From: a virus
Direction: 5' to 3' (one strand)
IMG/VR virus record: IMGVR_UViG_3300031857_001447
Location: 1 to 23,224 of that record
DNA length: 23,224 nucleotides
Shown: positions 1 through 23,224 of the stretch, in pieces
Layout: the number at the start of each line of letters is the position of its first letter
Numbering within the stretch: the stretch's first letter is position 1
The notes under the pieces: model-generated
Databases searched by the model: none
Told to the model about the DNA's origin: nothing
Seen by the model: the letters and a program-made list of their open reading frames with translations, nothing else
Position numbers and translations under genes: made by a program

Positions 1-2
1 AA

Positions 3-197
3 ATACTTGCAAAACGTTTGTACACCACTGGCAAGGTTCACCAACCTAGAAACTTTGCATCCTTAGGATCTCAGTTCATTCATCCTGAGTTAAGCAATGA
101 TACTTGGGTAGAAGTATCTCCTAAAAGCCGCAATAGCACACCTGCAGTTGTGCAAGCATATGAACATTATAAAATGTTGGATGTACTTACACAATGA
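3..197 (+). CDS. C-terminal part of an unrecognised protein (5'-truncated by window edge)
   Basis: An open frame runs in from the left edge and stops at TGA 195-197. It gives about 64 residues, starting ILAKRLYTTGKVHQ and ending YKMLDVLTQ. The stop overlaps the next start in an ATGA arrangement, so the two genes are probably translationally coupled in one operon. I do not recognise the family. The visible part is soluble-looking, with no membrane segment and no metal-binding cluster. The conclusion that this is coding rests on the clean frame and the ATGA junction. Confidence 0.7.
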   Translation: MLAKRLYTTGKVHQPRNFASLGSQFIHPELSNDTWVEVSPKSRNSTPAVVQAYEHYKMLDVLTQ

Positions 198-445
198 TTG
201 TTAACCCACAACTGTGGTATGGTACACGTGAGTTAAAATTAACTCCCCCTCATTTTGTAAAGTGTTCTGCCCCTTTAACAGAAGCCTCTATGGAATGGGT
301 AATTACTAAACTTAAAGGAAGATATACGAAAGAGGATTTGTGGGATGATGACACTGATTTGTTTTTCGTAGATGCCCAAAGTATATCGTTTGAAGATCCA
401 GTAGAAGCAATGCTGTATGAATTGAGATGGTCGGGTACTAAATAA
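194..445 (+). CDS. Small protein of the C-terminal 'LRW' family (member 1)
   Basis: An 83-residue protein of unknown function. Its C-terminus, FEDPVEAMLYELRWSG, matches the pattern F-x(5)-A-x-x-[FY]-x-L-[RKT]-[WF] seen at the ends of four other small proteins in this window (at 2346, 22513, 22697 and 22909). Predicted layout by eye is a beta strand near GTRELKL, a helix near EASMEWVITKL, and a C-terminal strand-helix-strand. The start is fixed by the ATGA overlap with the preceding gene. The gene ends in codons ACT AAA TAA, whose sequence also contains a TAAATA box. No enzyme motif is visible. Confidence 0.75.
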   Translation: MIVNPQLWYGTRELKLTPPHFVKCSAPLTEASMEWVITKLKGRYTKEDLWDDDTDLFFVDAQSISFEDPVEAMLYELRWSGTK

Positions 446-466
446 ATTTAGCACCGGCAAAAAAAC

Positions 467-474
467 GTTAAATA
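467..474 (+). promoter_or_regulatory. T4-late-like promoter box upstream of the 497 gene
   Basis: GTTAAATA resembles the T4 late promoter element TATAAATA. It ends 22 nt before the ATG at 497, and an AAGGAG ribosome binding site (485-490) lies between. The same 21-22 nt spacing occurs at the divergent pair of boxes near 5050-5095. Assignment is by similarity and spacing only. Confidence 0.5.
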
Positions 475-496
475 TTTAAAACCTAAGGAGATTAGT

Positions 497-1177
497 ATGA
501 GTTTTTTAAGACACGTAGGGAAAATTGGTGACCGAAAAGTTGCCATCGTATTCAGAGAAGTACCAAATGAGTCACACATGTGTTTAGTTGTATTCACTGA
601 TACATTGAACAGACACATTCACGACCCAATGATGAAGTGCATTGAGAGTGATATTGGACAGAGTAGTCAAAATTTAGCTGACGCATTGAACCGCACACAT
701 ACTCAAGATGGTAAATACATCTTGCAAGTATTGCATGGTCAAGGCATGTTAAAGAAAGTACAGACAGAAACTGTGGTGGTAACCCCTAACGCCAGTACTA
801 GAATTAAATTAAGTGAATTAAATAAAATTCTAGATGAGATGGAACAAGGTGAAGCAGCCGTAAAGCGTCTAGCTGAGATTGACGGTAACCGAGGAATGCA
901 GAGTACTGAGTCACTTGCAAAAAATATGCGTGACCGTAGCACTCCGCCTGTAGTAGAAGCCGCTGATGGATTATTGAGTGATAATCTACTAGCAAAGAAT
1001 TTACGTAATCAAGCCTCTAAGATGGAAGCAGAAGCTAAGTTGTTGTTGACCGAGAGTCAACGTTTACAGCAAGAAGCATCTAGCTTAGATGGTATTGCAG
1101 TACAGTATGCATCTACAGATGCAACACCAGTGGCTAAAAAACGAGGCCGCCCGGCTAAAGTTAAAACACTTGCGTAA
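497..1177 (+). CDS. Conserved phage protein of unknown function with C-terminal AT-hook
   Basis: A 226-residue protein with a strong ribosome binding site (AAGGAG, 6 nt before ATG). Residues 1-90 look like a compact alpha/beta domain (MSFLRHVGKIGDRKVAIVF...). Residues about 105-125 and 175-195 are helical and probably coiled coil, rich in E, K, Q and A. The last 13 residues contain KKRGRPAKVK, with RGRP at 216-219. That is the AT-hook core, which binds the minor groove of A+T-rich DNA. From memory this N-terminal domain is common in uncultured aquatic phages, but I know of no assigned function. A DNA-associated role is inferred only from the hook. The downstream 98-residue gene follows after 7 nt and is probably co-expressed. 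Confidence 0.8.
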   Translation: MSFLRHVGKIGDRKVAIVFREVPNESHMCLVVFTDTLNRHIHDPMMKCIESDIGQSSQNLADALNRTHTQDGKYILQVLHGQGMLKKVQTETVVVTPNASTRIKLSELNKILDEMEQGEAAVKRLAEIDGNRGMQSTESLAKNMRDRSTPPVVEAADGLLSDNLLAKNLRNQASKMEAEAKLLLTESQRLQQEASSLDGIAVQYASTDATPVAKKRGRPAKVKTLA

Positions 1178-1184
1178 GTAAAGA

Positions 1185-1481
1185 ATGACCCCAGACTACA
1201 TTAGAAAATGGGAACATATTCTTGAGGATGTTGATAAAGTTAAAGTACCAGTACAATTCATTCGTAAAATTGTAGTGAGGATGACTGGTAAAAAACAACA
1301 TACAATCAATATCCAATCTTTAATGAAACAAGGATTAGATCCCCATGAAGTGGAGGAAGTTATTTCACGCAAGTTAAATGAACTCGACCCACTCATTACC
1401 AGTTTTGAATTTGTACTCAATGTTGAGACTATTGCAGAAACTGTGCAACCCGAAACAGATAAGCTATTAGGTAAACTATGA
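1185..1481 (+). CDS. Conserved small phage protein, unknown function
   Basis: A 98-residue, mostly helical protein (MTPDYIRKWEHILEDVDKV at its start). It lies 7 nt after the AT-hook gene, and its stop TGA (1479-1481) overlaps the ATG of thymidylate synthase (1478). No signal peptide, membrane segment, cysteine cluster or known catalytic motif is visible. The region around IQSLMKQGLDPHEVEEVISRKL resembles a small helix-turn-helix-like pair of helices, but that is not enough to call a DNA-binding fold. The gene is supported by tight packing and an uninterrupted frame. Confidence 0.75.
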   Translation: MTPDYIRKWEHILEDVDKVKVPVQFIRKIVVRMTGKKQHTINIQSLMKQGLDPHEVEEVISRKLNELDPLITSFEFVLNVETIAETVQPETDKLLGKL

Positions 1482-2377
1482 AACAGTATTTGGATTTGTT
1501 GCAAGACATATTAGATAATGGAGAAGAAAAAGATGACAGAACCGGCATTGGCACTTTTAGTGTGTTTGGACGTAGTTTGCGCTTTGATTTGCGTAGGGGC
1601 TTTCCCGCTGTCACTACAAAAAAATTAGCATGGAAAGCATGTGTGGGTGAACTACTCTGGTTTATTGAGGGTAGTAGTGACGAACGTAGATTAGCAGAGA
1701 TTACTCATGGCACTAGGGAAGATGTTGTAACTATCTGGACGCCAAATGCGGTTGCACCCTATTGGAAACCCAAAGCAAAATTTGAGGGCGATCTAGGTCG
1801 TGTCTACGGAGTACAATGGCGTCATTGGAATAATTATCGCATAGAAAAAGATATGGGTTCAGCGCATAAAGGTGGCACACGGCTTGCAGTAGACAGAACA
1901 GAAATTGACCAATTGGCAAATCTCATAGAAGGACTGAAACAAGATCCTAATGGGCGCAGACACATTCTAAGTGCCTGGAACGTGAGCGAGTTAGACCAGA
2001 TGGCATTGCCACCTTGTCATGTTATGAGTCAATTCTATGTCAACAAAAATAAAGAATTAAGTTGTCATATGTACCAGCGTAGTGTGGATGTGTTTCTTGG
2101 TTTACCTTTTAACATTGCTAGCTATGCGCTACTCACTCATTTGATTGCGCATCACTGTGATTTAAAAGTGGGTGAGTTGATTATCAGCACGGGCGATACA
2201 CATATCTATAAAGACCACGTTGAACAAGTTAAAGAACAGCTACAACGTGAGCCACACCCATTGCCTACATTAATGTTAAACGCACAAAAGAATAACATCT
2301 TTGAAATGACAATGCAAGATATACATTTAGAGAACTATCAAAGTCATGGACCAATTAGAGCAAATATGGCAGTCTGA
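1478..2377 (+). CDS. thyA: Thymidylate synthase (ThyA/Td type)
   Basis: Converts dUMP and methylene-tetrahydrofolate to dTMP and dihydrofolate, supplying thymidylate for phage replication in the cytoplasm. The 299-residue protein is full length and carries the family landmarks: DRTGIGT at 20-26 with phosphate-binding Arg21; GRVYGVQWRHW at 107-117; the active site MALPPCHVM with nucleophile Cys180; QRSVDVFLGLPFN at 200-212 contacting dUMP; and D240-T-HIY in the C-terminal dUMP-binding segment. The C-terminal end PIRANMAV matches the usual mobile tail. The open frame is continuous, so there is no td-type group I intron as in T4. It is coupled to the previous gene by ATGA overlap, and its 3' end overlaps the next gene by 32 nt. 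Confidence 0.97.
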   Translation: MKQYLDLLQDILDNGEEKDDRTGIGTFSVFGRSLRFDLRRGFPAVTTKKLAWKACVGELLWFIEGSSDERRLAEITHGTREDVVTIWTPNAVAPYWKPKAKFEGDLGRVYGVQWRHWNNYRIEKDMGSAHKGGTRLAVDRTEIDQLANLIEGLKQDPNGRRHILSAWNVSELDQMALPPCHVMSQFYVNKNKELSCHMYQRSVDVFLGLPFNIASYALLTHLIAHHCDLKVGELIISTGDTHIYKDHVEQVKEQLQREPHPLPTLMLNAQKNNIFEMTMQDIHLENYQSHGPIRANMAV

Positions 2378-2633
2378 TACAGAGGATCAAAAATCTATCA
2401 CCTACACTGTTAAAGTTCTTAGAGTGGGTGATGTAGAAGATCCTGATATATATGTTGGACAACATATATGGGAATGGCAAAAATCAGACGAGGGTAAATG
2501 GATAATGGAACACTCAAACCCAACGCCTAGTTGGCATCGTAGTGTTGACCGTATCACTTATGGATACAAATATGATATCAAGGCATACCTTACTCCAAAG
2601 CAACTAACATATTTTAAGTTGAAATTCGAATGA
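2346..2633 (+). CDS. Small protein, possible divergent member of the 'LRW' family
   Basis: A 95-residue protein that begins inside the last 32 nt of thymidylate synthase in another frame. Its stop (2631-2633) overlaps the ATG of the epimerase-like gene at 2630. The sequence has strand-like stretches (KSITYTVKVLR) and a Trp-rich middle (HIWEWQKSDEGKWIME), and it ends YLTPKQLTYFKLKFE. That ending resembles the C-terminal F-x-L-R-W signature of four other small genes here, but lacks the conserved Ala, so membership is tentative. The start is uncertain. The next in-frame ATG would remove more than half of the protein, which favours 2346. Confidence 0.65.
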   Translation: MDQLEQIWQSDTEDQKSITYTVKVLRVGDVEDPDIYVGQHIWEWQKSDEGKWIMEHSNPTPSWHRSVDRITYGYKYDIKAYLTPKQLTYFKLKFE

Positions 2634-3592
2634 ACATCTTAGTAACAGGCGGTCTAGGACTTATTGGGCACAATGTAGTTAAACGATTACAGGACATGGG
2701 TCATTTAGTATCAATCATGGATACTAAAACGAACTATGGTATAATTCCTCAAGATGAGGTTGATTACTTGATGACCGAGCGTAAGAAGAAAATTGCAGTA
2801 GACAGTTATATATACGACCGTGATATATCTGATGCATCATCAGTTGACCATGTTTTCAATGTAGAACAGCCGGAGATTGTTATTCATATGGCTAGCTTTC
2901 CTAGACAAAAGGTAGTTAACGCAAACCCAGCATTGGGTAGTCGTGTAATGAGTGAAGGATTACTTAACTTGCTTGAAGCAAGTATAAAGTACGAAGTTCG
3001 TAAATTCATTTATATCAGTAGTTCAATGGTATACGGTGACTTCAACGATGATGTTACTGAAAATGCTATATGTAAGCCACAAGGTCAATATGGTATTATG
3101 AAACTAGCAGGTGAATGGCTAGTTAAAGACTATGCACGTAAAGACAATATGGTTTATACTATCATTCGTCCTAGTGCTGTGTACGGACCTTTAGATGTAG
3201 AAGACAGAGTTATTGCTAAGTTTATGCTTACTGCAATGCGAGGATCTACTCTAAACGTTAATGGAGCAAGTGAGACCTTAGACTTCACTTACGTAGATGA
3301 TGCGGCAGATGGTATTGTTGCGGCAACACTAAGTGATAACACTGAAAATAAGACTTATAATATAACAAAAAGTCATAGCTACAGTTTGCTAGATGCAGCA
3401 AATTTAGCAGTTAATATTGCTGGGTCAGGGACAGTAAATGTCCGTGATAAGGACCCGGACTTCCCTAGCAGGGGAGCATTGAATATTGATGCCGCAAGAA
3501 AAGACTTTGGGTTCAACCCCAAAGTTGACGTAGAAGAAGGTTTCCGTAATTATTACGCATGGTTATCTAATTCTACATATTTTACTAAATAA
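2630..3592 (+). CDS. NAD(P)-dependent epimerase/dehydratase (extended SDR family)
   Basis: A 320-residue cytoplasmic oxidoreductase-fold enzyme of the extended short-chain dehydrogenase family, which typically acts on nucleotide sugars (UDP-glucose 4-epimerase type). Visible landmarks are the Rossmann glycine motif TGGLGLIG at 6-13; YISSSMVYGD at 128-137 with the catalytic Ser region; the catalytic Y154-x3-K158; RPSAVYGP at 180-187; and DFTYVDDAADGI at 218-229. All are at family-typical positions and the length is normal. The substrate is unknown. Phage copies may modify host or virion glycans, or serve a nucleotide-sugar pathway. It is coupled by ATGA to the gene before. It ends Thr-Lys-stop in the sequence ACTAAATAA, which overlaps the late-like box before the lysis cassette. 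Confidence 0.9.
   Translation: MNILVTGGLGLIGHNVVKRLQDMGHLVSIMDTKTNYGIIPQDEVDYLMTERKKKIAVDSYIYDRDISDASSVDHVFNVEQPEIVIHMASFPRQKVVNANPALGSRVMSEGLLNLLEASIKYEVRKFIYISSSMVYGDFNDDVTENAICKPQGQYGIMKLAGEWLVKDYARKDNMVYTIIRPSAVYGPLDVEDRVIAKFMLTAMRGSTLNVNGASETLDFTYVDDAADGIVAATLSDNTENKTYNITKSHSYSLLDAANLAVNIAGSGTVNVRDKDPDFPSRGALNIDAARKDFGFNPKVDVEEGFRNYYAWLSNSTYFTK
3585..3591 (+). promoter_or_regulatory. TAAATA box 5 nt before the lysis cassette start
   Basis: CTAAATA overlaps the end of the SDR gene and lies 5 nt before ATG 3597. The 3597 gene has no Shine-Dalgarno. The box resembles a T4 late promoter, but this placement would give a leaderless mRNA. Low certainty. Confidence 0.35.
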
Positions 3593-3596
3593 CATT

Positions 3597-4073
3597 ATGT
3601 GGATAATATCTATTTTGCCCGAATGGGCGTTTCATCTAATTCTCTCAGTGGGAATCATAGGCACGGTTGCTGGATTTGTTTTGGGAATGATTCCCTTAGT
3701 CAAACAATATAAAATACCAATCCAAGTCATTAGTTTACTAGTACTTTCTTTGGGGTTGTACTTAGAGGGTGGATTAGCAGATTACAAAACATGGGAAGCT
3801 AGGGTCAAAGAGATGGAAGCTAAAGTTGCTTTAGCTGAAGAAAAGGCCAATACTAAGAATGTGGAAGTACAAGAAAAGATTGTAACACGGACTAAAGTTA
3901 TCAAAGAAAAAGGTAAAGACATAATCAAGTACATCGATAAAGAAGTCATTAAGACTGAAGAAGTTATCAAGTATATTGAAATGTGTCCTGTACCTAAAGC
4001 AATTATTGATATACATAATGATGCCGCAATATCAATATTAAACAAAGCCGCTGAACCAAAGGAAAAGAAATGA
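3597..4073 (+). CDS. Candidate inner-membrane spanin (i-spanin, Rz-like)
   Basis: A 158-residue membrane protein. Two hydrophobic segments lie at about 11-34 and 40-59, joined by the positive loop VKQYK. By the positive-inside rule the loop is cytoplasmic, so both the N-terminus and the C-terminal domain would face the periplasm. Residues 65-130 form a long charged coiled coil rich in K, E, I and V, ending near the motif MCPVPKAIIDIHNDAA. Membrane anchor plus periplasmic coiled coil, directly followed by two lipoprotein genes, is the layout of Rz/Rz1 spanin pairs that fuse inner and outer membrane at the end of lysis. Classical i-spanins have one membrane segment, so two is unusual. No Shine-Dalgarno is visible before the ATG. 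Assignment is by architecture, not by recognised homology. Confidence 0.6.
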   Translation: MWIISILPEWAFHLILSVGIIGTVAGFVLGMIPLVKQYKIPIQVISLLVLSLGLYLEGGLADYKTWEARVKEMEAKVALAEEKANTKNVEVQEKIVTRTKVIKEKGKDIIKYIDKEVIKTEEVIKYIEMCPVPKAIIDIHNDAAISILNKAAEPKEKK

Positions 4074-4336
4074 AAGCATTGATATTATCATTAGCAATCG
4101 TTCTTGCGGGATGCAGTACTACTGTTCCTGTAGCTAGAAAGTTCCCTGAAGCTCCTGAAGTACTAAAACAGAAATGTGAAAGTCTTAAACTAATAGAAGG
4201 TGATAAAGTAGCTATAACAGAAATGTTAAAAGTTATTGTACACAACTATTCATTGTACCATGAATGCGCCACTAAGGTAGAAGGTTGGCAAGATTGGTAT
4301 GAAGCACAAAAGAAAATCTTTAACGAAGTCAAATGA
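4070..4336 (+). CDS. Candidate outer-membrane spanin lipoprotein (Rz1-like)
   Basis: An 88-residue lipoprotein. The signal sequence MKALILSLAIVLAGC ends in a lipobox, with Leu12-Ala13-Gly14 preceding the lipidated Cys15. The mature part is about 74 residues, helical, with two further cysteines (KQKCESLKL and LYHECATK) and an aromatic end (EGWQDWYEAQK). It overlaps the membrane coiled-coil gene by ATGA and has a GGAAA-type ribosome binding site. That pairing supports the o-spanin role. The Cys pair could form a periplasmic disulfide. Either this gene or the following lipoprotein could be the true partner of the i-spanin candidate. Confidence 0.6.
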   Translation: MKALILSLAIVLAGCSTTVPVARKFPEAPEVLKQKCESLKLIEGDKVAITEMLKVIVHNYSLYHECATKVEGWQDWYEAQKKIFNEVK

Positions 4337-4590
4337 AATATATTATACTACTCGTATCATTAATGATTTCGGGATGTGCTAGTAAAGATTATTCTGTGTA
4401 TGTGGAAGCACAGAAAGCCCTATCCCGGGATATAACTGTTACAGAAACCACTCGTATGCTAGCCATATCGGAAATGTTAAAAAGTCCCGATCCTAGTGTT
4501 AGACAGAACGGGACTTTATTACTACAGCAGTTACAACAGTCCAGACAGCTTATTGTAATTGAGTTACCTAAGAATATATTTGGATTTTAA
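4333..4590 (+). CDS. Second small lipoprotein, unknown function
   Basis: An 85-residue lipoprotein. The signal sequence MKYIILLVSLMISGC gives a lipobox Ile-Ser-Gly before Cys15, followed by ASKDYSVYVEAQKAL. The mature region is helical and Gln/Leu-rich (LLLQQLQQSRQL), ending in a hydrophobic IELPKNIFGF. It overlaps the preceding lipoprotein by ATGA, so the three membrane-associated genes form one translational unit. It could be a second o-spanin, a lysis regulator or a superinfection factor, and the sequence does not decide. Its last 4 nt overlap the end of the opposite-strand nuclease gene. Confidence 0.75.
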   Translation: MKYIILLVSLMISGCASKDYSVYVEAQKALSRDITVTETTRMLAISEMLKSPDPSVRQNGTLLLQQLQQSRQLIVIELPKNIFGF

Positions 4591-5027
4591 TTACACCAAG
4601 TCGTTTTGGCTTCACCGTAGTACTCACGTGCAAAACCCTGCTGGATAAGCATCCCTCTTAAACTTTTGCCGTCTAAAATAACGTCACCCAAAACACGTCC
4701 GCCGTACTTATCCCAGTCCATTAGTATAATTTGTTTCTTTTGTGCATTAGCAATTTGTTGTTTTGTGAATGCACTAGCAGCCTCTCCACGCTGTGCTTCA
4801 CTTGGACATTGTGCTCTATGACCCTTCTCAGGAGTATCAACACCAAATACACGAATACTTAGTTCGGGTTTTAGTGGTGCCGGCAAGAACGGTGCTTGAA
4901 ATGCAATTGTGTCGCCATCGATAACTCTAGTAATCAATGCATCATATGTCACCCCTGCTTTTTGTTTTTGAGCAAACGCAGTAGTTGCCAAAGTAGATAA
5001 TAGTAGTATACATAGTATCTTGTTCAT
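4587..5027 (-). CDS. Exported thermonuclease-like (SNase family) protein
   Basis: A 146-residue protein, the only gene on the - strand. It begins with a cleavable-looking signal peptide (MNKILCILLLSTLATTAFA, cut after Ala19). The mature part has staphylococcal-nuclease landmarks: VIDGDT at 35-40 (metal ligand Asp39), R59-VFG-V-D64-TPE67 matching the catalytic Arg, Asp and Glu set, and DKYGGR at 106-111 supplying the second Arg. The DKYGGR motif has one extra Gly relative to the common DKYGR. Cys74 and Cys145 could form a disulfide in the periplasm. The likely activity is Ca-dependent cleavage of DNA or RNA outside the cytoplasm. A ribosome binding site AAGGAA lies 5 nt before the start. It is convergent with the lipoprotein gene and divergent from the structural gene at 5117. 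Confidence 0.85.
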   Translation of the reverse strand: MNKILCILLLSTLATTAFAQKQKAGVTYDALITRVIDGDTIAFQAPFLPAPLKPELSIRVFGVDTPEKGHRAQCPSEAQRGEAASAFTKQQIANAQKKQIILMDWDKYGGRVLGDVILDGKSLRGMLIQQGFAREYYGEAKTTWCN

Positions 5028-5049
5028 AACTGTTCCTTAAATATACATA

Positions 5050-5056
5050 TATTTAG
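5050..5056 (-). promoter_or_regulatory. Late-like promoter box of the nuclease gene
   Basis: On the - strand the sequence is CTAAATA. It ends 22 nt before the nuclease ATG, with AAGGAA (5033-5038) in between. It mirrors the + strand box at 5088-5095, which suggests a divergent late promoter pair. Confidence 0.55.
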
Positions 5057-5087
5057 TCTGGTACAATATTAAAACGGTATTACTAAC

Positions 5088-5095
5088 GATAAATA
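5088..5095 (+). promoter_or_regulatory. Late-like promoter box of the tail-fibre-like gene
   Basis: GATAAATA closely resembles the T4 late element TATAAATA. It ends 21 nt before ATG 5117, with a weak CGGAA ribosome binding site between. It drives a structural gene, as expected for a late promoter. Confidence 0.6.
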
Positions 5096-5116
5096 TAATA
5101 CAATCGGAATATTCAT

Positions 5117-5956
5117 ATGGCAACATCTCCAGGTATTATAGAAGTTATAGATATTGGTCAATTACCCAACGACGGTACAGGTGATCCGTTACGTGTTGCG
5201 TTTGACAAAATTAACAACAACTTTGCTAGTATCCCTTTATTAAATCAAGGTGGACCAAACGGGGCATTGCAATTTAATAATGCTGGCTTTAGCGGTGGTA
5301 TCGCTAATTTAGTTTTGGACGTACCAAACAACAAAGTTAATATTGGTGCCAACATTATCCCGATCGCAACTAATACAGTTCAGATTGGTAGTAGCCCACT
5401 AAGAATTGCTAATGTTTGGTTGAGTAAGAATGATTCGCTACATATTGGTAACGTTGGTATAAGTGAAAACTTTGATGTATTGAGTTTTTATCAAAATGCT
5501 AATCGTTTTATTGCGGCAGACTTGCAAGTTGGTAACATATATGCTACTGGTGACTTGATTGCTATCGGTAACGTCACATCTACCGGTAATATCGCTGTTA
5601 ACGGTGGTATCGGACTAAATGGTGGCATCACTATCAATTCAGCTAACGTAATAACAACCAATAATACAGCGAATCAAGTTATATATGAGTTACCTCAAAA
5701 CACTTGTACTACTGTTCGTTTTCAAGTTACTTCAAAGGTACTAGATAATAATGATGCACAGACAGCTACAATTACTGTAACTAAACGTAATGATGGTATC
5801 AGAGCCGAACATAGTATATACGGCACGGTATTTACAGGTAATGCAGTTACTAGATATAATGTTGACGTTGCATTTGGAAATATTAGGCTAATGGTATCAC
5901 CTCTTTTAAACGCTAATGTTATGCATTTATTTTCTTACCAAGCAGATAGAGAATAA
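5117..5956 (+). CDS. Virion structural protein, tail-fibre-like
   Basis: A 279-residue protein rich in N, G, I, V and T, with very few charged residues. Near its N-terminus (residues about 12-37) is DIGQLPNDGTGDPLRVAFDK followed by INNNF. This segment recurs in phage fibre and baseplate-associated proteins. The middle (about 70-180) has short repeating turns such as VGNIYATGDLIAIGNV and STGNIAVNGGIGLNGG, typical of beta-solenoid or triple-helical fibre shafts. The last 100 residues form a separate beta-rich domain (TVRFQVTSKV to LFSYQADRE) that could be a tip or attachment domain. No enzyme motif is visible. Its exact place in the virion cannot be told. It is preceded by a late-like promoter box, and its TAA overlaps the next ATG (TAATG). 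Confidence 0.7.
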   Translation: MATSPGIIEVIDIGQLPNDGTGDPLRVAFDKINNNFASIPLLNQGGPNGALQFNNAGFSGGIANLVLDVPNNKVNIGANIIPIATNTVQIGSSPLRIANVWLSKNDSLHIGNVGISENFDVLSFYQNANRFIAADLQVGNIYATGDLIAIGNVTSTGNIAVNGGIGLNGGITINSANVITTNNTANQVIYELPQNTCTTVRFQVTSKVLDNNDAQTATITVTKRNDGIRAEHSIYGTVFTGNAVTRYNVDVAFGNIRLMVSPLLNANVMHLFSYQADRE

Positions 5957-6345
5957 TGAGAGCACACGAATTTATATCAGAGTCGAGTGAAAAAAAAATC
6001 TCGAAAAGACAATCCCAGTCATCAGCTGGGTTGAATACTTACGGTGACAGTGAGCGTATAAGCGGTGATTATACTGCATATCGTTTGGGTATGGCTGTAG
6101 CAGGCGCGAACGGAAAAGACCCACTCGTTATGCCAGCAAAAAGTTGGATAGGTAAACGTAAATCAACTCACCCTTATACCAAAGAAGAACAAGCTATGCT
6201 AAAACAAGCATATAAAGCAGTGGGTGCAGAGTACACTGATTTGAATCATGGCGACATGAAAAGTAAAGAATTAGATGATACTCATACAACTAGTCCAGTT
6301 CTAGGTTTTGCTGGCTACGGTGAAAAAACTAAAAAGAAAAAATAA
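5956..6345 (+). CDS. Small basic protein with T4 internal-protein-like capsid-targeting leader
   Basis: A 129-residue, Lys-rich protein. It begins MRAHEFISESSEKK. T4 internal head proteins (IPI to IPIII) begin with a short leader of the form MKTYQEFIxEA, which targets them into the prohead and is cut by the gp21 protease after (L/I)-x-E. Here Ile7-Ser8-Glu9 fits that cleavage rule. After removal the protein would be about 120 residues and basic (it ends GEKTKKKK), as expected for a protein packed with DNA and ejected into the host. It is coupled to the structural gene by TAATG. The body (residues 45-120) is not recognised. The internal-protein role is inferred from the leader only. Confidence 0.6.
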   Translation: MRAHEFISESSEKKISKRQSQSSAGLNTYGDSERISGDYTAYRLGMAVAGANGKDPLVMPAKSWIGKRKSTHPYTKEEQAMLKQAYKAVGAEYTDLNHGDMKSKELDDTHTTSPVLGFAGYGEKTKKKK

Positions 6346-6362
6346 TGGGATCATAAACTACG

Positions 6363-6370
6363 CATAAGTA
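6363..6370 (+). promoter_or_regulatory. Weak late-like box before the methyltransferase
   Basis: CATAAGTA differs by one base from the ATAAATA core and ends 5 nt before ATG 6376. No Shine-Dalgarno is present. If it is a promoter, transcription would begin at about the start codon and give a leaderless message. Confidence 0.3.
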
Positions 6371-6375
6371 GATTT

Positions 6376-7083
6376 ATGATTGATATTAACAACACCCTAG
6401 ATTTAATTAAGTTAAAGTTTTATAACGAATGGCTTTATACTGCCCATCTATACGATGAAGGGGATGCACAATTCCACAAGCAGTTAACAACTCAAATGGT
6501 TTCAACATATGTTGACCCATTGAATTTACCCAAAGATGCATTGATATTAGATATGGGATGCGGCCCTGGCTACTTCCTAGACGAAATGAAATCTCGAGGG
6601 TATACTAACTTGGTTGGGGTAACTCTAAGTCCAGCCGACACTAAAATTTGTACAGATAAAGGTCACGTTGTAAAGAATTACGATATGTCGTTTATTCCTC
6701 AAATTGATGGCTACTATGATGAAAGTGTAGACTTTATATGGTCTAGGCATTCGTTAGAGCATAGTCCATACCCTATCATTACTTTAGCTGAATACAATCG
6801 ACTATTGAAATTAAAGGGAAGAATGTATGTTGAAGTTCCCGCCCCCGACCTAGAACGCAGACATGAATACAATAGTAACCATTACAGCGTACTAGGAGTA
6901 AAGCAATGGGATGCATTGCTAACTAGAGCAGGATTCAACGTAGATATTTGTAACACTATTGATTTTGATATTGAACTGCCAAAAGATATGAGTAAATCGG
7001 GTCCAGAGGATGAAAGAATTACAATGAAAGAAAAATTCTTTATACTGATGACAACTAAACAATGTCCTCTTGATATTAAATAA
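6376..7083 (+). CDS. Class I SAM-dependent methyltransferase
   Basis: A 235-residue cytoplasmic enzyme with the Rossmann-type methyltransferase fold. Motif I is LDMGCGPGYF at 58-67 and binds S-adenosylmethionine. Residues 78-86 (NLVGVTLSP) form the second strand, where an acidic ribose ligand is usual but Thr/Leu are seen. VDFIWSRHSLEH at 118-129 is the strand-4 motif of the Methyltransf_11/23 group. GRMYVEVPAP at 148-157 is strand 5. There is no DNA-target motif such as DPPY, so a base methyltransferase is less likely than a small-molecule, lipid or sugar methyltransferase. The substrate is unknown. It sits between virion genes and the homing endonuclease. Confidence 0.85.
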   Translation: MIDINNTLDLIKLKFYNEWLYTAHLYDEGDAQFHKQLTTQMVSTYVDPLNLPKDALILDMGCGPGYFLDEMKSRGYTNLVGVTLSPADTKICTDKGHVVKNYDMSFIPQIDGYYDESVDFIWSRHSLEHSPYPIITLAEYNRLLKLKGRMYVEVPAPDLERRHEYNSNHYSVLGVKQWDALLTRAGFNVDICNTIDFDIELPKDMSKSGPEDERITMKEKFFILMTTKQCPLDIK

Positions 7084-7088
7084 AATGT

Positions 7089-7096
7089 GATAAATA
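7089..7096 (+). promoter_or_regulatory. Late-like promoter box of the homing endonuclease gene
   Basis: GATAAATA lies 61 nt before ATG 7158. A 10-bp interrupted hairpin (7102-7131) starts just downstream, so transcripts from this box would begin at or inside the foot of the hairpin. Confidence 0.5.
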
Positions 7097-7101
7097 ATAG
7101 T

Positions 7102-7131
7102 GTAGTTCACGGAAGTGGAATTCCCAACTAC
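7102..7131 (+). promoter_or_regulatory. Hairpin in the homing endonuclease leader
   Basis: GTAGTT (7102-7107) pairs with AACTAC (7126-7131), and GGAA (7111-7114) pairs with TTCC (7121-7124), separated by a 3/1 internal loop and a 6-nt terminal loop. It lies between a late-like box and the GAGGAG ribosome binding site (7144-7149). The site itself is not inside the stem. Confidence 0.45.
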
Positions 7132-7157
7132 TCTAATGCTAGTGAGGAGCAATCAGC

Positions 7158-7721
7158 ATGATTATTTATTCGAAAACAACTTTGCCATCAGGATATTACG
7201 TTTATGCGTATGTACGTTCTGATGGTAAACCTTATTACATTGGTAAGGGAATCGGTTCTAGGGCTTGGAGTCATAGGAAACGTGAGCGCATTCACCAACC
7301 TACCGATCACTCTCGAATCATAATATGTGAATCGAATCTTTCAGAAATAGGCGCATTGGCATTAGAAAGAAAACTAATCCGTATTTGGGGAAGAAAAGAC
7401 CTGGGTGAGGGTATTCTACAAAATAGGTCCGATGGCGGAGAAGGAGTAAGTTCAGGAGAACGTCATCCTAATTATGGCAAAAAATTTACTAATACTGTTA
7501 GAAATAAGGGGAACAGTTCTATTGCTGGCTCAATAGCTAAAAGAGGGGAAAGTAACCCCATGTTTAATAAAAAACACAAAGATAGTACAAAAAAGATACT
7601 AAGTGACATACACATGGGTAAGGTTTGGAAAAAAGAAATTTGCAAACATTGTGGTAAAATAGTTTCTATTGGTAATTTCAAACGTTGGCATGATGTCAAT
7701 TGTAAATTTAAAACTAAATAA
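7158..7721 (+). CDS. GIY-YIG homing endonuclease, free-standing (Seg-like)
   Basis: A 187-residue DNA endonuclease. The N-terminal GIY-YIG nuclease domain (about 12-92) shows YVYAYVR, then PYYIGKG at 25-31, conserved Arg35, Glu70 in ALALERKLI, and Asn89 before the RSDGGEG end motif. These match the catalytic set of I-TevI. The middle holds two NUMOD3-like DNA-binding segments: [11 protein letters not shown] at 100-110 and [12 protein letters not shown] at 129-140. The C-terminus has a zinc-finger pattern, Cys162-x2-Cys165-x12-His178-x3-Cys182. Both flanking genes are intact, so this is a free-standing element rather than intron-encoded. It probably spreads by cutting phages that lack it. A strong GAGGAG ribosome binding site sets the start. 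Confidence 0.93.
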
Positions 7722-7724
7722 TAG

Positions 7725-8000
7725 ATGACCTTTGATGTATGGAAACAAGCTAAAATACAGAACGGTCTTGAACAACTCAAGACCGTTCCTACACGTCAGG
7801 AAAATCTTGATATTACACTAGATGATTTAAGGAGATTGAGTGGAGTAACTCAACAAGTTATCGGTGAAGAATCTAATATAAGCATTACCGGGAATGAAAA
7901 GGGCGAGCTAATGAAAAAACATAACATCAAGCCCGGTACCGATGAATGGTTTAAACTATGGTTTAGTAGACCGTATCTAACGGGTGAAAAGCCAGTATAA
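7725..8000 (+). CDS. Small protein in the small-terminase position
   Basis: A 91-residue protein immediately before the large terminase. In T4 the gene before 17 is 16, the small terminase subunit, which selects and regulates DNA for packaging. The sequence has helical stretches (LDITLDDLRRLSGVTQQVIG) and a conserved-looking C-terminus, NIKPGTDEWFKLWFSRPYL. At 91 residues it is well short of T4 gp16 (164), and I see no clear helix-turn-helix. Small terminase is therefore a positional guess only. The start has no Shine-Dalgarno, and a TAAATA box lies 4 nt upstream. The coding sequence contains a perfect 12-bp inverted repeat at 7760-7788. Confidence 0.65.
   Translation: MTFDVWKQAKIQNGLEQLKTVPTRQENLDITLDDLRRLSGVTQQVIGEESNISITGNEKGELMKKHNIKPGTDEWFKLWFSRPYLTGEKPV
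7760..7788 (+). repeat. Perfect 12-bp inverted repeat inside the 7725 gene
   Basis: GAACGGTCTTGA (7760-7771) and TCAAGACCGTTC (7777-7788) are exact reverse complements with a 5-nt loop (ACAAC). No T-run follows, so it is not a standard terminator. It lies near the start of a coding region, where such a stable stem is uncommon. Confidence 0.85.
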
Positions 8001-8020
8001 AAATAAGACAAAGTAATTAG

Positions 8021-8034
8021 ACTGTAAATACAGT
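8021..8034 (+). repeat. Dyad around a TAAATA box at the terminase start
   Basis: ACTGTA-AA-TACAGT is a 6-bp-arm inverted repeat that ends at the base before ATG 8035 and includes GTAAATA. No Shine-Dalgarno precedes this start. It could be an operator, a promoter element or an accident of A+T-rich sequence. Confidence 0.5.
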
Positions 8035-9582
8035 ATGGCAAACACACCCACCCTCGTCAAAAATCCTTACGTCAAAACAAAATTCAAAGACGAAACGGAA
8101 CTGACTGACTTTATCAAATGCTGTGATCCGGAAACAGGTTATCTATACTTTATGGATAACTTCTTTATGATTCAACACCCGACTAAGGGAAGCATGGTCT
8201 ATCATCCTTGGGAATATCAAAAACGATTAATCAACACCTATCATAACTATCGTTATTCAATCAGCTTGATGCCTCGACAGTCAGGTAAATCTACATCGGC
8301 AGCAGGTTATTTGTTATGGTATGCAATGTTTGTACCAGACAGCACGATTCTTATTGCGGCGCACAAATATACAGGTGCTCAGGAGATTATGCAACGTATA
8401 CGTTATGCATATGAAAACTGCCCCGATCATATTAAAGCAGGTGTAACAACATATAACAAAGGCTCACTAGACTTTGAGAACGGATCTCGTATTGTAAGTG
8501 CAACAACTACTGAAAATACAGGTCGTGGTATGTCTATTACATTGTTGTATCTGGATGAGTTTGCATTCGTTCGACCAAGTATCGCTAAAGAATTCTGGAC
8601 AGCTATCACCCCTACATTGTCAACTGGTGGTAAAGCTATTATCACAAGCACACCAAACAGTGATGAGGATCAGTTTGCGTTCATCTGGAAGGGTGCTAAT
8701 AAAACTGAAGATGCTTATGGTAACAAAACTGAAGTTGGAGTAAACGGATTCAGAGCATACCGAGCTTACTATACTGAACAGCCAGGGCGTGACGACCAGT
8801 GGGCAAATGAAATGAGAGCACAATTAGGTGATGATCGTTTCCGTCGAGAGATTGGTTGTGAGTTCATTATTGCTGATGAAACACTTATTAACCCTAGCAC
8901 ATTAATTGACATGGAAGGAACTGAACCTACTTTCCGTCAAGGACAGATACGATGGTACAAGACACCTAAAAAAGGTAACATATATGCAATTGGTTTAGAT
9001 CCCAGTTTAGGTACAGGTGGAGATCCATCAGCTATTCAGATTTTTGAAGCTAATACTACTACCCAAGTAGGTGAATGGAAACACAATAAAACTGACATTC
9101 CTACTCAAGTAAAATTGTTAGTTCAAATAGCCAAATACATTGTTGAGTGTACAGGAGAACCTAATAACATCTACTATTCAGTAGAGACAAACTCAATAGG
9201 TGAAGCGGCATTAGTTTCTATTGCTGAGTTTGGTGAGTCTAACATACCCGGAACGTTCATGGGAGAGAACGGGAAGAAGCGCAAAGGATTCAACACCACT
9301 AACAAGAGTAAATTAGCGGCTTGTGCTAAGTTCAAAACACTAGTTGAGTCTAAGAAAATGACTATAAATAGTCATAGTCTTATAACTGAATTAAAAAGTT
9401 TTATTGCAGCCGGTGGCAGTTTTCAAGCTAAGATTGGTGACACTGATGACTTGGTTATGGCTAGTCTATTAATAGTGCGTATTTTACAGCAGTTAAGTGA
9501 ATACCATTCTAATTTAGATTCATATATGCGTGACCATGAAGAATTTATAGCTCCATTACCCTTCTTTGCGGTAATGGGTTAA
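8035..9582 (+). CDS. 17: Terminase large subunit (T4 gp17 family)
   Basis: A 515-residue DNA packaging motor and headful nuclease that docks on the portal. The N-terminal ATPase has MPRQSGKST (Walker A, 79-87, Lys85), LLYLDE (Walker B 170-175, catalytic Glu175) and the coupling motif TSTPNS (204-209). The C-terminal RNase H-fold nuclease has AIGLDPSLGTGGDPSA with Asp322, YSVETN with Glu384, and GDTDDLVMA with Asp471/Asp472. T4 gp17 has 610 residues, so this copy is shorter but has every catalytic element. It follows the small gene at 7725 and precedes an 859-residue unknown, whereas T4 has the tail sheath gene there. Confidence 0.97.
   Translation: MANTPTLVKNPYVKTKFKDETELTDFIKCCDPETGYLYFMDNFFMIQHPTKGSMVYHPWEYQKRLINTYHNYRYSISLMPRQSGKSTSAAGYLLWYAMFVPDSTILIAAHKYTGAQEIMQRIRYAYENCPDHIKAGVTTYNKGSLDFENGSRIVSATTTENTGRGMSITLLYLDEFAFVRPSIAKEFWTAITPTLSTGGKAIITSTPNSDEDQFAFIWKGANKTEDAYGNKTEVGVNGFRAYRAYYTEQPGRDDQWANEMRAQLGDDRFRREIGCEFIIADETLINPSTLIDMEGTEPTFRQGQIRWYKTPKKGNIYAIGLDPSLGTGGDPSAIQIFEANTTTQVGEWKHNKTDIPTQVKLLVQIAKYIVECTGEPNNIYYSVETNSIGEAALVSIAEFGESNIPGTFMGENGKKRKGFNTTNKSKLAACAKFKTLVESKKMTINSHSLITELKSFIAAGGSFQAKIGDTDDLVMASLLIVRILQQLSEYHSNLDSYMRDHEEFIAPLPFFAVMG
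9358..9375 (+). repeat. Perfect 18-bp dyad with TATAAATA core inside the terminase gene
   Basis: ATGACTAT-AA-ATAGTCAT has 8-bp arms, and the centre contains TATAAATA, an exact T4 late promoter element. It lies 233 nt before the next gene and may be an internal late promoter or a chance palindrome. Confidence 0.5.
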
Positions 9583-9592
9583 CTAGAATAGT

Positions 9593-9600
9593 GATAAATA
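9593..9600 (+). promoter_or_regulatory. Late-like box before the 859-residue protein gene
   Basis: GATAAATA ends 7 nt before ATG 9608, and no Shine-Dalgarno lies between. A T4-type late start would fall about 2 nt before the ATG, giving a nearly leaderless mRNA. Confidence 0.45.
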
Positions 9601-9607
9601 GTTTATT

Positions 9608-12187
9608 ATGTCAAAAAAACAAGAAGCCCTAAGGGCAGAATTACACAAAGTACTTAACAGGGGCGGTCGCTCTATTATTAATAGAGCCAGTGACAGCAAA
9701 GTAGTTCCTGTACCAGAAAAAGCAGATGTATTTGAATTTGACTTTACTAAAGAAGGTAAGACCTATGGTAAAGTATTTGTATCTATCGATGGATTACGTC
9801 AATTAATAGTATATTTTGATGACGCCGTTTCCGGTAGCCCTAAAAACGGATCAACTGATAGCGAGTCATGGGAACAACTAATTAAGACATTAAAGAGATT
9901 TTCTATGATGAAACAACTTAGTTTTAAACTAGATAATATAGATAATTTGGAAAATGATATGGCAAAAAGAGAACACACTAAACGTGAAGAACAGATGTAT
10001 GAAGGTTATCATGCTCAAGGTAAAAAAGCTAGCTATAGCGACAATGTACCTACAACTAAGATAATCATTAAACATAAAAGAGAAATGCAAGAGGGTGAGC
10101 AACGTTTCCGCCAGATTGATAAAATCTTTATTGAAAACGCAATTGGTGAAAGAATGTTAGCCCCTACTGACAGACCAGGCTTAGCACGTGTATTTGCAAG
10201 GCACGTGGCTGAAGGTGGTAAAGCTAACGATGACCGTTGGAATCATATTTCTAGTTTATGTGAAGAATATAAACAGATGGCAGGATTTGTTCGTGCTACA
10301 CGTAGCGGACAATTCAATGAATCTGCACAGCAGTTAGTCAGTGAAGGTATTAATCACTATCAAAAACTACGTGAGTGTTTGGGTAAAATGTCAGGTCAAC
10401 GTGGATACAATGCGTACTTTGAAAGCTATACACCTGCATTGATGGAAGATGAAGAACAAGTAGACCTAAGTGAAATGTTTATGTCTAGTAGTTTGGATCC
10501 ACGTATCGAAAGCGTAATGCCAATACTACGCAAGTTGAGTAAAAATATCACAGAAACTTCTGATATGGCGGAGACTATTGCATTAGAAGCATGGGCAGAT
10601 GATATTATTGGTACGCATAAAGGTGGAACTACCACACATAAAGATGGTGTAACTAGACACAAAGCTGGCCCTGGAGTATACGGTGGCAGTGAACCTGAAG
10701 AAGATCCTGACACTGAGTTAGATAAAAATTATATTAACAAAACTGAAAAAGAAATTGGTGTCAAGTGGCCTAGAGAAAAGAAATTTCAGGGTGGTATCAA
10801 AGTAGATGAAGTTGAATCATCTACAAGTGGCAAGCCTAGTAGACAAGATGTTGCAAAAAAGATGCATGGTATTCTAAGTAAGAGTGTCAATAAGAGTAAT
10901 ATGGCAAGAGTGAAAACTCAACAAGCAGTTGGAAGCCGTGTTGCTGATATTGGCGCAGGTGGCAAAGAGTATAATGTTAAAACTGATGCGGCATGGGATA
11001 AACAACAAGGCGTGACGGAAGATTCATTTGACAATCCTGTATCCAATGCTATTACACGTAGAATCTTAATGCAACGTTCAGATTTGTTAGCCAAATACGG
11101 TCCAGAAAAAGTAACAGCCGCTATTGACGATGTAGCTGACTTTGTAGGTGATACAGATGAAATTGGCAGCAGTGATGTTAGTGGTTGGGTCAAACAAGTT
11201 GAAAAATCATTAGCTGGCATGGGCGAAAGCGAAACAAACGAAGGTGTATTAGATGCTGTGAGAAATAAAATGCAATCTGGTTCTATGCTAGACCGTGTTC
11301 GCTCTGGTGCATATAAGAAACCGGCAGCTCCAGTTGCACAGGCAGCACCAACTGCACCTGCAGCCGCACCTCCCCCGGGCTACGATACAGAGACAGGTAA
11401 ACCATTGCCTCCCGAAGCTAGATTTGATCCAAACACTGGCAAACCACTTCCAGGATTATCTCCGGCAGCACCGGTTGCAACTCGTCCACCTTTGCCATCA
11501 GCACAAGCGGCGGCAACGCCTCGTCCACCTGCTACAGCAACACCAACTGCTCCTCAACCAGCAATGGGCCCGACTGAGTTACCACCTGATTGGAAATTTG
11601 GTCAAGCTATCCCTAGGTCAGTATGGAAAGCGGGTGATGATCCTAACAAGAATCCAAACAACCCTATCATTGTGACAATGGTTAAAACTAGAGATGCATT
11701 AGTTAAACAAGGTCGAGGTAACCCAGACGAAATACAACATAGCATTACTAGAGCAAATAGAGGTCAAGAATTCAACACGTATGGTATGACCGGGTACGTA
11801 GATGAAAGTAAAAACGTATTAGAAGGACTTAGCAGTAACCAACGTTCACGATTGGATGATTTAATTAGTCAATATAGAGATGCTACTGATCCAATGGGTT
11901 ATGATGATGATGCACCTGATCCAGATGAAGTAATCAATCAAATACGACAAGAGTTTGGTGATAAGATTGCTGATACGTTAGAACAAGGTCCTAGCTCGCA
12001 CTTCACAAGAAATAATCATAGCATAGGTAATGACCCATTAGATTCGTATGGTTCTACTAACCGAATTACAAAGTTAGGTAAAGTCAATAAACAAGATATA
12101 TCGGCTCTTAAAAATAGAATTAAACAAAGAGATGTAACAGAAGGTCAAAAAGACCTAGACGCTATCAAACGTTTATTGGGTAAATAA
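9608..12187 (+). CDS. Large modular phage protein, unknown function, possibly virion-associated
   Basis: An 859-residue protein. Residues 1-335 form a mostly alpha/beta and helical region (for example RPGLARVFARHVAEGG at 189-204). About 335-465 is hydrophilic and probably disordered. About 473-535 is a compact helical module starting DSFDNPVSNAITRRILMQR. About 570-657 is a Pro/Ala-rich linker with two copies of [YF]D-x-x-TGKPLP (592-601 and 606-615). About 658-730 is a further small domain, and 738-859 a helical C-terminus. Segments of the form V-[TD]-E-[DGS] separate modules, notably QGVTED at 467-472 and DVTEGQ at 842-847. It follows the terminase, so a packaged or head/tail-associated protein is possible. 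No catalytic motif or confident family was recognised. Confidence 0.8.
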   Translation: MSKKQEALRAELHKVLNRGGRSIINRASDSKVVPVPEKADVFEFDFTKEGKTYGKVFVSIDGLRQLIVYFDDAVSGSPKNGSTDSESWEQLIKTLKRFSMMKQLSFKLDNIDNLENDMAKREHTKREEQMYEGYHAQGKKASYSDNVPTTKIIIKHKREMQEGEQRFRQIDKIFIENAIGERMLAPTDRPGLARVFARHVAEGGKANDDRWNHISSLCEEYKQMAGFVRATRSGQFNESAQQLVSEGINHYQKLRECLGKMSGQRGYNAYFESYTPALMEDEEQVDLSEMFMSSSLDPRIESVMPILRKLSKNITETSDMAETIALEAWADDIIGTHKGGTTTHKDGVTRHKAGPGVYGGSEPEEDPDTELDKNYINKTEKEIGVKWPREKKFQGGIKVDEVESSTSGKPSRQDVAKKMHGILSKSVNKSNMARVKTQQAVGSRVADIGAGGKEYNVKTDAAWDKQQGVTEDSFDNPVSNAITRRILMQRSDLLAKYGPEKVTAAIDDVADFVGDTDEIGSSDVSGWVKQVEKSLAGMGESETNEGVLDAVRNKMQSGSMLDRVRSGAYKKPAAPVAQAAPTAPAAAPPPGYDTETGKPLPPEARFDPNTGKPLPGLSPAAPVATRPPLPSAQAAATPRPPATATPTAPQPAMGPTELPPDWKFGQAIPRSVWKAGDDPNKNPNNPIIVTMVKTRDALVKQGRGNPDEIQHSITRANRGQEFNTYGMTGYVDESKNVLEGLSSNQRSRLDDLISQYRDATDPMGYDDDAPDPDEVINQIRQEFGDKIADTLEQGPSSHFTRNNHSIGNDPLDSYGSTNRITKLGKVNKQDISALKNRIKQRDVTEGQKDLDAIKRLLGK

Positions 12188-12195
12188 GTTCTCAA

Positions 12196-12220
12196 TAACC
12201 TCACTTAAAAGGTGAGGTTA
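12196..12220 (+). terminator. Stem-loop after the 859-residue gene
   Basis: TAACCTCAC (12196-12204) pairs perfectly with GTGAGGTTA (12212-12220) across a 7-nt loop. The 9-bp stem begins 9 nt after the stop codon. It lacks the T-run of an intrinsic terminator, so it could instead be a 3' stabilising structure. Confidence 0.5.
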
Positions 12221-12231
12221 GCCACATCCGG

Positions 12232-12239
12232 CATAAATA
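12232..12239 (+). promoter_or_regulatory. Late-like box upstream of gp32
   Basis: CATAAATA lies immediately before a sigma70-like promoter (12243-12270). Together they could give gp32 both early and late transcription, as in T4, where gene 32 has several promoters. Confidence 0.45.
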
Positions 12240-12242
12240 CTA

Positions 12243-12270
12243 TTGACATGAGAGAAAAGTATGTTATACT
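12243..12270 (+). promoter_or_regulatory. Sigma70-like promoter of gp32
   Basis: TTGACA (12243-12248) and TATACT (12265-12270) are separated by 16 bp. The predicted start is near 12277, giving a leader of about 70 nt that contains two hairpins before the gp32 ATG. Confidence 0.75.
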
Positions 12271-12283
12271 CTATCTTGTGTTA

Positions 12284-12327
12284 GTTGCTTCATGGTGAAG
12301 CGGCGACAATAAAACAGACTCCAAGTC
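12284..12327 (+). promoter_or_regulatory. Structured leader of gp32 mRNA, candidate autoregulatory operator
   Basis: Stem 1 pairs GTTGCTTCA (12284-12292) with TGAAGCGGC (12296-12304): 9 bp including two G-U pairs, loop UGG. Stem 2 pairs GACT (12317-12320) with AGTC (12324-12327), loop CCA. The two loops are complementary, so a kissing or pseudoknot fold is possible. An A-rich stretch and the AAGGA ribosome binding site (12336-12340) follow. T4 gp32 represses its own translation by nucleating on a leader pseudoknot. A similar role here is inferred from position only. Confidence 0.45.
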
Positions 12328-12348
12328 AATGAAATAAGGAAATTTATT

Positions 12349-13365
12349 ATGGCATCTTTAGCAGAAATTCGTGCTCGTATCTCAGCACAAGAAAACAAAT
12401 CAAACAATACTGGGTCTACCCAGCAACCAGACAACTCAGTCTACCCCCACTGGAATATGGATGAAGGCACAACTGCTTCTCTACGTATCCTACCTGATGG
12501 TAACCAGAGTAACACATTCTTCTGGGTTGAAAAACAAATCATCAAACTACCATTCAATGGCGTAAAAGGTCGTCCTGAAATGAAGCAAGTAATCATACAG
12601 ATTCCTTGTGTAGAAATGTACAATGATGGTTCAGTCTGCCCTATTTTGGCAGAAGTTCGTCCTTGGTACAAGGATGAGACATTGAAAGAAATGGCTAACA
12701 AATATTGGAAGAAACGTAGTTATCTATTCCAAGGGTTTGTTCGTCAAAACCCAATTGGTGAAGACAAGCAACCTGCGAATCCAATTCGTAGATTTGTTAT
12801 CTCTCCACAAATCTTCACAGTTATTAAGTCTAGCTTAATGGATCCTGAAATGGAAGAATTGCCAACTGATTATATGCGTGGTCTTGATTTTAATATTAAG
12901 AAAACAACTAAAGGGGGTTATGCTGATTACTCAACTTCAACATGGGCTCGTAAAGAATCTGCGTTGACAGAGGCAGAAGCGGCAGCAATTCAAAGTTTTG
13001 GATTACACAACTTATCTGACTTCTTGCCTAAGAAGCCCGGTGAAGCGGAACTCCGCATTATGAAAGAAATGTTTGAAGCATCAGTTGATGGTCAACCTTT
13101 TGACAACGAACGTTGGGGAGCATACTATCGTCCATATGGATTGGAAGCACCTGCAGGAGCGACAGCGGAAAAAACAACAGCGTCTATTGCAACTAGCGCA
13201 CCCGCAACAGCACCCGTAGCAGAGTCTGCACCATGGGAAGATGAAGTTAGCAAAGCTGAAGCATCATTTAGTGAACCAATCGTAGTTCCTAAAGCAACTC
13301 CTAGTACTGATAAAGCACAGGACATTCTAGCAATGATCCGTGCTCGTCAAACCAAGCCTGCTTAA
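12349..13365 (+). CDS. 32: Single-stranded DNA-binding protein (T4 gp32 family)
   Basis: A 338-residue protein that coats single-stranded DNA during replication, recombination and repair. Residues about 30-260 form the gp32-type OB-fold core (SVYPHWNMDEG, then ASLRILPDGN and FFWVEKQ, and later PIRRFVISPQIF). The core is followed by an Ala/Pro/Thr-rich linker (265-325). T4 gp32 binds zinc with His64-x12-Cys77-x9-Cys87-x2-Cys90. Here the same spacing gives Gly74-x12-Cys87-x9-Cys97-x2-Leu100, so two ligands are missing. The T4 C-terminus is strongly acidic and recruits partners. Here the acidic patch is short (PWEDEVSKAE near 295-304) and the end is basic (ILAMIRARQTKPA). A good ribosome binding site lies 8 nt before the ATG. 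Confidence 0.88.
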   Translation: MASLAEIRARISAQENKSNNTGSTQQPDNSVYPHWNMDEGTTASLRILPDGNQSNTFFWVEKQIIKLPFNGVKGRPEMKQVIIQIPCVEMYNDGSVCPILAEVRPWYKDETLKEMANKYWKKRSYLFQGFVRQNPIGEDKQPANPIRRFVISPQIFTVIKSSLMDPEMEELPTDYMRGLDFNIKKTTKGGYADYSTSTWARKESALTEAEAAAIQSFGLHNLSDFLPKKPGEAELRIMKEMFEASVDGQPFDNERWGAYYRPYGLEAPAGATAEKTTASIATSAPATAPVAESAPWEDEVSKAEASFSEPIVVPKATPSTDKAQDILAMIRARQTKPA

Positions 13366-13372
13366 TTGAAAT

Positions 13373-13394
13373 AGAGAACGGGAAACCGTTCTCT
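13373..13394 (+). terminator. GNRA-tetraloop hairpin between gp32 and the 13412 gene
   Basis: AGAGAACGG (13373-13381) pairs with CCGTTCTCT (13386-13394) around a GAAA tetraloop. There is no T-run. It sits just after the gp32 stop and before the AAGGAG site of the next gene, so it may mark an RNA processing or 3'-end stability point that adjusts gp32 against downstream expression. Confidence 0.55.
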
Positions 13395-13411
13395 CTATTA
13401 AGGAGAAATAT

Positions 13412-13642
13412 ATGACACTACCAGACGAAAGATACCGTGCTATTAAGCAAGGTAAAAAACTATTAGAAGAATTATGCGATCCTGGAAAAACACCAAGAGT
13501 ACCTAGCATAGTTCGTGACAGAGCAAGAGGTGCATTACGTCACTATCCAAATGATTATGAATTGGATTCATTAGCGGAAAAATGTCCCGACCTGCTTGAT
13601 AAGCAAACGTTTAGTTTGTATACTAACGGTGTACACAGATAA
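13412..13642 (+). CDS. BPSL0761-family-like small protein
   Basis: A 76-residue basic protein with a strong AAGGAG ribosome binding site. Its N-terminus, MTLPDERYRAIKQGKKLLEEL, then DPGKTPRVPSIVRDRARGAL and RHYP, resembles the BPSL0761 family of small proteins found in bacteria and phages, whose function is unknown. Assignment is from memory of the MT[ML]PDER...RVP...LRHYP pattern. It sits between gp32 and uvsX, which suggests co-expression with the recombination genes but does not show a role. Confidence 0.7.
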   Translation: MTLPDERYRAIKQGKKLLEELCDPGKTPRVPSIVRDRARGALRHYPNDYELDSLAEKCPDLLDKQTFSLYTNGVHR

Positions 13643-13654
13643 TTAGGAGATATA

Positions 13655-14719
13655 ATGGCAAAACCATTTGATGTAAGTAAATTTAGAAAAGAGATTACTA
13701 AGAGTATTGAAGGTCTTAGTATAGGATATAACGACCCAACTGACTGGGTCAGTACAGGAAACTATGGACTTAACTATCTTATTAGTGGTGATTTTAACAA
13801 AGGCGTGCCTCTTGGCAAAGTCACTGTATTCGCTGGAGAAAGCGGTTCAGGCAAGTCTTTCATTTGTTCGGGCAACTTGGTACGCCATGCGCAACAACAA
13901 GGAATCTACGTAGTATTAGTAGATAGTGAAAACGCACTTGATGAAAAGTGGTTGCACGATTTAGGTGTAGACACTAGTGAAAGCAAATTGCTTAAACTCA
14001 ACATGGCTATGATTGATGACGTTGCTAAAACAATTAGTGAGTTTATGAAATCATACAAAACATTACCTGATACCGATCGTCCTAAGGTATTGTTCATTAT
14101 CGATTCATTGGGTATGTTGTTGACACCCACTGACGTTAATCAGTTTGAAGCAGGTGATATGAAAGGTGACATGGGTCGTAAGCCTAAAGCACTAACAGCA
14201 CTTGTTCGTAATTGTGTAAACATGTTTGGTAGTCATAATGTAGGACTAGTTGCTACTAATCACACATATGCTTCACAAGATATGTTTGATCCAGATGATA
14301 AAATCAGTGGTGGTCAAGGTTTCGTTTACGCCTCTTCAATTGTTGTTGCGATGAAGAAATTGAAACTTAAAGAAGATGAAGATGGTAACAAGATTTCTGA
14401 TGTAATGGGCATTCGTGCCGCTTGCAAGATTATGAAAACTCGTTATGCTAAACCTTTTGAAAGTATTCAAGTTAAGATTCCTTACGAATCAGGAATGAGT
14501 CCTTACTCTGGTTTGACTGACATGCTTGAGAAATCAGGTGCATTGAAAAAAGAAGGCAACAGTCTTGTATATACTACTAAAGACGGTGAGATTCTGAAAT
14601 CATTCCGTAAGGGTTGGGAAGCTAACAAAGATGGTTGTTTAGATAAAGTTATGCTAGAGTATACTGGTGTGACTAAGAGCATTGTAACCGCAGAGGTAGA
14701 AACCGAGGTAACAGAATGA
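13655..14719 (+). CDS. uvsX: UvsX RecA-like recombinase
   Basis: A 354-residue ATP-dependent strand-exchange protein that starts recombination-dependent replication and repair with UvsY and gp32. Visible landmarks are GESGSGKS (Walker A, 61-68), VLFIIDSLGML (Walker B, 145-155 with Asp150), LVATNHTYAS at 198-207 and KISGGQGFVYASS at 216-228, corresponding to the L2 DNA-binding and nucleotide-coupling region of RecA-type proteins. Length is close to T4 UvsX (391) and cyanophage copies. An AGGAG ribosome binding site precedes the start. The 3' end overlaps the acidic 82-residue gene by ATGA. Confidence 0.95.
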   Translation: MAKPFDVSKFRKEITKSIEGLSIGYNDPTDWVSTGNYGLNYLISGDFNKGVPLGKVTVFAGESGSGKSFICSGNLVRHAQQQGIYVVLVDSENALDEKWLHDLGVDTSESKLLKLNMAMIDDVAKTISEFMKSYKTLPDTDRPKVLFIIDSLGMLLTPTDVNQFEAGDMKGDMGRKPKALTALVRNCVNMFGSHNVGLVATNHTYASQDMFDPDDKISGGQGFVYASSIVVAMKKLKLKEDEDGNKISDVMGIRAACKIMKTRYAKPFESIQVKIPYESGMSPYSGLTDMLEKSGALKKEGNSLVYTTKDGEILKSFRKGWEANKDGCLDKVMLEYTGVTKSIVTAEVETEVTE

Positions 14720-14964
14720 GTTTAGTTGTGATTACCGAAGTATGGGAAGTATTGCGTGACCACGTTGATCTTAATGACCGAGGTGATGCCGCCGACTCTT
14801 TAGTAAATTTCTTGATGGATAACAACTATGAGGTTGACGATATCAAAGATGCTTTTAAAGATAAAGATATCACTAAGGCCTTGAAAGGTTATGCAGAACA
14901 ACATTTCCAAGAAGAAGACTACGAAGAATACGAAGAAGACCCCGATACTGATGAATGGGACTAA
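14716..14964 (+). CDS. Acidic small protein between uvsX and uvsY
   Basis: An 82-residue, strongly acidic protein. Residues 1-60 look like a helical domain (VITEVWEVLRDHVDLNDRGD, then AADSLVNFLMDNNYEVDDI). Residues 66-82 are almost all acidic (EEDYEEYEEDPDTDEWD). It starts in the ATGA overlap with uvsX and ends one base before uvsY, so the three proteins should be made together. The acidic tail could mimic DNA or replace the weakened acidic tail of gp32. That is speculation. No family name is known to me. Confidence 0.75.
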   Translation: MSLVVITEVWEVLRDHVDLNDRGDAADSLVNFLMDNNYEVDDIKDAFKDKDITKALKGYAEQHFQEEDYEEYEEDPDTDEWD

Positions 14965-15429
14965 ATGTCAAGCAATTGGTACACTAGGGTAAGCGCCGAT
15001 CTTTCAAAAATACCTGACTTCTTATCATACTATGATGCAGAGCTAGCCTCAGCAAAAAGCGATGTTAAAATTTTCGGTAACGTAGAAAAAAACATCTCTG
15101 CGTTACCGGGTATTACAGAGCACAGATTTAATCAACTACAAGAGATTGAAGCTGTACTACAATATCTTAATCTTCAACTACGCAAAATTCGTAGGAAACA
15201 TTTTCAAAAATACTTAGAAGCATATAATCGTGCATTGAGTGACCGAACTGCTGAGAAGTATGTTGAGGGTGAAGATGAAGTAATTGATATGGAAACAATC
15301 ATTAACGAAGTGGCACTACTACGAAATAAATGGTTGGGTACGATGAAAGGTTTAGATTCAAAGAATTTCATGCTCGGGCACATTGTTCGTTTAAGAGCCG
15401 CTGGTATGGAAGACATAACTGTTAGTTAA
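14965..15429 (+). CDS. uvsY: UvsY-like recombination mediator
   Basis: A 154-residue helical protein. In T4, UvsY loads UvsX onto gp32-coated single-stranded DNA. The sequence fits the phage UvsY family as I know it from cyanophages: a basic helix around LRKIRRKHFQKYLEAYNRAL (175-234 nt into the second half of the domain), then the segment NEVALLRNKWLGTMKGLDSK and the C-terminus HIVRLRAAGMEDITV. The position directly after uvsX and the acidic gene supports the call. T4 UvsY is 137 residues. No Walker or metal motif is present, as expected. Confidence 0.82.
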   Translation: MSSNWYTRVSADLSKIPDFLSYYDAELASAKSDVKIFGNVEKNISALPGITEHRFNQLQEIEAVLQYLNLQLRKIRRKHFQKYLEAYNRALSDRTAEKYVEGEDEVIDMETIINEVALLRNKWLGTMKGLDSKNFMLGHIVRLRAAGMEDITVS

Positions 15430-15438
15430 TAAAATAAT

Positions 15439-16245
15439 ATGACAACACTTAATACACGCAACATTAATACTATCACTGTATCACCATTGGCAAGTCCAAA
15501 CATTGGTGCCTACTCGTTTAGTAATAATCATTCAATGAATAATGTTTTTAGTTTAGATTCATTTATGAATGATAGAAACATGAATCCGGATGTAAAGAAA
15601 TATGAAATATATGAAAGTCCAATTGATTTACTAGCACTCAGCAGTGCTTGGAAAAGACTGCGTGATGCAGGTATTGCTCAAGGCAAGATAGGCAAGTTAT
15701 TAGATAAAGAATTATTTGAATCCTTGATTAGTGAAGATTATTCCCATGCTGAACGTATACGTGATTACTATAGCAAGAAAATAGTAATGTGGAAACTTAA
15801 AGGTGAACGAATGTCTAATTACCGAAATGACTTGTGTACATTTGTTCATAGTGATGGTACAAAATTTCGTGAAGAAATGTTGGGGCTAGCATATTACTTA
15901 CCCGCATTTTATGAATATGATAATCAGTTAGATGAAGTTCGACTACAAGTTGAGCCACCGTGTCTTGCAAAGAACCCCATGATTAATTCTAGTAGGACGT
16001 TGACACCTATCAAACGTATTACGCAAAAAACTAAACGTGTAAATGTGGTACAATATTGGTTGAAAGACACTAGAAATGACTACGCCGTAATGATTCAGAT
16101 TGAAGCAAAAAATCAGTTAGAACACTTGTGGAATCATGTTTTCAACACCAGTAATTTGATTGAAATTCACGGAAATTTTCATCTTAAACAACGTGATAAT
16201 TTTGAATACTTGAGTGTTACAAATTGGGAACTAACCCGAGGTTGA
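15439..16245 (+). CDS. Conserved phage protein, unknown function
   Basis: A 268-residue soluble protein. The first 50 residues are N/S-rich and probably flexible. The rest is mixed alpha/beta with helical stretches (SSAWKRLRDAGIAQGKIGKL, YSHAERIRDYYSKKIVMWKL) and a strand-rich C-terminal half ending FEYLSVTNWELTRG. I see no catalytic motif or metal site. A replication-associated role is only suggested by its place after uvsY. It has no Shine-Dalgarno, and AT-rich sequence (AATAAAATAAT) precedes the ATG. Its stop codon TGA lies inside the -35 box of the next promoter. Confidence 0.75.
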   Translation: MTTLNTRNINTITVSPLASPNIGAYSFSNNHSMNNVFSLDSFMNDRNMNPDVKKYEIYESPIDLLALSSAWKRLRDAGIAQGKIGKLLDKELFESLISEDYSHAERIRDYYSKKIVMWKLKGERMSNYRNDLCTFVHSDGTKFREEMLGLAYYLPAFYEYDNQLDEVRLQVEPPCLAKNPMINSSRTLTPIKRITQKTKRVNVVQYWLKDTRNDYAVMIQIEAKNQLEHLWNHVFNTSNLIEIHGNFHLKQRDNFEYLSVTNWELTRG

Positions 16246-16270
16246 CATTAAATGGATTTGGCTCTATAAT
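16242..16270 (+). promoter_or_regulatory. Consensus sigma70 promoter of the 16301 gene
   Basis: TTGACA (16242-16247) and TATAAT (16265-16270) are both perfect, with 17-bp spacing. The -35 box contains the stop codon of the upstream gene. Its flank resembles the two promoters at 16523 and 16973. Confidence 0.9.
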
Positions 16271-16300
16271 AGAGTCTTATTCAGTCAAAAGGAGTTGTTC

Positions 16301-16519
16301 ATGGGTTACAAAGTTGTTGCTGACAAGTATCAGATGGATGAAATGCGTACCAAATATGGTCCTCGCAAAGGTCTAGAAGGACCCTTTAATTTCTCCGGAC
16401 GAGTGTTGTATTATGACAACAATGAAGGTTCCTACTATGATCCCACTACAGACTTCTATGTGGAATCGTCAGAAATGGCTGTAATCCACTCTAAAATTGT
16501 TGATATTTTAAAGTCTTAA
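16301..16519 (+). CDS. Small protein under a strong promoter, unknown function
   Basis: A 72-residue protein starting MGYKVVADKYQMDEMRTKYG. I chose ATG 16301, not the in-frame TTG at 16295, because AAAGGAG (16287-16293) is then 7 nt upstream. It has two Tyr-rich strand-like segments (SGRVLYYDNNEGSYYD and TDFYVES) and a C-terminal helix. No known motif was recognised. A perfect promoter and ribosome binding site imply high early expression, typical of host-takeover proteins. That is inference. Confidence 0.75.
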   Translation: MGYKVVADKYQMDEMRTKYGPRKGLEGPFNFSGRVLYYDNNEGSYYDPTTDFYVESSEMAVIHSKIVDILKS

Positions 16520-16538
16520 AATTTGACAATAAATGGGT
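16515..16538 (+). repeat. 24-bp direct repeat carrying the -35 region, copy 1
   Basis: Identical to 16965-16988. The shared unit runs from CTTAAAATTTGACA to ATAAATGGGT, so it includes the tail of the upstream gene, the -35 box and the proximal spacer. Confidence 0.95.
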
Positions 16539-16551
16539 TTGGGTATATAAT
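16523..16551 (+). promoter_or_regulatory. Consensus sigma70 promoter of the 16585 gene
   Basis: TTGACA (16523-16528), 17 bp, TATAAT (16546-16551), both perfect. It begins 4 nt after the stop of the preceding gene. Predicted leader is about 27 nt. Confidence 0.9.
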
Positions 16552-16584
16552 AGAATCTTAGACAGTAAAGAAGAGGACTACGAA

Positions 16585-16962
16585 ATGACTACAGAATTCA
16601 AATCTTGGGAAGAGTTGACACAATTAGAACAAGCCCGGGAACTTTACTGGGACATGTACAAGGATGCTTATGGCGTTCGCCCTCGCGGTATTGACACTTC
16701 CACTTGGACTTTGGAGCAGTTCGAAGCCGAGTTCGAAGGACTTGGTGTAGCTATTGAAGCCGAAGAAACGGCCCGTAAGGAATCACAACAAAACGCAATT
16801 TTCTCTTTTGAGAAAAGGGTTGATGACCTGATCTACTCAGGTGCTAAGGACCGTGCAACAGCAATTCGCTGGATCCACGAAGCTGAGGACACTCAGGGTG
16901 ATGATGAGTACCTGTGCTATACATTGGGCTTGCCCTATCAATACTTTCGCAAGGCCGCTTAA
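16585..16962 (+). CDS. Conserved phage protein of unknown function, G+C-richer than neighbours
   Basis: A 125-residue acidic, helical protein. The core WDMYKDAYGVRPRGIDTSTW (about 22-41) looks strongly conserved, and I recall similar segments in other aquatic phage and bacterial small proteins without known function. The C-terminal half has two helices (FSFEKRVDDLIYSGAKDRAT and an acidic HEAEDTQGDDEY). Codon choice is visibly more G+C-rich than in neighbouring genes (CGC, GCC and CTG codons), which hints at separate acquisition or high expression. It has its own perfect promoter and an AGAGG ribosome binding site 8 nt before the ATG. Confidence 0.8.
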   Translation: MTTEFKSWEELTQLEQARELYWDMYKDAYGVRPRGIDTSTWTLEQFEAEFEGLGVAIEAEETARKESQQNAIFSFEKRVDDLIYSGAKDRATAIRWIHEAEDTQGDDEYLCYTLGLPYQYFRKAA

Positions 16963-16964
16963 GG

Positions 16965-16988
16965 CTTAAAATTTGACAATAAATGGGT
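16965..16988 (+). repeat. 24-bp direct repeat carrying the -35 region, copy 2
   Basis: Exact copy of 16515-16538, 450 bp downstream. It again begins just after a TAA stop codon. Confidence 0.95.
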
Positions 16989-17001
16989 ATTGTGCTACAA
17001 T
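16973..17001 (+). promoter_or_regulatory. Sigma70-like promoter of the AAA+ ATPase gene
   Basis: TTGACA (16973-16978), 17 bp, TACAAT (16996-17001). One mismatch in the -10 box makes it slightly weaker than the two upstream promoters. Confidence 0.85.
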
Positions 17002-17033
17002 ACTTGTATTGACACTGAAACAAAGGAAATTAA

Positions 17034-18038
17034 ATGTCTACTATTCGTATTAAATCAGGTTCTTATCGTAAAATTGACGTTAAGAATGAAGTGTTCACTC
17101 TTGTTAAAGGATATCAAGTGGGTGTTAAAGGTGGTTTTGTAACAGTAAAAAATGACGGACAGTTCCCCGGCTGGGGCGATACTGTCAAGGTAAATGTTGA
17201 CAAACAAGATTCTATTGAATTTTTGTCAGGCAAGCCCTCTACTCATGTTAAAGAAACTGTAACAGAGTCAGAAGTAGAGGCAATGGACCGTATTGCGACA
17301 CGTTTTGCAGTACTTGATGAAATGTCTAAGGCATGCATCAGTGGTGACATACGTGCTATGATTGTGACAGGTCCTGCAGGTATCGGCAAGTCACATGGTG
17401 TGAATTTGCAAATGGAAAAAGCAAGTATGTTTGACAGACTTGCAAGCAAAAAAGTTCGTTTTGAAGTTGTCAAAGGTGCTATGTCAGGTATCGGCTTGTT
17501 CGCTAAGTTGTACAAATTTAGTGATGCTAAGAACGTGCTAGTGTTTGATGATTGCGATATCTGGGAAGATCAAGATGCTATCAACGTACTCAAAGGTGCG
17601 CTTGATTCAGGTAAGACACGTAGAATTTCTTGGAATAAAGATTCACGTATTTTGCGTGAAGAAGGTATCCCGAATTCTTTCAACTTCAACGGCTCAATTA
17701 TTTTTATTACAAACAAATCGTTTGATGCAAAGAAAGCCGGCAAGATGCAACCTCACTTAGATGCATTGCAGAGTCGTTGTCACTTTCTGGACCTGACAGT
17801 TGATAGTGAGCGTGACAAAATGTTGCGTATCAAACAAGTGCATCGTGATGCTGATGGTGGTTTGTTTGCTGATTATGATTTTACTCAAATTCAGACAGAT
17901 GAAATCATGTCGTTCATTTGGGACAATCATACAAAATTGCGTGAAGTGTCCTTGCGTATGTGTTTGAAGGTTGCTGACTTAGTTAAGATTAGTGCTAACT
18001 GGCGCGAACTTGCTAAAGCAACTTGCATGAAAGCATAA
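17034..18038 (+). CDS. AAA+ ATPase
   Basis: A 334-residue protein. Residues about 18-58 look like a small beta-barrel (FTLVKGYQVGVKGGFVTVK, GWGDTVKVNVD). An AAA+ module follows, with MIVTGPAGIGKSHG containing Walker A (113-120), NVLVFDDCD (Walker B, 167-175), IIFITNKS with sensor-1 Asn227, and LQSRCHF with likely arginine finger Arg248. The C-terminal helical lid (255-334) ends WRELAKATCMKA. It is not the gp44 clamp loader or gp41 helicase by motif. The family and partner are unknown. It has its own promoter, an AAAGGA ribosome binding site and a strong terminator behind it, so it can be expressed alone. Confidence 0.85.
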   Translation: MSTIRIKSGSYRKIDVKNEVFTLVKGYQVGVKGGFVTVKNDGQFPGWGDTVKVNVDKQDSIEFLSGKPSTHVKETVTESEVEAMDRIATRFAVLDEMSKACISGDIRAMIVTGPAGIGKSHGVNLQMEKASMFDRLASKKVRFEVVKGAMSGIGLFAKLYKFSDAKNVLVFDDCDIWEDQDAINVLKGALDSGKTRRISWNKDSRILREEGIPNSFNFNGSIIFITNKSFDAKKAGKMQPHLDALQSRCHFLDLTVDSERDKMLRIKQVHRDADGGLFADYDFTQIQTDEIMSFIWDNHTKLREVSLRMCLKVADLVKISANWRELAKATCMKA

Positions 18039-18110
18039 CCCCTGCAGTGTGCGTAGCGGCAATGACAATAAGTCCGCTTCGATAAGTTTTTCATTTCGTT
18101 TCTTTCTTTC

Positions 18111-18135
18111 GGGGAACTTATGTTCCCCTTTTTTT
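18111..18135 (+). terminator. Intrinsic (rho-independent) terminator
   Basis: GGGGAAC (18111-18117) pairs with GTTCCCC (18122-18128) across a TTAT loop, followed by seven T. It closes the 16.2-18.0 kb transcription block. In the 72 nt between the ATPase stop and this stem, a weaker fold (AGCG...CGCT enclosing GAC/GTC, about 18054-18077) is possible. Confidence 0.93.
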
Positions 18136-18177
18136 GCCAGTAAGTATTGTATTACTATCTGAATAAGTATATAATGA

Positions 18178-19260
18178 ATGATGACAAAAAAGCCTCATAC
18201 TAAAGAACAATTGGTAGATTATCTATCAAAGTATATAAGTCTGGGCACTTACGATAAAAAGTTTGTGAATAACTTATTGCAACTTAATATTGCCGCAGGT
18301 AAATCAGTTACTACAAACCAATCTGCATTGTTAGACAAGATTGTTTTACGATATCAACGTCAATTGTCAAAGGCCGAATTAAGCAGTATTGAATTGGTTA
18401 GGTTATCTTGGACTGTTCCTCCTATTGAAAGCTCACCTATATATACTGAGGCTCATATCTCTATAATGGATGACACCACTATAATTATTCATAGCCCTTA
18501 TAAAAAGGATTTTGTAAAAGAACTAAAGAACCTTGAATATATGAATTGGGACCGAGAAAACAAAATGTGGTCTGCGGTAGCATCAGAACAAACATTGAAA
18601 TCAATTTTGGAAATAGTCACTGCGTACTATGACAAAGTAAACTATTGCCCTGTCGTTCAACAGGTAATCGATACAGTAAAAGAACATAAGGACATTCGAT
18701 ATTGGAATCCTACTCTTGCAAGGATTAACGGTAACCTATATGTCATGGCTGCAAATCCATCATTGATGGCAGCAATAGAACATCTACCATTGAACACGGA
18801 ATATCATACTCTTGCTAGACTAAGTAGAATGGGAATTAGAATCGATCCCGCACTAATAAGTGATATACATGACGAGTTAGGCGGCACCGATGAAGTTATG
18901 AATAAACTTATTTTTGCATTAGACCCGCAACCGAAAATTGAAATTACTGACACGAATAGACTGATAGAGTATTTGCAAAATATTAAAGCAGACATGGTTT
19001 TGTTAGCAGAATGGTTCGGCACAAACAAGAGTATTGTTATGGAATTAGCTAATTTATTGAAAGCTAACAACATTACACATAGGGTTTTAAAAAGTAAAGC
19101 GGGTAACCTATCAAAAGATAAGAGTAACATTAACTTGCGAAAATGTGAGATGCCAGTTAAAATTAACATGAGCACCTTTACCGCGCACAGTTCTACTAAA
19201 CATGTTGCAAAAACAATACAGATAGTAAACAGTAGTGGGATTTATATAGAATACAAATGA
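18178..19260 (+). CDS. HARP-like domain protein coupled to UvsW
   Basis: A 360-residue protein. Residues 93-147 (HISIMDDTTIIIHSPYKKD, then LKNLEYMNWDRENKMWSAV) fit the HARP-type pattern: a hydrophobic strand, a PY-x-x-x-F helix, and W-D-x-x-N/T-x-x-W followed by a short helix. In SMARCAL1-type proteins this domain precedes a SNF2 helicase and supports annealing and fork remodelling. Here the helicase UvsW is the next gene, overlapping by ATGA. The C-terminal 110 residues look alpha/beta but have no clear motif. Start choice is uncertain: ATGs at 18178 and 18181 are in frame. A TATAAT box at 18170-18175 would give a leaderless message. No Shine-Dalgarno is visible. Confidence 0.7.
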   Translation: MMTKKPHTKEQLVDYLSKYISLGTYDKKFVNNLLQLNIAAGKSVTTNQSALLDKIVLRYQRQLSKAELSSIELVRLSWTVPPIESSPIYTEAHISIMDDTTIIIHSPYKKDFVKELKNLEYMNWDRENKMWSAVASEQTLKSILEIVTAYYDKVNYCPVVQQVIDTVKEHKDIRYWNPTLARINGNLYVMAANPSLMAAIEHLPLNTEYHTLARLSRMGIRIDPALISDIHDELGGTDEVMNKLIFALDPQPKIEITDTNRLIEYLQNIKADMVLLAEWFGTNKSIVMELANLLKANNITHRVLKSKAGNLSKDKSNINLRKCEMPVKINMSTFTAHSSTKHVAKTIQIVNSSGIYIEYK

Positions 19261-20735
19261 AACAATGTAAAATAATCGTCAAAGACGAAGTAAACGTAAA
19301 AATAGAAGGACTAGAATTAGGAGAGCGTAAAGCTCTAATGAAGCTATTCGAGTTTGAAGTCCCGGGTGCGAGGTATTTGCCAAGTGTCCGATTAGGTAGG
19401 TGGAATGGAAAAACCAGTTACTTTAGTCTTGGCGGTTCAAGTTACATCAACTTGCTACCCGAAATTCTTCCTGTACTAGAAAATTCAGGATATGATATTG
19501 AGTTGGAAGATACCCGCACCTATCAAACTTCTTTCTCTTTTTTAGAAGTAACAGAGCAAACTTTTAAAAATAAAGTCTGGCCAACAAAGCATCCTAAAGC
19601 AGGGGAACCTGTTGTATTGCGTGACTATCAAATTGAGATTATAAATAACTATCTTAAAAATCCGCAATCATTGCAGGAAATTGCAACAGGAGCCGGTAAG
19701 ACGTTAATCACTGCCGCACTTAGTTACACTATGGAACAGTATGGTCGTTCAATTGTCATTGTTCCAAACACTAGTCTTGTAACACAAACAGAAGCAGATT
19801 ACATTAACTTGGGTCTTGATGTTGGTGTATACTATGGTGGACGTAAAGAGTTTAATAAGACACACACTATCTGCACATGGCAATCATTAGGTAACATGCT
19901 TAAGAATACTAAATCAGGTGAAGCAGAAGTTGGCATAGGAGATTTCCTTGAAGGTGTAGTATGTGTTATTGTCGATGAAGTTCATCAAGCAAAGGCAGAC
20001 GTATTAAAAACATTACTCACTGGAGTAATGAGTCACATACCATTACGTTGGGGATTGACTGGCACTATACCTAAAGCTAAATTTGAATCAATGTCACTGA
20101 CTGTTAGCTTAGGCCCGGTTATCGGTAAACTATCAGCCAGTGAGTTACAAGATCAAGGTGTGTTGAGTAATTGTCACGTTAATATTTTGCAATTACAAGA
20201 TGCAGTAGAGTTTCCAAACTACCAAACTGAACTCAAGTACCTAGTTGAGAATGGTCAGCGTATGGATTGCATAGCCGCACGTGTGCATACAATTAGGGTT
20301 ACAGGAAATACATTGGTACTGGTTGATAGAATTGAAGCTGGTAAAATATTGCATCTTAAGTTAGAAGAATTGGGTATACCGGAAGATGAAGTTGTGTTTG
20401 TTTCAGGTGGAACAAAAGGTACCACACGAACAGAACACTATGATGACATTGCTACAGCCACTAACAAGATTATAATTGCAACATATGGTGTAGCCGCAGT
20501 CGGTATTAATATACCTAGGATCTTCAATGTAGTATTGATTGAACCGGGTAAGAGTTTTGTTCGAGTTATTCAAAGTATCGGACGAGGCATTCGTAAAGCA
20601 GAAGACAAAGACTTTGTGAATATCTGGGATATCACTAGTAGTTGTAAGTTTGCCAAAAGACATCTAACACAACGTAAGACCTTTTATAAAGAGGCTAACT
20701 ACCCGTTTGATGTTGAAAAAATTAAGTATAAGTGA
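19257..20735 (+). CDS. uvsW: UvsW-type superfamily 2 helicase
   Basis: A 492-residue ATP-dependent helicase. In T4, UvsW unwinds R-loops, regresses stalled forks and moves Holliday junctions, switching the phage from origin-driven to recombination-driven replication. Visible motifs are LRDYQ (Q motif, 121-125), IATGAGKT (motif I, 142-149), IVDEVHQ (motif II, 238-244), GLTGT (motif III, 266-270), ATYGVAAVGINIP (motif V region, 408-420) and QSIGRGIRK (motif VI, 439-447). Residues 1-110 form the small N-terminal substrate domain. Length matches T4 UvsW (about 500). It is coupled by ATGA to the HARP-like gene. Confidence 0.95.
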   Translation: MKQCKIIVKDEVNVKIEGLELGERKALMKLFEFEVPGARYLPSVRLGRWNGKTSYFSLGGSSYINLLPEILPVLENSGYDIELEDTRTYQTSFSFLEVTEQTFKNKVWPTKHPKAGEPVVLRDYQIEIINNYLKNPQSLQEIATGAGKTLITAALSYTMEQYGRSIVIVPNTSLVTQTEADYINLGLDVGVYYGGRKEFNKTHTICTWQSLGNMLKNTKSGEAEVGIGDFLEGVVCVIVDEVHQAKADVLKTLLTGVMSHIPLRWGLTGTIPKAKFESMSLTVSLGPVIGKLSASELQDQGVLSNCHVNILQLQDAVEFPNYQTELKYLVENGQRMDCIAARVHTIRVTGNTLVLVDRIEAGKILHLKLEELGIPEDEVVFVSGGTKGTTRTEHYDDIATATNKIIIATYGVAAVGINIPRIFNVVLIEPGKSFVRVIQSIGRGIRKAEDKDFVNIWDITSSCKFAKRHLTQRKTFYKEANYPFDVEKIKYK

Positions 20736-20747
20736 TACAATAACAAT

Positions 20748-21248
20748 ATGAGAATTTTAACCTTAGACGATACTTATTATAATTTAGAGACTTTACCTGA
20801 TGAGGTGGATGATTTACGTTTTGCTATACTAGATAACAGCAACCCACAGAATGTAGATTATCACTACATTCCTCTAATCTTTTTAGAATCATTTAATAGC
20901 CCTGCTCTAGTACTAAAGATAGGTAACAAGATAGTAAAGATGCCAGTTGATTGGCAAATATTAATAGGTGAACCTGATATGGGTGACTTAGAAACATTGC
21001 CTCTTACTAGTATTAATGATAGAGGATTCAAAGCATATGAATTCAATCCACTATCGGCATTTAGGCCTAGCTTCTTGGATATTGAAATCGTAGACATTTA
21101 CCATGATGTTACATGGTATGCACCTCGATTAAAGAACGGACAGTTTTTATGTGTTCCGATTGATGATGATGTAAAACCTAGATGTGTTTATTTTGTAAAA
21201 GAGATTAGTAGAAATTGTGAGATTGTAGATTATAGTCAGGCATTCTAA
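20748..21248 (+). CDS. Conserved phage protein between uvsW and gene 62, unknown function
   Basis: A 166-residue, acidic, strand-rich protein. Well-preserved-looking segments are PALVLKIGNKIVKMPVDWQ (about 52-70), PLTSINDRGFKAYEFNPLS (about 85-103) and WYAPRLKNGQ (about 124-133). From memory similar proteins occur beside replication genes in cyanophages, but I know no function. The start codon follows 12 nt after uvsW, and no clear Shine-Dalgarno is present. Its TAA overlaps the ATG of the clamp-loader gene (TAATG), so it is probably made together with it. Confidence 0.78.
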   Translation: MRILTLDDTYYNLETLPDEVDDLRFAILDNSNPQNVDYHYIPLIFLESFNSPALVLKIGNKIVKMPVDWQILIGEPDMGDLETLPLTSINDRGFKAYEFNPLSAFRPSFLDIEIVDIYHDVTWYAPRLKNGQFLCVPIDDDVKPRCVYFVKEISRNCEIVDYSQAF

Positions 21249-21844
21249 TGGCAACTAAAAAAGCGGCAGTACCTAAAGAAGAAAAATTTCAAAATATCGA
21301 TTTTGATTTATTCGATGCATTAGCCGCATTGGATAAAAAAGATTATGAATATATTGATAGGTTAACAGATGAACAACAAAGAAAGTTTGTTCCCTATATG
21401 ATGACGCATTGGATGAGTGCTATTAAGGCTAGCGGTGATCTCCAAAGCTATTATCTAGCAAGTACTGAATATCATGCAAACAAACATTTATTCAATGAAT
21501 ATGTGAGTAAGCATCCTAAACTGCAATGGCAGATGTTATGTGCGGCTAGCCCGGGAATGGGGAAACAGTTCCATCAATGGCTACCGCACTTGTCTAGTAA
21601 AGTAACACAGCTTAAAGAAACACCAAAAGAAAAAGATGTACGTGAATATTTTGGTAAGATTTATCCTAAGGCAAGTGAAGCTAACCTATATGCTATTAGC
21701 GAAGCATTTGTAACTGGTCATAAGAAAAAGGTATATCTAGCAAGTAAGTATCCTAATTTAAAACAAGTTGATATAGAAACATTATCGGAAATAGTAACAG
21801 ATAATGAGATCCGACAATATGAAAAAGACAGCGGCAATAGTTGA
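21248..21844 (+). CDS. 62: Clamp loader small subunit (T4 gp62 family)
   Basis: A 198-residue helical protein. In T4, one gp62 joins four gp44 ATPases to load the gp45 sliding clamp for DNA polymerase gp43. The key match is HPKLQWQMLCAASPGMGKQF then HQWLPHL (89-115), which aligns with the T4 gp62 segment NYLMAAVPRGKRYGKWAKLV. PYMMTHWMSAIKASGDLQ and ANKHLF upstream agree with phage gp62 proteins I know. The phrase GMGK is not a Walker A motif here. Length is close to T4 gp62 (187). It is coupled to the gene before, and its 3' end overlaps the zinc-finger gene. The gp44 gene is not in this window. Confidence 0.82.
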   Translation: MATKKAAVPKEEKFQNIDFDLFDALAALDKKDYEYIDRLTDEQQRKFVPYMMTHWMSAIKASGDLQSYYLASTEYHANKHLFNEYVSKHPKLQWQMLCAASPGMGKQFHQWLPHLSSKVTQLKETPKEKDVREYFGKIYPKASEANLYAISEAFVTGHKKKVYLASKYPNLKQVDIETLSEIVTDNEIRQYEKDSGNS

Positions 21845-22523
21845 GTCGAAACACCGATGTGAGTTTTGTAATCGTGAATTCGTAAGAGAACGCACTTTAC
21901 TTAGTCACATATGTGAACAGAAACAACGATGGTTAAATCGTGACATAAAAGGCAACCGACTGGGTTTTCAAAGTTGGTTACAGTTCTATGCAAAGAACTC
22001 TATGAGCCGAAACAAAAACAAGACATATGAAGAATTTATTAAGAGTGCATACTATACCTCTTTTGTGAAGTTTGGTAATTACTGCGGTGAAGTTAATGTA
22101 GTTAATGTTAGTAGATATGTTGATTGGTTACTAAAAGAAAACATTAAGCTAGACAATTGGAGTACTGATTCTAATTACACAACCTTCTTACAAGATTACC
22201 TTCGTAAAGAAGATCCTTTTGATGCAATACATCGTGGTATAGAGCATACGATTGAATTAGCAAAAGAAGCAAACATTCAACCCCGTGATCTATTGAGATA
22301 TGGAAACGCAAACAAGATATGTTATGCTATTACAATCGGAAAGATTAGTCCATGGATGTTGTATCAAAGCGAAAGCGGCACCCGTTTTTTAGATACTTTA
22401 ACTTCAGACCATGTTAAAATGATTATTGATTATATAAACCCAGAGCAATGGGCTATTAAATTTAAGAGAGATACAGAAATTGTCAAACAAATCAAAGAAT
22501 TATTACAAGTTGGTGGGTACTAG
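21804..22523 (+). CDS. Conserved phage protein with N-terminal C2HC-type zinc finger
   Basis: A 239-residue protein. Residues 19-37 give Cys19-x2-Cys22-x12-His35-x-Cys37 (CEFCNREFVRERTLLSHIC), a likely zinc-binding finger that could bind nucleic acid. The remaining 200 residues are helical and not recognised, with segments such as YYTSFVKFGNYCGEVN and GKISPWMLYQSESGT that look conserved. From memory, cyanophages carry similar zinc-finger proteins of unknown role. ATG 21804 overlaps gene 62 by 41 nt. ATG 21819, giving MKKTAAIVESKHRCEFC, is an equally good start. The position after a clamp-loader gene suggests expression with replication proteins. Confidence 0.78.
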   Translation: MRSDNMKKTAAIVESKHRCEFCNREFVRERTLLSHICEQKQRWLNRDIKGNRLGFQSWLQFYAKNSMSRNKNKTYEEFIKSAYYTSFVKFGNYCGEVNVVNVSRYVDWLLKENIKLDNWSTDSNYTTFLQDYLRKEDPFDAIHRGIEHTIELAKEANIQPRDLLRYGNANKICYAITIGKISPWMLYQSESGTRFLDTLTSDHVKMIIDYINPEQWAIKFKRDTEIVKQIKELLQVGGY

Positions 22524-22704
22524 AGTTCGTATTCCATACCAACACAATCATACTGTCGCTAGTTGGAATGAAATTTGTATATGCGCAGTAAACCGATTTG
22601 GATTTCCTGGAGATAAGTATCAAACACACGCTACTGAAGACTATATGGACTTCAACTTCAAAGATGAGAAAGATGCTATTTTATTTGAGTTAACATGTGG
22701 CTGA
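22513..22704 (+). CDS. Small protein of the 'LRW' family (member 3)
   Basis: A 63-residue protein if it starts at GTG 22513. An upstream in-frame TTG at 22480 would give 74 residues but a 44-nt overlap with the zinc-finger gene. The sequence begins MGTRVRIPYQHNHTVASWNE and ends FNFKDEKDAILFELTCG, which fits the family pattern with Thr-Cys in place of Arg-Trp. Predicted layout is strand, helix, then a final strand-helix-strand. The next member starts at GTG 22697, inside the last 8 nt of this gene. Confidence 0.68.
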   Translation: MGTRVRIPYQHNHTVASWNEICICAVNRFGFPGDKYQTHATEDYMDFNFKDEKDAILFELTCG

Positions 22705-22912
22705 CGTTATCCTATACATTACTGCTAAAAGAACTATGGAAATAGGTCATGAGTTGCGATCTATGGGTTGGGTACAAGGTGTTGATTTTGATTATGCTTA
22801 CTATCCAGAGAAGTATGACAGCTTTAGTCATGGCCCTATTGTAAAACGACATTCAAGGTTTACCTTTTACAATGATAGTAATGCCAGTTATTTTATGTTG
22901 AGGTGGGGATGA
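22697..22912 (+). CDS. Small protein of the 'LRW' family (member 4)
   Basis: A 71-residue protein starting at GTG 22697 (MADVILYITAKRTM), overlapping the previous gene by 8 nt. It has an N-terminal strand, a helix (EIGHELRSMGWVQGVDFDY), and ends SRFTFYNDSNASYFMLRWG, the clearest copy of the family signature with the one below. Its stop overlaps the next ATG (22909) in an ATGA junction. Function is unknown. Confidence 0.72.
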   Translation: MADVILYITAKRTMEIGHELRSMGWVQGVDFDYAYYPEKYDSFSHGPIVKRHSRFTFYNDSNASYFMLRWG

Positions 22913-23166
22913 GATTAGAACAAGATATATTAGACACCATGGGTAAACAGATGGCAAAGGAAATGGACTTCCACATAATAGCCGATATGCTAATGGGTAT
23001 TGGTTGGACTAGTGTTGAATTGAACAGATTTCAAAACAATACTCAAGCAGTAGATATAAACCTGTGGACAGAAACTAATTGTACAGGTGAGTGGAAAAAT
23101 GTAAGCACACGTTACATATTTGAGAAAAAACAAGATGCTGAGTGGTTTATATTAAGATGGCGATAA
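22909..23166 (+). CDS. Small protein of the 'LRW' family (member 5)
   Basis: An 85-residue protein. I chose ATG 22909 over the in-frame GTG 22903 because it forms an ATGA overlap with the previous stop and has GAGG (22900-22903) 5 nt upstream. A helical N-terminus (RLEQDILDTMGKQMAKEMD) precedes a strand-helix region, and the end RYIFEKKQDAEWFILRWR carries the family signature. Third member in a row. Its TAA overlaps the next ATG. Confidence 0.75.
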   Translation: MRLEQDILDTMGKQMAKEMDFHIIADMLMGIGWTSVELNRFQNNTQAVDINLWTETNCTGEWKNVSTRYIFEKKQDAEWFILRWR

Positions 23167-23224
23167 TGAAACCTAGTGGTAATTTTGTATCATTACCCGT
23201 AAGAGAAGACCAAATAGATTATGG
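23166..23224 (+). CDS. Start of an unidentified gene (3'-truncated by window edge)
   Basis: The ATG at 23166 overlaps the preceding TAA (TAATG). The frame stays open to the window end, giving 19 complete residues (MKPSGNFVSLPVREDQIDY). This is too short to identify. It is included because the overlap matches the coupling style of its neighbours. Confidence 0.5.
   Translation, partial: MKPSGNFVSLPVREDQIDY

Follow-up and report, generated by a model that had tools for sequence, protein, structure and literature searches.

The window analysed here is the whole of IMG/VR record IMGVR_UViG_3300031857_001447 (23,224 bases) and is a fragment of a jumbo phage of the T4 superfamily. It is placed among T4-like jumbo phages by its terminase large subunit (TerL, Table 1), which shares at most 51% identity with those of cultured phages (PA5oct, Phosso); no isolate of the window's lineage was found in INPHARED. 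TerL, gp32, UvsX and UvsW of the window recur at 75–86% identity in two larger records of its lineage, G001 (367 kb) and G003 (352 kb).

The gene under study encodes a 129 aa protein with the N-terminus MRAHEFISESS, and it is a real gene under purifying selection: changes relative to four relatives fall mostly in third codon positions (e.g., 8/2/38 against locus L003). The product contains 17 Lys and 5 Arg and has a pI of 9.42, or 9.52 after the predicted cut, where T4 IPII and IPIII computed likewise give 9.33 and 9.54; its description as small, basic and Lys-rich in an earlier sequence-only reading is therefore borne out. A search of IMG/VR found 87 relatives, of which 80 loci were kept. No named family was matched in Pfam, PHROG, NCBIfam or PADLOC, and neither the protein nor its body had a match in INPHARED at E <0.5, T4 included.

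Table 1. Features at and near the 129-aa gene; a slash marks a predicted cut
Feature	Position	Strand	Basis or remark
ATAAATA, late-promoter-like	5089..5095	+	28 nt before upstream gene
Upstream coupled gene, weakly tail/baseplate-like	5117..5956	+	
Predicted internal head protein precursor gene, 129 aa	5956..6345	+	ORF, relatives, codon-position change
Candidate capsid-targeting leader MRAHEFISE, 9 codons; predicted cut I-S-E/S after codon 9	5956..5982	+	
Predicted mature body, 120 aa, pI 9.52	5983..6342	+	
Terminase large subunit (T4 gp17 type)	8035..9582	+	homology

The gene belongs to a late-type operon that also holds a structural-like gene, and the two overlap through the sequence TAATG. 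The upstream product weakly resembles proteins of the baseplate/gp9-10 type (Pfam E 0.079; PHROG E 0.002–0.003); the earlier claim that the gene follows a structural gene and is coupled to it thus stands for the coupling, while the word structural is probable only. A homologue of the upstream gene precedes the leader gene in 19 of 55 loci (from the 80, with duplicates, truncated ends and fused forms left out and some near-identical copies kept), and ATAAATA lies within 60 nt of it in 16 of these 19, exactly at −28 in 12. Elsewhere among the relatives, the upstream place is taken by a tandem paralogue carrying the leader or by some other short or structural-looking gene. Seven copies of ATAAATA occur in the window where 10 are expected by chance, giving no overall excess.

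Several further observations concern the lineage and the remainder of the window. In G001, 61 of 432 genes have ATAAATA in the 60 nt before them (4.2 expected), and in G003 59 of 464 (3.9 expected), an enrichment of about 15-fold just upstream of genes that points to a T4-type late promoter in the lineage. A short ORF on the minus strand (4587–5027) with a signal-peptide-like start, resembling a thermonuclease-type nuclease by eye, diverges from the late operon, and the ORF at 7158–7721, flanked by the leader and terminase genes, is GIY-YIG homing endonuclease-like by eye. An 859-aa protein encoded after the terminase gene (9608–12187) matches a PHROG "virion structural protein" (E 3.6e-8); it is much longer than its G001 and G003 homologues and holds several V-x-E-type sites.

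The leader and its occurrence at gene starts

The sequence-only reading had compared the N-terminus, including its I-x-E site, with the leader of the T4 internal proteins (IPs), and this likeness is confirmed, the leader being one residue shorter than that of T4. A candidate N-terminal capsid-targeting sequence (CTS) of about ten residues ending in L/I-x-E is accordingly among the features present in the window protein. In the account given in PMC9026906, gp21 cleaves by the rule L/I-X-E, and residues 4 and 7 of T4 IPIII matter for targeting and residues 8 and 10 for processing. Anchored on the Glu, IPIII residues 7, 8 and 10 align with F6, I7 and E9 of the window leader; the T4 targeting residue Y4 aligns with A3 and differs. 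None of six leader spellings (MRAREFI, MRANEFI and others) occurred in the non-subscription literature searched.

The leader is strongly conserved among relatives of the protein. M1 and E9 are invariant in 37 close relatives (alignment A1), and in 97 nonredundant diverged relatives with identities down to 22% (alignment A2) they are kept in 97/97, with R2 in 96, A3 in 94, E5 in 95 and F6 in 94. Position 7 is hydrophobic in all 97 (I 75, V 15, L 4, M 2, F 1), positions 4 and 8 are variable, and the residue at P1′ varies widely (Q 18, S 16, A 15, G 10). As 73 of the 97 rows come from loci above L081, which were found via the leader pattern, eight tandem neighbours not chosen by their leader were counted apart, and all eight keep M, R, A, E, F and E. 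The body superfamily, as drawn from environmental loci by profile search, has 169 members, at least 154 of which carry the leader just upstream of the body, the others being fused, truncated or ambiguous. Its members have diversified (22–81% identical to the window protein across A2) and occur as tandem repeats; conservation of the leader contrasts with variation over most of the body, in which the conserved residues are Y39, R43, A47, A49, S103, E105 and S113.

To count leaders across genomes, the pattern M[KR].{1,4}[EDQ][FLI][ILVMF].E was fixed before the scans of G001 and G003. Genes were predicted crudely, by longest ORF, and those having an early M[KR] were compared with internal M[KR] sites as the control. 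The pattern occurs at 7 of 114 gene starts and 0 of 189 internal sites in G001 and at 10 of 117 against 0 of 178 in G003 (one-sided Fisher p = 6.5e-8 for the two together); the leader match is beyond chance. Among cultured phages it is found at 3/89 gene starts of T4 (ipII, ipIII and 61.1; 0/121 internal), 4/103 of PA5oct (0/125 internal) and 2/130 in the first 400 kb of Phosso (0/189 internal), and at none in phiKZ (0/73), the first 400 kb of phage G (0/166), lambda (0/19), S-PM2 (0/51) or RB49 (0/93), the last two of which possess an S77 protease. Across 12 large environmental records, a strict DNA form of the leader was counted 46 times and the reversed pattern once; at least one match in each record is due to selection, since these records, like part of those searched for the protease, were partly picked for carrying the leader. 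Among 10 cultured phages, a single copy of the strict form was seen; for CBB and Atu_ph07, the searches covered this form and PF03420 only.

The bodies that follow the leader are largely unrelated to one another. The 110 leader proteins drawn from the IMG/VR pattern scan (80 loci, at least 120 stretches matched), G001, G003 and the window form at least 25 body clusters at E 1e-4, with 18 singletons among the matches listed; two of these clusters, L139 (which starts MSA) and G003:228818, are doubtful and probably spurious. One body superfamily holds 55 of the 110 clustered proteins among the matches listed, and the domains that could be named on the G001 and G003 leader proteins include Amidoligase_2, GH19, LysM with GH19, and GNAT. 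A leader common to proteins with unrelated bodies is therefore present, and the further proteins starting with it, for which the sequence-only reading had proposed a search, are numerous in the same genomes. With unrelated bodies behind it, the leader acts like an address that can be moved from protein to protein, in the way described for the CTS of T4 (PMC3012670), and its recurrence on so many otherwise unrelated proteins of relatives suggests a varied head cargo that would have the tag clipped off and be delivered with the DNA into the bacterium.

Leader-tagged genes also lie in clusters, at G001:186812–190894 (in L106) and G003:194866–201220 (in L125 and L126), which are candidate cargo islands and include GH19/LysM, GNAT and amidoligase bodies. 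By eye, the products of G003:194866 and 195732 resemble ADP-ribosyltransferases; no useful family match came from Pfam, NCBIfam, PHROGs or PADLOC, so this identity stays a guess. For the kinase-like bodies of L188 and L193, the best matches are weak PglW-like ones (E 0.002–0.004, L193 only).

The head protease, its candidate sites and the body

The sequence-only reading had named a gp21-like protease as a check, and in the records of relatives the outcome is in its favour. PF03420 (S77, gp21-type) was detected in 12 of 35 distinct records (7/18 and 7/19, two shared), comprising every leader- or body-bearing record that reaches 150 kb (11 of 11), among them the two whose TerL, UvsX, gp32 and UvsW are 75–86% identical to those of the window, and 1 of 24 records below 150 kb. 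The 23-kb window, as a fragment, gave no match, nor did phiKZ, phage G or lambda. S-PM2 and RB49 have the S77 protease but lack the strict leader, which indicates that the protease does not imply the tag.

A matching site is present in another head protein of the lineage. In G001 and G003, the major capsid protein holds the candidate site LLAE/SSAGTTTAGNIATLN, beginning LLAE/SSAG, that of PA5oct holds FLVE/NASAGATQAGNIATIN, beginning FLVE/NASAG, and T4 gp23 reads FLTE/AEIGG at the corresponding place; the capsid cut positions in question are predicted from the L/I-X-E rule. Two of the four leader-pattern proteins of PA5oct are labelled MS-detected, against 18 of 43 features in the stretches viewed, a comparison that shows no enrichment of leader proteins. 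PA5oct gp213 (NC_071039 179881–181020, L360), with the leader MKIKEIILE, divergently adjoins gp212, a second "head maturation protease" labelled MS-detected.

In 8 of 59 loci (those of the 80 read for fusions, duplicates and truncated ends left out), the body forms the C-terminal part of a larger ORF, and the upstream partner is mostly a cytidyltransferase-like domain. All eight junctions conform to [VL]-x-E/[ST] (LNE/S, LLE/T, VAE/S, LEE/S, LIE/S), and the sequence before the junction differs among the eight; retention of the junction despite a differing flank is best explained if selection keeps the site. The two types of upstream partner point to probably at least two fusion events. These polyprotein-like ORFs (L019 8546–10357, L020, L023–L027 and L029), in which a candidate head-protease site lies between the domain and the body, begin in most of the complete cases with another leader-like form, M[KR]LRxLFE. 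As the MKLRxLFE start is not recurrent in G001 or G003, it was left out of the leader counts.

AlphaFold prediction of the body gave a mean pLDDT of 49.4 from A1 (37 sequences) and, from A2 (97 sequences), a small alpha/beta model with pLDDT 75.7 and pTM 0.57. Foldseek with the A2 model found no PDB match below E 0.66, and the best BFVD match is an uncultured-phage cytidyltransferase-like protein (E 7.5e-3, prob 0.99, 30% identity), which is probably another case of body fusion. Two other candidates were set aside: ferredoxin-like folds (VIA-align 2, Z ≤3.3, various) were uninformative, and an S-layer-like profile match to 5njl (whole E 0.0029, domain i-E 0.072) is chance-like.

Interpretation and comparison with known systems

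The 129-aa protein is probably a CTS-tagged, protease-matured internal head protein, one that would be cleaved, reside in the virion and be injected; the proposal of the sequence-only reading for an internal head protein with a T4-like capsid-targeting leader is in this way supported as far as sequence can support it. The protein would be expressed late from an operon shared with virion genes, and by analogy with T4 its nine-residue leader would direct it to the prohead core. There, the S77 gp21-type protease is predicted to cut after Glu9 (I-S-E/S), at the same type of site as in the major capsid protein, and the 120-residue basic body would stay with the DNA in the head until it is ejected into the host. 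The weakest step is what follows, in which the body may counter an early defence or help takeover, like T4 IPI and IPIII. The protein would be one item of a larger tagged cargo made up of a diversified tandem superfamily and unrelated enzyme-like proteins.

As to the function of the body, the T4 IP analogy and the diversification of the superfamily make counter-defence the first guess, a tentative one that falls somewhat short of an even chance. T4 IPI is described as inhibiting a restriction enzyme (PMC9026906), and T4 IPIII as needed on strain ECOR17, where it works without its CTS (PMC9391042). The second guess, a role in the head, is distinctly less probable; here the tagged and cleaved protein would work inside the particle as a prohead-core helper or a basic DNA-condensing protein and not as a host effector. 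This rather unlikely alternative would suit the pI of 9.5 and the abundance of Lys, and it can draw on reports that T4 head assembly is slower upon loss of IPIII (PMC9026906) and that lysines alone among the residues of internal proteins touch packaged DNA (PMC3012670), as well as on a leader-bearing 73-aa protein of PA5oct located between the portal and protease genes, in the place of T4 gp67. However, the superfamily is diversified and repeated in tandem, and other bodies behind the leader are enzyme-like, features more in keeping with cargo for delivery than with a protein of the core.

Two further explanations concern the leader itself. It might be a sorting or interaction tag for a target other than the head, such as the tail, the membrane or another assembly, its likeness to I-x-E being incidental; some tagged proteins do carry cell-wall-degrading GH19 and LysM domains that could serve the tail or lysis. 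The Glu, however, is invariant with a hydrophobic residue two positions before it, this arrangement is kept at the fusion junctions, and the capsid protein of the same genomes has a matching site, so that such a target is improbable. That the common N-terminus reflects nothing but the ancestry of one family, with no tag function, is very improbable: half of the clustered leader proteins (55/110, among the matches listed) do share one body superfamily, but at least 24 further body clusters at E 1e-4, two of them doubtful, carry the leader, and inside the superfamily it has been conserved where most of the body has not.

A broader reading, evenly balanced between right and wrong, is that one short capsid-import tag is a general cargo address in a large group of uncultured T4-like jumbo phages. 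This would take in the tagged, fast-diversifying tandem basic superfamily together with enzymes (cell-wall hydrolases, acetyltransferase, amidoligase, possibly kinase- or ADP-ribosyltransferase-like proteins) and, in some genomes instead and at the same even balance, polyproteins of a nucleotidyltransferase and the same small body split by a head-protease site, in which head maturation would double as cargo processing. Each virion would then deliver a genome-specific set of effectors at infection, and this set could be read from sequence via the tag. Few phages are known to have tagged internal proteins of the T4 type. Two of the T4 proteins work against defences of the host or make growth on a resistant host possible again (PMC9026906, PMC9391042). 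Should environmental jumbo phages use the same device, an N-terminal pattern and a protease site would predict, among hundreds of unknown genes, those acting inside the host at the very start of infection. Candidate counter-defence proteins could then be ranked, and a second capsid-targeting signal would be available with which to load proteins into large phage heads.

In comparing the window protein to known systems, the Dar proteins of P1, which are head-associated anti-restriction proteins, are similar by description only. The head ejection proteins of phiKZ and SPN3US are described as packaged with the DNA, cut after Glu by the prohead protease and ejected (PMC9026906, PMC10052503), as is proposed for the window protein; they differ in their motif (S/A-x-E or A-x-E) and their mostly long propeptides, and phiKZ has neither a PF03420 match nor a leader of the window type. 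T4 gp61.1 is a small protein with a leader of similar type (MKTFKEFIKE), however it is acidic (pI 5.46) and has another body; the gene (T4 18966–19130) is annotated as hypothetical only, despite its leader. A profile search against 268 T4 genes gave a best E of 0.041, with IPII at 0.042, using a profile that includes the leader, and no similarity of the mature part was found in it. T4 IPI, IPII and IPIII are alike in organization and share with the window protein a short N-terminal E-F-I-x-E leader and a small basic body and, with its lineage, unrelated bodies behind a common leader and a gp21-type protease in the genomes related to the window. The leader of T4 ipII and ipIII, MKTYQEFIAE/A, has 10 residues, whereas that of the window has 9 and begins MRA; unlike in T4, the tag of the window's relatives is also borne by enzyme-like proteins, and the body occurs in polyprotein-like fusions as well.

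Follow-up and report, generated by a model that had tools for sequence, protein, structure and literature searches.

HARP domains are familiar chiefly as components of motor proteins. When fused to other SNF2 motors, they give annealing activity (PMC4035279). In phage T4, the UvsW helicase has been described as bearing a HARP domain of its own (PMC4666394), and the timing of its expression, which is set by a late promoter, matters (PMC3016281). A potential partner of T4 UvsW, namely UvsW.1, has been reported (PMC7824862). This corrects a preliminary description of the locus studied here, which held that T4 has no such partner. The present locus encodes a HARP-like protein, gp360, separately from the UvsW-type helicase whose gene follows it.

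The DNA that we analyzed, IMGVR_UViG_3300031857_001447, is a fragment of an uncultured virus of 23,224 bases, hereafter the window. It carries a T4-like recombination block made of a RecA/UvsX-type gene (13655-14719), a UvsY-like gene (14965-15429), an AAA+ gene (17034-18038, phrog_1250), the gp360 gene, and uvsW. As the preliminary description had it, an ORF at 18178-19260 on the plus strand, encoding the motorless HARP-like protein gp360 (360 aa), is followed on the same strand by an ORF at 19257-20735 (492 aa), and the stop of the former and the start of the latter share a 4-nt ATGA overlap (19257-19260, plus strand). The gp360 start is probably at 18181 rather than at 18178, since locus L019 offers just that ATG and the spacing of the -10 element suits it. 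The gene after gp360 was likewise confirmed to encode a UvsW-type SF2 helicase, with matches to ResIII (3.7e-18) and phrog_16 (2.7e-71) and intact ATGAGKT, DEVH, and QSIGRGIR motifs. This helicase showed 48-55% identity to jumbo-phage helicases over 98-100% of its length, the nearest relatives being those of Phosso (55%), Atu_ph07 (51%), and 121Q (49%). Its residues 9-83 form a UvsW_N-like region (E 0.0031), the score of which, 18.4 bits, lies under the PF21241 cut-off of 25.3. Using hhalign, we found no sequence similarity between the UvsW N-domain and the HARP region of gp360. The gp360 gene is under purifying selection (dN/dS ~0.05), and across the same loci it evolves far faster than uvsW, with 33-40% identity for gp360 vs 65-78% for UvsW. 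A 268-aa gene to which no function was assigned lies between uvsY and the AAA+ gene (15439-16245) and evolves at about the rate of gp360.

An intrinsic terminator (GGGGAACTTATGTTCCCC followed by a T run; 18111-18134, plus strand) separates the AAA+ gene from gp360, and a hairpin with a T run was present ahead of gp360 in 65 of 71 homologous loci. A sigma-70-type promoter, TTGTAT-17-TATAAT (18147-18175, plus strand), stands before gp360, its -10 element ending 5 nt ahead of the ATG at 18181. In 34 of 37 loci, 4-8 nt separate the -10 from the gp360 start, and in 30 loci the distance is exactly 6 nt; this spacing would place the +1 at the gp360 start codon, which predicts a leaderless mRNA. As for uvsW, a -10 at 6-nt spacing from its own start was seen in just 2 of 36 loci. 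Nine relatives that lack gp360 (L129, L148, L158, L167-L169, L171, L175, and L183) have a -10 situated 6-8 nt before uvsW. Since uvsW in these relatives has a promoter of this type directly in front of it, gp360 appears to lie between promoter and uvsW. Hence, gp360 and uvsW are predicted to be the first and second genes of one transcription unit, preceded by the terminator and then the leaderless promoter, and we infer that translation of uvsW is coupled to that of gp360. Downstream of uvsW, another sigma-70-type promoter, TTGAAA-17-TACAAT (20713-20741, plus strand), is located 6 nt before the ATG of the next gene (20748). A -10 at this spacing was found in 28 of 36 loci, and a leaderless mRNA is predicted for this gene as well. 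Elsewhere in the window, at 16242-16551, the intergenic stretch from ORF 15439-16245 to ORF 16585-16962 has two perfect TTGACA-17-TATAAT promoter matches spaced by 281 bp.

The preliminary description had proposed that residues 93-147 of gp360 (18454-18618, plus strand) resemble HARP, and had suggested a profile-profile comparison. This segment holds a strand, the stretch P107-Y108-K-K-D-F112 (PYKKDF), and the stretch W124-D-R-E-N-K-M-W131 (WDRENKMW). A single-sequence Pfam scan of the gp360 of the window gave no HARP match, and single-sequence Pfam and PHROG scans pointed to no meaningful family. No member of the gp360 family reached the curated PF07443 cut-off of 25 bits, the matches listed for relatives scoring 12.4-15.2 bits. 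These sub-threshold HARP matches were seen in 4 of 46 aligned family members (best E 0.0071), which made HARP the joint commonest Pfam family among the 46, and in the divergent L151. The listed matches coincided, all falling near residues 106-136 and on HARP positions 6-36. A HARP scan of 11 phage contigs gave matches in two of them, both within gp360 homologues and under the cut-off.

A profile of the HARP-like region was then built from 97 sequences of the gp360 family and searched against 3,600 sequences. The top three were bona fide HARP proteins: the HARP protein of PJN02 (E 1.2e-7), gp5 of vB_BcoS-136 (E 1.8e-7), and the solved SMARCAL1 HARP domain, 4O66 (E 0.0034), the sequence of which had been obtained via a HARP-like consensus query. 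When the gp360 profile was aligned with these HARPs by hhalign, a probability of 96.1% and an E value of 3.2e-9 were obtained over 45 columns in one register. The score was 44, a value reached by none of 200 column shuffles (maximum 18). A smaller earlier profile test agreed, and both HARP repeats of vB_BcoS-136 gp5 were matched in register. The resemblance of residues ~93-147 that the preliminary description had surmised is beyond chance, and, judged by sensitive profile comparison, gp360 is homologous to HARP. Since the Pfam cut-off was not passed, we class it as HARP-like, outside PF07443. In the window, the HARP-like segment is slightly acidic (net -3), and DNA binding is not obvious from its charge.

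We modeled gp360 with AF2. A first model based on 7 sequences (pLDDT 70.5) was superseded by a model based on 46 sequences (mean pLDDT 89.5, pTM 0.63), in which N-terminal helices lead to a unit at residues 92-150 and, past a middle region, to a Rossmann-like domain at the C terminus. The N-terminal helical module covers residues 10-84 (18205-18429, plus strand) and is marked by the motifs GTYDKxF, T-x-N-Q-x-x-L, and K-I-x-x-R-Y. The SNF2 helicase of Corynebacterium phage P1201 was considered as a source of this module, and this was not supported. Residues 92-150 are modeled as strand-strand-helix-strand-strand-helix. Among viral proteins, the fold matches included a 73-aa SMARCAL1-like fragment (TMt 0.67) as well as a HepA-related protein (E 6.3e-4). 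The PDB fold search gave nothing at E <= 0.001, 4O66 was not among the PDB fold matches listed, and the PDB sequence search found no gp360 relative. The PDB fold matches were weak: residues 86-150 matched the DNA-binding domain of T4 MotA (Z 6.7), whose counterpart for residues 237-358 was a set of RecA-like and other Rossmann domains (Z <= 7.8). Residues 237-358 make up the C-terminal Rossmann/RecA-like domain (18886-19251, plus strand), tentatively assigned from the AF2 model and its fold matches and devoid of Walker motifs. Throughout gp360, we found no Walker A, no DExx motif, and no helicase Pfam match. Natural 220-aa versions of gp360 that lack the C-terminal domain exist in one sub-lineage (L090-L092). 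A 181-aa protein of Atu_ph07 was rejected as a relative, the match being one of fold only, with no profile support.

The gp360 family is undescribed and occurs in ~100 uncultured phage contigs. Two IMG/VR scans yielded >80 gp360 loci, and the longest contig with a relative measures 367 kb. No gp360 relative was found by tblastn of INPHARED phages or in a scan of GTDB genomes. A distant cultured relative is gp418 of Sinorhizobium phage Phosso, which lies near uvsW. The neighboring Phosso gp419 (L015:5378-6880, 500 aa) looks SNF2-lobe-like by eye, with broken Walker and DEAH motifs; database searches gave no support to its being a pseudo-SNF2 protein. We fetched 85 gp360-uvsW junctions, which include some overlapping loci. 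The spacing was -4 nt in 69, -14 in 12, -1 in 2, 0 in 1, and +3 in 1, that is, the gp360 stop overlaps the uvsW start in 83 of 85. Five further gp360 loci had no visible uvsW; in four of these the sequence stops within gp360, and in the fifth (L030) it stops 26 nt past it. No case of gp360 without a nearby uvsW was found. Seen from the UvsW side, in a survey dereplicated to 106 loci, gp360 lay immediately upstream of uvsW in 84 and in the vicinity but not adjacent in 4, and 18 had no gp360. On the tree, its presence and absence amount to six changes, at least five of which are forced by well-supported branches. Collectively, these data indicate that gp360 goes with uvsW and that uvsW can do without gp360; the survey of neighborhoods that the preliminary description had suggested thus turned up no gp360 independent of uvsW. 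The whole UvsX-UvsY-AAA-gp360-UvsW block is syntenic among relatives, however, and the adjacency alone is therefore no proof of a two-protein complex. In four loci (L160, L161, L163, and L170), the gp360 homologue is separated from uvsW by an ORF of 533-547 aa, the start of which resembles a signal peptide.

The likeliest role for gp360 is that of an accessory DNA-junction-binding partner of UvsW. We give slightly less than an even chance to gp360 being a DNA-binding accessory that acts together with UvsW within the recombination/fork-repair machinery of the phage. Because it is HARP-like, has no motor, and is apparently carried on the same message as uvsW, the gp360 of these uncultured jumbo phages may assist UvsW as a subunit of its own. 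The UvsX/RecA and UvsY neighbors argue for a role in recombination or fork repair, and the proximity of Phosso gp418 to uvsW, together with junctions within -14 to +3 nt in 85 of 85 cases, argues for an accessory of UvsW. On the other hand, the fast evolution of gp360 relative to UvsW and the negative charge of the HARP-like segment count against a DNA-binding accessory. The HARP-like domain would touch branched or single-/double-strand junction DNA, UvsW would provide the ATP-driven motor, and gp360 would contribute substrate recognition or a bias toward annealing or fork regression in trans. The overlap of the two genes might give similar dosage and help the two chains to pair as they are translated. 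As for the C-terminal RecA-like domain, catalysis is improbable, and it may serve to contact protein or DNA.

A stricter version, put forward tentatively, is a two-subunit fork-remodeling enzyme, in which the UvsW motor and a HARP-like subunit acting in trans would be made from one leaderless bicistronic mRNA, as a split counterpart of double-HARP SMARCAL1. The two-subunit annealing helicase of the preliminary description is plausible but unproven. What stands of it is a HARP-like domain on a chain of its own, devoid of ATPase motifs, the gene of which is found only with uvsW and overlaps it as described. What does not stand is a partner that supplies HARP function to a motor lacking HARP: UvsW keeps its own N-terminal domain, which in T4 is the one described as HARP (PMC4666394), and 18 of the 106 UvsW loci do without gp360.

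The C-terminal domain allows a different account, wherein gp360 is a decayed HARP-SF2 helicase, that is, a HARP module with a degenerate RecA-like lobe, which now serves on its own as a DNA-binding protein at forks or during recombination, making no contact with UvsW; sharing a transcription unit would merely co-time expression. The model of this domain aligned over 108-117 residues with the RecA lobes found in SF2 enzymes, namely SauUSI (Z 7.8), SRCAP, XPB, and DDM1, hhalign matched it to the beginning of RecA lobe 2 in both UvsW and the P1201 helicase, at P values of only 0.086 and 0.11, and the absence of Walker motifs fits decay. Yet Z values <8 are common among Rossmann folds and unrelated Rossmann proteins matched the region equally well, such that a degenerate helicase lobe is suggestive only. 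Given also the conserved stop/start overlap and the fact that gp360 was never found away from uvsW, we regard decay as rather unlikely.

Alternatively, gp360 could regulate uvsW expression, its translation gating that of uvsW and any DNA contact serving autoregulation. The position of gp360 between a conserved leaderless promoter and a uvsW that seldom has a -10 of its own (2/36), the promoter directly before uvsW in several gp360-less relatives, the importance of UvsW timing in T4, and the MotA DNA-binding domain among the fold matches all agree with this possibility. But a HARP-like domain is no known transcription-factor domain, and the conserved protein motifs of gp360 exceed what translational coupling needs, which makes a regulator improbable. 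Still less probable is a HARP resemblance by convergence on a short motif, of the kind seen in DUF5710, in a protein that does something unrelated, host takeover for example. In L083, DUF5710 did match at this position (E 1.2e-4), and fast evolution and the failure of every member to pass the Pfam cut-off go in the same direction. Such convergence is at odds with the single-register profile-profile alignment and its shuffle controls, and with the model topology and the viral fold matches to HARP-annotated proteins.

A motorless HARP-like family tied to UvsW, with natural loci that have it and loci that do not, offers a simple system for asking if HARP is able to steer a fork-regression motor in trans, and gives a function lead for a so far unannotated family. 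Among described proteins, the "HepA-related" ones that stand alone in the Bacillus phages vB_BcoS-136 and PJN02 are phage HARPs that likewise have no motor. They differ in size (245 and 168 aa), and HARP occurs twice in the vB_BcoS-136 protein; neither HARP gene had an annotated helicase beside it in the stretches viewed. These stand-alone proteins of cultured phages are encoded at L100:3422-4159 and L105:2995-3501. Phosso gp418 shares with gp360 a collinear N-terminal and HARP-like module (hhalign E 7.8e-6), but is 212 aa long, and the 500-aa gp419 is encoded between it and the helicase. The human annealing helicase SMARCAL1/HARP (PF07443, PDB 4O66) has a HARP domain, which handles the DNA and aligns with gp360 in one register (YN/PYK..F helix, [YW]D..[TN]K.W), and joins it to an SNF2 motor in one chain, whereas gp360 has no motor, stays below the Pfam cut-off, and thus does not show the SMARCAL1-type combination of HARP and SNF2 ATPase in a single chain. 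Finally, T4 UvsW, with a HARP-type N-domain on an SF2 motor, is the type of enzyme encoded next to gp360; in T4 the proposed partner is the small trihelical UvsW.1, whereas here gp360 is an additional, separate HARP-like protein.
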